This document shows, in pieces, positions 1-64,000 of a stretch of DNA of 64,000 nt; position 1 is the stretch's first letter, and the number at the start of each line of letters is the position of its first letter. The position numbers and the translations under genes were made by a program. The notes beneath the pieces are model-generated. The model searched no databases. It saw only the letters and a list, made by a program, of their open reading frames with translations, and was not told where the DNA came from. Source of the stretch: Rheinheimera sp. (GTDB lineage: Bacteria; Pseudomonadota; Gammaproteobacteria; Enterobacterales; Alteromonadaceae); assembly GCA_003543135.1 (NCBI GenBank), contig DPJG01000025.1, forward strand, positions 102,501 to 166,500, read 5' to 3'.

Positions 1-78
1 TAACCAGCGGCCAAAACGCTGCGCTCTGTCGCTTTGATGTCGGGGAGCCGTTGCCGGCAGTTGTGGCCAGTACTGCAT
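1..78 (-). CDS. N-terminus of probable lysophospholipid acyltransferase (partial)
   Basis: The first 26 codons of a gene that runs off the left edge. It opens with ATG six bases after the stop of the DUF3014 gene, and an AAAAGG ribosome site sits near that stop, so the two are probably co-transcribed. The peptide begins MQYWPQLPATAP and contains an RAQRFGRWL stretch. That resembles the start of PlsC-type 1-acylglycerol-3-phosphate acyltransferases, where a basic RxxRFxRWL segment precedes the first hydrophobic helix. The catalytic HX4D box lies outside the window, so the product is an inference; that this is a gene start is better supported. Confidence 0.5.
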   Translation of the reverse strand, partial: MQYWPQLPATAPRHQSDRAQRFGRWL

Positions 79-84
79 CAGTGA

Positions 85-972
85 TTACCTTTTGGCAAGC
101 AGTGGCTGATAAGCCGCCAGCAACAGTTTTAAACGTTGCTGATTTTTCTGGCCCAGCCGGATCATTTGTTTAGCAGCAAGGCCCAGCTGTTCAAGCTCGG
201 CATCAGCAAAAGAATATTGCACTGAATCCAGCACTAACATCGGGCTGTCTGCCACTTCAGGAGAGGCCAGCAACACCTTAATGGCCTGCTGTACTCGGTC
301 GCGGAACTGTTGCTCCGGATAACCCAGCTCCTGATAAGCCGCCTGCATCAGCGGATACAGCTGGTTAAACAAAGCAACCACCTGCTCTTTAGGTGCACTT
401 TCAAGTAGGTCCAGATACAGGTTGTAACGGGCATAGTTGGCACTATCAAGCTGATACTGAGCACCATTTTTTACTACTTTAAAATCCTGTTTTAATCCTT
501 TAAAAATGCCTTGTTGTGGTACCAGCTGACCCTGGGCAATATTGTCAACTTGCACCACAAAACGGCGGATCATCTCTTCATTAACAAAAAGTGCCGCTAA
601 ACCCGGTTTCCAGTTCAGCTTTAATAATTCCTGTTGTACCAAAGCGTCTGATTCATCAAGCGCAGGCAGTTGTGGCAATGCTGCAACTTCCTGCTCTGCT
701 GGCAGCGTCTGCCCGTCTACTCCTGCATCAGCAGCCTGAGCGCTGATTTCATCCACAGGTTCTTCTGTGGTCGTTAATACATCTTCCGGCTCTTTAACCG
801 GCTCTGGTTGAGTGTCAGCGGCTGGCGCTGTCACCGCAGTGGCCGGTGTTGGCGCTGGTTCCGGCTCTGGTTTTAATAAATACCAGGCACTGGCGGCAAT
901 AATCGCCAACAACACCACAGGTGCCAGCCAGTTATTGTTTTTCGGCTGTTGTTCGGTTTTTTGTTCGCTCAT
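85..972 (-). CDS. DUF3014 domain membrane-anchored protein
   Basis: A 295-residue protein starting MSEQKTEQ. This ATG is preceded by a GGGGGA ribosome site; an in-frame ATG 21 bases upstream lacks one. A short polar N-terminus is followed by one hydrophobic helix (about residues 15-33), then a long Pro/Glu/Ala/Thr-rich linker to about residue 100, then a compact C-terminal domain rich in Leu and Gln. This layout matches the DUF3014 family of gammaproteobacteria, whose function is unknown. The topology suggests an inner-membrane anchor with a periplasmic domain. It is followed six bases later by the probable acyltransferase gene, which hints at an envelope lipid context but does not prove it. 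Confidence 0.75.
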   Translation of the reverse strand: MSEQKTEQQPKNNNWLAPVVLLAIIAASAWYLLKPEPEPAPTPATAVTAPAADTQPEPVKEPEDVLTTTEEPVDEISAQAADAGVDGQTLPAEQEVAALPQLPALDESDALVQQELLKLNWKPGLAALFVNEEMIRRFVVQVDNIAQGQLVPQQGIFKGLKQDFKVVKNGAQYQLDSANYARYNLYLDLLESAPKEQVVALFNQLYPLMQAAYQELGYPEQQFRDRVQQAIKVLLASPEVADSPMLVLDSVQYSFADAELEQLGLAAKQMIRLGQKNQQRLKLLLAAYQPLLAKR

Positions 973-1197
973 GTTATTTCCCCCATCGCACACTAAAAAG
1001 TTGCATTGTTATCTTGTGTTTACTCTACCTGATCCACCGGGTCCTTACCACGACTCTGATAGGCTAAGTGCTTGGTTGTGGTGAAAAAGACCACAAAAAA
1101 CCACAAAAATTCACAATCAAAAGTGCGGCGTTGCTTTGTCGGATAAAGTCAGTAATAGTTAGCAAATCCCCTTTTGTTGTCAGGTCTTTTTTGCTGT

Positions 1198-2340
1198 ATG
1201 ACAAACCACAAAACCAATAAAAAAGTTGCCTTGTTACTGACAGGTGGCGGCGCCAGAGCCGCCTATCAGGTTGGTGTACTCAAAGCCATAGCCCAGCAGT
1301 ATCCACGCAACAGCAAAGTACCTTTTCAGATCATCTGCGGCACTTCTGCTGGCGCCATTAACGGCACCGCTGTGGCCTGTTATGCCAGCTGTTTTCATTT
1401 AGGGGTGCGTAAACTGGAATGGGTGTGGAAAAACTTTCACACCAGCCATGTGTATTATTCCGATTATCTGCGTGCCACTTATCATTTGGTGCGGGGTTTT
1501 TTGAGTGCTTTTCAGGCCGATTACGCCAATCATAAGCCGGTGTCTTTGCTGGATAACAAACCGCTGAAAATTTTGCTCAATGAACTGCTGGATTTAAAAC
1601 GGCTGGACCGTAATATTATGGGCGGTTATCTCGACAGTGTGTCTGTGACCACCAGCTGTTACAACAGCGGCGATTCGATTACGTTTTTTCAGTCCAGAGA
1701 TGCGTCGGAATGGCAAAGGTCGCGCCGCTGCGGCCAGCGCACTTTATTGGGCATCCATCATCTGATGGCCTCGGCCGCTATTCCGCTGGTGATGCCGTCG
1801 GTGCGTATTAACCAGCATTATTACGGTGATGGCTCGGTCAATCAGTTGTCGCCACTCAGTGCCCCTATTCATCTGGGCGCCGATAAAATTCTGATCATTG
1901 GCCTGGAACAACCGCGTAAATACGATGCCACCCAGCAATTGCCCCATCATCCGAATTTATCCACCATTGCCGGTCATTTACTGGACAGTATTTTTTCTGA
2001 CACCCTGACCGCCGATCTGGAGCGGATGGAAAGGGTCAATAAAACCATCCGCACCCTGAACGAACATCAGATTCAAAGTGAACTAAAGCCGATCCAGAGC
2101 CTTTTAATTAACCCGTCCACCAATTTTAATCAGCTGGCCAGTGAACATTTTTTGGCTTTGCCAATGGCGGTGCGCACCCTATTACGCACTATCGGCATTA
2201 AACAACATTCAGATTCGAGTCTCGCCAGTTATCTGCTCTTTGAAAAGTCTTTTACCCGCCGCCTGATTGAACTGGGTTATGAAGATGGCATCCGGCAAAT
2301 GGACCAAATCATGGCGTTATTAACCCCGGAGCAGAGCTAA
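1198..2340 (+). CDS. Patatin-like phospholipase family protein
   Basis: A 380-residue serine hydrolase of the patatin fold. The N-terminus carries the oxyanion-hole glycine box (LLTGGGARAAYQVGV, about residues 12-26) and the nucleophile elbow GTSAG (about 56-60). The catalytic-dyad aspartate follows in DGS (about residue 211). No signal peptide is visible, so it is probably cytosolic or peripheral on the membrane, cutting acyl chains from glycerolipids. The start at 1198 gives MTNHKTNKKVALLL; the upstream in-frame ATG at 1174 would add an atypical hydrophobic and cysteine-rich stretch. Only a weak AGG lies about 13 bases upstream. The gene stands alone, divergent from DUF3014. Confidence 0.85.
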   Translation: MTNHKTNKKVALLLTGGGARAAYQVGVLKAIAQQYPRNSKVPFQIICGTSAGAINGTAVACYASCFHLGVRKLEWVWKNFHTSHVYYSDYLRATYHLVRGFLSAFQADYANHKPVSLLDNKPLKILLNELLDLKRLDRNIMGGYLDSVSVTTSCYNSGDSITFFQSRDASEWQRSRRCGQRTLLGIHHLMASAAIPLVMPSVRINQHYYGDGSVNQLSPLSAPIHLGADKILIIGLEQPRKYDATQQLPHHPNLSTIAGHLLDSIFSDTLTADLERMERVNKTIRTLNEHQIQSELKPIQSLLINPSTNFNQLASEHFLALPMAVRTLLRTIGIKQHSDSSLASYLLFEKSFTRRLIELGYEDGIRQMDQIMALLTPEQS

Positions 2341-2493
2341 ACCGGCCGCCCTGGGCATAAATTTGCCGTCAAAAAGTTGTCTGTTGACGGCAATACTGAA
2401 CAGCTAATAGCTAAGCTGCTGTATTTCATAAGCATTACAGAATGGCACAAAACCTGCTTTGCTCAGTTATCATTCGATCACAGGAGCAAGCTG

Positions 2494-3438
2494 ATGGATA
2501 TGTTCAGCTTCCACGATATGTCGTTGGACCATGTGCCCAGTTATGCCGGCATTGCCAGTAAGCCCAACTGGTCTGCGCTGACCAATACTGTTGGTCAGGG
2601 CCTGGTAGAGCAACTGCAAACCAGCCTGGATCTGGCACAACAATTACAAATTTTTTCCATGGCCGCCGGCAAAATTCTGCCGATCGCCACTTTGGAAATG
2701 CACACAGCTGTGGGGATCTTCCGCGCGGCCGGCTCTTATCCGGCCAGTCAGGAATATCGCAGTATGCTGGTGTTAAACGATCAATGCCTGGCCGAGCTGG
2801 TGTACCAAAGTGAAAGTAGCTTTACTCCGCTTTTGCAGCGGCGTTTGCTGGAACTGGAAACCCAGTGGTTATTTGCACTGCGTAATGCATTGGTGGTCAC
2901 CCGCCTGCAACAACTGGCGCTCAGGGATACCTTAACAGGCCTTGGCAATCGTCGGTTTTTTGACGATTCTTTTAGCAAAACAGTGTTGATGGCAGAGCGT
3001 AAACAACAAGGTTGTGCGCTGATTTTACTGGATTTGGATAACTTTAAGCCGGTCAATGATAATCACGGTCACCATGCCGGTGATGAAGTTCTACTGGCAG
3101 TAGCCGATGCGATGCGCAGCACTTTACGAGTGAGCGACAATTTATTCCGTTTTGGCGGTGATGAATTTGCCGTGTTATTAACAGCTGAAGATGCCCAGAG
3201 TGCAGAGCTGGTGGCACACAGGTTAGTCAAAGCCATTAGCCAGCATCATATCTGTGAAAAATTTATGGTGTCGGCCAGTGCCGGTTTAGCACAGCTCAAT
3301 CCGGGTGAAAGCAGTAAGCTTTTGTTTGCAAGGGCTGATCAGGCGTTATATCAGGCCAAACAAAGTGGCAAAAATGCCGTGCGTCAGGCGCCAGTACAAA
3401 CCGCAATTTCCGAAGTGGCGGAGCTGATTAAAGCTTAA
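2494..3438 (+). CDS. Diguanylate cyclase with N-terminal sensor-like region
   Basis: A 314-residue soluble protein that should make cyclic di-GMP from two GTP. Residues 1-145 form an alpha-helical region of no recognised family. The GGDEF domain starts near DTLTGLGNRRFF (about 147) and shows an intact GGDEF loop at about 224-228. An RVSD motif lies five residues before it, an RxxD inhibitory site that allows product feedback. The start at 2494 is chosen because AGGAG lies seven bases upstream; the longer reading frame to 2377 has no such site. The 3' end overlaps the convergent tilS gene by 11 bases. It is one of three GGDEF genes in the window. Confidence 0.85.
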   Translation: MDMFSFHDMSLDHVPSYAGIASKPNWSALTNTVGQGLVEQLQTSLDLAQQLQIFSMAAGKILPIATLEMHTAVGIFRAAGSYPASQEYRSMLVLNDQCLAELVYQSESSFTPLLQRRLLELETQWLFALRNALVVTRLQQLALRDTLTGLGNRRFFDDSFSKTVLMAERKQQGCALILLDLDNFKPVNDNHGHHAGDEVLLAVADAMRSTLRVSDNLFRFGGDEFAVLLTAEDAQSAELVAHRLVKAISQHHICEKFMVSASAGLAQLNPGESSKLLFARADQALYQAKQSGKNAVRQAPVQTAISEVAELIKA

Positions 3439-4792
3439 CCGCCGCAGCCTGCAGCAGCCAGCTTTTGGCTTCAGCCGCAGTACAACTACTGGCATAACCC
3501 AGCACCCCGACTATCTGCTGCCCGGCAATAACAAGAGGCACAGCGCCACGTTGCCAGGGCGGCACCTGCCACAGCTGCAGCCATTGTTTTAACGGTTTGT
3601 GCATGCTGGCACCTGCTGGCTTAAACTTGCGGCTAAAACCACCAAACTCCAGCCTGAGTGGCTCTGTGATGCCAACCGGCAACGGCCAGCAGGCGGAAGA
3701 TTGCTGCGCTGCACCGATATTTTCCTGCCAGCATAAAATACGGCCATCCTGAAGTTTTAGTTGCTGCCCGGGCTGCAGCCATACAGCAGCATTGTGCTTT
3801 TGCTGCAACTGCATCATGGCCAAATCGGCGGCGGTAAACAGATACAACTGCTGCTGATAACGACGCAGTTCAATATCACCAAGCCGGATCAAGGGCTTCG
3901 CATCGGCTTTGGCCGCAACCAGATTGTGTATCAGCTCAGCCAGTACGCTGCTTGACGGATTAACACCAAATTGTTGTAAAAAAGCACGCAACAGCAGTTG
4001 TTGCACCGGCAACGGATGTTGTTGTAATCCGGCTAAATCCAGCTGCTGCTTTTGTTGCAACCGGGCTAATAAAGGTTGCAGCAGATAATCATTGGCCTGC
4101 TGCACCTCACCCAGTAGCTGCATACTGCGGCTGCTGGTTTTAGCAATAGCGGGAAATCTGCTGGTCAGCGCCGGCAGTACATGTAACCGCAAAAAATTAC
4201 GGTCAAAGGCCGGGTTCTGGTTACTTTCATCCTGTATAAAAGGCACTGCTGCAGCTTCTGCCAGCGCTCTGAGTTCATCACGGCTAAAATCCAGTAAGGG
4301 CCGCAGCAACCAGCCCGCGGCAAAAGGTTGCTGTGTTGCTATGCCGGCAAGACCTGCCACACCGCTGCCGCGTTTTAGCGCCAGCAATAAAGTTTCCAGC
4401 TGATCATCGGCATGATGGGCGGTACAAAGCGCAGTATCTGAGGTGGACACATAAGACTGCAGCGCCTGATAGCGGGCACTGCGCGCTTTGGCTTCCAGAT
4501 TTTCACGTCCCTGAATGCTGACGTTTTCCACCAAAAAAGGCAGTTGCAACAAAGCACACTGAGCAGCACAAAAATCGGCCCAGGCGCTGGCATTGGGGCT
4601 TAACCCATGATGCACATACACTGCTTTAAGCTCTCGCCCGGCCTGCTGCATTTGCCATTGTTTCAGCAGATACAACAGCACCATTGAATCCAGCCCGCCG
4701 CTCAGCGCCAATACCACCTGATGACAACCAAGGGCACTGAGTTTTTGCGTAATGCTGTCTAACATGGGCTGGGCTGTGGCTGGTAATAACAT
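3428..4792 (-). CDS. tilS: tRNA(Ile)-lysidine synthase TilS
   Basis: 454 residues. TilS attaches lysine to C34 of tRNA-Ile(CAU), which changes the codon read from AUG to AUA, so it is usually essential. The N-terminal PP-loop ATPase motif LSGGLDSMVLL is visible at about residues 29-39, with a conserved TAHHADDQLETLL segment near 125. The C-terminal half holds the tRNA-binding TilS substrate and C-terminal domains. It lies downstream of accA in the minus-strand block but a strong hairpin separates them, so read-through or its own promoter must drive it. The ATG at 4792 is followed by a second possible ATG nine codons later. Confidence 0.95.
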   Translation of the reverse strand: MLLPATAQPMLDSITQKLSALGCHQVVLALSGGLDSMVLLYLLKQWQMQQAGRELKAVYVHHGLSPNASAWADFCAAQCALLQLPFLVENVSIQGRENLEAKARSARYQALQSYVSTSDTALCTAHHADDQLETLLLALKRGSGVAGLAGIATQQPFAAGWLLRPLLDFSRDELRALAEAAAVPFIQDESNQNPAFDRNFLRLHVLPALTSRFPAIAKTSSRSMQLLGEVQQANDYLLQPLLARLQQKQQLDLAGLQQHPLPVQQLLLRAFLQQFGVNPSSSVLAELIHNLVAAKADAKPLIRLGDIELRRYQQQLYLFTAADLAMMQLQQKHNAAVWLQPGQQLKLQDGRILCWQENIGAAQQSSACWPLPVGITEPLRLEFGGFSRKFKPAGASMHKPLKQWLQLWQVPPWQRGAVPLVIAGQQIVGVLGYASSCTAAEAKSWLLQAAAVKL

Positions 4793-4809
4793 GGATACCC
4801 GATAAATAA

Positions 4810-4831
4810 AAAAGCCGCTGAAAGCGGCTTT
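4810..4831 (-). terminator. Intrinsic terminator after accA
   Basis: A 9-bp perfect stem (arms 4811-4819 and 4823-4831, GCCGCT core) with a 3-base loop, followed on the minus strand by a T-rich run. It lies between the accA stop and the tilS start. Confidence 0.85.
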
Positions 4832-4849
4832 TATAACACAAAGTGTGAT

Positions 4850-5806
4850 TTAGCAATAACCAAAGGACATCAGACGTTTATAACGACGGTCCAGTAGCTC
4901 AGGCACCGACATTTTGTCCAGTTTGGCTAGATCGCGGATCAGCGCCTGTTTTAAGCTCGCCGCCATCTGCTCGTGAGCACGGTGGGCGCCGCCTAAGGGT
5001 TCGGCAATCACTTCATCAATTAAACCAAGCTCTTTAATCCGGGCTGCGGTAATGCCCATGGCATCAGCCGCCAGCGGCGCTTTTTCTGCGCTTTTCCATA
5101 AAATGGACGCACAACCTTCCGGTGAAATCACCGAATAGGTGCTGTATTGCAGCATGTTAACCTGATCGCCCACACCAATGGCCAAAGCACCACCTGAACC
5201 ACCTTCCCCAATCACAGTACAAATCACCGGCACTTTTAAACCGGCCATCACTTTTAAGTTACGGGCAATGGCTTCACTCTGACCACGCTCTTCAGCGCCA
5301 ATACCAGGATAAGCCCCAGGTGTGTCGATAAAAGTAATAATTGGCATATTAAAACGCTCAGCCATTTCGAACATTCTGAGCGCTTTACGGTAACCTTCAG
5401 GGCGTGGCATGCCAAAGTTACGTTTGATTTTTTCGTGAGTGTCGCGGCCTTTCTGATGACCAATCACCATCACAGTACGTTCACCCAAACGGGCAGTACC
5501 ACAGACAATGGCAGCGTCATTGGCAAAAGCACGGTCGCCGGCCAGTTCGTCAAAATCAGTAAAAATATGTTTGATGTAATCCAGTGTGTAAGGACGCATT
5601 GGATGACGGGCTAACTGGGCCACCTGCCAGGCGCCCAGTTCAGCAAAAATCTTTTTGGTCAGTGTCAGGCTTTTTTCTTTAAGCTTGTTCACTTCTTCTT
5701 CCAAGCCGAGATCAAAATCTCCGTTACGGCTGACTTTGCGCAGTTCTTCTATTTTTGCTTCAAGTTCCGCAATCGGTTGCTCAAACTCTAAATAATTCAG
5801 CATCAT
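4850..5806 (-). CDS. accA: Acetyl-CoA carboxylase carboxyltransferase subunit alpha
   Basis: 318 residues, close to the E. coli subunit (319). Together with AccD it moves the carboxyl group from biotin-BCCP to acetyl-CoA, giving malonyl-CoA, the first committed step of fatty acid synthesis. The N-terminal helix begins [19 protein letters not shown]. The crotonase-fold core contains [18 protein letters not shown] and the [15 protein letters not shown] oxyanion region. Two adjacent ATG codons at 5806 and 5803 are possible starts. It follows dnaE by 17 bases in the same direction, the order seen in E. coli, and ends at a strong terminator. Confidence 0.97.
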
Positions 5807-5823
5807 CGACTGTCACTACCTAC

Positions 5824-8800
5824 CTAATTAAATTCAAGTTGTATTGTTGCTAATTGTTTTAACTGATGCAACAAAGCGTCTGTGGGTGTCACCCACCATT
5901 CTGTGCCCAGTGCCATGGTTATTGCGCCTTCAGGCCGCTGATAACGCAATTGCACCGGTACTGTGCCGGCTTTAAATTCTGCCAGCACCTGCTGTAATCT
6001 GGTTAAATAATCCGGTCCTGTCTGCGCCGAATCTACGGTGATAAACAACGACTTCAGACATTTTTCCCTTGCCTCTGTGATCTCAACCACCTCGCGGCCG
6101 GTCATTGTAAGGCCACCGCTGAAATCATCAAAGCTGACCTGTCCGGAAATCACCAAAACCTTGTCTTTTTGCAGCAGATGCTCGAAGTTCTCGAACTGTT
6201 CGGGGAAAAAACGAACATCTAACCGCGCTGATTTATCGTCCAGCTGCACCAAAGCCCAGCGCCGGCCTTTTTTGTTGATCAGCACCCGTACCGACACCAC
6301 TAAACCACAGGCTTTGACGGTTTGGTCACGCCGGCCCGGTTGCATTTCCACTAAACGGCAACTGGCATAATGCGGTAGTTCTGCCAGATAACGGTTTATA
6401 GGGTGACCTGTTAAATATAAACCGAGCGTTTCACGCTCCCCTTCCAGCCAGACTTCATCCGGCCAAATCGGCACCTGTTTAAAGGCTTTGGCGGCCATTT
6501 GTGGTTCAGGCGCCAATAAACCAAATAAATCACTTTGGCCCACAGCTTCGGCTTTGGCATGTTGCTCCGCCGCTTTCATCGCTTCTTCCAGGCTGGCCAT
6601 AGTGGCAGCTCTGTGCGGCCCGAGTTTATCCATAGCACCGGATAAAATCAGTTTTTCAATCACACGGCGATTGAGTTTTTTCAGGTCAACCTTGGCGCAA
6701 AAATCGAATAAATCAACAAAAGGGCCTTTTTGCGTGCGGGCTTCAATAATGGCTTCAATCGGGCCTTCGCCCACGCCTTTTATCGCGCCAATACCATAGA
6801 CAATATGGCCTTGTTCATTAACAGTGAACTTATATAAACCCTCGTTGACATCAGGCGGAATCAGCTTGAGTTTCATATGCTCACACTCATCCACCAGAGT
6901 GACGATTTTATCTGTGTTGTCCATATCGGCCGACATCACCGCCGCCATAAACTCGGCCGGATAATGGGCTTTCATCCATAAGGTTTGATAAGACACCAGC
7001 GCATAAGCGGCGGAGTGTGATTTGTTAAAACCGTAACCCGCGAACTTCTCGACCAAATCGAAGATTTTCATCGCAAGTTCTGGGTCCACCCCATTGGCTG
7101 CAGCACCGTTCTGGAAGGTGTCCCGCTGTTTGGCCATCTCTTCGGGTTTTTTCTTACCCATAGCACGGCGTAATAAGTCGGCGCCGCCCAGTGAATAACC
7201 GGACAGCACCTGCGCTATCTGCATCACCTGCTCCTGATACAGAATAATGCCGTAGGTAGGTTCCAGAATGGGCTTGAGCGATTCGTGCTGCCAGGTGGCA
7301 TCCGGATAAGAAATGGCTTCGCGGCCACGTTTACGGTCGATAAAGTTATCCACCATGCCCGATTGCAGCGGGCCAGGCCGGAACAGCGCCACCAAAGCTA
7401 TCATGTCTTCAAAACAGTCCGGTTGCAGACGGCGGATCAGGTCTTTCATACCCCGGGATTCCAGCTGGAACACCGCAGTGGTTTCCGCTTTCATCAGCAT
7501 GTCGTAACTTTTTTTATCAACCAGCGGAATTTGTGTGATATCTACCAGCGGCTTGCCTTCTTTACGGTGACGCTCGTTCACCATATTGACTGCCCACTGC
7601 AAAATAGTCAGGGTCCGAAGGCCTAAAAAGTCGAATTTGACGAGACCGGCATATTCAACGTCGTTTTTATCAAACTGGGTAACAGGGTTATTGCCTTCGC
7701 TGTCACAATACACAGGCGCAAAGTCGGTAATTTTGGTCGGCGCTATCACCACACCACCGGCGTGTTTACCGGCGTTACGGGTCACGCCTTCAAGGCGGCG
7801 TGCCATATCTATCAGATCTTTAACTTCTGAGTCGGCGGCATACAGCTCCGGCAAGCGTGGCTCTTCAATAAAAGCCTGTTCGAGCGTCATCCCAGGAGTG
7901 GGTGGGATCAGTTTAGAAATGCGGTCGACAAAACCATAAGGATGCCCCAGCACCCGGCCCACGTCGCGAATGACCGCTTTGGCCGCCATGGTACCAAAGG
8001 TAATAATTTGTGACACAGCCTCACGGCCGTACATGTCAGAGACGTGTTCTATCACCTCGTCGCGTCTGTCCATACAGAAGTCGACGTCAAAGTCGGGCAT
8101 CGACACCCGCTCCGGGTTCAAAAAGCGCTCAAAGAGTAAGTCGAATTCAAGCGGATCTAAGTCAGTGATTTTCAGCGCATAAGCCACCAGAGAACCGGCG
8201 CCTGAGCCCCGGCCCGGGCCCACCGGAATATCGTTATCCTTGGACCACTGGATAAACTCCATCACCACCAGGAAGTAACCGGGGAATCCCATCTGGTTAA
8301 TCACGTCGAGCTCAATTTGCAAACGTTCGTCGTATTCACCCCGCTTTTGTGCCCGCACTTTCTCATCCGGAAACAGAATTTTTAACCGCTCTTCCAAACC
8401 TTCACGCGACTTTAACACCAGAAAATCGGCATCTGTCATGCCCCCTGTCGGGAAAGCCGGCAGGAAATATTCGCCTAAACGGATAGTGACATTACAACGT
8501 TTGGCAATTTCAACTGAGTTGGCAAGGGCTTCAGGGATGTCGGCAAAGAGCGCCTGCATTTCTTCCGCAGAACGTAAGTACTGCTGCTCACTGTAATTTT
8601 TCGGCCTGCGTTTATCTTCCAGCGTGTAACCGTCGTGAATGGCCACCCTAATTTCATGGGCAGAAAAATCATCCGGTGTTAAAAACACCACTTCATTGGT
8701 GGCCACCACCGGCAGGCCGGTGTCTTCTGCCAGCGTCACCGCCTGCTGAATATAAATCTCTTCATCAACCCGGCCGGTGCGAATAAGCTCCAGAAAAAAC

Positions 8801-9291
8801 CGCTCTGGAAAATGCTGCTGATAAAAAGCCACCAGTTGCTCAGTGCTGCTTTTATTGCCTTTGATCAAGGCTTTGCCAAGGGGGCCATCTTTGCCACCCG
8901 ACAGCACAATTAAGCCAGGGCTGTGCTCTATCAGCCAGTCGTGGTCAATTTGCGGTTTGTCGGCAATATGGCCACGTAAATAAGCTTTGGACAACAACAT
9001 GGTCAGGTTCTGATAACCTTCGTTATCGCTTGCCAGCACCAGCAAACGACAGGCTTCACCCGGGAATAGCGGATGCTGCACATAAAGATCTGCACCCACT
9101 ATAGGTTTAATGCCGGCATCGTGAGCCGTGCTGTAAAACCGCACCAAACCACACATATTCATCTGATCAGTCAAAGCCAAGGCAGGCATCAACTGCTTTT
9201 TGGCAGCGCCCACTATAGGTTTGATTTTACTTAAGCCGTCCACCATCGAAAAATCGCTGTGTACGCGCAGATGAATAAATCCGGGTTCCAT
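5824..9291 (-). CDS. dnaE: DNA polymerase III subunit alpha
   Basis: 1155 residues, the usual length for DnaE1. It is the replicative polymerase subunit. The order is an N-terminal PHP domain ([15 protein letters not shown]), a C-family polymerase palm with [15 protein letters not shown] near residue 400 carrying two catalytic aspartates, a helix-hairpin-helix region, an OB fold and the C-terminal tau-binding part. The start at 9291 (MEPGFIHL) has AAAGG about 8-12 bases upstream and aligns with the family; an in-frame extension to 9354 overlaps nothing needed and is unlikely. It sits between rnhB and accA in the conserved block. Confidence 0.98.
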
Positions 9292-9381
9292 CACATTACC
9301 TTTTCCAAACTGCTTTGAAGCACTGACCAGCGCTGTGTACTCAATTGCATCCAAACCTCAGCTGTTGCACACCAGACGCTG

Positions 9382-10011
9382 TTACAAGTCTGTTTCATGC
9401 TGACGTTCAATGGCGTCGCGCACCGGTTTATAACTGCGCCGATGTTCCGCCAGAATACCGTGTTTGGCAATAGCGGCCAGATGTTCGGCCGTTGGATAAC
9501 CTTTATGGCCGGCAAAATTATATTCAGGATAGAGCTGGTGTAACTGCGTCATTTCAGCATCACGCGCCACTTTGGCCAGAATAGAAGCAGCGCTGATTTC
9601 CGGCACCAGACTGTCGCCTTTTACCACAGCACTGCCTTTGTGTTTTAAGCCATCCGGCACTCTGTTGCCGTCAATCAGCACCCATTCTGGCTGAATGTGC
9701 AGACCATCCACCGCCCTTTGCATCGCCAGCATAGTGGCATGCAAAATATTGATGTCGTCAATTTCTTCCACTTCTGCCCGGCCCAGGCTCCAGCTTAATG
9801 CTTTTTCGCGAATTTCAGCTGCTAATAACAACCGCTTTTTTTCACTGAGCTTTTTTGAATCTGTTAAACCGGCAATGGGTTTATTTGGGTCCAGGATCAC
9901 TGCAGCTGTCACCACAGCCCCCACCAGCGGGCCACGCCCGACTTCATCCACACCAGCCAATAAACTGACAGCAGGTCTTTGATAATCCGGATTTAAATTT
10001 GTATCAGACAT
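9382..10011 (-). CDS. rnhB: Ribonuclease HII
   Basis: 209 residues. RNase HII cuts RNA in RNA-DNA hybrids and single ribonucleotides in DNA. The active-site motif [16 protein letters not shown] near the N-terminus supplies the Asp-Glu pair, and [12 protein letters not shown] follows. The start MSDTNLNPD at 10011 overlaps the lpxB stop by eight bases, so translation is probably coupled; the longer frame upstream runs wholly inside lpxB and is discarded. The lpxB-rnhB-dnaE order is the common gammaproteobacterial one. Confidence 0.96.
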
Positions 10012-11149
10012 GAATAAGCTCCACCACAGCAGCAGCCGCTTTGGCGCTGGCGTCACAACAAATTTGCTGATGAATAGCGCTAAATTCAGCGCGGGTGTTG
10101 TCACCTTGTTGGCTCAGCAGCGGAGTCATGGCATCGAGTAAATGTTGTTCTGTCACTTCATGCTGCAAAAATTCCGGCACCAGTGCTTTTTTTGCCAGCA
10201 AATTGGGCAGGCTGAAATAATCGACTTTCACCAGACGTTTGGCAATTTGATAAGTCAGCCAGTTGGTTTTATAAGCCACCACCATCGGTGTTTTGGCCAG
10301 CATCGCTTCTAAAGTGGCAGTGCCGGAGGCAATAAACACCGCATCTGCGGCTGTTAAGGTTTGTCTTGCCTGCCCCACCAGCAGTGTCAGCTTGAGACTG
10401 GGCGCTGTTTCTGCCCAAATGGCATTAAAAATATCGGCTTTGGCCTGGGTCACCATATTACACACCAGCTGCAGCTCTGGGTTTTGCTGTTGCAGCTTGG
10501 CGGCAGCACGTAAAAAATCCGGCGCCAGCAATTTAATTTCATTACTTCTGCTACCCGGCATAATGGCCAGCAAAGGCTTATCGGCAGCAAAACCAAGCGC
10601 AACTTTTTCAGCGGTTTTATCCGGAGATAAAGGCATCTGGTCAGCCAATGTATGGCCAACAAAGGTACAAGGTACCTGATGCTGGTCGTAAAAGGCTTTT
10701 TCAAAAGGCAACAACGCCAGCACCATGTTGGTGGCTGCAGCAATTTTAAAAATACGTTTTTGCCGCCAGGCCCAAACCGAAGGGCTGACATAATGTACGG
10801 TTTTAATACCAGCCTGTTTTAATTTCAGCTCCACCGGCAAGTTAAAATCCGGTGCATCAATGCCAATAAACACATCCGGTTTGTGCAGATTAAAATGCGC
10901 CAGAATGTCACGGCGCACCTGTAATAACCGTGGCAGCCTGCCCAGCACTTCCACTATGCCCATCACCGCCAGCTCTTCCATATCAAACACCGCCTGAAAA
11001 CCTTCAGCGCGCATACGTTCACCGCCAATACCGTAAAATTCAGCGTTCGGTAGCCTGAGTTTTAATGCCCGGATAAGATCGGCGCCCAGAATGTCGCCGG
11101 AGTGTTCTCCTGCGATCAGCGCAATACGAACTGGCTTTGTAGTTTGCAT
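10004..11149 (-). CDS. lpxB: Lipid-A-disaccharide synthase
   Basis: 381 residues, GT19 family. It joins UDP-2,3-diacylglucosamine and lipid X into the lipid A disaccharide on the inner face of the inner membrane. It begins [20 protein letters not shown], the family signature, and has [13 protein letters not shown] and the nucleotide-binding PGSRSNEI and [10 protein letters not shown] segments. ATG at 11149; a TTG one codon upstream is in frame but not needed. Unlike the tight spacing elsewhere in the block, 182 bases and a strong hairpin separate it from lpxA, so it may need its own promoter. Confidence 0.97.
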
Positions 11150-11271
11150 CAAAATAACACCAGAAATAACGACGGCTTAAGCGCGGACGTTTAAAAAAAT
11201 GAACGGGATCTTACCCTGCTTTTGCAAGCCAGAGCAAAACATTCAATGCTTTTAGCGAAGTAATACAGCAC

Positions 11272-11307
11272 AAATCAAAACGGCGTCACCAGACGCCGTT
11301 TTGATTT
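11272..11307 (-). terminator. 16-bp perfect hairpin between lpxA and lpxB
   Basis: Arms 11272-11287 and 11292-11307 pair perfectly over 16 bp with a 4-base loop, core ACGGCGTC. On the minus strand the right half is T-rich (TTTTGATTTG), so it should work as an intrinsic terminator or attenuator that separates lpxA from lpxB-rnhB-dnaE. Confidence 0.75.
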
Positions 11308-11331
11308 CGGGATTGTCATCAGCGTATTCGC

Positions 11332-12102
11332 TTAACGGATAATACCGCGCGGCGATTGCACAATAAAATCAGTAAAAACTTTAATTTCAGGCAATTGCTC
11401 TGCTTTTTCAGCAAGAGCCGCCACAGCGTCATTCACCGTCAGACCCTGACGATACAACACTTTATAAGCGCGTTTTATTTCGAGAATAGCGTCGCTGCTA
11501 AAACCACGGCGTTTTAAACCTTCACTGTTAATCCCATGTGGCACTGCGTGCGAGCCATGGGCCATCACGTAAGGCGGCACGTCTTTGACCACAATAGACC
11601 CCCCACCGATAAAACTGTGGGCGCCAATATGGCAGAACTGATGTACACCACTCATACCGCCGATAATCACCCAATCGCCCACATGCACATGGCCTGCGGT
11701 AGAGGCATTATTGGCAAAAATCACATTGCTGCCAATGACACAATCATGCGCCACATGGGTGTAATTCATAAAGAGGTTATTGCTGCCAATAATGGTGACG
11801 CCTTTATCCTGAATGGTACCTCGGTGCACAGTACAACCTTCACGGAAAATATTGTTGTCGCCAATATGCAGTTCAGTGGGTTCGTTTTTGTATTTTTTGT
11901 CCTGGCAGGCTTCACCAATACTGGTGAACTGAAAAAAATGATTGCCACGACCAATGGTGGAAGGCCCTTTAATCACCACATGGGATTCAAGGATACAATC
12001 GTCGCCCAACGTGACGCCTGCACCAACATAACAAAAAGGCCCAATCCGCACGTTGTGACCAATGCGGGCTCCTGCTTCAATGACAGCGGATGAATGGATC
12101 AT
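11332..12102 (-). CDS. lpxA: Acyl-ACP--UDP-N-acetylglucosamine O-acyltransferase
   Basis: 256 residues. LpxA starts lipid A synthesis by moving an R-3-hydroxyacyl chain from ACP to UDP-GlcNAc. The N-terminal two thirds is a left-handed beta helix with many hexapeptide repeats (IEAGARIGHNVRIGPFC). HVAHDCVIGSN carries the catalytic histidine, and the C-terminus is helical. The start MIHSSAVIEAG at 12102 fits the family; the frame upstream to 12126 would overlap fabZ. It follows fabZ by two bases, so the two are surely co-transcribed. Confidence 0.97.
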   Translation of the reverse strand: MIHSSAVIEAGARIGHNVRIGPFCYVGAGVTLGDDCILESHVVIKGPSTIGRGNHFFQFTSIGEACQDKKYKNEPTELHIGDNNIFREGCTVHRGTIQDKGVTIIGSNNLFMNYTHVAHDCVIGSNVIFANNASTAGHVHVGDWVIIGGMSGVHQFCHIGAHSFIGGGSIVVKDVPPYVMAHGSHAVPHGINSEGLKRRGFSSDAILEIKRAYKVLYRQGLTVNDAVAALAEKAEQLPEIKVFTDFIVQSPRGIIR

Positions 12103-12104
12103 AA

Positions 12105-12557
12105 TCAGAGTTCTCTTCTTGCACACATCAGTTCAGCTGAACAGACAACCTGGCCATCCACTTTGGCTTCACCGTAGAACTTCCACATATTGCGGCGTTC
12201 TTTTAAAAACTTCACTTCCAGCACCAGTTGATCACCAGGCACTACAGGTTTTTTAAAACGGGCTTCATCAATACCGGCAAACAAATACAGTTCGTTTTCA
12301 GCGCGCTCTGACACAGTTTTAAAACCCAGAATACCTGTGGCTTGCGCCATGGCTTCCAGAATGAGCACACCAGGAAAAATCGGGAAACCCGGAAAATGAC
12401 CGGTAAATATAGGTTCATTAATAGAGACGTTTTTAATGGCGGTCAGATATTCGCCCGGCTTGTAATCCAGCACCCGGTCAATTAATAAAAACGGGTAACG
12501 GTGTGGCAACAACGCCATAATTTCCTGAACTTCTAAGCTATTTAATGAATTCGTCAA
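12105..12557 (-). CDS. fabZ: 3-hydroxyacyl-ACP dehydratase FabZ
   Basis: 150 residues, hot-dog fold. It removes water from 3-hydroxyacyl-ACP in type II fatty acid synthesis and competes with LpxA for the same substrate pool. Visible motifs are [14 protein letters not shown] near the N-terminus, and [20 protein letters not shown] with the catalytic histidine and glutamate. The start codon is TTG: TTG ACG AAT, with a GAGG ribosome site 8-9 bases upstream and no ATG at a plausible position. It lies between lpxD and lpxA as in E. coli. Confidence 0.96.
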
Positions 12558-12606
12558 AATGAACCTCTGACTGATTAGAACTGAACATAAAACACAAAAC
12601 GCAGTG

Positions 12607-13647
12607 TTATTCTGCGTCTTGTGCTTTTAATTGGGCCAGTTGTTGCTCAACGTCCCGCAGGCGTTGATACATCTGGTCAAGCTGGCGATAACGGGCGTTG
12701 TTTTTCCGCCACTCCAGATTCGGACTGGCCGGTACGCCGGAGGAATAAATTCCTTTTTCGGTAATGCCTTTGGTGATCATCGACATACCGGTGATCTGCA
12801 CCCCATCACAAATCTCAATATGACCTGTAATAGCGCAGGCGCCACCAATAATACAATAACGGCCAATTTTGGTGCTGCCAGCCACCACAGTACAACCGGC
12901 AATGGCAGTATGGTCACCTATCTGGGCGTTATGGGCTATTTGTACCTGGTTATCAATAATACAATTGTAGCCAATGATGGTATCTGCCATAGCACCACGG
13001 TCGATCGTGGTATTGGCACCAATTTCGGTGTCGTTGCCAATCACTACGCCACCCACTTGTGGGATTTTTAACCACTGACCACGTTCGTTGGCAAACCCAA
13101 AACCGTCGGCACCAATCACAGCACCACTATGCACAATACAGCCTTCGCCGATTTTTACACCGTGATAAAGCGTCACTTTGGGCCAGATTTTAGTGCCGGC
13201 GCCAATGACAGTGCCTTCACCAATAAAACAGCCGGCGCCTATCTGCACATTGTCACCAATCTCAGCGTTTTTGCTGATCACAGCATAGGCACCAATCTGT
13301 GCACTGGCGGCAACCTGAGCTGATGGGTCAATCAAGGCTGTGGCATGCATACCAGTGGCTACCGCAGGTGTGGTATCCAGCAACTGCGCTACTTTGGCAA
13401 AAGCCACATAGGGGTCTTTCACCACTAAAGCGTTGACCGGACAAAATTCCAGATCTTCGTCTTTAATCAGCACGGCGCTGGCTGTGCTTTGCTGCAGAAA
13501 CTTGCGGTATTTGCTATTGGCGAGAAAACTGATATGACCAGTACTGGCTTCTTCAAGTGTGGCAACGGCGCTGATCATCGCAGCGCCGTCTCCATGCAGC
13601 TGAGCGCCAAGTTGCTCAGCCAGCTCTGTCAAACTGTAGTCCGACAT
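12607..13647 (-). CDS. lpxD: UDP-3-O-(3-hydroxyacyl)glucosamine N-acyltransferase
   Basis: 346 residues. LpxD adds the second acyl chain in lipid A synthesis. An N-terminal uridine-binding domain ([15 protein letters not shown]) is followed by a long hexapeptide left-handed beta helix (about residues 100-300) and a C-terminal helix ending in a Gln-rich tail. [13 protein letters not shown] holds the catalytic histidine region. Its ATG shares one base with the skp stop codon, which implies coupled translation. Position between skp and fabZ is the conserved one. Confidence 0.97.
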
Positions 13648-14162
13648 TATTTCGCTTTACTGACCTGAGCAACCACAGCAGAAGAAATATCGTACTCTGG
13701 TTTGGCATACACTGCAGCTTCAGCGTTCAGGATCACGTCGTATTGTTCTTTAGCAGCAATAGCGTCGATAGCGGTTTTTACCAGACCCATTAACTTATTA
13801 CGTTCTTCGTTCTCACGCTGACGGTAAGATTCTTCTAAAGAACGGGCCATTGGCTCATACTGCTGCTGTTGTTTTTCCATGGTCGCCTGCAGTTCTTTTT
13901 TCTGCGCTTCGCTCATGGTTGAACCATCACGCTTATATTTTTCAATATTAAACTTCAGGTCACTTTCCAGCTTTTGCATTTCAGCAAACTTGGCACCAAA
14001 TTCAGTTTTTAAAGTTTCCTGAACTTTTGCCGCTTGTGGCAGCTGAGAGAACACTGCGCGCACGTTGACAAAACCGACTTTCATTTCTTTTGCAGATACA
14101 GCACCAGCCATCAGAACGCTGGCCAGTAATACTGCTGTTTTGGTAAAGCTTGGCTTAAACAT
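13647..14162 (-). CDS. skp: Periplasmic chaperone Skp/OmpH
   Basis: 171 residues, with a signal peptide (residues 1-24, cleavage after AVSA). Skp is a trimeric jellyfish-shaped chaperone that carries unfolded outer-membrane proteins to the BAM complex. After KVGFVNVRAVFSQLPQA comes a long charged, Gln- and Lys-rich coiled-coil hairpin (about residues 45-130) that makes the tentacles, then a closing beta strand. AAGGAC lies just before ATG 14162. It sits directly after bamA, matching its job. Confidence 0.93.
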   Translation of the reverse strand: MFKPSFTKTAVLLASVLMAGAVSAKEMKVGFVNVRAVFSQLPQAAKVQETLKTEFGAKFAEMQKLESDLKFNIEKYKRDGSTMSEAQKKELQATMEKQQQQYEPMARSLEESYRQRENEERNKLMGLVKTAIDAIAAKEQYDVILNAEAAVYAKPEYDISSAVVAQVSKAK

Positions 14163-14188
14163 AATGTCCTTTTACCTCAAAATAATAC

Positions 14189-16681
14189 TTAAAACGTTGT
14201 GCCGATATTAAAGCTGAAGTTTTCCTGCTCGTCGCCATCATATTTTTTGATAATTTTGGCAAGGCTGAAAGTCAGAGGGCCCATTGGCGAAATCCACTGT
14301 ACAGTTACACCCGCAGAGACCCGAATCATACCCGCATCTGAATAATCCAGCAAACCTGTTTGCAGATAATTTGGATCCTGATATTGGGTTAATTTGGCGT
14401 ATCTGTTGATGTCAAATTCAGTGTCCCATACGTTACCTGCATCCACAAATAAACTGGTACGGATAGAGTTGGCATAATCTTCTTTGACCAGCGGTGTTGG
14501 TGTGATCAGCTCAAGGGTAGCAATCGCCTGAGCATTACCACCAAATGAACGTTGTGACACGCTATAACTGTCAAAATCCGGTGATGTCGGCAGAGAAGCC
14601 ACTGCACCTACTGTGTAAGGATCCGGTAAGCCCGGGATTCTGTTCACAAAACGGTAGACGGCGCGCGGACCTATCACACGGTTTTCAAAACCACGGAAGT
14701 TCTGACCACCGGCGTAGAAGTTGTCGTTAAAGGGTAAGGTATGGTCGTAACCGTCCTTACTGCCATAACCATTGCCATAACCCAGCTCCAGCTTGCTTAA
14801 GAAAGACCAGCTATGGTCGTTACTGAGCGGAATATAATTGGCCGCTTCAAAAGCAGTTTTGAAATATTGCAAATCTGAGTTTGGCGTGGTGATTTTGCCA
14901 CTGAGAGCCAATCTCAGACCATCAGTTGGGAAAGTACCGCGGTTTAACGTACTGCGAACCCAGCTGATCGCCAGATCGTAGTTGGTAAACTCATAAGAAT
15001 CGTCCGGTTTAGACGGGTCCAGCAACATAGCGCGGAAGTGGCGTAACTGGTCAAATTCCTGGATATAGCTCAGGTCGTTCACACTGATGTTGGTACCAAA
15101 ATTTAACCTGCTGTATTCATTCACCGGGTAACCAAAGCTGACACCAGCGCCATAACTCTTCTGGTTATAAGCCTCAAGACCGGCTTTGCTACCGTCAAAA
15201 TCGGAATAAAACACCGAACCACCGAGGCTGATGCCATCAAGCGTAAAATACGGGTCTGTGTAGCTCAGATTGATCGACTTCTGGTATTTGTTGGTATTAA
15301 AACTGATACCGGCAGAATTACCTGTACCCAAGAAGCTTTGTTGTTCCACACCAAGCTGGAACGCCAGGCCCTGGTAACTACCAAATGACACACCGGCGTT
15401 AAAGCTGCCTGAGGGCCGCTCTTTAATGGTGAAAGTCACATCCACTTTGTCATCTGAACCCGGCACATCTTTGGTTTCAAATTCTACTTTTTCGATATAA
15501 GGCAGACGTTGCACCCAAAGCTTTGAACTTTCCAGCGTGTCATTGGACAGCCAGGCGCCTTCCATTTGCCGGATTTCACGACGAATGACTTCATCTTTGG
15601 TCGAGGCATTGCCTTTGACCGAAATACGGTTCACATAAACCCGCTTGCCTGGATCGACGTTGATGGTTAACGCCACTTCTTTAGTGTCGTCATTAATATT
15701 GGTACTGGTGCGCACTTTTGAGTTGGCATAACCAAAACTGGCCAGTACCTTGGCAATACTTTCTTCGGTATAAGTCACCAGAGCGCCGTTATACAACTGA
15801 CCACTTTTCAGTGGCAGCAGCGCTTTGATAAATTCATCCTGACCAATCAGATCACCGACAAAATCGACGCCGGTGATGGTGTATTGTTCACCCTCTTTCA
15901 CTTGCAAGGTGACATAAACCGATTCTTTATCCGGGCTTACAGCAACCGTATTGGCTTCGATATCAAAACGCAGGTAACCACGATCCAGATAAAAACTGCG
16001 GATTTTTTCCAGATCGCCTTTTAAGGTTTCTTTCTGGTAACGGTCAGACGACATAAAACGCCACCAGGGTAAGTCCACCAGCGACTCGGTATTTTTCAGG
16101 ATGTCTTTATCAGAAAACAGTTCGTTACCGACGATATTGATTTGGCGGACTGACGCAGCATCACCTTCCTTAAATTCCAGTTTCAGGTTTACCCTGTTAC
16201 GAGGCAGATAGGTCAGTTTGATATCAACTTTGGCGTTATATTTACCCACGCCGTGATAAAACTCAGTTAAACCGTTTTCAATTTCACGGATCAGGGTTTT
16301 ATCCAGCTGTTCGCCCACAATAATTTTCTGGTTGGTCAGGCTGTCGTTTAGCTGCTCTTCTTTAATGTCTTTGTTGCCATCAAATTCAATGGCGTTGATA
16401 GTCGGACGTTCTTTTACCCGGTAAATGACGGTTTGACCGTCACGGTACACCGAAATTTCGTCAAAATGGCCGGCAGCATATAACGACTTTACGCCTTTAG
16501 ACAGCGCGTAATCTGACACTGTATCGCCGATATTAAATGGCAGGTTATTCAGGGCCGCGCCTAATGCCACGCGTTGTAAGCCTTCTACCTGAATGTCTTT
16601 TACCGTAAATGATTGTTCAGCGAGCACCGAGTTGCTGGCAGAGGCCAGCAACATCGCAGCTACTAATCGTTTAATTGTCAT
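14189..16681 (-). CDS. bamA: Outer membrane protein assembly factor BamA
   Basis: 830 residues; the central Omp85 protein that inserts beta barrels into the outer membrane. A signal peptide (residues 1-21, ending VLA) is followed by five POTRA domains (about 22-420; FTVKDIQVEGLQRVALGAAL opens the first), and a 16-strand barrel with the conserved VRG/I-type segment near GQNFRGFENR and a terminal phenylalanine. It lies between rseP and skp, and envelope-stress sigma-E regulation is common for this segment in relatives, though no such promoter was recognised here. Confidence 0.97.
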   Translation of the reverse strand: MTIKRLVAAMLLASASNSVLAEQSFTVKDIQVEGLQRVALGAALNNLPFNIGDTVSDYALSKGVKSLYAAGHFDEISVYRDGQTVIYRVKERPTINAIEFDGNKDIKEEQLNDSLTNQKIIVGEQLDKTLIREIENGLTEFYHGVGKYNAKVDIKLTYLPRNRVNLKLEFKEGDAASVRQINIVGNELFSDKDILKNTESLVDLPWWRFMSSDRYQKETLKGDLEKIRSFYLDRGYLRFDIEANTVAVSPDKESVYVTLQVKEGEQYTITGVDFVGDLIGQDEFIKALLPLKSGQLYNGALVTYTEESIAKVLASFGYANSKVRTSTNINDDTKEVALTINVDPGKRVYVNRISVKGNASTKDEVIRREIRQMEGAWLSNDTLESSKLWVQRLPYIEKVEFETKDVPGSDDKVDVTFTIKERPSGSFNAGVSFGSYQGLAFQLGVEQQSFLGTGNSAGISFNTNKYQKSINLSYTDPYFTLDGISLGGSVFYSDFDGSKAGLEAYNQKSYGAGVSFGYPVNEYSRLNFGTNISVNDLSYIQEFDQLRHFRAMLLDPSKPDDSYEFTNYDLAISWVRSTLNRGTFPTDGLRLALSGKITTPNSDLQYFKTAFEAANYIPLSNDHSWSFLSKLELGYGNGYGSKDGYDHTLPFNDNFYAGGQNFRGFENRVIGPRAVYRFVNRIPGLPDPYTVGAVASLPTSPDFDSYSVSQRSFGGNAQAIATLELITPTPLVKEDYANSIRTSLFVDAGNVWDTEFDINRYAKLTQYQDPNYLQTGLLDYSDAGMIRVSAGVTVQWISPMGPLTFSLAKIIKKYDGDEQENFSFNIGTTF

Positions 16682-16708
16682 TGTTTTGGACTACTTATGA
16701 TTAGTTTA

Positions 16709-18064
16709 TTACAAACGAGAAATATCGTTGAGCAGCGCAATTCCCATTAACATCAGCAGAACGAAGGCTCCGATTTTAAAACCTGTCTCCTGCGCTTTCT
16801 CAGAGACCGGCCTGCCGGTGAGAAGTTCCACCACAAGATACATTAAATGGCCGCCATCCAAAATAGGCAGCGGCAGTAAATTTACCACCCCAAGGTTCAC
16901 ACTGATGAGTGCCAGGAAAGATAAAAATGCAATAAAACCAAGGTCGGCGCTGTTACCTGCCCCCTGAGCAATCGAGATAGGCCCGCTTAAATGCTTCACC
17001 GACACATCGCCAAACAGCAGTTTTTCTACCATCGAAAAGCTCAGCCGTATCAATTGCCATGTGCGCACCACACCTTGCCATACCGCATCGACCGGGCCAT
17101 AACGCTGTTCAAAAAACATTGAATCTTCAAGCGGCTGCACCTTAGGTGCTACTCCTAAAAAGCCCTGATGAAAGCCATCACTGGTTTCACGGCTCTCTGG
17201 TGTCACCTCAAGCTCGAGCATACTGCCATCGCGCTCAATCAGCATAGGCACAGCTTTACCCGGGTTATTCTGGATAATCTGTACCAGCTCGTTCCAGTTT
17301 TTTAACCGCACTGCAGCTGCGGCAATAAACTTATCGCCTGGCTGTAAACCGGCTTTGGCAGCCGCTGAGTTTTCAGATAAGTTGCCTACTTCCAACAGCG
17401 GCACCGCTTGTTTTGGCATCAGCCCCAGGCTTTGGAAAATAGAATCTTTATCAGGGTTAAACTGCCACTGGGTTAAATCCAGCTGATACTCACTGCGGCT
17501 GTCACTATCAAGCGGCTTGACGGTGACAGTCACCGCATCATGGCCAATCTGACCAATCAGCATCAGGCTCACCGCCTGCCAGTCGCGCACTTCTTCATCG
17601 TTAATAGCCACAATTTGCTGGTTGGCAGGCAACTGCGCCGCCGCAGCAATCGAGTTAGGCGTCACATCGGCTACCACAGGTTTTAACGTCGGCACCCCAA
17701 TGATATACATCAGTGCCAGCACCAGAATGGCAAAAATAAAGTTGGCCATAGGACCGGCAGCAATAACAGCCATGCGCTGCAGCACTGTTTTATTGTTAAA
17801 GGCTAAATCTGAAAACTCCGGTAATACTGGGTCGATCCGCTCGTCGAGCATCCGCACATAACCGCCAAGCGGAATGGCCGCTACCACAAATTCTGTACCC
17901 TGTTTATCACGCCAGCTGTACAGAGTTTTGCCAAAACCTATCGAAAACTTTTTCACCAGAATGCCGTTTTTGCGCGCCACCCAGAAATGGCCAAATTCGT
18001 GCACTGTCACCAGCAAACCCAACGCCACCACAAAAGCAAATAAATTCCAGATAAAATCAGTCAC
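16709..18064 (-). CDS. rseP: Sigma-E regulator site-2 protease RseP
   Basis: 451 residues, an inner-membrane zinc metalloprotease of the M50 family. It makes the second cut in anti-sigma factor RseA and also clears signal peptides. The zinc motif HEFGH is at residues 22-26 in the first membrane helix; two periplasmic PDZ domains occupy about 115-310; the third ligand is in [12 protein letters not shown] near residue 400. The start codon is GTG, which overlaps the dxr stop as GTGA, so the pair is translationally coupled. Confidence 0.96.
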
Positions 18065-19260
18065 GACGATAAACTCCCAAGCTCAGTGCTGGTAAAACGA
18101 CGGGCTTCCTGATCAAGCGCCAGAATATCTTCAAGCGACAGCGCGCTGTGGCCGGCAAATCGGCCAAGTGCTCTGGCATTCAACCGCGCAATGTCGGTAA
18201 AACGAACTTGCCCCTGCAAAAATGCTTCAACCGCAATTTCGTTGGCGGCGTTCAGTGCAGTTGTTGCGCCCTGCCCATGGCGGCAGGCATCGATGGCCAG
18301 CTGCAAACAGGGGTAACGTGCCGGATCGGGTTGAGTAAAAGTAAAATCAGCCACTTCAAAAAAATTCAGCGGTTTTACCTTGCTGGCAATACGCTCAGGG
18401 AAGGCTAAAGCATGGGCAATAGGGGTGCGCATATCTGGATTACCCAGCTGCGCCAGCACAGAGCCGTCACTGTATTGCACCATCGAATGGATAATACTTT
18501 GTGGATGGATCACCACCTGAATATCGTCGGCACTGCAGTTAAATAACCAGCGGGCTTCGATAAATTCCAGGCCTTTATTCATCATAGTGGCGCTGTCGAC
18601 CGAAATTTTCCGGCCCATACTCCAGTTCGGATGAGCAACAGCCTGCGCCGGTGTAATGGCGTCAAAGTCAGTCAGCGGCGTTTGCCGGAACGGACCACCA
18701 CTGCCAGTCAGCAGAATTTTGGCAATACCGGCAGCGGCTAAATTACTCTGATAACAGCTGCGCTGAATAGCTGCAGGCAGACACTGGAAAATGGCGTTAT
18801 GTTCACTGTCGATTGGCAGCAAGGTGGCCTGATGTTGTTTCACGGCGTTAATAAACAACTCACCGCTCATCACCAGCGCTTCTTTATTGGCCAGCAGCAC
18901 TGTTTTACCCTGCTTCACTGCGGCAAGCGTCGGCAATAAACCGGCAGCCCCCACAATAGCGGCCATCACAATATCGGTCTGGACATGCGCTGCCAGATCG
19001 GCAAAAGCCTGTGCCCCATAGAGCACCTGAGTTAAGCTGCCAGCAGCTTTGAGTTGTTGCTGTAATGCTGCTGCATCCGTCGCATCCAGCACTGCGGCAT
19101 ACTGCGGCTTAAACTGCAGACACTGTTGCAATAATTTATCAATCTGCCGCCCGGCGGTCAGCGCAAATACGGCAAAACGTTCCGGATGCTGCGCTATCAC
19201 ATCTAAGGTGCTGCAGCCAATAGAACCGGTCGAACCTAAAATGACTACCTGACGCGACAT
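18061..19260 (-). CDS. dxr: 1-deoxy-D-xylulose-5-phosphate reductoisomerase
   Basis: 399 residues. It converts DXP to 2-C-methylerythritol 4-phosphate with NADPH in the non-mevalonate isoprenoid pathway. The N-terminal NADPH motif is [14 protein letters not shown], followed by [12 protein letters not shown] and the metal-binding [14 protein letters not shown]. Here dxr lies between cdsA and rseP, unlike E. coli, where it lies between frr and uppS; the order seen here is that of Pseudomonas and many other gammaproteobacteria. The ATG overlaps the cdsA stop by one base. Confidence 0.97.
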
Positions 19261-20120
19261 TAAAACCGACCTAATAAAGCAACAAAAAGCGCAAACAAAG
19301 GTGCCGTTGCCGTCAGACTGTCAATGCGGTCCAGAATGCCACCATGACCCGGGAAAATACTGCCGCTGTCCTTGAGGCCCGCCACCCTTTTAAACATACT
19401 TTCGGATAAATCGCCAAACACCGACAGTAAAGTTAATAACAAGGCAGCCAGATACCAGTACAGTACACCTTCCGGCCATTGCATGGTGGCAGCCACTGCA
19501 GTGACAAACAGCATCACAAAAGTCAGCCCACCCAGCATGCCTTCCAGCGTTTTACCCGGGCTCACGTCCGGCATCAGTTTGCGTTTACCAAAAGGTTTGC
19601 CCACCACATAACCGCCAACATCGGCCGCCCAGACCAAACCTAACAAGGCGAAAATCAGCCAGGCACCGGTAAAGGTTGATTGTTCGTAGTTCACATGACG
19701 CAGCAGCCATAAAGCGGCAAAGCTGGGCACTAACGTCAGCCAGCCCATCAAGGCTTTCAGCAATTTATTGTGTTGCCATACATTTTTGCTGCGACTAAAA
19801 CTCAGCACCAGCAACACCGCCAGCAACCACCAGCCGATTCCGGTCCAGAGCAGCGCCTGTGCCGCACCATTGCTTTGCACAGGCCAGTACAGGTTCAGGG
19901 GCAAGGCCTGATAACAAATCAGATACCAAAGCGCCGAGCCAAACGCAAAACTGCTTTTATGCACCAGGCTACTCCAGCCACAAAAAGCCGCCCATTCCCA
20001 GGCGGCAATCACAAAAGCTGCGCCCAGAAACAGCGCAAAGCCAACAGGTGGCAAATAAAACACTGCACAAAGCGCCAGCGGCGCCAGGATCAGTGCTGTG
20101 ATCAGACGTTGTTTAAACAA
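19260..20120 (-). CDS. cdsA: Phosphatidate cytidylyltransferase
   Basis: 286 residues, a polytopic inner-membrane enzyme making CDP-diacylglycerol from CTP and phosphatidate, the branch point for phospholipids. Several hydrophobic helices are evident. The family signature appears as [14 protein letters not shown] (about residue 185) and, at the C-terminus, [20 protein letters not shown] with metal-binding aspartates. The start is TTG at 20120: an AAGGAC ribosome site inside the end of uppS lies seven bases upstream and no better ATG exists. Confidence 0.95.
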
Positions 20121-20122
20121 AC

Positions 20123-20893
20123 TTATTGTCCTTCTGTGGAGCCTGCCGCCAGCTCACGGATTTGTGCGCCGGTGCAGCCAAAACGGCGCTCACGGCGGAC
20201 AAAACTGGCAATAGCATCAGCAAACACCTGGTCGTCAAAATCCGGCCACAAGGTGTCAAGAAAACATAATTCGGCATAAGCGGCCTGCCACAACAAAAAG
20301 TTGCTGATGCGGATGTCGCCGCCGGTGCGGATCATTAAATCAAGTTCAGGCTGGTCGTGCATCTGAATATGCTGACTCAGCAGTTGTTCGGTAATATCAG
20401 CAGCTTTTAAGGTGCCACTCTCAACCTGTTGCGCCAGCTGCTGCGCCGCATTGGCAATATCCCAGCGCCCGCCATAATTGGCCGCCACATTCAGCGTTAA
20501 ACCTGTGTTGCCGGCAGTCAGCGCCTGGGCTTTGGCAATACTTTCTTGCAATCCCGGGCTAAAGCGCGACAAGTCACCAATAATATTCAGCCGCACCTGA
20601 TTTTTGTGCAGCACTTTGACTTCCTGCTGCAGCACAAATAAAAATAACTGCATCAGACTGGAGACTTCATCTTCAGGACGGCGCCAGTTTTCACTGGAAA
20701 ATGCAAATAACGTCAGCGAAGGAATGCCTAATTTACGGCAAAAACTCACGGCTTTACGTACAGCGTCAACGCCCTTTTTATGGCCCCAGACCCGCGGTTT
20801 TCCCTGGCGCTCGGCCCAGCGGCCGTTACCATCCATAATAATTCCGACATGTTGTGGCAAAGCGCTGTTAAACGCTTGTGTCTCTTCTGTCAT
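20123..20893 (-). CDS. uppS: Undecaprenyl diphosphate synthase
   Basis: 256 residues, cis-prenyltransferase. It extends farnesyl diphosphate with eight isopentenyl units to give the C55 carrier for peptidoglycan and O-antigen. [20 protein letters not shown] (catalytic Asp about residue 21) and [24 protein letters not shown] are the two family signatures. The ATG at 20893 has AGG at a good distance; the TTG just upstream is not needed. It follows the terminator after frr, so the uppS-cdsA-dxr-rseP run probably starts from a promoter near 20.95 kb or by read-through. Confidence 0.97.
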
Positions 20894-20937
20894 CAATGCC
20901 TGCCAAATCTGCTGTTATAAATAATTTACCCGAACAA

Positions 20938-20970
20938 AAAAGCGCCGCGAAGTGGAGCTGCACGGCGCTT
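20938..20970 (-). terminator. Intrinsic terminator after frr
   Basis: Stem of 8 bp with AGCGCCG / CGGCGCT arms (20940-20947 and 20963-20970), a 15-base loop, then a run of six T on the minus strand. It lies between frr and uppS. Confidence 0.8.
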
Positions 20971-20993
20971 TGTTTACAAAGCAATGGCTGGAA

Positions 20994-21551
20994 TTAAACT
21001 TCCATTAATTCTTTTTCTTTGGCTGCCAGTACTTCGTCGACTTTTTTTACCCATACGTCGGTGATTTTCTGAATTTCTTCAGCAGCACGACGTTCATCAT
21101 CTTCACTGATTTCTTTTTCTTTTAACAGCGCTTTTAAATCAGCGTTGGCGTCACGGCGAATGTTACGCACTGCAACACGGGCACCTTCAGCTTCACCACG
21201 CACAACTTTGACCAGGTCGCGACGACGTTCTTCGGTCAGCGGTGGCAATGGCACACGAATAGAAGTACCGGCACCAATTGGGTTTAAACCAAGGTCTGAT
21301 TGCAGAATGGCTTTTTCTACCGCCTGGATCATTGAACGGTCAAATACAGTGATCATCAGAGTGCGGGCATCTTCAGAAGACACGTTGGCAACCTGACGCA
21401 GTGGTGTGTCAGCACCATAATAAGACACCGAAATACCATCAAGCAGGCTTGGATGGGCGCGGCCGGTACGGATTTTAGATAATTGGTTTTTCAGCGCTTC
21501 CACGCTTTTTTCCATCCGGACTTTACTGTCTTTTAAAATATCGTTAATCAC
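20994..21551 (-). CDS. frr: Ribosome recycling factor
   Basis: 185 residues, exactly the E. coli length when started at GTG 21551 ([20 protein letters not shown]). An AAGGAAG ribosome site lies upstream of that GTG, while the longer frame to 21581 adds ten residues absent from the family. RRF splits post-termination ribosomes together with EF-G. The core signatures [16 protein letters not shown] and [15 protein letters not shown] are present. It follows pyrH in the conserved rpsB-tsf-pyrH-frr order. Confidence 0.97.
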
Positions 21552-21614
21552 CTGATTCTTCCTTTGTGTTGTAAAGGGCACAGCGAACCGTGCCCGGGCA
21601 GGATGGCGGCTAGT

Positions 21615-22355
21615 TTACTGCAAATTTTCGGCGTGGTCGATTACCGTGCCTTCGCTCTCGCCCATAATGACGCGTTTTAACGCACCAGGCTTATTCATAT
21701 TAAACACGCGGATTTGCATATTGTGATCACGTGCCAGTGTAAATGCGGCTAAGTCCATCACTTTCAGTTCTTTATCCAGCACTTCGTCATAAGTCAGCTG
21801 ACTGTATAAAGTGGCTGCAGGGTCTTTCACCGGGTCTGCTGAATATACACCGTCAACTTTGGTGGCTTTTAAAACACAGTCGGCTTCAATTTCAATACCA
21901 CGTAAGCAAGCGGCTGAATCTGTTGTAAAAAATGGGTTACCTGTGCCGGCAGAAAAAATAACCACCCGGCCAGATTTGAGTAAGCTGATGGCTTCTGCCC
22001 AGCTGTAGTTGTCACACACGCCGTTTAGTGGGAAAGCACTCATCAGACGGGCGTTGACAAAAGCACGGTGCAGCGCGTCGCGCATCGCCAGACCGTTCAT
22101 CACAGTAGCCAGCATCCCCATGTGGTCACCAACAACGCGGTTCATGCCAGCTTTGGCCAGACCTTCACCACGGAAAATATTGCCACCGCCAATCACAATA
22201 CCAACCTGCACACCCAATTCAACCAGCTCTTTAATTTCCTGTGCCATGCGGTCTAATACTTTGGGGTCGATACCAAAGCCTTCATCCCCCATCAGGGCTT
22301 CACCGCTCAGTTTTAATAAAATTCTTCTGTAGGTTGGTTTTGGACTTGTGCTCAT
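21615..22355 (-). CDS. pyrH: Uridylate kinase
   Basis: 246 residues, amino-acid-kinase fold. It phosphorylates UMP to UDP in pyrimidine nucleotide synthesis. [15 protein letters not shown] opens the protein and [15 protein letters not shown] and [16 protein letters not shown] follow. The start [11 protein letters not shown] at 22355 matches relatives and has GGGGAT six bases upstream. An in-frame ATG at 22397 with its own AAGGA would add 14 residues and cannot be fully excluded. A strong terminator separates it from tsf. Confidence 0.96.
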
Positions 22356-22575
22356 GAGATCCCCATCAGGCCGGATTGAAAATTCATCTGTATACATGGT
22401 TGCGCTATCCTTGTTGGCAGTCCCACCTTTGCAGGTTTGACTGCGCCAGTCCGCAGCAACTAAAGCGCTGCAGTGCAGGCTCAGCGGCTTTGCAGCCTCA
22501 GACAAACGTGACCGGTATTGTACCGGAGCGCTTGCTTCAATTTTGCCGAAACCTCTGGTTTCGCAACTTTCAATT

Positions 22576-22613
22576 ATAAAAAAACCGCGACTGGCAAAGC
22601 CAAAGTCGCGGTT
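22576..22613 (-). terminator. Intrinsic terminator after tsf
   Basis: Ten-bp perfect stem (22583-22592 with 22604-22613, core CCGCGACT) and on the minus strand a run of seven T. It lies in the 294-base space between tsf and pyrH, so pyrH probably has its own promoter; none could be called with confidence. Confidence 0.88.
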
Positions 22614-22649
22614 ATTTTAGCGGGTTTTAGCCATTAGCTAAAGCTCGCA

Positions 22650-23522
22650 TTATTTTTTAGCAGCAGCAATTTGTGCAGCTACTTCAGCTGCAAAGTCTGT
22701 TTCTGCTTTTTCGATGCCTTCGCCTACTTCTAAACGAATGAAGCTAACAGCTTTAGCACCGTGTTGCTTCAGGAAGTCACCAGTCGTGATGTTAGGATCC
22801 TTAACAAAAGCCTGACCAGTTAAAGAAACTTCACCGGTGAACTTTGTCATACGACCCGCAACCATCTTCTCAGCGATTTCTTTTGGCTTGCCGCTGTTGA
22901 TAGCGATTTCGATCTGGATTTCCTGCTCTTTAGCAACCACTTCAGCTGGTACTGACTCAGGCGTCAGGAATGAAGGGTTGTTGGCAGCAACGTGCATAGC
23001 AACGTCTTTCGCGATATCTTCGTTACCGCCTTCCAGTACGACTAACACGCCGATACGGCCTGAGTGCGTGTACTGACCAATCACGTCACCCTGAGCTACA
23101 GAGATACGACGGATATTGATGTTTTCACCAATTTTGGTCACCAGTGCAGCACGGGCTTCTTCAACAGTAGCGTCGCCCAGCTTGGCAGCTGACAGCTCTT
23201 CTACAGTGAACAGTTTGTTGGCGTGAGCCAGGTCAGCAGCAGCGTTGGCAAAAGCCAGGAAGCTGGCGTCACGGCCTACGAAGTCTGTTTCACAGTTAAA
23301 TTCGATGGCAACAGCATAACCACCGCCAACGCGTGTGATCACAGTACCTTCAGCAGCGATACGGCCAGCTTTCTTGGCAGCTTTGGCCTGACCGTTTTTA
23401 CGCATTAATTCGATTGCGCCTTCGATGTCACCTGCAGTTTCTTCTAACGCTTTTTTGCAGTCCATCATGCCAGCGCCAGTGCGCTCGCGTAATTCTTTTA
23501 CCAAACCGGCAGTTACAGCCAT
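22650..23522 (-). CDS. tsf: Elongation factor Ts
   Basis: 290 residues. EF-Ts exchanges GDP for GTP on EF-Tu. The N-terminal UBA-like domain has [20 protein letters not shown]; the core carries the EF-Tu-contact motif TDFVGRD (about 81-87). GAGGAA lies upstream of ATG 23522. It follows rpsB as in nearly all bacteria, with a modest hairpin between them. Confidence 0.98.
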
Positions 23523-23555
23523 GGGAAATTCCTCGTTTCAATCAGGTTGAACAAA

Positions 23556-23575
23556 CAGGGGCCGTAGCCCCTGTC
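23556..23575 (-). terminator. Weak hairpin between rpsB and tsf
   Basis: Eight-bp perfect stem ACAGGGGC / GCCCCTGT with a 4-base loop. Only a broken T run (TTTGTT) follows on the minus strand, so it is likelier an attenuator or RNA-processing/stability hairpin than a full terminator. Confidence 0.45.
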
Positions 23576-23626
23576 CAGATTAAAAGGTGATTGCAGACTG
23601 CAGATGACAGTCTGCATACAGCTGTA

Positions 23627-24355
23627 TTACTCAGCTGCAACGAAGTTGTCGGCTTCAGCCTGAACTTCGATGTTTTTATCACGGCCTTCAACGATAGCTG
23701 CGTTGATAGCACTCAGGTACAGTTGGATAGCGCGGATAGCGTCATCGTTACCTGGGACAACAAAGTCAACACCTTTTGGATCAGAGTTGGTATCAACGAT
23801 AGAAACAACTGGGATACCCAGGTTGTTTGCTTCTTTGATAGCGATGTGTTCGTGGTCTGCGTCGATCACAAACAGAGCATCAGGCAAGCCGCCCATGTCT
23901 TTGATACCGCCTAAGCTCTTCTCCAGCTTTTCCATCTCGCGGGTACGGTCTAAAGCTTCTTTTTTGGTCAGCTTGTCGAAAGTACCGTCCTGGCTTTGTG
24001 ATTCCAGGTCTTTCAAGCGCTTGATAGATTGACGAACTGTTTTCCAGTTAGTCAGCATGCCACCTAACCAGCGGTGGTTTACATAGTACTGATCAGATTG
24101 CAGAGCTGCTTCTTTGATCGCTTCTGAAGCTGCGCGCTTGGTACCAACAAACAGGATTTTGCCTTTTTTAGCAGCAACTGACTGAATGAAAGCCAGAGCG
24201 TCGTTCATCATTGGAACAGTTTTTTCCAGGTTGATGATATGAACGCGGTTACGGGCGCCGAAAATGAATGGCTTCATTTTTGGGTTCCAGTAACGGGTTT
24301 GGTGACCAAAATGTACGCCCGCCTGGAGCATATCGCGCATTGAAACTTTTGCCAT
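23627..24355 (-). CDS. rpsB: 30S ribosomal protein S2
   Basis: 242 residues, matching E. coli S2 (241). It is a late-binding protein of the small subunit near the platform. [27 protein letters not shown] is the family start, and the Ile-Gly-Thr-type segments [12 protein letters not shown] and [14 protein letters not shown] are visible. The ATG at 24355 has AAAGGAA upstream; the longer frame to 24424 covers leader RNA. It heads the minus-strand block and is divergent from map. Confidence 0.98.
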
Positions 24356-24535
24356 CAGAGTATTTCCTTTTTGGGGGGTTAGGCCTCCATACACCCCATA
24401 AATCCGACCAATTTTCATTGGCACCCCGGCTTATGTGACGATGTATGTGTGTTATTTAATTAAGGTTGATTTGCAAATCCGGTGTTTCATTTGCAGTATT
24501 TTCGAAAAAAACCACAAGCTATTTGCCAAATTGCG
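24356..24535 (-). promoter_or_regulatory. Long rpsB leader RNA (candidate S2 autoregulatory leader)
   Basis: If transcription starts about seven bases after the TATAAA box at 24542-24547, the rpsB message has an untranslated leader near 180 bases. The part just before the gene is GC-rich with complementary runs (GGGGTG and CACCCC types), which could fold. In E. coli S2 represses its own operon through such a leader. Structure and function here are inferred. Confidence 0.4.
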
Positions 24536-24541
24536 GCGCGC

Positions 24542-24570
24542 TTTATACCATAGGCGCCCCATAAACACAA
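24542..24570 (-). promoter_or_regulatory. rpsB promoter with GC-rich discriminator
   Basis: On the minus strand TTGTGT (24565-24570) and TATAAA (24542-24547) are spaced 17 bases apart, followed by GCGCGCC. A GC-rich discriminator is typical of growth-rate- and ppGpp-controlled ribosomal promoters. Confidence 0.7.
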
Positions 24571-24604
24571 TGTATTGTGTAGTTTTGCAGCAGAGAGAGA
24601 TGGC

Positions 24605-25396
24605 ATGGCGGCGAACATTAAGACCCCGGAACAGATTGAAAAAATGCGTGTTGCAGGCCGTTTGGCAGCTGAAGTGCTTGAAATGATTGAGCCTCATGTC
24701 AAAGCGGGTATCAGCACCGGCGAACTGGACCGGATTTGTCATGACTATATCGTCAATGTGCAACAGGCCATCCCTGCCCCACTGAATTACCACGGTTTCC
24801 CCAAGTCCATTTGTACTTCGGTCAACCATGTGATTTGTCATGGTATTCCGGCCGACGACAAGCTGCTCAAAGACGGCGACATCGTCAATATCGATATCAC
24901 AGTGATTAAAGATGGTTACCACGGTGATACCTCAAAAATGTTTGTGATTGGCAAACCCAGTATTCTGGCCGAGCGGCTGATCCGTGTCACTCAGGAGTGT
25001 TTGTATCTGGGCCTGAAAAAAGTGAAAAACGGCTGCCGGTTAGGTGACATTGGCCACGCTATTCAGGTGCACGCGGAAAAACACAATTATTCGATAGTGC
25101 GTGAATATTGTGGCCACGGCATTGGCGCTGTGTTTCATGAAGATCCACAGGTATTGCATTATGGCCGCCCTGGCACTGGTGAAGTACTCAAAACCGGCAT
25201 GTGTTTAACGGTAGAGCCGATGATTAATGCCGGTGATCGTCACAGCAAATTGTTAAAAGACGGCTGGACGGTTGTGACGAAAGATCGTAGTTTATCTGCT
25301 CAGTTTGAACACACTATCTTAGTGACAGACACGGGCTGTGAAATCCTGACTTTGCGCAAGGATGACACTATCGACAGAATTCTGACGGCCGAATAA
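24605..25396 (+). CDS. map: Type I methionine aminopeptidase
   Basis: 263 residues. Map removes the initiator methionine from nascent proteins. All five metal ligands can be seen: the two Asp in NIDITVIKDGYHGDTSK, His in GHGIGAVFHEDP, Glu in LTVEPMINAG and Glu in SAQFEHTILVT. The start MAANIKTPEQIEKMR at 24605 has an AGAGAG purine run just before it; the in-frame extension to 24575 covers promoter sequence. Divergent from rpsB, as in E. coli, and followed by glnD. Confidence 0.97.
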   Translation: MAANIKTPEQIEKMRVAGRLAAEVLEMIEPHVKAGISTGELDRICHDYIVNVQQAIPAPLNYHGFPKSICTSVNHVICHGIPADDKLLKDGDIVNIDITVIKDGYHGDTSKMFVIGKPSILAERLIRVTQECLYLGLKKVKNGCRLGDIGHAIQVHAEKHNYSIVREYCGHGIGAVFHEDPQVLHYGRPGTGEVLKTGMCLTVEPMINAGDRHSKLLKDGWTVVTKDRSLSAQFEHTILVTDTGCEILTLRKDDTIDRILTAE

Positions 25397-25475
25397 CACG
25401 CCGGCAGCTCCTGACCGGACTGCGGCCATGAAGCTTCAACAAGCTGGCCGCAGCGATCAGCAAGGGTAACAAGTT

Positions 25476-28100
25476 ATGAGCACGGCGCTCGCTTTTGATC
25501 AGACTATACCGGGCCACTTTACCCTCGACAGTTATAAAAAATACTTCAGCGACTTTCTCGACTGGCTGAAAATTGCCGCCGACAGCCACACTGTGGCCAG
25601 TCTGGTGCGCGCCCGTGCCCGTTTTATTGACGAAGTGCTGCAAGCTTTATGGCAACACTTTGATTTAGCATCACAATCACAGCTCAGCCTGATTGCCGTT
25701 GGCGGTTATGGCCGTGGCGAGTTGCACCCCTTTTCTGATGTGGATTTGCTGATCCTGACCGGCAGCAAGTTAAATAAAGCGCAGCAGGACAATATCGGTC
25801 TTTTTATTACCATGTTGTGGGATTTACGTCTTGAAGTAGGCCACAGCGTGCGCACCATCAAAGAATCTTTAAGCCTTGGCCGCGACGATATCACCATTGC
25901 CACCAACCTGATGGAAATGCGTTACCTCTGTGGCAATGCCGCCTTATTTAACGAGCTGCAACAGGAAGTTGGCAAAGATAACTTCTGGCCCAGTAAAGAC
26001 TTTTTTCAGGCCAAACGCCACGAACAACAAGGCCGTCATGCGCAGTACCATGGCACTGCCTATAACCTTGAACCCAATTTAAAAGCCAACCCCGGTGGTT
26101 TACGGGATATTCAGACCATCGGCTGGGTGGCCAAAAAACACTTCCGTACCCGCACCATGCACGAGCTGGTGGCGCATCAGTATCTGACTGAAGATGAATA
26201 CCAGGAACTGATGGAATGTGAAGCCTATTTATGGCAAATGCGTTTTGCTTTGCATTTAGAAGCGGGCCGCAACGAAAACCGCATTTTGTTTGATTATCAG
26301 CCCTCCGTTGCCCGTCGCCTCGGTTTTGGTGATGACGGTAAAGCCTCGGTTGAGCGCATGATGAAAAGGTTTTTCCTGACAGTACAAAGGGTCAGTGAAC
26401 TGAACGACATGCTGCTGCAACACTTTGAAGGCAGCATTTTAAAAAGCCACAGCAAGTTTAAGGTGCTACCGCTGGATGACTCTTTTGAGATTCAGGGCCA
26501 TCTAATTTCTGCCACCGACAAAGCGGTGTTTGCCAGACGCGAAAATATTCTGAAGCTGTTCTGGCACATTGCCAATCACAGCCAGATTGACGGCATTCAC
26601 TCAGAAACCATCCGCTTGCTGCGCCAGGTGCGGCGCCGTTTAATGGGTGATTTACAGGATTATGCCGGTTGCCGCCAGCTGTTTATGGCCATTATGCGTC
26701 ACCCCAAAGGCATGGACAGAGCCATTACCCTGATGCACCGTCACGGTATTCTGGCCGCGTATTTACCGCAGTGGCGCAATATTGTGGGCCAGATGCAGTT
26801 TGATTTATTTCACGCTTACACTGTGGATGAGCATACCCACAGGGTGCTGAAAAACCTGCACAGGTACAGCGAGCCCGAGTTTGCCACTGAGTTTCCGCTT
26901 TGCACCGACATCGTGAAACGGCTGGAAAAACCAGAGCTGTTGTATTTAGCCGGTATTTTCCACGATATTGCCAAAGGCCGCGGTGGTGATCACTCAGATT
27001 TGGGCGCTATGGACGCGCGCGAATTTGGCAAACTGCATAAACTCAGCGAATTTGATACCAAACTCATTGTCTGGCTGGTCGAACAACATTTATTAATGTC
27101 GGTGACAGCGCAGCGTCGTGATATTCACGACCCTTCGGTCATTGCCGAATTTGCTGAAAAAGTGCGCGACGAAACCCGGCTGAACTATCTGTATTGTTTA
27201 ACTTTGGCCGATATCCGCGCCACCAACGATAACCTTTGGAATGACTGGAAAGGTTCATTACTGCGTGAGTTGTATTTAGGCACACAAAAGGCGTTTCGCC
27301 GGGGTCTGGAAAAACCGATGGATTTGCGCGATCAAATCCGCGAACACCAGACTGAAGCTTTACGTTTATTAGCCGACAGCGGTTTTAGCGAAGCACAAAT
27401 CAGCCCCTTGTGGAGCAAGTTTAAAGCCGACTATTTTGCCCGTTATAACCCAAGGCTGATTGCCTGGCATACTGAACATCTGCTGCAACATACTGATTTT
27501 ACTAAACCATTGGTGTTAATCAGCCCCACCGCAATGCGTGGTGGCACCCAGATCTTTGTTTATACCGCCGACCAGCCGAACCTGTTTGCCCGGATGGTGG
27601 CCGCGCTTGACAGCAAAAAAGTCAGTATTTACGACGCCCAGATCATGACCAATAAAGATGGGTACGCCATGGATACCTTTGTGGTGCTGGAGCAAAACGG
27701 CGCCGCTGTCACTTCGGCTTCGCGTATTAGCAGCATTAAAAAAGCGCTGGAAACTTATATCAGCAACCAGCTGCCGCCGGAGCGCAATAAAGCCAGACCG
27801 AATAAACAGTTAAAAGCGTTTCATGTGCCGCCCAAAGTGGTGTTTTTACCAGGTAAAAACAAACAGCGCACTATGCTGGAGCTGGCCGCTTTAGACACGC
27901 CGGGTTTATTGGCCGATATCGGTCAGGTATTTGCCCAGTGTGAAATTAATATTCACGCCGCCAAAATCACCACCATTGGTGAGCGTGCCGAAGACTTTTT
28001 TATGATTTCCACCCGCCAGGACGAGGCGCTGAGCAGCGAGCAACAAAGCCAGCTGCGCCGCGTGCTGGTGGAACAACTTACCCATGCAACAGAGGGCTAA
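25476..28100 (+). CDS. glnD: Bifunctional uridylyltransferase/uridylyl-removing enzyme GlnD
   Basis: 874 residues; the glutamine sensor that adds UMP to, or removes it from, PII proteins. The nucleotidyltransferase motif GGYGRGELHPFSDVD lies at about 76-90. An HD phosphohydrolase domain shows HDIAKGRGGDHSDLG near residue 497. Two ACT domains close the protein (about 690-770 and 800-870; DTPGLLADIGQVFAQCEINI). AAGGG lies upstream of ATG 25476. The map-glnD-dapD order is that of E. coli, transcribed together. Confidence 0.97.
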   Translation: MSTALAFDQTIPGHFTLDSYKKYFSDFLDWLKIAADSHTVASLVRARARFIDEVLQALWQHFDLASQSQLSLIAVGGYGRGELHPFSDVDLLILTGSKLNKAQQDNIGLFITMLWDLRLEVGHSVRTIKESLSLGRDDITIATNLMEMRYLCGNAALFNELQQEVGKDNFWPSKDFFQAKRHEQQGRHAQYHGTAYNLEPNLKANPGGLRDIQTIGWVAKKHFRTRTMHELVAHQYLTEDEYQELMECEAYLWQMRFALHLEAGRNENRILFDYQPSVARRLGFGDDGKASVERMMKRFFLTVQRVSELNDMLLQHFEGSILKSHSKFKVLPLDDSFEIQGHLISATDKAVFARRENILKLFWHIANHSQIDGIHSETIRLLRQVRRRLMGDLQDYAGCRQLFMAIMRHPKGMDRAITLMHRHGILAAYLPQWRNIVGQMQFDLFHAYTVDEHTHRVLKNLHRYSEPEFATEFPLCTDIVKRLEKPELLYLAGIFHDIAKGRGGDHSDLGAMDAREFGKLHKLSEFDTKLIVWLVEQHLLMSVTAQRRDIHDPSVIAEFAEKVRDETRLNYLYCLTLADIRATNDNLWNDWKGSLLRELYLGTQKAFRRGLEKPMDLRDQIREHQTEALRLLADSGFSEAQISPLWSKFKADYFARYNPRLIAWHTEHLLQHTDFTKPLVLISPTAMRGGTQIFVYTADQPNLFARMVAALDSKKVSIYDAQIMTNKDGYAMDTFVVLEQNGAAVTSASRISSIKKALETYISNQLPPERNKARPNKQLKAFHVPPKVVFLPGKNKQRTMLELAALDTPGLLADIGQVFAQCEINIHAAKITTIGERAEDFFMISTRQDEALSSEQQSQLRRVLVEQLTHATEG

Positions 28101-28109
28101 CGCACCATC

Positions 28110-28934
28110 ATGGCTGATTTAAAAAGCATTATCGAAAGCGCATTTGAAGACAGAATGAACATCACTCCTGCTACTGTCAGTGATGACGTAAAAACCGCAG
28201 TTGCTGCTGCTATTGCGCTCTTGGACAGCGGTCAGGCACGGGTTGCGGAAAAAATTGCCGGAGAATGGGTGACACACCAATGGTTAAAAAAGGCGGTGTT
28301 ATTGTCGTTTCGTATTAACGACAACCAGGTGATGAATGGCGCTGAAAATACCTTTTTTGACAAAGTGCCAATGAAATTTGCCGACTATACCCACGAGCGT
28401 TTTGTCGCTGAAGGCATGCGTGTAGTACCACCAGCTGCAGTGCGTAAAGGCAGTTTTATCGGCAAAAACGTGGTGTTGATGCCAAGTTACGTCAATATTG
28501 GCGCTTATGTGGGCGAAGGCACTATGGTCGACACCTGGGCCACTGTGGGTTCATGCGCCCAGATTGGTAAAAACGTACATTTATCCGGTGGTGTTGGCAT
28601 TGGGGGTGTGTTAGAGCCGCTGCAGGCCAACCCAACCATTATTGAAGACAACTGTTTTATCGGCGCCCGCTCTGAAGTGGTGGAAGGCGTGATTATCGAA
28701 GAAGGCGCTGTGTTGTCGATGGGCGTCTATATCAGCCAGTCCACCCGCATTTACGACCGTGAAACCGGTGAAATCACTTACGGCCGCGTGCCAGCTGGTG
28801 CTGTAGTGGTACCTGGTTCAATCCCAAGCAAAGACGGCTCACACAGTCTGTACGCCGCAATTATTGTGAAAAAAGTCGACGCTCAGACCCGTGCCAAAGT
28901 AGGTATCAACGCCCTGCTGCGTAGTGTGGAATAA
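28110..28934 (+). CDS. dapD: 2,3,4,5-tetrahydropyridine-2,6-dicarboxylate N-succinyltransferase
   Basis: 274 residues, as in E. coli. It succinylates tetrahydrodipicolinate in the lysine and diaminopimelate pathway. An N-terminal helical domain with [11 protein letters not shown] precedes a left-handed beta helix of hexapeptide repeats ([20 protein letters not shown]) and a C-terminal strand. It starts nine bases after glnD with AGAGGG upstream, and ends before a two-way terminator. Confidence 0.97.
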
Positions 28935-28983
28935 CAATCTCTGAGCCAGGCACTGACAGCATTCACAATGCCTGTTTAGCATA

Positions 28984-29010
28984 AAAAAACCCGGCTTACG
29001 CCGGGTTTTT
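28984..29010. terminator. Bidirectional terminator between dapD and the TonB receptor
   Basis: Perfect stem AAAAACCCGGC / GCCGGGTTTTT with a 4-base loop (28985-28995 and 29000-29010). A-rich and T-rich flanks allow use from both converging genes. Confidence 0.9.
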
Positions 29011-29037
29011 GCTTATAGGGAGATTTAGCTTGCAGGC

Positions 29038-32000
29038 TTAGAAACGGCCGTCCAGGCCGAGACGAACATAACGTGGCGTTTGCCAGGTGTAGTCAGCACC
29101 GTACCATGGGTTATAGGTACCAGCTGAACGACGTGCTTCATAGTGCTCGTTCTGGGAAGTACTTTCCTGAATATTCAGAATGTTAAAGACGTTTACGCTA
29201 ACGCCCATTTCAACACCTGAAATTTCGAAGTTGTACCGTGCCGACAAGTCAATATTGAAGTTCCATGGCGTACGGCCAGCGGTACCGCGAGGCACTTTAC
29301 GGAACTGACGTTCTGCCGTGTCACACTTGCCGTTGGCATTGGTGTCTGGACAACCAGTCACCAGATAGAAAGTATCACCATAGCTGCCGTACAGTTTAGA
29401 GTCTGAGCTTGGGTAACCCTGACCAAACATACTTAACGGACGACCACTGGACAAGGTTGAGTTCAGACCTACCACTAAGTCTTCAGTGATATCGTAGCTA
29501 CCGAAGAACTTAAATACGTGACGACGGTCGTTGGCCTGATAACCATCAGCACCATCCATAAGAGCCGGGAAGTCGAAGTCCTGCGTAATACCGGCGTCAG
29601 CCTGGTTAATATCAGACTTCACCGCACCTTCAAAGTTACCAGTGCTGCGGGACCAGGTGTAAATTAAGTCCCAGCGCAGAGCTTCACCACGGAAACCAAC
29701 CTGGCTTTGTAAGGCAACGTATTCGTTCTCTGCCTCAGGTAACGCCATATCTTCCGGGCTATAGGTGGTTAATGAACCTGGATCAGGGATGTTGTCTTCA
29801 TCATCATCGCTGTACCAGCTGCCTGGTTTACCCGGGTTGACCAGAGTACAGAAGTGCTGGTTCGCTACAGGACCACAGAAGTCGTCCAGCGCCGCGCCAA
29901 CAAAACGGTAGGTACCGCGGATAGAACCGTAATACTCTTCAGTAATTTGCGTTTCATAACCCAACACCCACTCTTCTTTGTAGAATGGATCTGCTTCCTG
30001 CGCCTGGAACAAGGCCACACTTGGCATTGCTGATGAGGTTGAGTTCACGACCTGAGAGTTTGCCACTGAACCATTGACTGGTGTAGCACCTGTAGGTGCG
30101 CCAGTTACCGGATCAAAGCCCGTGAAATAATAATGGGTTGTCGTGTCATCTACACCAGAGGCAGCACGGTAGTTGGTGTTGTTAGGAACCGGCAGATAAT
30201 AACGGCCCCAAGTACCAAAAATTTTCGACTCGCCTGCCCCTGTCGGGTCATAGCTAAAGCCAAGACGTGGTGCAACATCAGTTTTTAAGTCAACAAAGTC
30301 AATGCCGGTAGCACCAGTGTTGACAAAGTGGTCCTGACGTACGCCGATGTTCAGCGTCAGCTGTTCGGTTGGCTGATACTGATCTTCGATATACCAAGCG
30401 GTCAGATCACTACCAAAAGAACCACCGCCGATGAAAATACGATCTTCAACCAGATCAACAGGACTGCCTGTGGTGTTTGTCCACAGGGTACCGTTGTTCC
30501 CCTGAATAATGTCACCAGGCTGCTTGGTTACGTAGGTGTAGTTATGGCCACCCACTGGCGCTGTAGTTTTACGGGATTGGCGATCCTGCTTGTCGTAACC
30601 AAACTTCAGCAAGTGGTTACCGTGGAATTCACCCAAAGCCCATTCAAAGTCCAGGCGGGTTTGTTCATTGTCATCATAGTCGTCACCGATAGAACCACCG
30701 GCACCACAACCTGTGATTGGGTTCGGCACGCCACGGCCGTCAGAAACAATAGGACAATCTACGACTGAAGGTGTAGTGCCATATTGGGTTTTGATCTTAC
30801 CGTGCATCAGGTTAACGGTGAAATCGTCAGTGATATTACCCACATAACTCAGACTGGCAGCTTCACCACCACGTTCGTTCAGGAAGTCACCTTGTTTGGC
30901 GCCAATCACACCGCTATTCGGGTTGTAAGCATAACGGGTTTCTTCAGAGTCAGTGCGATCCGAATAGGCAAACACACTTAAACGGTGACCGTCTGCAATA
31001 TCCCAGTCAATTTTGGTACCCCAGAACAGGTTATCACCGCCTGAAGATTCGTTGACACGATATCTGTTGTCTGCATCGTAAGGTAAACGACCGCTGGTAT
31101 CAGCCCATTTAGAGCTTTTATCCCGTGGGTTCACAATGGCATAAATAAAAAGTTTATCTTCAATCAGTGCACCACTGGCTGAAAAACTGATATCAGACTC
31201 GCTGAACTCATCTGCAGTTGTATCTTTAAACACCTGACCTAAGCGTACGCCTGTACCATAAGACTTCTTACCTTCAGAACGTAATGAAGACGGTTGGGTG
31301 TTGGCAGTAAATGCAAATTCCCACTCGTTAGTACCAGATTTCGTTACTGCGTTTAATACACCACCTGTGGTGCGGCCGTACATGGCAGAATAACCACCGG
31401 TTTTTACCTGGAATTCTTTGTAAAATTCAAATGGTACTGAACCACAACCTAAACCCTGACGAGTATTGGTTACTTCCAGGCCGTTGATATAACATGAGTT
31501 TTCAGAAATTGACGAACCACCGAATGACGCAAAACCGGCTCCACCGGACGCACCAAACTTAGAGTCACCTAATACAACACCTGGTGCCAGTAACGAAACG
31601 GCTGTGATGTTGCGGGCTATTGGCATTTTATCGAACTCAACTTCACCCAGTACCAGACCAGAGTCTGTGCTGGTCACATCCACAGCGCGAATCCGGGCGC
31701 CGGTCACCTGGATCACTTCAGTGTCACTGGACGCCTGAGCAATTTCAAACTGAGCAACAGCGTTTGAACCTAAAGACAAGCGTACCTCGTCTTTGGCCAC
31801 AACTTTACCGGCATTGACCACTTCAACAACATAAGCACCAATAGGTAACTGACTTAGACGGAAGTTACCTGAAGCATCTACTGCAACTTCACGCTTAAAG
31901 CCGGTTTTAGGATCAGTGACCTGAACTTTGTAACCTGCGGCAGATTGCACGCCCGAGATTTTACCGATGATATTTGAGGTATCAGCTGCATAAGCTGATG

Positions 32001-32079
32001 CTGACATCCCAAGCACTGCAGAAACTGCAATTGCGGCGAGGGACCGCTTAAAACCTGATGTTCCACACGTAGATTTCAT
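29038..32079 (-). CDS. Oar-like TonB-dependent receptor
   Basis: 1013 residues. A signal peptide (1-31, ending AYA) leads to a carboxypeptidase-regulatory-like beta-sandwich (about 35-110, SGNFRLSQLPIGAYVVEV). A plug domain starts near VIQVTGARIRAVD and has SINGL-like SENSCYINGLEV and GGVLNAVTKSGTN. A large outer-membrane barrel ends ...RYVRLGLDGRF with the usual terminal aromatic. This layout matches Oar/adventurous-motility-type TonB receptors that bring in large or polymeric substrates. Several cysteines in the loops (SENSCY, GLGCGS, FCGPVANQHFCTL, CPDTNANGKCD) may form disulfides; the last resembles a calcium-binding DxNxDGxxD-like loop. The substrate cannot be told. GGAG lies seven bases before ATG. 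Confidence 0.9.
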   Translation of the reverse strand: MKSTCGTSGFKRSLAAIAVSAVLGMSASAYAADTSNIIGKISGVQSAAGYKVQVTDPKTGFKREVAVDASGNFRLSQLPIGAYVVEVVNAGKVVAKDEVRLSLGSNAVAQFEIAQASSDTEVIQVTGARIRAVDVTSTDSGLVLGEVEFDKMPIARNITAVSLLAPGVVLGDSKFGASGGAGFASFGGSSISENSCYINGLEVTNTRQGLGCGSVPFEFYKEFQVKTGGYSAMYGRTTGGVLNAVTKSGTNEWEFAFTANTQPSSLRSEGKKSYGTGVRLGQVFKDTTADEFSESDISFSASGALIEDKLFIYAIVNPRDKSSKWADTSGRLPYDADNRYRVNESSGGDNLFWGTKIDWDIADGHRLSVFAYSDRTDSEETRYAYNPNSGVIGAKQGDFLNERGGEAASLSYVGNITDDFTVNLMHGKIKTQYGTTPSVVDCPIVSDGRGVPNPITGCGAGGSIGDDYDDNEQTRLDFEWALGEFHGNHLLKFGYDKQDRQSRKTTAPVGGHNYTYVTKQPGDIIQGNNGTLWTNTTGSPVDLVEDRIFIGGGSFGSDLTAWYIEDQYQPTEQLTLNIGVRQDHFVNTGATGIDFVDLKTDVAPRLGFSYDPTGAGESKIFGTWGRYYLPVPNNTNYRAASGVDDTTTHYYFTGFDPVTGAPTGATPVNGSVANSQVVNSTSSAMPSVALFQAQEADPFYKEEWVLGYETQITEEYYGSIRGTYRFVGAALDDFCGPVANQHFCTLVNPGKPGSWYSDDDEDNIPDPGSLTTYSPEDMALPEAENEYVALQSQVGFRGEALRWDLIYTWSRSTGNFEGAVKSDINQADAGITQDFDFPALMDGADGYQANDRRHVFKFFGSYDITEDLVVGLNSTLSSGRPLSMFGQGYPSSDSKLYGSYGDTFYLVTGCPDTNANGKCDTAERQFRKVPRGTAGRTPWNFNIDLSARYNFEISGVEMGVSVNVFNILNIQESTSQNEHYEARRSAGTYNPWYGADYTWQTPRYVRLGLDGRF

Positions 32080-32388
32080 TATTATTCTCCAAATTGTTGT
32101 TTTGGACGGCTTTTTTTGTGCCGCCTCAAAACCACTATAAACACAGCGAGGATATTTTGTATACAGAGAATGTGATAAGCGGACGCAAAATTCTGACAGG
32201 TCGGTGCAGCTAAAAAATAATCAGGTTAACCGGCTGATCATAGTGAAAAAATAATGCGGGATTTGACAAAAATCTGTCATTTTTTCTGTGGTGTTGTGGC
32301 TTGTTTGCGTAAGTTCCACAGCACTCTGCACAAAAAACACGCAGAGCCTGTGTAACTGTAATAAAACACTCTAGAGAAGCTGCTGTAT
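32080..32388. other. 309-base space between truC end and TonB receptor start
   Basis: It must carry the receptor promoter (minus strand). TATACA and TATAGT boxes occur on the minus strand near 32,150 but neither has a convincing -35. A short inverted repeat TGACA-N6-TGTCA lies at 32264-32279, and a CTCTGC...GCAGAG hairpin lies at about 32324-32346, after truC. No ORF with a ribosome site was seen. Confidence 0.4.
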
Positions 32389-33219
32389 TTATCGGTCAGC
32401 TTCGGTATGACATAACAACGGAAGAGCAGCAGCATCACAATCCGACCACAACTGCTGATAAAAATCCTCATCGACGGGCCAGCCAAAACCGGCGAACAAA
32501 GCAGATATGTCATCGATGCCTGCATCAATTTGCATCACTTCACCACTGATGGGGTGCAAAAACTCCAGTCTTTTTGCCACCAGCAATAAACGGTTATTAC
32601 CAAAATGTTCAGCAAACAATTTGTTGTGTTTGCCATCACCATGGCTGGTGTCACCCACTATAGGGTGAAACAAATGGGCAAGATGGCGCCTGAGCTGATG
32701 TTTACGGCCGGTTTGTGGTTGTAGTGCCACCAGACTATAACGGGCTGCCGGGTAACGTCCTACCGCTATCGGCAATTCCACCTGCGCCAGCGGCCAAATC
32801 GCAGTGCGTGCATCCTGCGCCACTTTATCCTGCCGCGCTTTTTTATCGGCTACTTTATCCAGCTGCTCTTTCAGCGCATAGTCCAGCAGCAAGGGGGCTT
32901 TGACATAACCGCGCACCACCGCCAGATAAAACTTGCGCCAACTTTCCTGCTGATGCTGCTCTGTTAATAAACGGGCTACTTCAGACGATAGGGCAAACAG
33001 CAACACACCGGAGGTTGGCCGGTCGAGCCGGTGCACCGGAAACACATGTTGCCCCAGTTGATCCCTGAGCGTTTGCATCACAAAACGGGTTTCATGTTTG
33101 TCCAGAAAGGAACGGTGTACCAGCATACCGGCCGGTTTATCCACAGCCACCAGATAAGGGTCCTGATATAAAATTTTCAGTTGCACTGGCTCTGCAGCAG
33201 CAAGCTCAACATCTGGCAC
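32389..33219 (-). CDS. truC: tRNA pseudouridine(65) synthase TruC
   Basis: 276 residues, RluA/TruC family. It isomerises U65 of certain tRNAs to pseudouridine. VPVHRLDRPTSGVLLFA (FPVHRLDRPTSG here) carries the catalytic aspartate; ILYQDPYLVAVDKPAGMLVH and LQPQTGRKHQLRRHLAHL are the flanking signatures. GTG at 33219 is preferred because AAAGGA lies about nine bases upstream; a GTG at 33240 is also in frame. It overlaps the end of yqcC. The yqcC-truC pairing is as in E. coli. Confidence 0.92.
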   Translation of the reverse strand: MPDVELAAAEPVQLKILYQDPYLVAVDKPAGMLVHRSFLDKHETRFVMQTLRDQLGQHVFPVHRLDRPTSGVLLFALSSEVARLLTEQHQQESWRKFYLAVVRGYVKAPLLLDYALKEQLDKVADKKARQDKVAQDARTAIWPLAQVELPIAVGRYPAARYSLVALQPQTGRKHQLRRHLAHLFHPIVGDTSHGDGKHNKLFAEHFGNNRLLLVAKRLEFLHPISGEVMQIDAGIDDISALFAGFGWPVDEDFYQQLWSDCDAAALPLLCHTEADR

Positions 33220-33547
33220 TTTGTTGTATCCTTTTGCCACTTAATAACTGGTCTAAATCAGCGATACGGTTAATCAGCTTTAGCTTCTCTTCGGTGACTG
33301 GGGCAAAGGCTTCTTCGGCGATAGGACAAACCGCAATACTCACCGGCAAAGGCAAACGCCCTTCCACCAAAGCCCCCATACGCGGGATAAAAATAAATTG
33401 CAGCCAATGTTCCAGCGGCATAGTGTCACAACAAAACGGCGCCTGACTGGCCAGCGCTTCGGCCGAAGGCGGCACTACACTCCATAATTGCAGATTTTTG
33501 AGTTCAATTTCGATTTGGCTTAATAGCACGGCAACTTGTTGATGCAT
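33206..33547 (-). CDS. yqcC: YqcC family protein
   Basis: 113 residues. A small alpha-helical cytosolic protein of the DUF446/YqcC family, function unknown. Motifs are LLSQIEIELKNLQLW, PFCCDTMPLEHWLQFIFIPRM and a charged C-terminal helix. The start MHQQVAVLL at 33547 has AAGGGG eight bases upstream; the frame to 33598 lacks one. It overlaps the truC start, as in other gammaproteobacteria, which suggests a shared transcript. Confidence 0.9.
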   Translation of the reverse strand: MHQQVAVLLSQIEIELKNLQLWSVVPPSAEALASQAPFCCDTMPLEHWLQFIFIPRMGALVEGRLPLPVSIAVCPIAEEAFAPVTEEKLKLINRIADLDQLLSGKRIQQSARC

Positions 33548-33663
33548 CAGCAGCCCCTTCGCAGTTTTTTTGGCGCACGTATTTTTTTTCCGGCGCACAT
33601 ACTAGCACGGCTTGCAAATCCTTGCCGCCAACCTCATCATCCGGGTTCAAACGGAGAAAAATA

Positions 33664-33960
33664 ATGAGTTCAGTCGCTGTATTAATAGGCTTGATGTTAA
33701 TTGCCTACATTTTTCTGCTGCAACGCCGTCAGGATGAAAGAGCAACAGCCCTTGCCAAACAATTGTGCCAGCAACAACAAATTCAGTTTTTAGATTGTGC
33801 CAGGGTCAGTCACAAACTGGTGAAAAAGGACGGTCACCGGGTGCTTCGAACTTTGTATCTGGTGGAATTTAGCGGTGATGGCGAAAGCCGGTATCAGGCA
33901 CAGTTGTGGCTGAAAGGCTTAAGACTGGCCGCTTTTGAACTGCCAGCCTTTAAAACCTGA
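33664..33960 (+). CDS. DUF3301 domain-containing protein
   Basis: 98 residues. One N-terminal membrane helix (about residues 3-19, VAVLIGLMLIAYIFLLQ) is followed by a small domain with LCQQQQIQFLDCARV and YLVEFSGDGESRYQAQLWLKGLRL. This fits the DUF3301 family, whose role is unknown but which is often found beside yqcC and syd. GGAG lies upstream of the ATG. It is divergent from yqcC. Confidence 0.85.
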   Translation: MSSVAVLIGLMLIAYIFLLQRRQDERATALAKQLCQQQQIQFLDCARVSHKLVKKDGHRVLRTLYLVEFSGDGESRYQAQLWLKGLRLAAFELPAFKT

Positions 33961-33970
33961 GTGATGCTAA

Positions 33971-34306
33971 TTATGGGGCTGAGTGTTTAGGCAGCTGCTG
34001 TAATTTGGCGGCAAGCTGTCCGGTTAAAAAATCTTTGTACATCACCCAATCACCGAGCAGGCTGTACCATGGATACTGAAAAGTCGCGGGTTTATTGTGC
34101 TCAATAAAAAAGTGGCCAACCCAGGCAAAACCATAACCTGCCAGCGGCAACAACCAGACAAAGTGCCACAGACCGCTGTAACTCAACCAGCCCAGCAACA
34201 GCAGCACCACAGTGCTGCCGGCATAATGTAAAGCACGGCACAGCGGCTTGCTGTGCTCAGCTAAATAATAGGGATAAAACTCAGCAAAACTTCGAAACTG
34301 CTGCAT
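33971..34306 (-). CDS. DUF962/Mpo1-like membrane protein
   Basis: 111 residues with two or three membrane helices in the middle. The family signatures are clear: FYPYYLAEHSKPLCRALHYAG near the start and GHFFIEHNKPATFQYPWYSL then GDWVMYKDF at the end. The histidines match the iron-binding set of yeast Mpo1, an alpha-oxidation dioxygenase for 2-hydroxy fatty acids. A similar role in bacteria is inference. It starts five bases after the GNAT gene ends, so the two are likely co-transcribed. Confidence 0.85.
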   Translation of the reverse strand: MQQFRSFAEFYPYYLAEHSKPLCRALHYAGSTVVLLLLGWLSYSGLWHFVWLLPLAGYGFAWVGHFFIEHNKPATFQYPWYSLLGDWVMYKDFLTGQLAAKLQQLPKHSAP

Positions 34307-34311
34307 TTGAC

Positions 34312-34965
34312 TCAGGCTCTTTGTTGTCTTGATCGAAACAGCAATGTACCGCTGACCGTCTGAAAGTCAAGCCGGGCCACCTGCTGATAATCATCCTGAT
34401 GAAAAAGCGGCAAATATTTATCCAGGGTAACAAAAACACCAATGCCTTCTGAGCTGGCATCCTGATCTACCCAGTGATCTATCGCCTGTAAAAAGGTGCG
34501 CATGGCTGCAGGGTGATGGTAACTGGGATTGCGCGCCAGAAAGGCCAGCATATGGTAGTTTTTAGCCGGCATAGCCGCATGTATTTTTTGCTCTTTTTCC
34601 AGCATTTGCCGGGTCGACAACAAACCTGCGGTTAATAACATTTTTAACCGCCAGTGCCAGAATCTGTCACCTGTCAGCTCAGAAGCAGGCGTGGTAATAC
34701 AGGCCACCCCTAATAACTGCTCACCCTGCAATAACCCCAGAATAGGTTGACCGGCCTGCCAGAACGCGGCCAGATCTTCCCGGATGGCCGAACGCAGCCT
34801 TTTTTCATAATCAGGCGTTTCAGCACGGAAAATTTGCATAAAGAGCGGATCGTCATGATAGGCCATATACAAAATGGATGCGGCCAGCTTGAGTTGCTCG
34901 GCATTTAACACTTCAACTTTTAAACTTTGATCGGTTGGATTTTCCAGCGCAGAAATATCGCTCAT
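34312..34965 (-). CDS. GNAT family N-acetyltransferase
   Basis: 217 residues with the layout of small-molecule GNAT enzymes: an N-terminal YMAYHDDPLFMQIF helix, a central strand GVACITTPASEL, a YHMLAFLARNPSYHHPAAM segment in the position of the acetyl-CoA loop, and IGVFVTLDKYLPLFHQDDYQ near the C-terminus. The substrate is unknown. The R/Q-x-x-G-x-G/A loop is not canonical here, so activity is not assured. AAGGAAAAGG lies upstream of ATG. Confidence 0.75.
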   Translation of the reverse strand: MSDISALENPTDQSLKVEVLNAEQLKLAASILYMAYHDDPLFMQIFRAETPDYEKRLRSAIREDLAAFWQAGQPILGLLQGEQLLGVACITTPASELTGDRFWHWRLKMLLTAGLLSTRQMLEKEQKIHAAMPAKNYHMLAFLARNPSYHHPAAMRTFLQAIDHWVDQDASSEGIGVFVTLDKYLPLFHQDDYQQVARLDFQTVSGTLLFRSRQQRA

Positions 34966-35045
34966 CTTGCCTTTTCCTTTTTTATCATCAGTGGCTTATC
35001 CACCATAGCAGGCAATAGCAAGAGCGCAAATCAGGTCCATAAACA

Positions 35046-35072
35046 ACAAAACCGGCCAGAGGCCGGTTTTGT
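35046..35072 (-). terminator. Terminator after the DUF3192 lipoprotein gene
   Basis: Perfect stem (35046-35057 with 35061-35072, core AAAACCGGCC) and a 3-base loop, with a short T-rich tail on the minus strand. The symmetry could serve both strands. Confidence 0.8.
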
Positions 35073-35087
35073 GTTCAAGCGGGAAAA

Positions 35088-35456
35088 TTACAGCTGCTGA
35101 TACGCTTTATCACCCCAGCCAACTAATAAACCACGTTGGAAAATCAGCGCGGTACATTCGTCTTTGGTGGTCACGCCGTCACCATGGCTGCGGTGGGTGC
35201 GGTAAAACAACACTTCCACTGTGTCGCCGTTTTTCTGGAACGACTCGGTAAAATCCGGGGTTCCCAGGCTGTTACGCACTGAAGCTGCATCCACACCTGT
35301 TTTTAACTGACTGATATAGTTTTGGTTGGTTTGCTGGACTTTTTTGGTTTTGCTCCAGTTGTCATCGTCATTGTCATCATGCCCTACTGCAATCACACAG
35401 CCGGATAATAAAGAAGTTAAAGTGGCCGCAGCGAATAATTTCATCAGAGAGTTCAT
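35088..35456 (-). CDS. DUF3192 lipoprotein
   Basis: 122 residues. The start MNSLMKLF at 35456 has AAGGATC upstream and gives a clean lipoprotein signal with the lipobox LLSGC, Cys about residue 20. An Asp-rich linker (DDNDDDN) follows, then the DUF3192 domain: NYISQLKTG, LGTPDF, FYRTHRSHGDGVTTKDECTALIF. The Asp after the lipid-linked region may affect sorting but the residue at +2 is Val, so outer-membrane delivery is likely. Function unknown; the fold recalls SmpA/BamE-like small lipoproteins, an inference. A paralogue lies at 43762-44157. Confidence 0.85.
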   Translation of the reverse strand: MNSLMKLFAAATLTSLLSGCVIAVGHDDNDDDNWSKTKKVQQTNQNYISQLKTGVDAASVRNSLGTPDFTESFQKNGDTVEVLFYRTHRSHGDGVTTKDECTALIFQRGLLVGWGDKAYQQL

Positions 35457-35478
35457 AAAAAAGATCCTTATTAAATAC

Positions 35479-35589
35479 TTACTTAAAAAAGAATGGGAGA
35501 ATTGTTTTCGCCATGGCATAAGCAAACCAAATGCCAATAAAACTTACCATTAAAAACAATAAGTTATCAATTAGGTGCTCGCTATCCAT
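35479..35589 (-). CDS. Possible 36-residue membrane protein
   Basis: An ORF reading MDSEHLIDNLLFLMVSFIG and then a hydrophobic helix with FAYAMAKTILPFFFK at the end: one membrane span with a basic tail. It lies just upstream of the DUF3192 lipoprotein gene on the same strand. The ribosome site is poor. An in-frame start at 35640 would add 17 residues and overlap the start of the divergent gene. Not recognised as a known family. Confidence 0.4.
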   Translation of the reverse strand: MDSEHLIDNLLFLMVSFIGIWFAYAMAKTILPFFFK

Positions 35590-35638
35590 TTGTAACAAGT
35601 GGTAAATTAAACCACTTTTTAGCAAAAACGACTGAACC

Positions 35639-35962
35639 ATGACAGCTTTGTATTCTCTGGTATGCCAGATTGCCGCCACATTGCAGCAGGAAGGCAAAAC
35701 CCCAAGCCTGGCGCTGGTGCGCGCCCGTGCCGGCAAAGGTGTGGCCGCACCTGAACTGTTCAGCGCTTACCAGCAATGGCGGGCAAATCCGCCGGCTGCC
35801 CTGCCCGATGCTGCACAACCAGACAACAATCTGTTACAACAAGAGGCATTGCCTGCAGCAGAAACTGTTGATCTTGCTGTGCTGCAACAAGACATCCGCC
35901 GCCTGGAGCAAAAACTTGACCAGGCGCTGTTGTTGTTACAACAACTACAGGATAAAAGCTGA
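35639..35962 (+). CDS. KfrA-N-like putative DNA-binding protein
   Basis: 107 residues. The N-terminal half (LVCQIAATLQQEGKTPSLALVRARAGKGVAAPELFSAYQQW) resembles the helix-turn-helix of KfrA-type DNA-binding proteins, where GKxPSxxxVRxxxG starts the domain. An Ala/Pro linker follows and residues about 78-105 form a leucine- and glutamine-rich coiled coil that would pair two copies. Its stop overlaps the next gene's ATG by one base, so the two are coupled. The family call is by motif likeness only. Confidence 0.6.
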   Translation: MTALYSLVCQIAATLQQEGKTPSLALVRARAGKGVAAPELFSAYQQWRANPPAALPDAAQPDNNLLQQEALPAAETVDLAVLQQDIRRLEQKLDQALLLLQQLQDKS

Positions 35963-36735
35963 TGTGGGTGGCTGAACTCAGATTTCGTATTATTGCCGAC
36001 ACCAGTTACCCGGCCGCTGAAGCTGCGGTGCGGGCATATCTGGAATGCCTTATTTTTCAGGGGCAGATACTGGGTCGCGAGTTTCCGACTTATCTGGCGC
36101 AGGATGAATTTGTCAGCCGGCTGATTTTACCTGCGCCTGATGCACTGCAAAAACAACACCATAGCCAAAGAGGGCTTGCGGCATTACAGGCGCTTGGCAG
36201 TGCCGGCCTTGCTTATCCTCAGATGGCAGTGCTTGGCGAAGATCTGATGTCCAACCATACCGATCCTTGCAAAACACCGGCGGCTTATATCCTTTATTGC
36301 CGTTTTGGCCACAGTAATTCAGTGCTTTATTGTGCTGAACATTTTGCCCCTGTACCGCTTTATCAGTTGAAGGCCACCTCAGCACAGGACCATGAAGATT
36401 TGATCCGCTGGCAGCTGCAATATCAGGCGCTGGATGAAATTCAGATGCAGGAAAAAAGAGTGCTGGATAATACCGCTGAACGCAGCTTACAAAGGCTGCA
36501 CAGTAAGCTGAATCAGCAAGGGCGGACTTTTACCAGGAAGCTGGAGCAGTCGTTGCAACGACCGGTTTATTACGCACTTTATAGTGGCAGCAGTAAAGAC
36601 TGCAGTCAGGAAGCGGATAAACTGTGCCCTGGCTGCGGCAAAGCCTGGGCACTGAAAACACCGCTACATCAGCTGTTTGATTTCCAGTGTGAACCTTGCC
36701 GGTTGTTAAGCAACATTGCCTGGCAATGCCAATAA
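35962..36735 (+). CDS. DUF2310 zinc-ribbon protein
   Basis: 257 residues. It matches the DUF2310 family of Vibrio and Shewanella: N-terminal ELRFRIIAD with GQILGREFPTYL, a central CxxHFAPVPLYQL-type segment (CAEHFAPVPLYQL), and a C-terminal zinc ribbon CPGCGK...CEPCR (four cysteines, about residues 223-246) near the last residues FDFQCEPCRLLSNIAW. Function unknown; the ribbon suggests nucleic-acid or protein binding. It is coupled to the KfrA-like gene and converges on syd. Confidence 0.85.
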   Translation: MWVAELRFRIIADTSYPAAEAAVRAYLECLIFQGQILGREFPTYLAQDEFVSRLILPAPDALQKQHHSQRGLAALQALGSAGLAYPQMAVLGEDLMSNHTDPCKTPAAYILYCRFGHSNSVLYCAEHFAPVPLYQLKATSAQDHEDLIRWQLQYQALDEIQMQEKRVLDNTAERSLQRLHSKLNQQGRTFTRKLEQSLQRPVYYALYSGSSKDCSQEADKLCPGCGKAWALKTPLHQLFDFQCEPCRLLSNIAWQCQ

Positions 36736-36775
36736 CATCAGGCCGGCCAACTGTTGTGACAGCGCCTGCCGGTTT

Positions 36776-37318
36776 TTATGCCGGCAAGCTCAGGCTCTGT
36801 AAAAATTCAGTTAAAGAGCCGGCCAGCTTTTCCTTTACTTCACAGCCCACCCGCTCAAGATACACCTCACCTGTGCTGTTGAGCACAGACAACAACAAAT
36901 CTTCATCGTCGGTTACGGCAAAAAAGATGGTGACTTGTTGTTTTAACCGTCTTTTCATCAGCACATGACCAATAATATTTTGTTGCAACCGCTCAGTGTC
37001 GGCCTGATGCCAGGGCATTAACAGCTCAACAGGCCCACGCTGATGCTGCAGCTTTAAACCACCGCCAAAAGCCACGTTGTAATAAGCTTTGATGTCCGGA
37101 TGTAATTCAAGCTCAAGCCCATGCTCCAGGCCGCTAAAATCAATAGGATTTTGTACAAACACCGGCCACCAGGCGACTTGCTCATTGACCACCTCACCAT
37201 ACTGACAAGGGGAAGTTTGCTCAGGTTCGGCATAAGCCCACCATTGCTGGCCATTCGATTCGGCAACTTGCCGGGATTTTTTTAATAAATCGCTCAATTG
37301 CAGCGCAACTTCAGACAT
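36776..37318 (-). CDS. syd: SecY-interacting protein Syd
   Basis: 180 residues (E. coli 181). Syd is a cytosolic acidic protein that docks on SecY and may proofread the SecYEG channel. Motifs [30 protein letters not shown] and the charged C-terminus agree. The ORF extends to 37426 but [12 protein letters not shown] at 37318 fits the family and avoids overlap with queF. Divergent from queF as in E. coli. Confidence 0.93.
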
Positions 37319-37373
37319 AACAGCCCAATATCCTGTGATAAAATTGCCGCATTCTAACCGGTTCGAGCTTGCC

Positions 37374-38222
37374 ATGACAAAACCTGATGAATCTTTACTC
37401 GCCCATTTAAGCCTGGGCAAAACCACAGCTTATACCGACCAGTACGACGCCGGCCTGCTACAACCCGTACCACGTCAGCTCGGCCGCGATGCCATTGGCC
37501 TGGCTGCCGGCACCGAACCTTTGCCATTTTATGGTCAGGATATCTGGCATGCCTACGAGCTATCCTGGCTCAATCATAAAGGCAAACCTATGGTGGCACT
37601 GGCCACTTTTGTGGTGCCGGTGATTTCGGCCAATCTGATTGAGTCCAAGTCTTTTAAGTTGTATCTGAACAGCCTGAACCAAACCCGTTTTGTAGATATC
37701 AGCCAGCTGTATCAAACGCTGGTGCGCGATTTATCGGCTTGTGCCGGTGCCAAAGTTGAAGTGACTATTCATCATGTCAATGAACTGATCGCGTTTCAGC
37801 CCACCTGGATCCAGGGGCGATGCCTGGATGATCTGGATATTGAAGTGCAGCAGTATGAATTTGACCCGGAACTGTTAAAACTGGCAGGCCCTGCACATCA
37901 GGTGGAAGAAAAATTACATTCCCATTTATTAAAATCCAATTGTCTCATTACCTCACAACCGGATTGGGCCAGTGTATTTATTCATTACCGGGGCGCGGCC
38001 ATCGATCACGAAAGTTTATTGCGTTATCTGATCAGCTTTCGCCATCACAATGAATTTCATGAACAATGTGTTGAGCGCATTTATCTGGATATTCAGCGCC
38101 GCTGCCAGCCGGAATTTCTTGCTGTGTATGCCTGTTATACCCGAAGAGGCGGGCTGGATATTAACCCACTGCGCAGCAGCGAGCCTTATACGCCACCTAA
38201 TATCCGTTTAACCCGACAATAA
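37374..38222 (+). CDS. queF: NADPH-dependent 7-cyano-7-deazaguanine reductase
   Basis: 282 residues, identical in length to the E. coli enzyme. QueF reduces preQ0 to preQ1 for queuosine in tRNA. The QueF signature [17 protein letters not shown] is at about residues 88-105; the catalytic cysteine lies in [15 protein letters not shown]; and [11 protein letters not shown] with the following aspartate completes the site. ATG 37374 (MTKPDESLL) fits better than the frame to 37335, which overlaps the syd upstream region. Confidence 0.97.
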
Positions 38223-38241
38223 CATCGTCGGTAAAGCTGAT

Positions 38242-38269
38242 AAAAAAGGCCGCATTTTCGGCCTTTTTT
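38242..38269. terminator. Bidirectional terminator after queF
   Basis: Eleven-bp stem AAAAAAGGCCG / CGGCCTTTTTT (38242-38252 and 38259-38269), 6-base loop. It serves queF and the converging peptidase gene. Confidence 0.88.
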
Positions 38270-38323
38270 ATTCTGAACAGCTAAGCTGTTGATACTAAAT
38301 AATTTTTCCTTCAGGGTTTTAGC

Positions 38324-40120
38324 TCAGCGTTTTGCCTTGCTATCAGCACCATCAGTAAGCGGCACACCAAGCCAGGCCTGGTGGTATAACTTCTGCTGAC
38401 GGCTTGGTTTTTTCACTGGCACAATTTTACCGGGTTCAGCCGGTAAAGCGCCTAAGGTCACAGTTTTATCCAGCAACCGGCCCTGCCGGAACAGTGTTAA
38501 CGTCAGCTTTTCACCTGGTTTAAAATCTTTGAGCCTGTCAGTCAGTGCCGATTTTAACTGCAACCGGTTTACAGCGATGACTTCGTCCTCTGAAGTTAAA
38601 CCCGCTTGCCAGGCCGGACCGTCACGCTCCACTTTACTGAGCTTTTCGACCCCGGCATTAAAGCTGCCGGTTACACCTAACCAGGCCTGTTGTTTGTCGG
38701 CTGTTTTATACTCAAGACCAGCGTCTGCCAACAAGGCTGCGGCATCCAGTTGTAGCGGGCTTTCAACCTGCTGTTGCCAGAATTCAGTCAGGGGTTTGCC
38801 GGTTAAATCCAGCGCAATTTGTTGTACGTCAGCGGCAGTAAAAGCCGTGGTTTTGCCAAAACGCTGATACAACTCATTATGCAGGGTGCGGTAATTGGCT
38901 TTGAGGCCGGAGTGGCGCAATAAATGTTGATCCAGCAGCCAGCTGACCAGATACCCTTCAGAGTAGATATTCACACTAAAGTTATCGGCATGATCGCCCG
39001 ACAGACTGATCCAACTGTCAAAACTGCTTTGCGCCACCGACTGCACTTTAGCGCCGGGTAAACGGGCAAACTTCTCCAGTCGTTTGGCTAAGTCTTCATA
39101 AAACTCGGCCGGGGTCATTAAACCGGCACGCAACAGCAGCTGATTCTGGAAATAGCTGGTGGAACCTTCCGAAATCCATAACAGCTCAGTGTAGTTCGGC
39201 GCTAAATAATCATAAGGCACCAGTTCTGCCGGGCGATAAGCTTTGACGTTCCAGGTGTGCACCAGCTCGTGGGCGGCAGTACCTAAAAACTCCAGATAAT
39301 GTTTGCGACTGGCAAAACTGAATCTGTCACGCTGGATCACCGTTGAATTTAAATGTTCAGTCGCACCACGGGCGCCTGAAGTCGCATGAATAATAAAGAG
39401 GTAGTTCTGATAAGGATAACCCTGCCAGATGCTGGGGGCCTGCGCCACCAGCTTTTGTAAATCAGTCACTATTTGTTTCGAATCGTAATTTCCTTCGCCC
39501 CAAAACACCACTTCGTAATTGCGGTTATCAACCACAAAACTAAAAGACTGGTGGATACCCGTTTCTATCGGCGAGTCAGACAACACGTCATAGTTTGCCG
39601 CTTTAAACTGATGTGGATTGTCACCACGTGGCATACCCGAAGTGCTGCGCCAGTTGGCCGGCACCTGCAGCTGCACTGTAGAAGGTTGCGAGCGCAGCTC
39701 ATCGCTGAACATCAGATAAGCGCTCGGATTGATATAGGCGTGGGTTTCATCAATATGGCGGCTACGCTCACCCAGCTGATTGGCGTATATCTGATAACTG
39801 ACTTCAATGTCACCCGCAGCGGGTAGCTCCAGTAACCAGCTGCTTTTTTCTTTTTTGCGAAACTTCAGCAGCTGACCTTGTTGATCACGGGCCTGAAATA
39901 ATCGCACCCCATTGGCTAAATCCAGGATCTGATATTTGCCGGTTCGCCATGCCGGCAGTTTAAGCTCAACCACGCCGGGCGTGGTTACTTTAAATTTCAT
40001 TTGCACTTCGGCCAGATGATGTTCCGGCTGACTGATGTTGATCTGATAATAGGTTTGAGCCTTGACTGCTGCGCCATACAGCAACATCAGCACCCACCAG
40101 CTTTTTAATATAACTTTCAT
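38324..40120 (-). CDS. M61 family metallopeptidase with PDZ domain
   Basis: 598 residues, exported by a signal peptide (about 1-21, ending VKA). An N-terminal beta domain (HHLAEVQMKF...) is followed by a thermolysin-like catalytic core with the zinc motif HELVHTWNVKAYRP and the third ligand in WISEGSTSYF. A PDZ domain closes it (about 475-560, WLGVTGSFN...GPAWQAGLTSEDEVIAVN). M61 enzymes are glycyl or acidic-preference aminopeptidases of the periplasm. AGGAG lies five bases before ATG. It stands alone between queF and a diguanylate cyclase. Confidence 0.92.
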   Translation of the reverse strand: MKVILKSWWVLMLLYGAAVKAQTYYQINISQPEHHLAEVQMKFKVTTPGVVELKLPAWRTGKYQILDLANGVRLFQARDQQGQLLKFRKKEKSSWLLELPAAGDIEVSYQIYANQLGERSRHIDETHAYINPSAYLMFSDELRSQPSTVQLQVPANWRSTSGMPRGDNPHQFKAANYDVLSDSPIETGIHQSFSFVVDNRNYEVVFWGEGNYDSKQIVTDLQKLVAQAPSIWQGYPYQNYLFIIHATSGARGATEHLNSTVIQRDRFSFASRKHYLEFLGTAAHELVHTWNVKAYRPAELVPYDYLAPNYTELLWISEGSTSYFQNQLLLRAGLMTPAEFYEDLAKRLEKFARLPGAKVQSVAQSSFDSWISLSGDHADNFSVNIYSEGYLVSWLLDQHLLRHSGLKANYRTLHNELYQRFGKTTAFTAADVQQIALDLTGKPLTEFWQQQVESPLQLDAAALLADAGLEYKTADKQQAWLGVTGSFNAGVEKLSKVERDGPAWQAGLTSEDEVIAVNRLQLKSALTDRLKDFKPGEKLTLTLFRQGRLLDKTVTLGALPAEPGKIVPVKKPSRQQKLYHQAWLGVPLTDGADSKAKR

Positions 40121-40331
40121 AACAACTCCTCTGAACTTGGGCCCAACCTAAGCCAAATTCAGCGACGACGCCAGCGCTTTGCGGTCAAAGTGTACACTTT
40201 TGCTTTCAGAATCCCTGAAAGTCACACTGAAACATTACAACTCAACTTTTACTTTCGTTTCGAAATATGGTTAACTAAGCAGCGTTGATGCCAGACACAT
40301 CAACCCCAACCGAATAAACAGGACAGCTGCA

Positions 40332-40394
40332 ATGACAACCCTGACCTCTGTAGAAGAACAATCCTGGTTACCCTACTACCTGACCAGGAAATAA
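40332..40394 (+). CDS. 20-codon ORF (small protein or leader peptide)
   Basis: Reads MTTLTSVEEQSWLPYYLTRK and stops with TAA. AGGA lies eight bases before the ATG, an ideal ribosome site, and a strong intrinsic terminator follows 24 bases after the stop. Within the ORF the bases 40362-40368 and 40383-40389 form a 7-bp hairpin (TCCTGGT / ACCAGGA). The layout is that of either a free-standing small transcript or an attenuator leader for the diguanylate cyclase gene downstream. No known family was recognised. Confidence 0.5.
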   Translation: MTTLTSVEEQSWLPYYLTRK

Positions 40395-40417
40395 AATAAA
40401 AGTCCCACTCAGGACAG

Positions 40418-40450
40418 AAAAAACGGCAGGCGTTGAACCTGCCGTTTTTT
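40418..40450 (+). terminator. Strong terminator after the 20-codon ORF
   Basis: Thirteen-bp perfect stem (40418-40430 with 40438-40450, core ACGGCAGG) with a 7-base loop and six T in the right arm. It lies upstream of the GGDEF gene at 40556. Confidence 0.9.
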
Positions 40451-40555
40451 ATCGGCTAATTTTGTCGCTTTCCGATAAAACGACTGCGCTTTTGCCTTTA
40501 TTAACGATATACTTAGCGCAAACGTCACTCGCTTCTAGCCAGGAAAACGTCAGTA

Positions 40556-42115
40556 GTGGACTCAGACAACAATCTCAAAATCCAACTTGCCTCAGCGTTA
40601 AAAGCCCGCAAACAGCTCGAAGATACTTATGAAGGTCAGTTTAAAATTCTGACCAACTTTGTGTCTCGTCTGTCGTTGGTCAGCAAGGGGATTGATGTTG
40701 ACCTTGACAACAAACTGGCCAGACTGCGGCAGGAGCTGGCCAAAGGCATTGATCTGGAAAAGATCCTGCCTTTTATTGATGCCACCACCGAACAGCTGAA
40801 ACTGCTGGAAGCCAAACAGCAACAAGAAGTTAAAAAAGCCCAGCTGAGCCTAACCGAAGCCGGAAAACTACTTCAGAAACAACGGGGTTTGCCAGATCAG
40901 CTCAGAAGGGATTTACGTGAACTGCTGAGCAAAGTAGATGAACCCAGCCCCAGTGTAAATGCCTTTTTGCCACATTTAACCCATTTAACTGAGTTGTATC
41001 AGTCGGCACTTTCTGCCAAGCATGATCTGGATCACCAGACCACAGCTGCACCTGCGGAAACTGACCGTTATGACGCTATCTGCCGGCAAATTTCGGTGGA
41101 ATTAACCAACCTGCTCAGCGAGCTGGCCTTTGAAGGCCAATATGCCAAATCGATTGAGGCCATTCGTTTAAGCCTGCTGACTGAACTTAATATTGAAAAA
41201 CTGCTGGAAGCCTGCCTGCAGACTATCGAAATTATTATTTCCAGCATTAATGACGAGCGGCAGTCAGCCCAGCACTTTTTATTAAAACTGAATGAAGCAC
41301 TGACCAGTGTGCAACATTCGTTGGTGTCATCGCTGACCAGCAGCCATGACATTAAACAAAAAATGCAGGCGCTGAATGAACAAATTGAGCGCCAGATAGA
41401 TTTACTGAGTAAAGAAACCAAATCGGCTACTTCGCTGGAACAGCTGCAGACGATGGTCAGTAGCAAACTGGGTGTGATCACCAACTCGCTCAAAGACAAA
41501 GAACAACTGGAGCGGCAGGAACGTGAATTAATGCTGCAGGCGCTGAACAGCATGGCCGAAAGGTTAAAAGAGCTGGAAGAAGAGGCTAATCAGTTTAAAA
41601 AACGTCTGGCCGAACAAAAATTCCGCAGCCTGCAGGATGCGCTGACCGAATTGCCAAACCGAGCCGCCTTTGATGAACGTTATGAGCTTGAAGTGAAAAG
41701 AGCCAAACGCTCAGGCAGGCCACTGACCATAGTGCTGGCTGATGTTGATCACTTTAAGAGCATTAACGACAACTATGGCCACAGCGCCGGCGACAAAACC
41801 TTAAAAGTGATTGCCAAAGCATTAAAACAAAGCCTGCGGGAAACCGATTTTATCGCCCGTTACGGCGGTGAAGAATTTATTCTGTTATTCCCGGAAACAG
41901 ATATCAAAGATTTAGTGAGTCCACTGAATAGCATCCGGGAAAAAATTAAACGTATCCCCTTTAAATTTAAAGATAAAAACGTACCTATCACTATTTCATT
42001 CGGCGCCACTGAACTTCGCAGCGCTGACACCAACCGTGAGGCTTTTGACAGAGCGGACGAAGCTTTGTACGACGCCAAACGCAGTGGCCGCGACAAAGTG
42101 GTGTTCCGCGATTAA
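40556..42115 (+). CDS. Diguanylate cyclase with long helical N-terminus
   Basis: 519 residues. Residues 1-350 are a soluble alpha-helical, coiled-coil-rich region without a named domain; the last 165 form a GGDEF domain (DALTELPNRAAFDERY..., GGEEF at about 437-441). RETD, five residues before GGEEF, is an RxxD inhibitory site, so activity with product feedback is expected. No membrane span. The start is GTG 40556 with AGGA about 11 bases upstream, and a TATACT box at 40508-40513 can serve as -10. Pseudomonas DgcP has a similar layout, but homology was not tested. Confidence 0.85.
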   Translation: MDSDNNLKIQLASALKARKQLEDTYEGQFKILTNFVSRLSLVSKGIDVDLDNKLARLRQELAKGIDLEKILPFIDATTEQLKLLEAKQQQEVKKAQLSLTEAGKLLQKQRGLPDQLRRDLRELLSKVDEPSPSVNAFLPHLTHLTELYQSALSAKHDLDHQTTAAPAETDRYDAICRQISVELTNLLSELAFEGQYAKSIEAIRLSLLTELNIEKLLEACLQTIEIIISSINDERQSAQHFLLKLNEALTSVQHSLVSSLTSSHDIKQKMQALNEQIERQIDLLSKETKSATSLEQLQTMVSSKLGVITNSLKDKEQLERQERELMLQALNSMAERLKELEEEANQFKKRLAEQKFRSLQDALTELPNRAAFDERYELEVKRAKRSGRPLTIVLADVDHFKSINDNYGHSAGDKTLKVIAKALKQSLRETDFIARYGGEEFILLFPETDIKDLVSPLNSIREKIKRIPFKFKDKNVPITISFGATELRSADTNREAFDRADEALYDAKRSGRDKVVFRD

Positions 42116-42194
42116 ACCAGCATAACAGGGCTGCCGCCAGGCCGGCCCCTCTTTGGGTCGCTGGCGCCAAGGCTCAGACGACAAGGAGAGACTG

Positions 42195-43553
42195 ATGCAT
42201 GTACAACTGAACCCACTGGGTGCGATGGATTTGTTATCGCAACTGGAAGTGGATCAACTGAAACAAAATTCCAATAGCGAAACCTTCCGCCTGTTCAGAA
42301 ACTGCTGTTTAGCCGTATTAAACGTCGGCAGCCACACCGACAGTTCAGCTGAAATTTATCAGCAATTTCAAGATTTTGCAGTGAACCTGATCGCCCGGGA
42401 GCGCGGTATTAAAATTGAGTTATTTAACCCGCCGGCCAATGCCTTTGTTGATGGGCAAATTATCAAAGGTATTCACGAACATTTGTTTGCGGTATTGCGA
42501 GACATTCTGTTTTATCACACTCAGCTGGGTTTTGATCAAAACCGGCTGGACTTACACAACAGCGACCATATCACCCACACTGTGTTTGACATACTACGCA
42601 ACGCCCGTGTGATCAGCTCAGCCGTCGAACCCAATATGATCGTATGCTGGGGCGGCCATTCTATTAATGAAGTGGAATATAAATACACCAAAGAAGTGGG
42701 TTATGAGCTGGGATTACGCGGCCTTGATATCTGCACAGGTTGTGGCCCTGGCGCGATGAAAGGCCCGATGAAAGGCGCCACTATCGGCCACAGTAAACAA
42801 CGCATCCGCCATGGCCGTTATCTGGGTCTGACCGAACCCAGCATTATTGCCGCCGAACCACCAAACCCTATTGTCAATGAACTGGTGATTTTGCCCGATA
42901 TTGAAAAACGGCTGGAAGCTTTTATCCGTACCGCCCATGGCATTATTATTTTCCCGGGCGGCGCCGGCACTGCCGAAGAGTTGCTGTATCTTCTGGGCAT
43001 CATGTTGCATGACGACAATAAGGATCAGGTGCTGCCGGTGATCCTGACCGGACCTAAACAAAGTGAAGCTTATTTCCGGGAACTGCAGGCCTTTATTGCA
43101 AAAACCCTCGGTGAAAAAGCACTGAGTCTGTTTGAAGTTATTGTGGATAACCCGCCACTGGTCGCGCAAAAACTGAAGCAAGGTTGTGCCGATGTGCGCG
43201 CTTATCGGAAGGCTACAGGTGATGCTTATCACTTTAACTGGTCTTTAAAAATTGACAGCGATTTTCAACATCCTTTTGCGCCGACCCATCAGAATATGGC
43301 ATCACTGGATCTGCATCTGGAGCAGGACAAAGCAAAACTGGCAGCCAATCTGCGCCGGGCTTTCTCCGGTATAGTGGCAGGTAATGTCAAAGATGAAGGC
43401 ATTAAAGCCATCACTCAACATGGACCTTTTGTATTGTCCGGTGAGCCTGAGCTGATGCATCTGATGGACAATTTGCTGGAGGCTTTTGTGGCACAAGGGC
43501 GGATGAAATTGCCGGGCAGTAAATATACACCTTGTTATAAAATTGCCCGCTGA
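42195..43553 (+). CDS. ppnN: Pyrimidine/purine nucleotide 5'-monophosphate nucleosidase
   Basis: 452 residues (E. coli PpnN/YgdH 454). It splits nucleoside monophosphates to base and ribose 5-phosphate and in E. coli is switched by ppGpp. The LOG-type core [18 protein letters not shown] is clear, preceded by [23 protein letters not shown] and [16 protein letters not shown]; an N-terminal and a C-terminal YgdH domain flank it. AAGGAGAG precedes the ATG. In E. coli it is beside queF and syd; here the M61 peptidase, the small ORF and a diguanylate cyclase sit between. Confidence 0.95.
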
Positions 43554-43628
43554 CGGCTGTTGGTCGTTTCCAGGCTGCATTGTGCGGTATTGCTCAGACA
43601 AAGCGCCACGGGGCAGTTAACATCAACC

Positions 43629-43654
43629 AAAGCCTGCTTTCTGGCAGGCTTTTT
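43629..43654 (+). terminator. Intrinsic terminator after ppnN
   Basis: Nine-bp stem AAAGCCTGC / GCAGGCTTT with a 6-base loop and four T, 76 bases after the ppnN stop. Confidence 0.82.
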
Positions 43655-43716
43655 GTATTGTTTTTCAGATAAACCCGGCCGCACATTGTTTGCACTGTTG
43701 CAGCGTCAAAAATTTG

Positions 43717-43749
43717 TTGTGCACAAAACCAAATCGCGGTGCACAAAAC
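43717..43749 (+). repeat. Tandem GTGCACAAAAC repeat
   Basis: An 11-base direct repeat at 43719-43729 and 43739-43749, period 20. The first copy sits in the palindrome TTGTGCACAA. It ends 12 bases before the DUF3192 start, so it may be an operator for that gene pair. Confidence 0.4.
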
Positions 43750-43761
43750 GGAGCTTTTTTT

Positions 43762-44157
43762 ATGAACAAACGGATCTGGTGGATCCTCGCCCTTGCGATA
43801 CCGCTGTACCCGCTGTTGACCTGGCTGGTGCTGACGTTTTATCAGGACGACCCGTCGAAAATGATCTGGAACGACAGAGAAGCTTATAACCAGAAATATA
43901 TCAGCCAACTCAATGCACAAACTGAACTGACACAACCTCAGTTGATTGAAAAACTGGGTGGCCCTGATATTACCGAAGCCAAAAAAGTTGGCGATGATGT
44001 GTACCAGCTGATGTATTACCGCACCAAAAGAGACATTTCCGACGGCATTACCACCCGGCAAGAATGCACCGCCTTGTTATTTAAAAATCAAAAGCTGATT
44101 GCATTAGCCGAGTCCGCCGTCAGTCTCTATCAGCAGGCAACAGATACTGATGCATAA
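43762..44157 (+). CDS. DUF3192 protein, membrane-anchored paralogue
   Basis: 131 residues. One N-terminal membrane helix (IWWILALAIPLYPLLTWLVL) replaces the lipobox of its paralogue at 35088-35456. The domain then follows the same course: QKYISQLNAQ, KLGGPDI, YYRTKRDISDGITTRQECTALLF. GGAG lies eight bases before ATG 43762; the frame to 43690 is not needed. Its end overlaps the next gene by eight bases, so translation is coupled. Function unknown. Confidence 0.82.
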   Translation: MNKRIWWILALAIPLYPLLTWLVLTFYQDDPSKMIWNDREAYNQKYISQLNAQTELTQPQLIEKLGGPDITEAKKVGDDVYQLMYYRTKRDISDGITTRQECTALLFKNQKLIALAESAVSLYQQATDTDA

Positions 44158-45823
44158 AGACTGCACCGCGCTGTTACAGCTGTACCAATATCTGGATCGC
44201 TATTATCAGCAGTCTGCCAAACCGCAACTGTCGGATAAAGCCGTGCTGCTGGCCGAACAACTGGCCAGTGAGTTTTGCAAACTGCACCAGCTGCAACCCA
44301 GGTTAATGCAAAGCCAGCTTTCACTGACTGTGGCAGGTTACAGCCTGACCAGTCAGTTGGCGTTGAAACAAGCGGTGTTGTTAAATCAGCTTGGAAGTGC
44401 AGCCAAATGGCCACAATCACTTTGCGAAGAGCTGGTGGCTGTGGTTTTTTACCGTTTAACCGGCGTTCATCAGCTGCTACAGAACAATGAACACAGCACC
44501 ACAGAGCTGATGTTCAACGCCGGTTTATTCAGCCTCAAAGCGGCCGGCAACAGTTTTTCTTACCGGCACTGGCGGCGGTTATTGCGCGACAGCAGTCTGA
44601 GTTCGCAGCAAAAAGCCCTCTGGCAACAAACCCCTTACGCCGACGCCATCCGTTTTTGCAGCCTGCTCAGTGCTCAGATCACCCCAACACAGCAACAGCT
44701 GGTGCTGGGCCTGGATAACGCATTACAGCGACTGCTGCAACAGCCGTATCAGGCTGCTGACTTATATTTTGCCAACCTGCTGGCAAGCAGGGGCGGTGAA
44801 TTACATCTGATTGGACGTTTTTGCAGTGACGGTATAGGTGAAGTGGCACTGATCAGCCAAACCACACCAGAGCACAAGGCTTATGTGCTTGATCTTGCAA
44901 GTAAAAAACTCAAGCCTGAACCCAGTCAACTGTATGATCAGGGCATGAAGCTACTGCCCCCCACCCGGCTGCCAGACAATCAGTGGCTGGAGCTTTTTAT
45001 CGGCCAATGCGCCGAGCCTGAGCTGGTCCCGGTATTCAGTTTGGCTGAACTGCAGCAACTGAATCCAAATCAATCAGTACGCCAGCAAGTTGCCTGGCTG
45101 CAGACTCAACCACAACTTGCGACAGCACTTTGTGCCCAGGCAAGTTTACTAACCAGACAACAACTGCCGGTGCGAGACCCGGCGCATGCTGTTGCACTGG
45201 TGGGCGCAGATAATCTGCCGTTCTTACTCAAAATCTGCTGGCTGGAACAACAACAATCAGATTGCCGTCAACCTTATGCCCACTGGTTTACTCAGTTGCA
45301 GCACTGCCTGGCCGCCTGCTTTAGCTTGCTGGCAAAAGCCAGTAACGAGCTTGAACTTTCCCCGCTGCAAGCACAGTTGCTTGCTGGCAGTTTTTGTTTG
45401 GTGATGATGCAGGAAGATCATTGCCGTTGGTATCCACTGCAGCAATCCAATCAGACGACGCCTCTGGCGTTATTTAGTCATCAGACCAGTTGGCAGCTGA
45501 ATGATTTTCCGCGTCAGGTCAGCCAGCTGGTCGCCAGTCTGGGTTTTAACCGCTTATGGCAGGATGCGGTGCTCTGTTATCGCGAACCTCTGCCGATGCA
45601 AGGTAGCTATAGTCAGCAACAATGTGCTAACGCCTTGATTCAATTAGGCTGGACTTTAGCAGAATCCATTTTTTATCCGCAAACTGCACCGACGGCTGAG
45701 CAGCTGCTCACACAAAAATCTGCCGTCAAAGCATTGGATTTAGCCAATTTATCGATGGCGCAGTGGCAACAGCAGGTACTCGAACTACATCAGTGTTATT
45801 GGCCGCTGGCCCCCATTTTGTAG
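44150..45823 (+). CDS. Large protein with degenerate HDOD-like domain
   Basis: 557 residues, cytosolic, rich in Leu, Gln and Ala. Residues about 300-420 follow the HDOD pattern: ELVPVFSLAELQQL, a QPQLATALCAQASLL segment where HDOD proteins have DPALxxxLLxxxNS, then DPAHAVALVGADNLPFLL in place of the SLxxAIxxLG helix. The histidines and aspartates of true HD enzymes are absent, as is usual for HDOD. The first 290 residues match no family I recognise. Coupled to the DUF3192 gene by the ATGCATAA overlap. HDOD proteins often act in c-di-GMP or stress signalling; that link is an inference. Confidence 0.6.
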   Translation: MHKDCTALLQLYQYLDRYYQQSAKPQLSDKAVLLAEQLASEFCKLHQLQPRLMQSQLSLTVAGYSLTSQLALKQAVLLNQLGSAAKWPQSLCEELVAVVFYRLTGVHQLLQNNEHSTTELMFNAGLFSLKAAGNSFSYRHWRRLLRDSSLSSQQKALWQQTPYADAIRFCSLLSAQITPTQQQLVLGLDNALQRLLQQPYQAADLYFANLLASRGGELHLIGRFCSDGIGEVALISQTTPEHKAYVLDLASKKLKPEPSQLYDQGMKLLPPTRLPDNQWLELFIGQCAEPELVPVFSLAELQQLNPNQSVRQQVAWLQTQPQLATALCAQASLLTRQQLPVRDPAHAVALVGADNLPFLLKICWLEQQQSDCRQPYAHWFTQLQHCLAACFSLLAKASNELELSPLQAQLLAGSFCLVMMQEDHCRWYPLQQSNQTTPLALFSHQTSWQLNDFPRQVSQLVASLGFNRLWQDAVLCYREPLPMQGSYSQQQCANALIQLGWTLAESIFYPQTAPTAEQLLTQKSAVKALDLANLSMAQWQQQVLELHQCYWPLAPIL

Positions 45824-45890
45824 TTTTCTTTCATCACTTTTAGTTATTTTCGGTATTAATTTGCTGTATGGCTCACAAAGACCCATCAAC

Positions 45891-45919
45891 TGGAAACGAA
45901 TAACGAAAAATGCTATAGT
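45891..45919 (+). promoter_or_regulatory. icd promoter
   Basis: TGGAAA (45891-45896), 17 bases, then an extended -10 TGCTATAGT (TATAGT at 45914-45919). Start of transcription would fall near 45926, giving a leader of about 90 bases. Confidence 0.55.
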
Positions 45920-46017
45920 CGCGCCGTTTCCGATGTTGCCAAAAGCAGTGTGGTCCCACAGCGGATCCAACTGTCACCAACATCCTTTCCCCTGCTTGCC
46001 ACATTTAAGGAACCCGC

Positions 46018-47025
46018 ATGAGTTCACAAACTATTACCGTCATTAAAGGCGATGGCATTGGCCCAAGTATTGTTGATGCTGCTTTAGCTGTGCTGGATAA
46101 AGCCGGCTGTAACTTTAACTATGAATTTGTTGATGCCGGTTTAACGGCGCTGGAAAAAACCGGTGACTTATTGCCACAAGCTACACTGGACGCTATTGCC
46201 CGCAATAAAATCACGTTAAAAGGCCCACTGACGACGCCTGTTGGCGAAGGTTTTACTTCTATTAACGTCACTTTACGCAAGAAATTTAACCTGTACTCCA
46301 ACGTGCGCCCGGTCATTTCGTTTAAAGGCACCAAAGCCCGTTACGACAATATCGACATCATCACAGTGCGTGAAAACACTGAAGGTATGTATTCAGGCGC
46401 TGGTCAGGTGGTGAAAAACGAAGGTGAACTGGCTGAAGCCATGAGTGTGGTTACCCGTGAAGGTTCTGAGCGTATTGTTGAATTTGCGTTTGAACTGGCG
46501 CGCCGCGAAAACCGCAAAAAAGTCACCATTGTGCACAAAGCCAATATCCTGAAGTCGACTTCTGGTTTATTCCTGAAAACAGCGCGGGAAGTGGCCGCCC
46601 GTTATCCGGATATCCAGGCTGTTGAGATGATTGTTGATAACGCCTGTATGCAGCTGGTAATGAACCCGCAGCAGTTTGATGTGATTGTCACCACCAACCT
46701 GTTTGGCGATATTTTGTCTGACTTGTGTGCAGGTTTAGTCGGTGGTTTAGGCATGGCACCAGGTGCCAATATCGGCAAAGATTGCGCCGTATTTGAAGCT
46801 GTGCACGGCAGCGCCCCTGATATCGCCGGTAAAAACCTGGCCAACCCAAGTTCAGTGATCCTGGCATCAATCCAGATGCTGGAATACCTGGGCATGCAGG
46901 ATAAAGCGAAAAAAATCCTCGCGGCTTTAACAGATGTGATTGCCACCGGCGATCGCACCACCCGCGATTTAGGCGGCACCCACGGTACCACCGATTTCAC
47001 GGCAGCAGTGCTGGAACGTCTGTAA
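46018..47025 (+). CDS. icd: NAD-dependent isocitrate dehydrogenase
   Basis: 335 residues. It oxidises isocitrate to 2-oxoglutarate in the TCA cycle. The fold family signature NLFGDILSDLCAGLVGGLG is present, with substrate motif SINVTLRKKFNLYSNVRP. Cofactor choice can be read: where the NADP enzyme of E. coli has Lys-Tyr after HGTAP, this has HGSAPDIAG, the Asp-Ile of NAD-using forms. It is much shorter than E. coli Icd (416). AAGGA sits six bases before ATG. Single gene with its own promoter and terminator. Confidence 0.93.
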   Translation: MSSQTITVIKGDGIGPSIVDAALAVLDKAGCNFNYEFVDAGLTALEKTGDLLPQATLDAIARNKITLKGPLTTPVGEGFTSINVTLRKKFNLYSNVRPVISFKGTKARYDNIDIITVRENTEGMYSGAGQVVKNEGELAEAMSVVTREGSERIVEFAFELARRENRKKVTIVHKANILKSTSGLFLKTAREVAARYPDIQAVEMIVDNACMQLVMNPQQFDVIVTTNLFGDILSDLCAGLVGGLGMAPGANIGKDCAVFEAVHGSAPDIAGKNLANPSSVILASIQMLEYLGMQDKAKKILAALTDVIATGDRTTRDLGGTHGTTDFTAAVLERL

Positions 47026-47090
47026 TCAGCTTTGTATAAAGCCCAGGGCAGCGCTTAAAATTTCAGCAGCTGTTTTAATGGCTCCATGTT

Positions 47091-47121
47091 AAAAACCGCA
47101 GTCAAACACTGCGGTTTTTTT
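47091..47121 (+). terminator. Intrinsic terminator after icd
   Basis: Eleven-bp stem AAAACCGCAGT / ACTGCGGTTTT (47092-47102 and 47108-47118) with a 5-base loop and seven T. Confidence 0.92.
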
Positions 47122-47275
47122 ATGGCCGCGCATGGCGAGCTTTCAGCCAGTGTTTTAGCGCCTGATTTTTTATCGCAAATATAGTGAAACAAAACACTGA
47201 TTCAGCTCAATTTTGCTTTTTTTTGCTATGGTATGCTGAAAGCCCGAAAAACTGTATTTGCAGAGGATGTGCCTG

Positions 47276-48511
47276 ATGGAGTGGTTTGCCAGCCTGTATA
47301 CCAGTATCGAACGTACTTTTTTCCATAGTTTAAGCCGTAAAATAGCAGGTAATATCGGCTTTTTAATGGTGATTTTCTGGTTAGCCCTGTATTTTGCCTA
47401 CCCGGCGGACGGCCATGCCGGCACTGTCTGGTGGACAACTTTAGTGCTTGGCAGCGGCGCTTTTATTTTTACTATTTTTTACCTGATGTACCTGATAGTG
47501 CGTCCGGTACAGGCGCTGGTGAAAGCGCTGCATGAAGCCAACCGCAAGGGTACAGATCTGGAGCACAGATTACCAGCTTTTACCTATGATGAATTCCGCA
47601 GTTTATCGGAAGAATATAATCAGTTTGTCAGTCAGCTGGGTCAGCTGCTCACCGGCTTGCACCAGCAGGCACAGCATACCCATCAGATCAATGAGCAGGT
47701 GAGTTCGGCCGTCAAAACCACCCGCCATCACCTGCAGGATACCGAACAGCGCAGCGAAAAGATCCGCAGTGAAAGTGACCATGTCCTGGATCATCTGGCC
47801 AGTATTGTCAGCAATAGTGATCAAATGAATCAGGTGGCACAAACCACAGTACAAAAAGCCGCCAATGCCAGTCAGGGCATGAGCACTTTATCAAAACAAC
47901 TCAGTGGCATTGTCAGTTTACTGGAAACCTTTGGCGCCACAGTACAGGGTTTACAACAAAACTCTGAAAATGTAAGGCAAATTCTGCAAATGGTAGAGAA
48001 CTTCTCCGATCAAACAAACTTACTTGCGCTGAATGCTGCAATAGAGGCAGCACGGGCCGGTGAAGCTGGCCGTGGTTTTGCGGTGGTGGCCGATGAGGTA
48101 CGTTCGCTGGCCGCCAAGGTGAATGACGCCACCCGGCAGATCTCCGGTTTTCTGAATGATATGGAGCGCCTGGTGCGGGAAACCAAAACCGAAACCGAGC
48201 GGCTTAATGAACAGGCCAAAGGCGCGCAGCAGGATATCAGCAGCACCAGCGACGATTTTATTCAATTGCAACAACAATTGGATCAGGCGCAGCAAGGTGT
48301 GTTGCATATCACCAGCTCAGTGCTTGACCTGGAAAAACGTTATCAGCAAACCCACCAGCATCTGACCGCAATAGAACAAGGCACCACTGATGCTTATCAG
48401 CAAATGTCAGCCATTGAAAGCGCCGGTCAGACACTGTTGCAGGCCACAGCCGAAACCCAACAGCAACTTGGGCGTTTTGGCCATCGCCAGCCTTCAGCCA
48501 GAGCGCGCTGA
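47276..48511 (+). CDS. Methyl-accepting chemotaxis protein without ligand domain
   Basis: 411 residues. Two membrane helices (about 24-43 and 52-76) are joined by only eight or so residues, so there is no periplasmic sensor domain. A HAMP-like linker follows, then the cytoplasmic signalling coiled coil with the canonical hairpin tip [28 protein letters not shown] (hairpin of about 28 residues). It may sense from the membrane, for example redox or membrane energy, or the cytosol. ATG 47276 has AGAGG upstream. Its 3' end overlaps the convergent nhaR-like gene by 18 bases. Confidence 0.9.
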
Positions 48512-49396
48512 GGATAACGCATTCACCAGCTGCAATACACCGGGGTGCGTCAGTTTGCGCTCCGGTGAAATGGCATAAAACACTTCCCGAATCGCATCAC
48601 TACGCCCTATCACCTGTACTTCGTATTGCTGGCAAATTTTCTGTTCTATCTGTGTAGGTGCCGAAAATATACCAAGTCCTTGTTGGCCAAAGGCCTTCAT
48701 CATGGCACTGTCGTCAAATTCAGCAACTATTTGTGGGGCTATGCCCTGTTGCTCAAACCAGGCATCCAGCCGCTGCCGGATAATAGATCTTTTACTTTGC
48801 AACAACATCGGCTGCTGATGTAAACAAGCGGGAAATTGCCGCTGCGACAATTTTGATAACAACGCGGGGCTGGCAAAAAAGCTGGTGCCGGATTCGGTGA
48901 TTTCGTGGTTATAGGCTTTAATGGAACTGCCAGGCGACAGCGGCTCGTCTGTTAACACTAAATCCAGTTTATTCACCGCCAACTCTGCCAATAAGGCACT
49001 TTGTTCACCTTCACGACAAATCAGCCGAAGCTGAGCCGGTAATGAAAATACGGGTTTGAGCAATTCATAAATGAAAGCCTTGGGCAACACATCGGTTATA
49101 CCAACGGTAAAAGTTTGCCACTGTGTCACTGTATGGTGTTTCAATACTGAGCGCAGTTCATCGCCCAGCTGGAATATATCTTCGGCATAACCAAAGGTGA
49201 CCCGCCCCATTTCAGTCAGCGACCATTTTTTGCCAGTCCGGTTAAACAAAGCACTGCCGGTGCTGTGCTCGAGCGCACTGATTTGGCCGCTGATGGTTTG
49301 TGGTGTGATATGCAGCTGCTCACTGATACGCGCAATGCTGCCCTCCCTGGCCACCAGATAAAAATAATACAGCTGGTTAAAGTTAACAGGTGTCAT
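48494..49396 (-). CDS. nhaR: LysR family regulator, NhaR-like
   Basis: 300 residues. The N-terminal winged helix [33 protein letters not shown] closely follows E. coli NhaR, as does the effector-domain stretch [20 protein letters not shown] (here [12 protein letters not shown]). NhaR activates the Na+/H+ antiporter nhaA in response to sodium. No nhaA is adjacent here: the divergent neighbour is a Bax-inhibitor-1 protein, which it may instead control. The symbol is given on motif likeness. Confidence 0.78.
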
Positions 49397-49441
49397 CTTA
49401 AAACTTCGGTTTTAACGAACTTAATTTTAGTTATATTCGAT

Positions 49442-49470
49442 TTTACCTTAGAAATCCAGCAAGGTATAAA
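49442..49470 (+). promoter_or_regulatory. Promoter of the Bax-inhibitor-1 gene
   Basis: TTTACC (49442-49447), 17 bases, TATAAA (49465-49470). It lies in the 148-base divergent space with the LysR gene, where an NhaR-type site would be expected. Confidence 0.55.
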
Positions 49471-49544
49471 TATTCGTAATTCTGCAAGTACCAGATGAGT
49501 TGAAGATTCTGGTGCTTATTTCATCACAACCTGAGGGCATGACT

Positions 49545-50213
49545 ATGGATACACTGCATCGTCAAAGTTACAGCGGTCAGCTTTCCGCCATCGAAACCAA
49601 CAAAGTTTTACGTAACACCTATACCCTGTTGGCCATGACACTGGCGTTCAGCGCCTTTGCCGCTGCCATCAGCAGCAGTCTGAACCTGCCACATCCTGGC
49701 CTTATCATCACGCTGGTGGGTTATTTTGGTTTGCTGTTTTTTACCACCAAATTCCGTAACAGTGCACTTGGCCTGTTAGGTGTGTTTGGCTTGACCGGTT
49801 TTATGGGTTACACCCTGGGGCCTATCATCAACCGTTATCTGGCGATGCCAAATGGCGGCGAAATTGTGACGCTGGCCATGGCGGGCACTGCCACGATTTT
49901 CTTTGCACTTTCTGCTTATGCGCTGGTGAAAAAAACCAACTTCAGTTTTATGGGCAGTTTTTTAACTGTCGGCATTCTGGTGGCTTTTCTGGCGGGTTTA
50001 GGCGCGGTGTTTTTTGAAATTGCGGCTTTGAGTCTGGCGGTTTCTGCAATGTTTGTGTTGCTGATGTCGGGCATGATCTTATGGCAAACCAGCGAGATTG
50101 TGCATGGTGGTGAAACCAACTACATCATGGCAACCGTCAGTTTGTTTGTATCGATCTTTAACTTGTTTACCAGTTTGTTGCAGTTACTCGGTTTTATGAA
50201 TAGTGACGAGTAA
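49545..50213 (+). CDS. Bax inhibitor-1 family membrane protein (YccA-like)
   Basis: 222 residues with seven hydrophobic helices, the BI-1/YccA/TMBIM layout. YccA modulates FtsH proteolysis of membrane proteins in E. coli. Family marks are VLRNTYTLLAMTL at the first helix and the acidic segment ILWQTSEIVHGGETNYIMATVSLFVSIFNLF near the end (written here as adjoining pieces). ATG 49545 is chosen because GAGGG lies seven bases upstream; the ATG at 49539 is one base from it and the TTG at 49500 has none. Confidence 0.9.
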   Translation: MDTLHRQSYSGQLSAIETNKVLRNTYTLLAMTLAFSAFAAAISSSLNLPHPGLIITLVGYFGLLFFTTKFRNSALGLLGVFGLTGFMGYTLGPIINRYLAMPNGGEIVTLAMAGTATIFFALSAYALVKKTNFSFMGSFLTVGILVAFLAGLGAVFFEIAALSLAVSAMFVLLMSGMILWQTSEIVHGGETNYIMATVSLFVSIFNLFTSLLQLLGFMNSDE

Positions 50214-50289
50214 CGCAACCTGAAGTTTCCATGTTGTTGTTTTATTGCTGATGTTCCCAGCACCCTTGAGCGAATTACAAATCCGCTCT

Positions 50290-50316
50290 TTGCCCCCGGT
50301 TGACGGGGGCTTTTTT
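50290..50316 (+). terminator. Intrinsic terminator after the BI-1 gene
   Basis: Seven-bp GC stem GCCCCCG / CGGGGGC with a 5-base loop and eight T. Confidence 0.92.
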
Positions 50317-50342
50317 TTGGCCGCGTTTTCACTGGCTCAGGC

Positions 50343-50756
50343 TTACAACAACTTTTGCAAATAATAACGCTCACCGTCCAGCGGATATTGCTGCTGGGTA
50401 AATACCAGCTGATAACCCAGTTGCTGATAAAAAGGCCGAGCCTGAAAATCGAGCGTATCAAGCAGCACAAAACGACAACCACGGTTTTTGGCAATAGCTT
50501 CAGCTTCCTGCATCAGGCGTTTACCATACCCCTGACCACGACACTGCTCCGCCACCCACAAATAATCCACCATCAGCCAGTTGCCAAAAGTCCGGCCCGA
50601 CAAACCGGCCAGCAACTCACCGTTTTCTGCCGTTATTTTTAAACCAAGCGGCTGACGTAAAGATGCATCCCAGTGTCTGGCATTAAAACTGACAATTTGC
50701 TCTTTTACTGCCTCCGCAAACTCCGGTGAGTTGTCGGTTTTGATTTGCACTGACAT
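50343..50756 (-). CDS. GNAT family N-acetyltransferase
   Basis: 137 residues, with a clear GNAT acetyl-CoA loop: VDYLWVAEQCRGQGYGKRLM (QCRGQGYG matches Q/RxxGxG/A). FVLLDTLDFQARPFYQQLGYQ completes the fold. The substrate is unknown. Start MSVQIKTDN at 50756 with GGAG nine bases upstream is preferred over the frame to 50780. Confidence 0.88.
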   Translation of the reverse strand: MSVQIKTDNSPEFAEAVKEQIVSFNARHWDASLRQPLGLKITAENGELLAGLSGRTFGNWLMVDYLWVAEQCRGQGYGKRLMQEAEAIAKNRGCRFVLLDTLDFQARPFYQQLGYQLVFTQQQYPLDGERYYLQKLL

Positions 50757-50947
50757 CCACTTCACTCCAAAAATACTCAATAAAAACGCTGGCAGCTCCG
50801 GCAGTTAAAGTAAGCAGCGCTTGCTGAACATTAAAACCAGAAAATAACTGCTGGGAAATTTACCGGCTAAGCTACTGAAAGCACAGCCTAATAATTAATT
50901 TTTTTGATAAATGTCTGTTTAATTAAACAATCTTTTAGAAATAACGT

Positions 50948-50975
50948 TTGACGCCCTGTTTAAAAGCTATACAAT
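50948..50975 (+). promoter_or_regulatory. Promoter of the cold-shock gene and its long leader
   Basis: TTGACG (50948-50953), 16 bases, TACAAT (50970-50975). Transcription would start near 50982 and leave a leader of about 143 bases before the cold-shock gene, the arrangement of cspA-type thermosensing leaders. The leader ends with AGGA nine bases before the gene. The rest of 50757-50947 is AT-rich with no gene seen. Confidence 0.7.
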
Positions 50976-51124
50976 GGCCGCAGTTTGAAAGTCAGTACCA
51001 TATTTATGCACACCGAACAGTTACTGTTGTATTAGTACGTCCTGTATTCATAAGTCATAGCACCACTTCCAGCACCACCGCCTGAAACCAGGCATATTAA
51101 TCAAATAGATACAGGATATTTATC

Positions 51125-51334
51125 ATGTCTAACACAACTACCGGTACAGTAAAATGGTTCAACGAAACTAAAGGTTTCGGTTTCATCGAACAAGCTTCAG
51201 GCCCAGACGTTTTTGCTCACTTCAGCGCTATTTCAAGCACTGGCTTCAAAACTCTGCAAGAAGGCCAACGTGTTTCTTTCACAGTATCTCAGGGCCAGAA
51301 AGGTCCTCAGGCTGAGAACATCGTAGTTCTGTAA
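51125..51334 (+). CDS. CspA family cold-shock protein
   Basis: 69 residues, a single OB-fold RNA chaperone. [17 protein letters not shown] carries RNP1 (KGFGFI); RNP2 reads VFAHF rather than the usual VFVHF. The end [13 protein letters not shown] is typical. It melts RNA structure, either in cold shock or in normal growth; which of these cannot be told. The long leader favours cold or post-transcriptional control. The dbpA RNA helicase gene follows on the same strand, past a terminator. Confidence 0.95.
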
Positions 51335-51375
51335 TAGAACTGTGATTTGGTAAGCTAAGCCTTACCAGCAAAATC

Positions 51376-51405
51376 AGGGCAACTCTTCGGATGTTGCCCT
51401 TTTTT
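51376..51405 (+). terminator. Intrinsic terminator after the cold-shock gene
   Basis: Eight-bp stem AGGGCAAC / GTTGCCCT (51376-51383 and 51393-51400) with a TTCG-containing loop and six T. Confidence 0.9.
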
Positions 51406-51480
51406 ATGTCCACGGAAGGACGGTATGCCGCTGTTACATGCATCACGCTTTCACTGTACAGCGATGTCCAGGGAATGGAT

Positions 51481-51523
51481 AAAATAAATGGGGTCAGAGT
51501 TTTGCTCTGACCCCATTTATTTT
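51481..51523. repeat. 19-bp perfect palindrome, REP/RAYT-type GGGGTCAGAG element
   Basis: Arms 51481-51499 and 51505-51523 pair perfectly; loop TTTTG. Each arm contains ATGGGGTCAGAG or its complement. The TGGGGTCAGAG word is known from palindromic repeats beside REP-associated tyrosine transposases in many proteobacteria. There is no transposase in the window, so this would be a non-autonomous copy. It stands between the csp terminator and dbpA. Confidence 0.65.
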
Positions 51524-51593
51524 CAGCTTTGCCTTCGGGCTGTTTATTTTTCATCAAATGCAGCCTGATGCTGCGAACACACAGGATTAAATT

Positions 51594-52973
51594 GTGAACA
51601 ATTTAACATTTGCCAGTCTGGCTCTCCCTCAAGCGCTGGTCGACAATCTGACTGGTATGGGTTACACCGAAATGACACCGATTCAGGCGGCTTCACTGCC
51701 TGAAATTCTCAGCGGTAAAGACGTGATTGGTCAGGGGAAAACAGGCTCTGGCAAAACAGCTGCTTTTGGTTTAGGCATTCTGGCCAAATTAAACGTCAAA
51801 CGTTTTAGGGTACAAAGTTTAGTGCTTTGCCCTACACGCGAGTTGGCCGATCAGGTTGCCACTGAAATCCGCAAACTGGGTCGCAGCATTCATAACATTA
51901 AAGTACTGACTTTATGTGGTGGTGTGCCTTTTGGCCCGCAGCTGGGCAGCCTGGAACACGGCGCTCATATTATTGTCGGCACACCGGGCCGGGTGGAAGA
52001 ACATTTAAATAAAGGCTCGTTAAAACTGGACGATTTAACCACTCTGGTATTGGACGAAGCCGACCGTATGCTGGAAATGGGTTTTCAGCCAGCGCTCGAT
52101 GCCATAGTGGCCTTTGCTCCAAAGCAGCGGCAAACGCTGTTATTCAGTGCCACTTATCCAAAACAAATTGAAGCCATGGCTGCAGCCCTGATGCAACAGC
52201 CACAGCTTATCAAGGTAGAGTCGAGCCACAGCAACCTCAGCATCAGTCAGCACTTTTTTAAAGTGAACTCCAACGCTGATCGCCTGCAATCGGTGAAACT
52301 GTTGTTATTGGCCCATAAACCTGTCAGCTCAGTGGTGTTTTGTAATACCCGCAAAGAAACCCAGGAAGTGGCGGACGCACTGGATGATGCTGGTTTTAGC
52401 GTGCAGGCACTACATGGTGATTTAGAGCAGCGCGACCGCGACCAGACCCTGGTGCGTTTTGCCAACAAATCTGTGTCTGTGCTGGTGGCAACAGATGTTG
52501 CGGCCCGAGGTCTGGATATCGACGCGCTGGACGCCGTCATTAACTACCAGTTGGCGCATGATGTTGACACTCACACCCACCGTATTGGCCGCACTGGTCG
52601 TGCCGGCAGCTCTGGTATTGCCTGTAGTTTATTCAGCGAGCAAGACGGTTTTAAAATAGCCTTGCTGGAAGATTTGCTCGGCCCTATCAAGGCCGAAACA
52701 CTGCCGGATGCAAGTGTATTAACACAAGCACCAGCCAGACCGCCGATGGTCAGTCTGTGGATTGACGCTGGCAAAAGACAAAAACTGCGCGCCGGCGACA
52801 TTCTGGGAGCCTTAACCGCCGATCAACAATTAGGCCGTGACCATATTGGCAAAATCAGTTTATTTGACGACTGGGCTTATGTGGCAGTGCGCAGTGACAT
52901 TGTCAAAATTGCACTTGGCATGTTTAACAAAGGCATTAAAGGGCGCAATATCCGCGTGAAGCAAGTGAGTTAA
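51594..52973 (+). CDS. dbpA: ATP-dependent RNA helicase DbpA
   Basis: 459 residues, DEAD-box family. DbpA acts in assembly of the large ribosomal subunit, guided to hairpin 92 of 23S rRNA. Motifs in order: Q motif MTPIQAASLP, Walker A GQGKTGSGKT, PTREL, GTPGR, DEAD, SAT, then HRIGRTGRAG in the second RecA domain. The C-terminal RNA-binding domain (about 385-459, KLRAGDILGAL and GRNIRVKQV) gives its specificity. The start is GTG 51594 with AGGA eight bases upstream. Confidence 0.96.
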   Translation: MNNLTFASLALPQALVDNLTGMGYTEMTPIQAASLPEILSGKDVIGQGKTGSGKTAAFGLGILAKLNVKRFRVQSLVLCPTRELADQVATEIRKLGRSIHNIKVLTLCGGVPFGPQLGSLEHGAHIIVGTPGRVEEHLNKGSLKLDDLTTLVLDEADRMLEMGFQPALDAIVAFAPKQRQTLLFSATYPKQIEAMAAALMQQPQLIKVESSHSNLSISQHFFKVNSNADRLQSVKLLLLAHKPVSSVVFCNTRKETQEVADALDDAGFSVQALHGDLEQRDRDQTLVRFANKSVSVLVATDVAARGLDIDALDAVINYQLAHDVDTHTHRIGRTGRAGSSGIACSLFSEQDGFKIALLEDLLGPIKAETLPDASVLTQAPARPPMVSLWIDAGKRQKLRAGDILGALTADQQLGRDHIGKISLFDDWAYVAVRSDIVKIALGMFNKGIKGRNIRVKQVS

Positions 52974-53183
52974 CAAACTCCTCCTGTAATGATGGCGGTT
53001 TTATCAGAAACCGCCTGCTTGCGGGCAAAATCACCATTTATTGGTGAAATAGTTGATCCCCACCCCCTGTAATACATATTAAGCAACTGATTTAAAACAA
53101 AAATAAATATGGTATTGATGTTGCTAACACTGGTTATCAAACAACAATCTGCATCAGTGTTTCATCAATATAAGGGGCTTACC

Positions 53184-53594
53184 ATGGAGTTACTCAGACT
53201 TATCTTTAATATTTGCTGGTTTGTGATGGGGGGTCTGTTGATGGGGCTGGCCTGGTGGTTAGCCGGCATTCTGTGTTTTATCAGCATTATTGGCATTCCG
53301 TTTGGCCGCAGCTGTTTTGTCATTGGCCAATTGGCGTTCTGGCCTTTTGGTCAGGAAAGTATCAACAGACGTTATTTGCAAAAATACGATGATATTGGCA
53401 CCGGTGGTTTTGGCCTGTTAGGCAATATTCTCTGGTTTATCTTTGCCGGATTCTGGCTGGCCTTGGGTCACCTGCTGCATGCAGTGGCTTGTTTTATCAC
53501 TATTATTGGCATTCCGTTTGGGCTGCAACATCTGAAACTGGCAATGCTGACGTTAAGCCCTATTGGCCAGACCATCATATCAAAGACGGTATAA
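53184..53594 (+). CDS. YccF domain-containing membrane protein
   Basis: 136 residues. Two copies of the YccF/DUF307 unit, each with a hydrophobic helix running into IIGIPFG (SIIGIPFGRSCF and TIIGIPFGLQHL), match E. coli YccF. It is an inner-membrane protein of unknown function. Start MELLRLIFN at 53184 has AAGGGG upstream; the extension to 53109 is not part of the family. The 210 bases before it hold an 8-bp hairpin (52994-53015) that may end dbpA transcription. Confidence 0.88.
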   Translation: MELLRLIFNICWFVMGGLLMGLAWWLAGILCFISIIGIPFGRSCFVIGQLAFWPFGQESINRRYLQKYDDIGTGGFGLLGNILWFIFAGFWLALGHLLHAVACFITIIGIPFGLQHLKLAMLTLSPIGQTIISKTV

Positions 53595-53605
53595 ACAAAG
53601 TCTGC

Positions 53606-54451
53606 TCATTTACTGAGTCCGGCGCTGCTTTGATGCTGCAGCGCCTGACCCAGCAAGGCAAAATAATCCAGCCAGCAGCGCTGCAGTTGTTCACTTAACA
53701 CTGTGGCCGGATATAAACCCGCTTTGGCCGCCGGCCCTTTTAAACAACCCGATACCAAAAAACTGTTTTTCAGCTGCTGCCGCTCCAGCATCTGTTCAAA
53801 AGCGCGCGCGGCCATTTCTTCGGGCATAGCGTAATAATATTGTTGCTGCATCTGGTCATAACGGCGGCAATGGCGGAAAAACTCACTTTCATCAAGGCCG
53901 GTTTCATCCAGATACAACAACTGAAATGCCCTGGCTAAATAGTCATTCAGCCGGTGCGGCACATAACTGTCGTGCTTTAACCACAAGGCGCTGGCAAAAC
54001 TCTGCGCTTTGGCATCAGCAAACATTTTCCCGGCAATATAATGGTCAAAAGCGTGAAACCACTCATGCGCCAGACTGCCACCACCGGCATTTTTCGCCAG
54101 CGCCAGAATACGGCCCTGCGGCTGATAATAAGCACAGCTGCCCGGCCGGCCGCCAATACCAAAAGTGAGCGACAGACTTTCATTGAGCGAAATCACCTGA
54201 GCTGGCACCGCCAGTAACAATTGCAGATCACAAAGGGCATCAAAAAACAGATTGGCGGCAATTTGCTGTTCAGCCGGCGTGACCCAACGGCCAATACAGA
54301 TACTCTGAAAACCAAAAATTTTTACTATATCGCCAAAGCTGACGTCTGCCCCACTGCGATGAGGTGGGCCATTACGAAAATAGGGCCGCGACAGCCTGCT
54401 GTGCCCTGCACTCTGTTCTGTCCTTGTAATTGCAGAACTTTTGCCGCTCAT
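53606..54451 (-). CDS. LPD1/CLCA_X-like protein with HEXXH motif
   Basis: 281 residues. The centre carries GIGGRPGSCAYYQPQGRILALAKNAG and then GSLAHEWFHAFDHYI, an HEXXH zinc-protease-like motif (about 130-134). This pairing is the LPD1 pattern seen in polyvalent proteins of mobile elements and in stand-alone CLCA_X proteins of marine gammaproteobacteria. The FARAFEQ-like end (MAARAFEQMLE) is also typical. Activity is unproven. No signal peptide. The first 35 residues are basic and poorly conserved-looking; the ribosome site is weak. It follows folM by 11 bases. Confidence 0.7.
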   Translation of the reverse strand: MSGKSSAITRTEQSAGHSRLSRPYFRNGPPHRSGADVSFGDIVKIFGFQSICIGRWVTPAEQQIAANLFFDALCDLQLLLAVPAQVISLNESLSLTFGIGGRPGSCAYYQPQGRILALAKNAGGGSLAHEWFHAFDHYIAGKMFADAKAQSFASALWLKHDSYVPHRLNDYLARAFQLLYLDETGLDESEFFRHCRRYDQMQQQYYYAMPEEMAARAFEQMLERQQLKNSFLVSGCLKGPAAKAGLYPATVLSEQLQRCWLDYFALLGQALQHQSSAGLSK

Positions 54452-54462
54452 CACAGCATCAG

Positions 54463-55212
54463 TTAAGGCAATTTCAACTGACGGCCACCATCAAGCGCCA
54501 GCACCCGGCCGGTAATGTAACGGCTTTGCAGCAGATACTGAATGGTTGCCAACACTTCGCCTGCGCCTGGTTCAATGCCCAGCAGCGATTTTGCCAGCGC
54601 TTTTTGTTTGTACTCGTCATCATCGCCCTGATTAAACATCAACAGCGCCGGTGCTATGGCATTGACTTTAATGTGAGGAGCCAGCAAGCGTGCCTCTGAG
54701 AACGTCAGATTCTCGAGCGCTGCTTTGGAAGCGGCATAAGCCTGATGTTTTTCGCTGCCAACAGTGGCAACAAAATCACTGATCTGAATAATATCGGCGG
54801 CGCCTCCGCCTGTGCACTGTGCTTGTAATAACGGCAATAAGGCCCGGTTCAGTAAATAAGGCGCTCTGGCATGAATGGCCATCATGGCATCAAACACCTG
54901 CGCGTCCTGCAGCAGTTGCTGGCTCAGGTTATCAGGCTGTAACGGCAGATCTTTATTCCAGTCAGACGCATTGTGGATAATGGCGCGAAGCCTCGGCGTA
55001 TGTTGCCGGACTGCAGTCACCAGCTGACACAGGCTTTCCAGCTGGGTTAAATCTGCCTGCAGACAAATCACACCGGCTTGTTCCAGTGCATCAATACTTG
55101 AGTGTCTGGTGCGGTAGCTGATGATCAGCTGATAACCTTGCTGCTGCAATTGTTCAGTACAATACAGGCCAACACGCTGGGCGCCGCCTGTCAAAAAAAT
55201 CACTTCTTTCAT
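54463..55212 (-). CDS. folM: Dihydromonapterin reductase FolM-like
   Basis: 249 residues, short-chain dehydrogenase. FLTGGAQRVGLYCTEQL is the NADPH-binding TGxxxRxG motif; the catalytic set is DFVATVGSEKHQAYAASKAALENL with Tyr and Lys in YAASK. FolM reduces dihydromonapterin, and weakly dihydrofolate, for a pterin cofactor. GGAG precedes ATG 55212 by seven bases; the frame to 55296 overlaps the next gene. The neighbours (TIGR03643 protein, LPD1 protein) are known companions in Shewanella-like genomes. Confidence 0.8.
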   Translation of the reverse strand: MKEVIFLTGGAQRVGLYCTEQLQQQGYQLIISYRTRHSSIDALEQAGVICLQADLTQLESLCQLVTAVRQHTPRLRAIIHNASDWNKDLPLQPDNLSQQLLQDAQVFDAMMAIHARAPYLLNRALLPLLQAQCTGGGAADIIQISDFVATVGSEKHQAYAASKAALENLTFSEARLLAPHIKVNAIAPALLMFNQGDDDEYKQKALAKSLLGIEPGAGEVLATIQYLLQSRYITGRVLALDGGRQLKLP

Positions 55213-55271
55213 CCGGTACTCCGAAAGCTTGTTGCTGTGGTTATTGTGCCATAAGCGGGCGGCAAACTGCT

Positions 55272-55559
55272 TTAGCCTTTGTATTGGCTGGGGCAATAAG
55301 CGCGGTGAATGTCCGGATGGCGTAGCTGAAGATGTTTGGTCAGCCTGCCCTGCACCCGCGCGCGCCAGCGTTTAAAAGCGCTTTTACTAAGAGCGTGGCG
55401 CATCAATAGCCGAAGCCTGGGTTCATTCAGGCCATACAGCGCCTCGATGGCTTCAAATGGGGTGCGATCTTCCCAGGCCATTTCAATAATACGGCTCAGA
55501 TCTGCGGCGGAAAAATCTTCAGGGCGGCACATCTGCCTGGTTTCTGTTGCAAGGTTCAT
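55272..55559 (-). CDS. TIGR03643 family protein
   Basis: 95 residues, small and basic. The family core SAADLSRIIEMAWEDRTPFEAIEALYGLNE is clear (written here in part), followed by LMRHALSKSAFKRWRARVQGR. It is helical and may bind DNA through an HTH-like unit; function unknown. Starts are possible at 55559 and at 55532 (MCRPEDF), the second with AGGCAG close before it. Upstream of folM on the same strand. Confidence 0.85.
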   Translation of the reverse strand: MNLATETRQMCRPEDFSAADLSRIIEMAWEDRTPFEAIEALYGLNEPRLRLLMRHALSKSAFKRWRARVQGRLTKHLQLRHPDIHRAYCPSQYKG

Positions 55560-55663
55560 CTACGGGGAAAGGTTCGTTGCTGGTGGAACAGATAACAATT
55601 ACGGTTTGGTGGCAACAGAGGATCAGTAAGGGACAAATAACAGAACAGGACTTAGTTTGAGCC

Positions 55664-55693
55664 AGAGAACAGCTGCCTGTACAGCTGCTCTCT
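55664..55693 (-). other. Hairpin downstream of the HiPIP gene
   Basis: A 12-bp stem with one mismatch (55664-55675 with 55682-55693, core CAGCTG). It has no T run, so it may protect the 3' end of the message rather than end transcription. Confidence 0.35.
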
Positions 55694-55716
55694 GATTCAG
55701 TATTGATGTGCAGCTT

Positions 55717-56010
55717 TTAGCCTGGCATTTTTGCCCAGGCAGCACACCAGCCGTTGTTATTGACCAGTTTACCCGGGAATATATTACATGGCCGCCATTC
55801 TGCTTTGGCATCGCCTTTGATTTGCATGCAGTTGCCGCAAGTTGAACCTTCTACTGTAGATTTATGCACATATTTCATTGCCACTGCCAGCGGGTCATCC
55901 AGCTTCACCTGCTCTTCAGCAAATACCCGCAGGCTAGTGCCGCCCATAGTGACGCCAATCAGGGTGGCGGTAGAAAGTTTCAGAAAATTGCGACGGTCGA
56001 GTTGACTCAT
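55717..56010 (-). CDS. High-potential iron-sulfur protein
   Basis: 97 residues with a Tat signal (DRRNFLKLSTATLIG, twin Arg at about 6-7, cleaved near residue 31). The mature part carries four cysteines that bind one 4Fe-4S cluster: CGNC, RPCNIFPG and GWCAAW. HiPIPs are periplasmic one-electron carriers, best known in Chromatiaceae and also in some aerobic gammaproteobacteria. AGGAGC precedes ATG 56010. It supports a Rheinheimera-like host. Confidence 0.95.
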   Translation of the reverse strand: MSQLDRRNFLKLSTATLIGVTMGGTSLRVFAEEQVKLDDPLAVAMKYVHKSTVEGSTCGNCMQIKGDAKAEWRPCNIFPGKLVNNNGWCAAWAKMPG

Positions 56011-56241
56011 GGTGTTGCTCCTGTTGTTTTTGATCTTGCCAGCAGTTCTACGTCTGCCGCTTCAGTATGGATGATTATCCACAGTTCGAAAGCGGAAGTT
56101 TTTGATCCGGCGCATAAAAACCCAGCCAGCGCGGTAAAAAATCAGATAAACACCAGCAACAACAGCTGCAGGCAAGCGCTGTTTCCTCTGTTCAAAGCAC
56201 CAGTACGGCATAACACCCGGTAGCAGTTGTGTTGTGCGGCT

Positions 56242-56406
56242 TTATCGGCGGTTTTTACCCGGCAACAACAGCACAAGACTTAACAATAACAACAGCGGCA
56301 CCAGCACCAGCTGATTAAACACATCAGCCTCCATCCTAAGATTTAACCAGAGCACGGCGCTCCACTGCAGCAGCAGCGCCAGTCCATGCCAGAATGTCAG
56401 TTTCAT
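56242..56406 (-). CDS. 54-residue membrane protein
   Basis: A small gene with an excellent ribosome site (AAGGAG six bases before ATG 56406). It starts MKLTFWHGLALLLQWSAVLW and has a second hydrophobic block VLVPLLLLLSLVLLLPG, ending KNRR. Two membrane helices joined by NLRMEADVFNQ; the positive-inside rule puts both ends in the cytosol. It lies on the same strand upstream of the HiPIP gene, 231 bases away, and divergent from the GlxA-type regulator. No family recognised. Confidence 0.65.
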   Translation of the reverse strand: MKLTFWHGLALLLQWSAVLWLNLRMEADVFNQLVLVPLLLLLSLVLLLPGKNRR

Positions 56407-56507
56407 ACCAAACTCCTTATTGCTGCATTTATCGCCAGCTACTTTACAAGCAACAGATTAGCGCCTACAGTGGCATTAATGACATTAAAAAGGCGAATAA
56501 AGACAAA

Positions 56508-57497
56508 ATGCAACAAGTGGTGATTCTGATCTATCCAGGGGTGTGTCTGGGCCAGGTTTGTGGTATGCAGGACTATTTCCGCTTTTGTAACGATCTGGCA
56601 AAACACCAGAACCCGGACGCCGCCGCCTTGTATCAGGTGCAACTGATGCACATCGCCGGTGTTACTGAGTACCGCGATGGAATGCTGAGTCTGCATTGCC
56701 AACCCTTGTCGCTGGATGACGCTGATCTGGTGCTGATCCCCGGCAGTTATGCCCATAGCGCCGAGGCCTTACAAGGCATCGCCGAACTCTTTGCCCAACA
56801 AAAAGCCATGCTGCAGGCTGCCCACCACAGGGCCGTGCCTATTGCCGCCAGCTGTAATGGCAGCTTTGCACTGGCCGCCACCGGGTTGCTCAATGACAAA
56901 AGCGCCACCACCTGCTGGTTTCTGGCCGATTTTTTCCGGGAGCTGTACCCTGAAGTGACCTTGACTGTGGATGCCAAAATTCAGCAAGCAGATGGCCTTT
57001 ATACCGCTGGTGCCACCAGCGCTTATCTTGAATTGTGCTTGTACCTGACCCAAATTCAGCAAGGTGCCCGTTTTAGTCAGCAAATGGCGAAAATTATGCT
57101 GACCGATCCACAATGTGCATCCCAGGCTCCTTATTTAACGCTACAACAATTGCTGCCGCATCAGGACGATAAAATTGCTCAGGTGCAACAATATCTGCGT
57201 CGTCATCTTGCTGAAAATATTGAGCTTGCTGCCCTGGCCGATCATTTTGCGATGACGCCCAGAACTTTATTAAGACGCTTTAAACAAAGCACCGGTGACA
57301 CCCCTATGGCTTATTTACAAAAATTGCGTATTGAAAAAGCCAAATTGCTGCTTGAAAGCAGTTTATTGCCGGTGGAGCAGCTACTGCCCGTGGTGGGATA
57401 TGAAGATGTGTCGTCGTTTCGCAAATTATTTCAGCAATACACCAGCCTGACGCCTAAAGCGTATCGCGAGCGTTTTTATCTGGCAGAAAAACACTGA
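56508..57497 (+). CDS. GlxA family transcriptional regulator
   Basis: 329 residues. An N-terminal DJ-1/PfpI-like domain (QQVVILIYPGVCLGQVCGMQDYF, with AASCNGSFALAATGLL as nucleophile-elbow region) is joined to a C-terminal AraC-type double helix-turn-helix (LAALADHFAMTPRTLLRRFKQSTGDTP, FRKLFQQYTSLTPKAYRERF). Such proteins are ligand-controlled activators. MQQVVILIYPG at 56508 is the natural start, though its AAGG site is far; the frame to 56394 overlaps the divergent small gene. Confidence 0.88.
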   Translation: MQQVVILIYPGVCLGQVCGMQDYFRFCNDLAKHQNPDAAALYQVQLMHIAGVTEYRDGMLSLHCQPLSLDDADLVLIPGSYAHSAEALQGIAELFAQQKAMLQAAHHRAVPIAASCNGSFALAATGLLNDKSATTCWFLADFFRELYPEVTLTVDAKIQQADGLYTAGATSAYLELCLYLTQIQQGARFSQQMAKIMLTDPQCASQAPYLTLQQLLPHQDDKIAQVQQYLRRHLAENIELAALADHFAMTPRTLLRRFKQSTGDTPMAYLQKLRIEKAKLLLESSLLPVEQLLPVVGYEDVSSFRKLFQQYTSLTPKAYRERFYLAEKH

Positions 57498-57502
57498 CAG
57501 AC

Positions 57503-59152
57503 TCAGTGTTCGCTGAAGGCAAAACCATTACGGCCATTGGCTTTGGCCTGATACAGGGCATTGTCAGCGCGGCGCAGCATGCTGTCATAGTCGGCTTTGC
57601 TGGCTTCATCCACACAACAAATGCCGATACTGATACTGACATGATCAGTGGCCTGATTAAACTGATGCGGCAACGCCGCCTGGCGGAACAACAACAGCAA
57701 CTGACTGGCGATAGCGCTGGCTCCCGCCGCATTGGTATCTGGCAAAATGGCAATAAATTCTTCACCACCGTAGCGGGCCACTAAGTCGCTGCCGCGGTTA
57801 ATACCCTGCTGTAATAAAGCAGCAACCCGCACCAGCGTATCATCGCCGGCCTTATGACCATAGTGGTCGTTGTAGGCTTTAAAACAATCCACATCAATCA
57901 TCAGCAAGGTCAGTGGCCACTGCTGACGCTGTGCCTGCACCAGTGCCTGATGGAACTGCTGCTCAAAGGCCCGGCGGTTGGCAAGGCCGGTTAAACTGTC
58001 GGTATAAGACAGCTGCTGTAATTCCTGCTGCTGCGCGGCAACTGTACTGGCAAAATAAGCAAAAGAGCGGGCAATAGCAGCAATTTCATCATGACCTTCA
58101 ATCTGATGAGCGGCGGCTTTCCCCTGCACCTGCAACAATACGTTGTGATTAAGCTGCTCCAGCCGTCGCACCACGCGCCGATGGATCAGCGCAATGGCCA
58201 CCAGTAAAAACACAATGACCAATAAAGCGCCGGACAAAATCTGTCTGTTGTCTTGCTGTAACTGCTGCTGAATTTGCGCAGCGTCAGCAAGTACAGTGCC
58301 ACTGATGTCATAAGCACTGTTTTCGGCAAGGCGGGCGTAGTCCAGTACCAGATTACGCACAAAATTGCCACGCCCTGTGGCACGGCCACCAATAGCAAGC
58401 TGTTGCTCGCGCAGTGGCAACAAACCTTCACTTTCCAGCAATAAAGAACGCAACTGCAGATCGGACTGTTCCGCCAACTCCAGTTGATTAGCTGGTAAGA
58501 CGGCTCTGGCCTGACGCAGTCGTAACATTTGTTGCTCAATTTGTTGCTTTAGCTGACGCAGCTGCATCACACGGTTTGAATCACTGGCCTTGCCCGACAA
58601 AGTAACCACAGCGGCAAACTCCAGCAACCACTGGCTATGGCGCTCTTCGTCGGCCAGCGCCAGTTTGCTGGTATACAGCTGCACCTGTTCATACAACTGA
58701 TAAATCTGCTGCTGGCTACTCTGTACTTTACTCTGTAACTCCAGCCGCTCCGACATCAGCTGATTCAGGTTGTCGATTTCTTCGGTCAGCGCCACCAGCT
58801 GGGCATTCTGATAAAAACCGGTTTGCCATTCTTTGGTCAGGCTTTGCAGCCCCTGTAGGTTCAGCTGAATGTCCTGATACAGATTATGCCGCACCGCCTG
58901 ACTGGGCGAGCGGCTTAAGGCTTCGGTTAAGTAAAGTAACTGATTGATCTGGCTATAAACCTTGCTCGATTGCACCACAGCGGGAATGGCTGAACCCGTA
59001 ATGTTCTGCAACAAGTTCTGAAAACTGCCGAGTCGGTTTTGCACCAGCACCGCCATGGCAATGAACAGCAGCAACACCAGAAGCGAGGTTAAACTCAGCA
59101 TCATGGTGATGGAATAACGGCGGCGAACCGGCGTTGGCTTCAGACTGTTCAT
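57503..59152 (-). CDS. Membrane diguanylate cyclase with helical periplasmic sensor
   Basis: 549 residues. Membrane helix one is about 16-38; a long, Gln- and Leu-rich all-helical periplasmic region follows (about 39-304), like the four-helix-bundle sensor of TorS-type receptors; helix two is about 305-325; a HAMP linker; then GGDEF (TDSLTGLANRRAFEQQF, GGEEF near residue 462). RGSD five residues before GGEEF is an RxxD feedback site. Its ATG overlaps the stop of the upstream 5'-nucleotidase homologue as ATGA, so the two are translationally coupled and probably work together. Confidence 0.9.
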   Translation of the reverse strand: MNSLKPTPVRRRYSITMMLSLTSLLVLLLFIAMAVLVQNRLGSFQNLLQNITGSAIPAVVQSSKVYSQINQLLYLTEALSRSPSQAVRHNLYQDIQLNLQGLQSLTKEWQTGFYQNAQLVALTEEIDNLNQLMSERLELQSKVQSSQQQIYQLYEQVQLYTSKLALADEERHSQWLLEFAAVVTLSGKASDSNRVMQLRQLKQQIEQQMLRLRQARAVLPANQLELAEQSDLQLRSLLLESEGLLPLREQQLAIGGRATGRGNFVRNLVLDYARLAENSAYDISGTVLADAAQIQQQLQQDNRQILSGALLVIVFLLVAIALIHRRVVRRLEQLNHNVLLQVQGKAAAHQIEGHDEIAAIARSFAYFASTVAAQQQELQQLSYTDSLTGLANRRAFEQQFHQALVQAQRQQWPLTLLMIDVDCFKAYNDHYGHKAGDDTLVRVAALLQQGINRGSDLVARYGGEEFIAILPDTNAAGASAIASQLLLLFRQAALPHQFNQATDHVSISIGICCVDEASKADYDSMLRRADNALYQAKANGRNGFAFSEH

Positions 59153-60708
59153 GGCATCGTCCGCCCTACATCGACCAGCCGACCTTCAATCACCGGCGCT
59201 ACCTGCTGCTGTTGTTTGATGTAATCCACCACCACTTCGGCCACCAGTTTGTTCATCTGATTCGGATAATTCTGTTGTGGCAACTCGGTCAGCATTTTGT
59301 AACCGTCACCACCACCTGCCATATAATCAAAAGTCGCCAATGAGTATTTTTTATTTAAATCCAGTGTTTTGCCTTGTAAGGTCACCTCCAGCACCCGCTC
59401 GCCCACCGGCTTGCGGCTGTCGTAGCGCACCTGCATGCCGGACACATGGGCAAAACGGCCACGCAATAATTCCAGTTCGCTAAAAGAGTTTTCCAGCGCC
59501 GCCAGCAACTGCTGACCGCTGATTTGCAATAACACCACCTGATTGCGGTACGGCAGCTCCATGGCGATATCTTTGCGGGTGAGAGTGGCCCCCGCTTTAT
59601 ACTGTTTTTCGCCCCTGATATTGCCGGAATTTAACATGGCAATGTCGGCACCGGCATGCAGCCGCACGGCATCGGCTATCAGATTGCCAAAGGCATTTTC
59701 TTCACTGCGCACCGCGCGTCTGCTGGTGTCGAGCGCAACCTGGGTCAGGCCAATTTTTTCACCAAGCAGCTGCTCCAGTCTGGCGCTGTGATTTTTCACC
59801 ACACTCAGCACCTTAGGTTCAGGTGCAAAATTTTTCAGCAGCACAATATTGGGTTGAACCTGCAAAGTGGCAGGATCCGACTTTTGCCAGCTTAAATCCA
59901 GCACCGCCACTTCCGACGATGCCATCAGATTGATGTGGCGTGGCGAAGATGGTGCTTTTACATTAGAGGTCAGGCGGAATAACTCGTTTTTACGTAACGC
60001 CAGATCAATCAGCTGTTGTGACAATAAAGGCTCGATAAAATCAAAATTGGCGCTGTATAGCAGCACTATCAGCTCTGCACCGGCCTGACGTAACAATATC
60101 GACTGCTCGCGCACTGCTGTTTTGGCATCAAAAATCATCACCCTTTTCAGCGGATATTGTTCCTGCGCCGCTGGTGATAACACCGCAATGACACCAATTT
60201 TGATATCGCCCTGCTGCACCAGCACGCCGCTTTCCAGTCCATCGAGATTGGCGCCAGTGATAGGGTCATATAAGTTACTGGCGACCAGTGGGAATGAAGC
60301 TTCATAACTGCGCTGCGACAATTCATCTTCGTAAAAACTAAATTCCCTTTTCGCCACCCCCATAGCATCGGGTTCCAGTAAATTCAGCAAGTCAATAATA
60401 TGAGCGCCCCGGTCGAAGGACGACAATGTGCTGGGGCCTAAACTGTCGCCGCCAAACAGAAAAAACAGCGGCACCGGCTCACGCCGGTATTGTTTGAGTA
60501 AAGTAGCTAACTCGGCATAATCGCCATGTTCGGTTTCAGCAATACGGGGAATTTCAGAAGTAAACACCAGCCGCGCCTGACGCTGTTCACTGCTATTGGT
60601 GTCGTTGCCATGGCCTGCCAAAACGGACCCGAGCGGCAAGTAACAGCACAACAGCAACAGTTTAAGCCAGCAGGAGTTGTTGCCAGATTTGCGCTTTTTT
60701 GATTTCAC
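59149..60708 (-). CDS. Exported 5'-nucleotidase homologue lacking catalytic metal ligands
   Basis: 519 residues from GTG 60708 (AGAGG ten bases upstream), giving a signal peptide (basic start, LLLLCCYLPLGSVLA). The fold follows UshA-type 5'-nucleotidases but the metallophosphatase motifs are lost: TNDxHG is TSEIPR (about 50-55), GNHEFD is AKREFS (119-124), and the later SH and GGHSH histidines are absent. Of the metal ligands only the Asp of GGD (about 88) stays. The C-terminal nucleotide-binding domain is kept: NAFGNLIADAVR, NSGNIRGEKQYKAG, AGGGDGYKML. It is likely a periplasmic binder, not an enzyme, coupled to the diguanylate cyclase. Confidence 0.82.
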   Translation of the reverse strand: MKSKKRKSGNNSCWLKLLLLCCYLPLGSVLAGHGNDTNSSEQRQARLVFTSEIPRIAETEHGDYAELATLLKQYRREPVPLFFLFGGDSLGPSTLSSFDRGAHIIDLLNLLEPDAMGVAKREFSFYEDELSQRSYEASFPLVASNLYDPITGANLDGLESGVLVQQGDIKIGVIAVLSPAAQEQYPLKRVMIFDAKTAVREQSILLRQAGAELIVLLYSANFDFIEPLLSQQLIDLALRKNELFRLTSNVKAPSSPRHINLMASSEVAVLDLSWQKSDPATLQVQPNIVLLKNFAPEPKVLSVVKNHSARLEQLLGEKIGLTQVALDTSRRAVRSEENAFGNLIADAVRLHAGADIAMLNSGNIRGEKQYKAGATLTRKDIAMELPYRNQVVLLQISGQQLLAALENSFSELELLRGRFAHVSGMQVRYDSRKPVGERVLEVTLQGKTLDLNKKYSLATFDYMAGGGDGYKMLTELPQQNYPNQMNKLVAEVVVDYIKQQQQVAPVIEGRLVDVGRTMP

Positions 60709-61123
60709 TTTATATCGACCTCTGCCACTGCCGTTTTGGCCACTGCCGGAAGGATGCAATAGCGCCGCGGGCGCTGCTTTAGTATGCCGACAATGCGCCG
60801 GCCATGGCAAAAGGTTTTCTGCCCTTTACGACCAAAGTTGCAGTAAAACCGTAACTTAACTTCAGTGTACGTCAAAAAACCGCTTTATGTTATCCAAGTG
60901 CCAGCTTCGTTTTAGCACCAGCGCCAAGCCTGTTTCTTGTTGCTCTGGCAACAATAATCATTGCCTCGCCGAAAATTTATGCTATAAATGAAAGCGCTTT
61001 CAGACAATAAAAATATGACAAATCAACACAACAAGCCAGGTAAAACGCCATTTGAGCAATGATGAGTGCGCTACTATCTGGCCCATATGAAAAATAAACC
61101 AGTTTAAACAAGGATTTGACCTG
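60709..61123. other. 415-base divergent regulatory region
   Basis: It separates the pseudo-nucleotidase/cyclase operon (minus) from the GH3 gene (plus). The right part holds the GH3 promoter and operator; the left part must hold the promoter of the minus-strand pair, but no clear -35/-10 was found. No small gene with a ribosome site was seen. Confidence 0.5.
60961..61002 (+). promoter_or_regulatory. GH3 promoter with LacI-family operator
   Basis: TTGCCT (60961-60966), 16 bases, TATAAA (60983-60988). Directly after it the perfect 14-base palindrome TGAAAGCGCTTTCA (60989-61002) covers the expected start of transcription. It fits the TGNNANCGNTNNCA form of LacI/GalR-family operators, so sugar-released repression is expected. 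The repressor gene is not in the window. Confidence 0.75.
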
Positions 61124-63742
61124 ATGACGCCCAAATTCCCTGCCACCAGGCGACCACTTTCTGCACTTGGCAGCCTGCTGTTTGTTGCTGTTGCTGCTTG
61201 TCAGCCTGCAGCAGAAAACGCCGGCAATCAGCAAAACCCGACGGAGGCTGAGCCAGTGACAGCCCAAAGCCCGGCAACGGACCTGAACCTGTGGCCAGCC
61301 TTAACACCGGCTGTTGCCAGCAACCCTGAGCTGGAAGCAAGGCTTGAAAAAATATTAAGCAGCATGACACTGGAGCAAAAAATTGCCCAGATGATCCAGC
61401 CGGAGATCCGCGATATTACTGTCGCCGATATGCGCAAATACGGCTTTGGCTCTTATCTGAATGGCGGCGGATCTTTCCCGGATGGCAATAAACAGGCCAC
61501 GCCACAAGACTGGATCAAACTGGCCGAAGCCATGTATCAGGCCTCCATTGACGATGCTGAAGACGGCTCCACCATCCCCACTTTCTGGGGCACAGACGCT
61601 GTGCACGGCCATAACAATGTGATTGGCGCTACTTTGTTCCCGCACAATATTGGCCTAGGCGCCGCCCGTGATGAACAACTGATTGAAAAAATTGCCCGCG
61701 CCACTGCCCGCGAAGTGATGGTAACCGGTATTGACTGGGTGTTTGCGCCTACTGTGGCTGTGGTAAGGGACGATCGCTGGGGCAGAAGCTACGAAGGTTA
61801 TTCTGAAGATCCGGAAATTGTACGCTCGTACGCCGGTGCCATAGTGCGCGGTTTACAGGGCGCCACCACCGACAAAGATTTTCTGGGTGCTGAGCGTGTG
61901 GTCAGCACTGTCAAACACTTTATTGGAGATGGCGGCACTGAAGGGGGTGTTGATCAAGGCAATAACACCGCCAGTGAAGCCGATTTAGTGCGGTTACATG
62001 CCCAGGGTTATGTCGGCGGTCTTGCTGCCGGCGCCCAAACCGTGATGGCGTCCTTTAACAGCTGGCATGGCGTAAAAAACCACGGCAATTCTTATCTGTT
62101 AACCGATGTACTGAAAACCAGAATGGGTTTTGATGGTTTAGTGGTGGGTGACTGGAACGGCCATGGTCAAATTCCGGGCTGCAGCAATGAAAATTGTGCA
62201 GCGGCCGCCAAAGCGGGTTTAGATGTGTATATGGTGCCCACCGCCGCCTGGAAACCTTTATACAAAAACCTGATAGCCCAGACCAAAGCCGGTGAAATTC
62301 CACAAAGCCGCATTGACGATGCAGTGCGGCGTATTTTGCGGGTGAAACTGCGTGCCGGCCTTTTTGATAAACCAAGCCCGGCCAACCGGCCTTTGTCGGG
62401 TAAAACCGAGCTGATAGGCTCGGCAGAGCACAGAGCTATTGCCAGAGAAGCAGTGCAAAAGTCACTGGTGCTTTTGAAAAACAACAATATGTTGCCGCTG
62501 AGCCCAAAACAAAAAGTGCTGGTAACAGGCCCTGGTGCCGACAATATTGGTATGCAAAGTGGCGGCTGGACCATTACCTGGCAAGGCACCGGCAATCAGA
62601 ACAGCGATTTCCCGGGCGGCAGCTCCATTTACAAAGGCATTGAGCAGCAGGTACAAGCAGCCGGAGGTTCGGTTGAACTGAGCAGCGATGGCAGTTATCA
62701 GCAAAAACCTGATGTGGCCATCGTCGTTTACGGTGAACAACCTTACGCTGAAGGCAATGGCGACATCAACAATCTGGAATATCAGCGTGGCAATAAAACA
62801 GATTTGGCGATGCTGAAAAAACTCAAAGCCGATGGCATCAAAGTGGTGTCGCTTTTTATCAGCGGCCGGCCGCTTTGGGTAAACCCGGAAATCAACCAGT
62901 CTGATGCTTTTGTCGCCATTTGGTTACCGGGCAGCGAAGGTGCGGCCATTGCCCCTGTGTTATTCCAGAGTGCCGACGGCAAAATACAACAGGATTTTCA
63001 CGGCAAGCTGAGTTTTTCCTGGCCACAAAGCCCGAATCAAACCAGCGTCAACCGCGGTGATGACAACTATCAGCCACTGTTCCCTTATGGTTATGGCCTG
63101 AGTTACCAACAAAACCAACAGAGCACAGCGGATTTAGCGGCCAACCAATTGCCGGAACAGATCAGCGATGCAACCGCCGCCCTGGAGCCGCTGGTGCTGT
63201 TTAACCGCGACCTGAAAGCGCCCTGGCAGCTGATATTACAAAGTGGCCCACAAAACGCCGCTGTCAGCAGCAGCCAGCAAAAGCTGGGAGCCGTCAGCAT
63301 CCGCAGTTTTGATTACCAGGTGCAGGAAGACGCCCGCGAGCTGGTATTTAGTGAAGCAGCCGCCAGCAGCAACGCAGGTATTGCCATTATCAGCAGCTTC
63401 CCGCGCGACTTACGCGCCTACCGCGAACAGCCGTCGGTGTTAAGCCTGACACTCAAACGCGACAGCAAAGTACCGGACACAGTGCTGGTTGCCATGGCCT
63501 GCAATGAAAAGTGCAGTGCAACGCAGAATATCAGCAAAGCTTTAGCTGCAATGCCTGAAGGCAGCTGGCAACAGCTGCACCTGGATCTGGCATGTTTTGC
63601 TAACCAAGGTGTTGATTTTGCTCAAATTGGCAATGTGCTGACATTAGAATCCCAGGGCGCTTTAACGGTCAGTTTCCACCAGCTGCAAATTCAGCCGGTT
63701 ACCAAACTTGCTACTGATGCAGTAGTGATGGCCTGTGAGTAG
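61124..63742 (+). CDS. GH3 exo-beta-glucosidase lipoprotein (ExoP-like)
   Basis: 872 residues. The signal ends in the lipobox VAAC (Cys about 27), so it is membrane-linked. An N-terminal TIM-barrel GH3 domain (SSMTLEQKIAQMIQPE..., DRWGRSYEGYSEDPEIV, KHFIGDGGTEGG) has the nucleophile Asp 343 in GLVVGDWNGHG. The second GH3 domain holds LVLLKNNNMLPL and the acid/base region; a third beta-sandwich (about 665-872) resembles the extra domain of Pseudoalteromonas ExoP. It should release glucose from beta-glucans or cello-oligomers. AAGGA lies nine bases before ATG. Confidence 0.93.
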   Translation: MTPKFPATRRPLSALGSLLFVAVAACQPAAENAGNQQNPTEAEPVTAQSPATDLNLWPALTPAVASNPELEARLEKILSSMTLEQKIAQMIQPEIRDITVADMRKYGFGSYLNGGGSFPDGNKQATPQDWIKLAEAMYQASIDDAEDGSTIPTFWGTDAVHGHNNVIGATLFPHNIGLGAARDEQLIEKIARATAREVMVTGIDWVFAPTVAVVRDDRWGRSYEGYSEDPEIVRSYAGAIVRGLQGATTDKDFLGAERVVSTVKHFIGDGGTEGGVDQGNNTASEADLVRLHAQGYVGGLAAGAQTVMASFNSWHGVKNHGNSYLLTDVLKTRMGFDGLVVGDWNGHGQIPGCSNENCAAAAKAGLDVYMVPTAAWKPLYKNLIAQTKAGEIPQSRIDDAVRRILRVKLRAGLFDKPSPANRPLSGKTELIGSAEHRAIAREAVQKSLVLLKNNNMLPLSPKQKVLVTGPGADNIGMQSGGWTITWQGTGNQNSDFPGGSSIYKGIEQQVQAAGGSVELSSDGSYQQKPDVAIVVYGEQPYAEGNGDINNLEYQRGNKTDLAMLKKLKADGIKVVSLFISGRPLWVNPEINQSDAFVAIWLPGSEGAAIAPVLFQSADGKIQQDFHGKLSFSWPQSPNQTSVNRGDDNYQPLFPYGYGLSYQQNQQSTADLAANQLPEQISDATAALEPLVLFNRDLKAPWQLILQSGPQNAAVSSSQQKLGAVSIRSFDYQVQEDARELVFSEAAASSNAGIAIISSFPRDLRAYREQPSVLSLTLKRDSKVPDTVLVAMACNEKCSATQNISKALAAMPEGSWQQLHLDLACFANQGVDFAQIGNVLTLESQGALTVSFHQLQIQPVTKLATDAVVMACE

Positions 63743-63783
63743 GCTGTTGCTGCCCGGAGTGCAGGGCACAGCGCTTTGATTTT

Positions 63784-63812
63784 AAAAACGACGCTTTTTA
63801 GCGTCGTTTTTT
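63784..63812 (+). terminator. Intrinsic terminator after the GH3 gene
   Basis: Eleven-bp stem AAAAACGACGC / GCGTCGTTTTT with a 6-base loop and seven T. Confidence 0.9.
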
Positions 63813-63909
63813 GTGCTTGTTGATGCCAGCGGCATGACATGGCGCCGATACCTAGGTTCACCCCACGGACAGCTTCTTTCTAACTTACTGGGAGTATTGG
63901 TTTATTTTA

Positions 63910-63969
63910 TGCCTGCGGCATGGCGCGAATGCGGGGTCTCGCCCCCGCATTCGCGCCATGCCGCAGGCA
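63910..63969. repeat. 27-bp perfect inverted repeat (long hairpin)
   Basis: Arms 63910-63936 and 63943-63969 are perfectly complementary, loop TCTCGC. The arms are GC-rich (GCCTGCGGCATGGCGCG at the outer end). There is no T run, so it is not a normal terminator. It could be a miniature transposable element, a dispersed palindromic repeat or the end of a larger element that lies beyond the window. The remaining bases to 64000 show no gene. Confidence 0.75.
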
Positions 63970-64000
63970 ACAAAACAACAAAGAACTCATAACTAGCCAA

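Follow-up and report, generated by a model that had tools for sequence, protein, structure and literature searches.

An apparently dead 5'-nucleotidase paired with a membrane diguanylate cyclase in Rheinheimera: a probable periplasmic co-receptor system

The window analyzed here, a stretch of 64,000 nucleotides from a Rheinheimera sp. (contig DPJG01000025.1), carries two overlapping genes, and all the features described below lie on its minus strand. The upstream gene (59149..60708) starts with GTG and encodes a UshA-like protein of 519 amino acids that is predicted to be exported and catalytically dead, and which we propose to be a periplasmic co-receptor (the pseudo-nucleotidase hereafter). 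Residues 1 to 31 (60616..60708; ...LKLLLLCCYLPLGSVLA) were recognized by eye as a likely signal peptide. The former catalytic segment covers residues 80 to 147 (60268..60471) and bears the replacement motif GGxSLGPS...FDRGxHIIDxLN...KREFS, while the 5_nucleotid_C domain (residues 319 to 475, 59284..59754; Pfam, 6.8e-39) contains the pocket residues R330, R334, R365, Y387, Y462, and D468. The downstream gene (57503..59152) encodes a protein of 549 amino acids identified from its sequence and Pfam match as a membrane diguanylate cyclase. Its helical periplasmic sensor (approximately residues 38 to 303, 58244..59041; motif GRGNFVRNL) is placed between two hydrophobic helices, located by eye from hydrophobicity, and is followed by a GGDEF domain (residues 383 to 542, 57527..58006; Pfam, 2.5e-51). 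The two genes share an ATGA (59149..59152, with ATG at 59152-59150 and TGA at 59151-59149), from which we infer translational coupling. When the longest open reading frame (ORF) was taken, 47 of the 58 full-length partner ORFs overlapped the upstream gene, 22 of them by exactly 4 nt. Both the stop/start overlap and the order of the domains in the two proteins had been reported in a preliminary description of this locus, and both proved real.

GGDEF was the sole Pfam domain of the window cyclase, which carries RYGGEEF and the inhibitory-site RxxD. The residues of these two motifs (R453, D456, and G462-F466; 57755..57796 for R453-F466) did not vary among the 58 aligned partners, and this comparison shows the predicted diguanylate cyclase signature to be intact in the window protein and in its partners.

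For the pseudo-nucleotidase, the only Pfam match was 5_nucleotid_C, found also in 59 of 59 relatives; no Metallophos domain was recognized by Pfam in the window protein, and only one of the 59 relatives had a weak match (E value of 0.24). Against the NCBIfam model of UshA it scored 120.3 bits, below the curated cut-off of 600. In the window protein FTSEIPRI replaces TNDxHG, AKREFS replaces GNHEFD, and GGHSH is absent. Among 108 distinct family members (the window protein included; UshA numbering), His117 and His43 were lost in every one (three of the latter as gaps), His252 in 107 (kept in one), and Asn116 in 101. The Asn116 position is occupied by Lys in 89 members and that of His117 by Arg in 102, and K120 and R121 of the window protein align with them. 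The Asp84 equivalent was retained in 12 of the 108, among them the window protein, and the Asp41 position is filled by Asp in 35 members and by Glu in 38, the window protein having Glu. For the His217 position the count differs between alignments: one gives His in 0/108 and another in 12/60, and 40/108 have a His displaced by one or two columns. The comparison shows loss of the catalytic residue and a broken metal site throughout the family. The preliminary description had claimed that nearly every metal ligand was gone; this stands for the three motifs but not for the Asp84 aspartate, which the window protein keeps, nor for the Asp41 position, where many members have Asp or Glu. The same description had named intact metal ligands in homologues of the pair as evidence that would count against it, and the catalytic His was found in 0 of the 108.

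Conservation in the pseudo-nucleotidase peaks in segment 80-147 (mean entropy of 0.86 to 1.17 bits in 75 representatives), which suggests that the former catalytic segment has been re-used and has not decayed. A decaying pseudogene was ruled out by the open frames, a mean column identity of 44%, and the fact that the strongest constraint falls in the dead segment. We also discarded the idea of a redundant copy accompanying a working enzyme from the same family, because no 5_nucleotid_C protein other than that of the window gene was found in the genome.

The C-terminal pocket, for its part, has been retained. The equivalents of UshA Arg379, Arg410, and Asp504 were kept in 108 of 108 family members, the Phe498 position was aromatic in all 108, and that of Phe429 was Phe or Tyr in 107, in agreement with the earlier claim that the C-terminal nucleotide-binding motifs persist. 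Arg375 was kept in only 84 members and Asn431 in 40, so this pocket may bind something other than the UshA ligand. From the pocket residues, a nucleotide or nucleotide derivative would be the most likely ligand. A UshA study (PMC7922932) describes hinge rotation of the enzyme and stacking on Phe429 and Phe498.

To describe the conservation of the pairing, we considered 295 related genomes from the same family, 61 of which contained the pseudo-nucleotidase together with the cyclase sensor, and in 61 of 61 cases the two were adjacent. The frequency far exceeds chance, and the pairing, whose loss the preliminary description had also listed as contrary evidence, is kept. Left out of counts were two loci with the same gene, adjacent, in which the ORF rule gave no ORF (L055 and L195), a fragment at a contig end (L062), and a locus without a tblastn hit (L067). 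In the order of Balneatrix, the pseudo-nucleotidase was present in 12 of 390 genomes, followed by a GGDEF protein in 11 and by a kinase in Balneatrix itself. The conserved arrangement is that of an exported soluble protein next to a membrane GGDEF protein, export and membrane helices being read by eye, and the pair family spans Gammaproteobacteria, Alphaproteobacteria (Azospirillum), and one member of the Thermodesulfobacteriota. In none of 37 homologue contexts outside the family was the next gene downstream one for a GGDEF protein, a kinase, or a chemoreceptor, as judged by a Pfam scan of the 14 downstream ORFs of at least 250 amino acids. One divergent relative (L063) had no downstream transducer, which counts against the co-receptor reading. 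At one locus (L309) a GGDEF gene lies just upstream of an intact nucleotidase, the sensor of its product giving no match. The peptide-pattern scan of genome contigs, from which the best 80 of 160 loci were taken, used the replacement motif and is hence blind to intact homologues. The literature searched contained no description of this pair.

Where the sensor is concerned, the resemblance to TorT and TorS put forward at the outset appears to go beyond analogy. In hhalign, the cyclase-sensor profile matched that of the TorS sensor at 97.8% (E value of 7.7e-13, score of 95.8), while the reversed and ten column-shuffled profiles used as controls scored 10.8 to 19.4; yet the window cyclase alone had no TorS match in Pfam. 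By this profile comparison, the cyclase sensor appears to be distantly related to the TorS sensor. Pfam found TorS in 3 of the 58 partners and 4HB_MCP_1 likewise in 3 of 58, and when the sensor profile was searched against PDB sequences only coiled-coil noise came back, TorS being absent, so the sensor may belong to a more general kind of helical bundle. When single sequences were scored against the TorS profile, 41 pair sensors gave 16.0 to 50.7 and three control sensors 14.4 to 19.1, the lowest pair sensors overlapping the controls, taken from the 3 of the genome's 29 remaining GGDEF loci that had a usable two-helix sensor.

The output domain is more variable. Downstream of the pseudo-nucleotidase, a histidine kinase was found in Desulfamplus, in Balneatrix, and in six Azospirillum plasmids (L324, L325, L327, L331, L334, and L335), with kinase output recorded at L191, L199, L324, L327, L331, and L334 and GGDEF in the window. 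Seven of the eight kinase sensors were compared, and all seven matched the cyclase-sensor profile at 96.6 to 99.4%, with reversed controls at background and a single locus (L289) as chemoreceptor control; the kinase sensor of L199 gave no match to the TorS profile (2%). The comparison shows that the output, GGDEF or histidine kinase by prediction, is exchangeable behind a homologous sensor. Distances between proteins point in the same direction. Those of the nucleotidase N-domain correlated with the sensor at r = 0.748, with its own C-domain at 0.711, and with GGDEF at 0.638 (partial r of 0.54 for the sensor versus 0.21 for GGDEF), although these mirror-tree values are not independent and shared descent contributes in part. 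The functional partnership of pseudo-nucleotidase and sensor protein proposed in the preliminary description is strongly supported at the level of sequence by the 61/61 co-occurrence, by the output swap behind a homologous sensor, and by distances that track the sensor over GGDEF.

We consider it probable that the pair is a periplasmic co-receptor system in the manner of TorT with TorS, built from a dead 5'-nucleotidase, and the data suggest an old enzyme turned into a sensor of extracellular molecules, probably nucleotides. An ancestral 5'-nucleotidase would have lost its dimetal catalytic site and become a binding protein whose C-terminal pocket may still grip a ligand that is most likely a nucleotide or a derivative. 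In active relatives, hinge rotation of the loaded C-terminal domain carries the phosphate to the metals, and the same motion may be used here. The closed state, reached without hydrolysis, would create a new surface, formed largely by the conserved former catalytic segment, and offer it to the helical sensor of the partner, with which the pseudo-nucleotidase would be in physical contact. From the TorS-like sensor the signal would travel along the second transmembrane helix and then the linker to reach GGDEF, and c-di-GMP synthesis would go up or down. A more detailed version, in which the catalytic cycle was converted to a switch, the Lys-Arg pair in the former metal center holding the phosphate of an extracellular nucleotide in place of the metals but without cleavage, and the large hinge rotation of turnover, now an open-closed movement locked by the ligand, driving the TorS-like sensor with interchangeable c-di-GMP or histidine kinase outputs, is offered only tentatively.

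The probabilities that we attach to the co-receptor reading and to its alternatives overlap and do not sum to one. Sharing its co-receptor part, a version with a ligand other than a nucleotide (e.g., a sugar phosphate, a nucleoside, a cell-wall fragment, or an algal metabolite) seems unlikely. In its favor, the residues at the Asn431 and Arg375 positions differ between members, the old site has been rebuilt in its N-terminal half, and a thiosulfohydrolase, SoxB, belongs to the superfamily, with a model that matches 59 of 59 members below its cut-off; in addition, many of the host genera named by the peptide-pattern scan are marine. However, the base-stacking positions are aromatic in 107/108 and 108/108, and Arg379, Arg410, and Asp504 never change. 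Less probable still is that the dead nucleotidase acts as an inhibitory or stress-responsive brake on the cyclase, sensing the state of the envelope with no need for a small ligand, as YfiR acts on YfiN as a protein brake. The former catalytic segment, where constraint is strongest, could be the interface for such a brake, but a brake would not require pocket residues that are invariant across 108 proteins.

That same segment is what a still active enzyme with a rebuilt site, supplying its product to the cyclase sensor, would be expected to conserve, and one metal aspartate is kept in the window, with Asp at the Asp41 position in 35/108 and some His at or near that of His217. Against this, His117, lost in 108/108, is kept in 29 of 29 non-family homologues, His43 is absent in 108/108 and His252 in 107/108, and we regard such an enzyme as very improbable. 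It is more improbable yet that the two genes are simply co-transcribed and act separately. Adjacency by itself does not prove contact, but the 61/61 co-occurrence, the output swap with the sensor kept, and the 37 non-family homologues without a transducer directly downstream all argue otherwise.

If the co-receptor reading is true, the pair would represent a co-receptor family that arose from a 5'-nucleotidase-type metallophosphoesterase and a route by which c-di-GMP networks sense extracellular nucleotides. The nucleotide section of a review (PMC8846402) covers systems in which GDP, GTP, or cyclic mononucleotides are bound through degenerate GGDEF, cNMP-binding, or GAF domains. There is also a warning for annotation, since two annotated members, named 5'-nucleotidase C-terminal domain-containing protein, carry the term nucleotide catabolic process with the catalytic residue gone.

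The nearest relatives in the tree are the 5'-nucleotidases of Tistrella and Methylobacterium (L326, L328, and L329; node support of 0.979), which share the signature SPSLxSGxDxGxHI but differ in having GNHEFDFG and the later His ligands intact, with Asp or Tyr at the His43 position; no ORF of at least 250 amino acids lies directly downstream of them. UshA and the ecto-5'-nucleotidase CD73 have the C-terminal domain and the nucleotide-pocket residues in common with the window family, which in contrast lacks the dimetal site and the catalytic His and is strictly coupled genetically to a transducer. The periplasmic co-receptors known from pairs of this kind are mostly periplasmic binding proteins. 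One of them is NspS, which is described as reporting to MbaA, a membrane protein with c-di-GMP output, in Vibrio cholerae and differs in binding a polyamine; we know of no relation of NspS to nucleotidases. TorT of E. coli is likewise a periplasmic binding protein, with a fold other than that of 5'-nucleotidases, whereas the window partner matches 5_nucleotid_C only, and the output of TorS is a kinase instead of GGDEF. What TorT-TorS and the pair described here have in common is a soluble periplasmic protein and a membrane receptor with a helical periplasmic sensor, and the two sensors appear to be related by profile comparison.

The pseudo-5'-nucleotidase, encoded at 59149-60708 on the minus strand, has 519 residues, 5_nucleotid_C as its sole recognised domain and, by eye, a likely signal peptide. 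It is followed on the same strand by the diguanylate cyclase (57503-59152, 549 residues), with a GGDEF domain and a helical region that, by eye, is flanked by two hydrophobic helices. The stop/start overlap claimed in the preliminary description is present, as ATGA. The flanking genes, for an AraC-type regulator (56394-57497) and for a glycoside hydrolase of family 3 (61124-63742), are both on the plus strand, so that the pair stands alone in the window. No 5_nucleotid_C protein other than the pseudo-nucleotidase was found in the window genome, which has 50 GGDEF matches; its closest named relative among the best 80 of 160 loci is that of Rheinheimera sp. 4Y26 (98% identity). Elsewhere on the minus strand, the window encodes a small protein whose signal is Tat-like and which by eye resembles a high-potential iron-sulfur protein (55717-56010) and an LPD1 domain protein (53606-54454, 2e-20; "large polyvalent protein-associated domain 1" in Pfam).

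The pairing is strict. A full-length pseudo-nucleotidase was found in 61 of 295 genomes of the taxonomic family, with one further, fragmentary match where a contig ends; cyclase residues 1 to 344 (without the GGDEF domain), used as a separate query, also matched in 61. A scripted comparison returned identical genome, contig and strand keys for both queries, with gaps of 0 to 120 nt between the two matches. Within the genus of the window, 6 of 16 genomes had a match and 10 had none. Taking the longest ORF, 47 of 58 full-length partners overlap the nucleotidase gene, 22 of them by exactly 4 nt. Among the best 80 of 160 named loci, which have many genes in common with the 295 genomes, a GGDEF ORF adjoins the pseudo-nucleotidase downstream in 75; the other five are one split frame (L178), one contig end (L182), one excluded by the ORF rule (L195) and two loci where a kinase takes its place. 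The split frame, also recorded as L031, is a single gene of an Arsukibacterium assembly, whose GGDEF ORF begins 963 nt past the nucleotidase.

Contexts of 37 homologues outside the protein family were scanned with Pfam for same-strand ORFs of at least 250 aa starting within 500 nt downstream. None of the 14 such ORFs carried GGDEF, kinase or chemoreceptor domains, with just ca. 1.5 kb of downstream sequence at six of the 37 (L205 to L210) and at L310. An unrelated GGDEF protein lies upstream of the nucleotidase at L309, and another 3 kb off on the opposite strand at L065. L205 to L210 are intact, apparently stand-alone nucleotidases of Desulfobacteria with a C-domain close to that of the family (142 to 161 bits).

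We aligned the window protein with 107 other distinct members, the divergent solo relative L063 and 29 outside homologues, including UshA of E. coli K-12. Residues are given in UshA numbering, and their identity in UshA was checked. His117 and His43 are kept in none of the 108 members (Arg replaces the former in 102; three are gaps at the latter), His252 in one and Asn116 in seven (Lys in 89). Among outside homologues, His117 is kept in 29/29, Asn116, His217 and His252 each in 28/29, and His43 in 18/29. The near-total loss of metal ligands described previously is weaker at Asp84, kept in 12 members including the window protein, and at the Asp41 position, with Asp in 35/108 (Glu in 38/108). His217 was found in 0/108 here and in 12/60 in an earlier 60-member alignment, and in 40 members a His lies within two columns of that position, so its loss is not claimed for all members. 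In the pocket, Arg379, Arg410 and Asp504 are kept in 108/108, and an aromatic residue (Tyr or Phe) occupies the Phe498 position in 108/108 and the Phe429 position in 107/108. Fewer members retain Arg375 (84) and Asn431 (40). The nucleotidase is predicted from the lost catalytic-site residues to be dead across the whole protein family. Roles of Phe429, Phe498 and His117 are described in PMC7922932.

The dead site itself is under selection. Over 75 representatives (<75% identity), entropy per column was lowest, at 0.86 to 1.17 bits, in residues 80-147 of the window protein, a stretch containing the loops where Asp84 and Asn-His used to be; it was 1.44 to 1.9 bits in the pocket-bearing C-domain segments and up to 2.9 bits in the rest. 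Such low entropy would be expected of a re-used site, not of a relic.

The 108 members group with L063 in a single clade (local support 0.977), and their sister group consists of three Tistrella and Methylobacterium proteins (0.979) in which an SPSLxSGxDxGxHI signature is already present and GNHEFDFG is kept. The tree is consistent with the dead protein having arisen once, a TorS-like partner being captured along with it; branch order within the clade is weakly supported, so it fixes no number of output swaps. L063 has no transducer downstream, and the gene upstream encodes an exported protein resembling, by eye, a nucleoside phosphorylase or nucleosidase. In a set of 49 non-redundant pairs, N-domain distances of the nucleotidase correlated more closely with distances of the partner's sensor (r = 0.748) than with those of the nucleotidase C-domain (0.711) or of GGDEF (0.638), pairs of pairs not being independent. 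In the same set, partial correlations with the sensor given GGDEF were 0.54 (N-domain) and 0.47 (C-domain), against 0.21 and 0.14 with GGDEF given the sensor, a direction that fits contact between nucleotidase and sensor.

The output domain is swappable and the sensor is not. Histidine kinases follow the pseudo-nucleotidase in Desulfamplus magnetovallimortis (L191, at -4 nt) and Balneatrix alpica (L199, at +3 nt), and kinases do so at six loci of Azospirillum megaplasmids (of at least 16 records listed). Against the cyclase-sensor profile, kinase sensors matched at 99.4% (L191, E 2.9e-21), 97.8% (L199), 98.2 to 98.3% (L324, L325, L335), 97.7% (L327) and 96.6% (L331), with reversed-sequence controls at background level; these seven were the sensors compared, and L334 also has a kinase partner. 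Divergent GGDEF partners gave 95.8% (L301), 96.4% (L302) and just 31.5% (L300). By eye, the divergent pair is followed in L301 and L302, ca. 2 to 4.3 kb past the nucleotidase, by an unclassified protein and one resembling a CheY-type receiver. In Nitrincola, a third gene follows and overlaps the cyclase gene (L297, 7447-10276, reverse strand; L298, 7174-9970) and by eye seems to encode a PhnD-like periplasmic domain with PAS, degenerate GGDEF and EAL parts, so that one operon may encode both a c-di-GMP synthase and a likely phosphodiesterase.

A profile of 41 cyclase sensors matched one of TorS and 30 homologues at 97.8% with membrane helices included (E 7.7e-13, score 95.8, 237 columns; reversed and ten column-shuffled TorS profiles scored 10.8 to 19.4) and at 95.9% without them (E 5.1e-9; the score of 66.2 compares with 9.3 to 14.5 for the controls). 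Against the TorS profile, single kinase sensors ranged from 2% (L199) to 83% (L327). In Pfam, the TorS sensor model and 4HB_MCP_1 each matched 3 of 58 partners, and a PDB search with the sensor gave no relevant match. In eight genomes searched, the pair's cyclase was the only TorS-sensor match in two (G047 and G203, one above the curated cut-off), a match lay elsewhere in two, and none was found in four, including the window genome. The sensor is probably a distant relative of the TorS sensor, not a member.

In UshA, the C-domain binds substrate in the open form and a large hinge rotation carries the phosphate to the metals, according to PMC7922932, and TorS has stacked four-helix bundles with reported piston-like movements (PMC8534201). 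Joining the two, we propose a closure-driven switch, in which ligand binding would close the dead nucleotidase, phosphate may be held by the Lys-Arg pair now found where the metal centre was, and the closed protein would alter the TorS-like sensor. Among the matches listed from open-licence literature, in the portions available, nothing described the pair, a dead UshA-type sensor or extracellular nucleotide sensing via c-di-GMP, a scope that does not prove the absence of an earlier description; the word "nucleotidase" is absent from the available portion of a c-di-GMP sensing review (PMC8846402). We file the pair as a new form of the periplasmic co-receptor and transducer kind.
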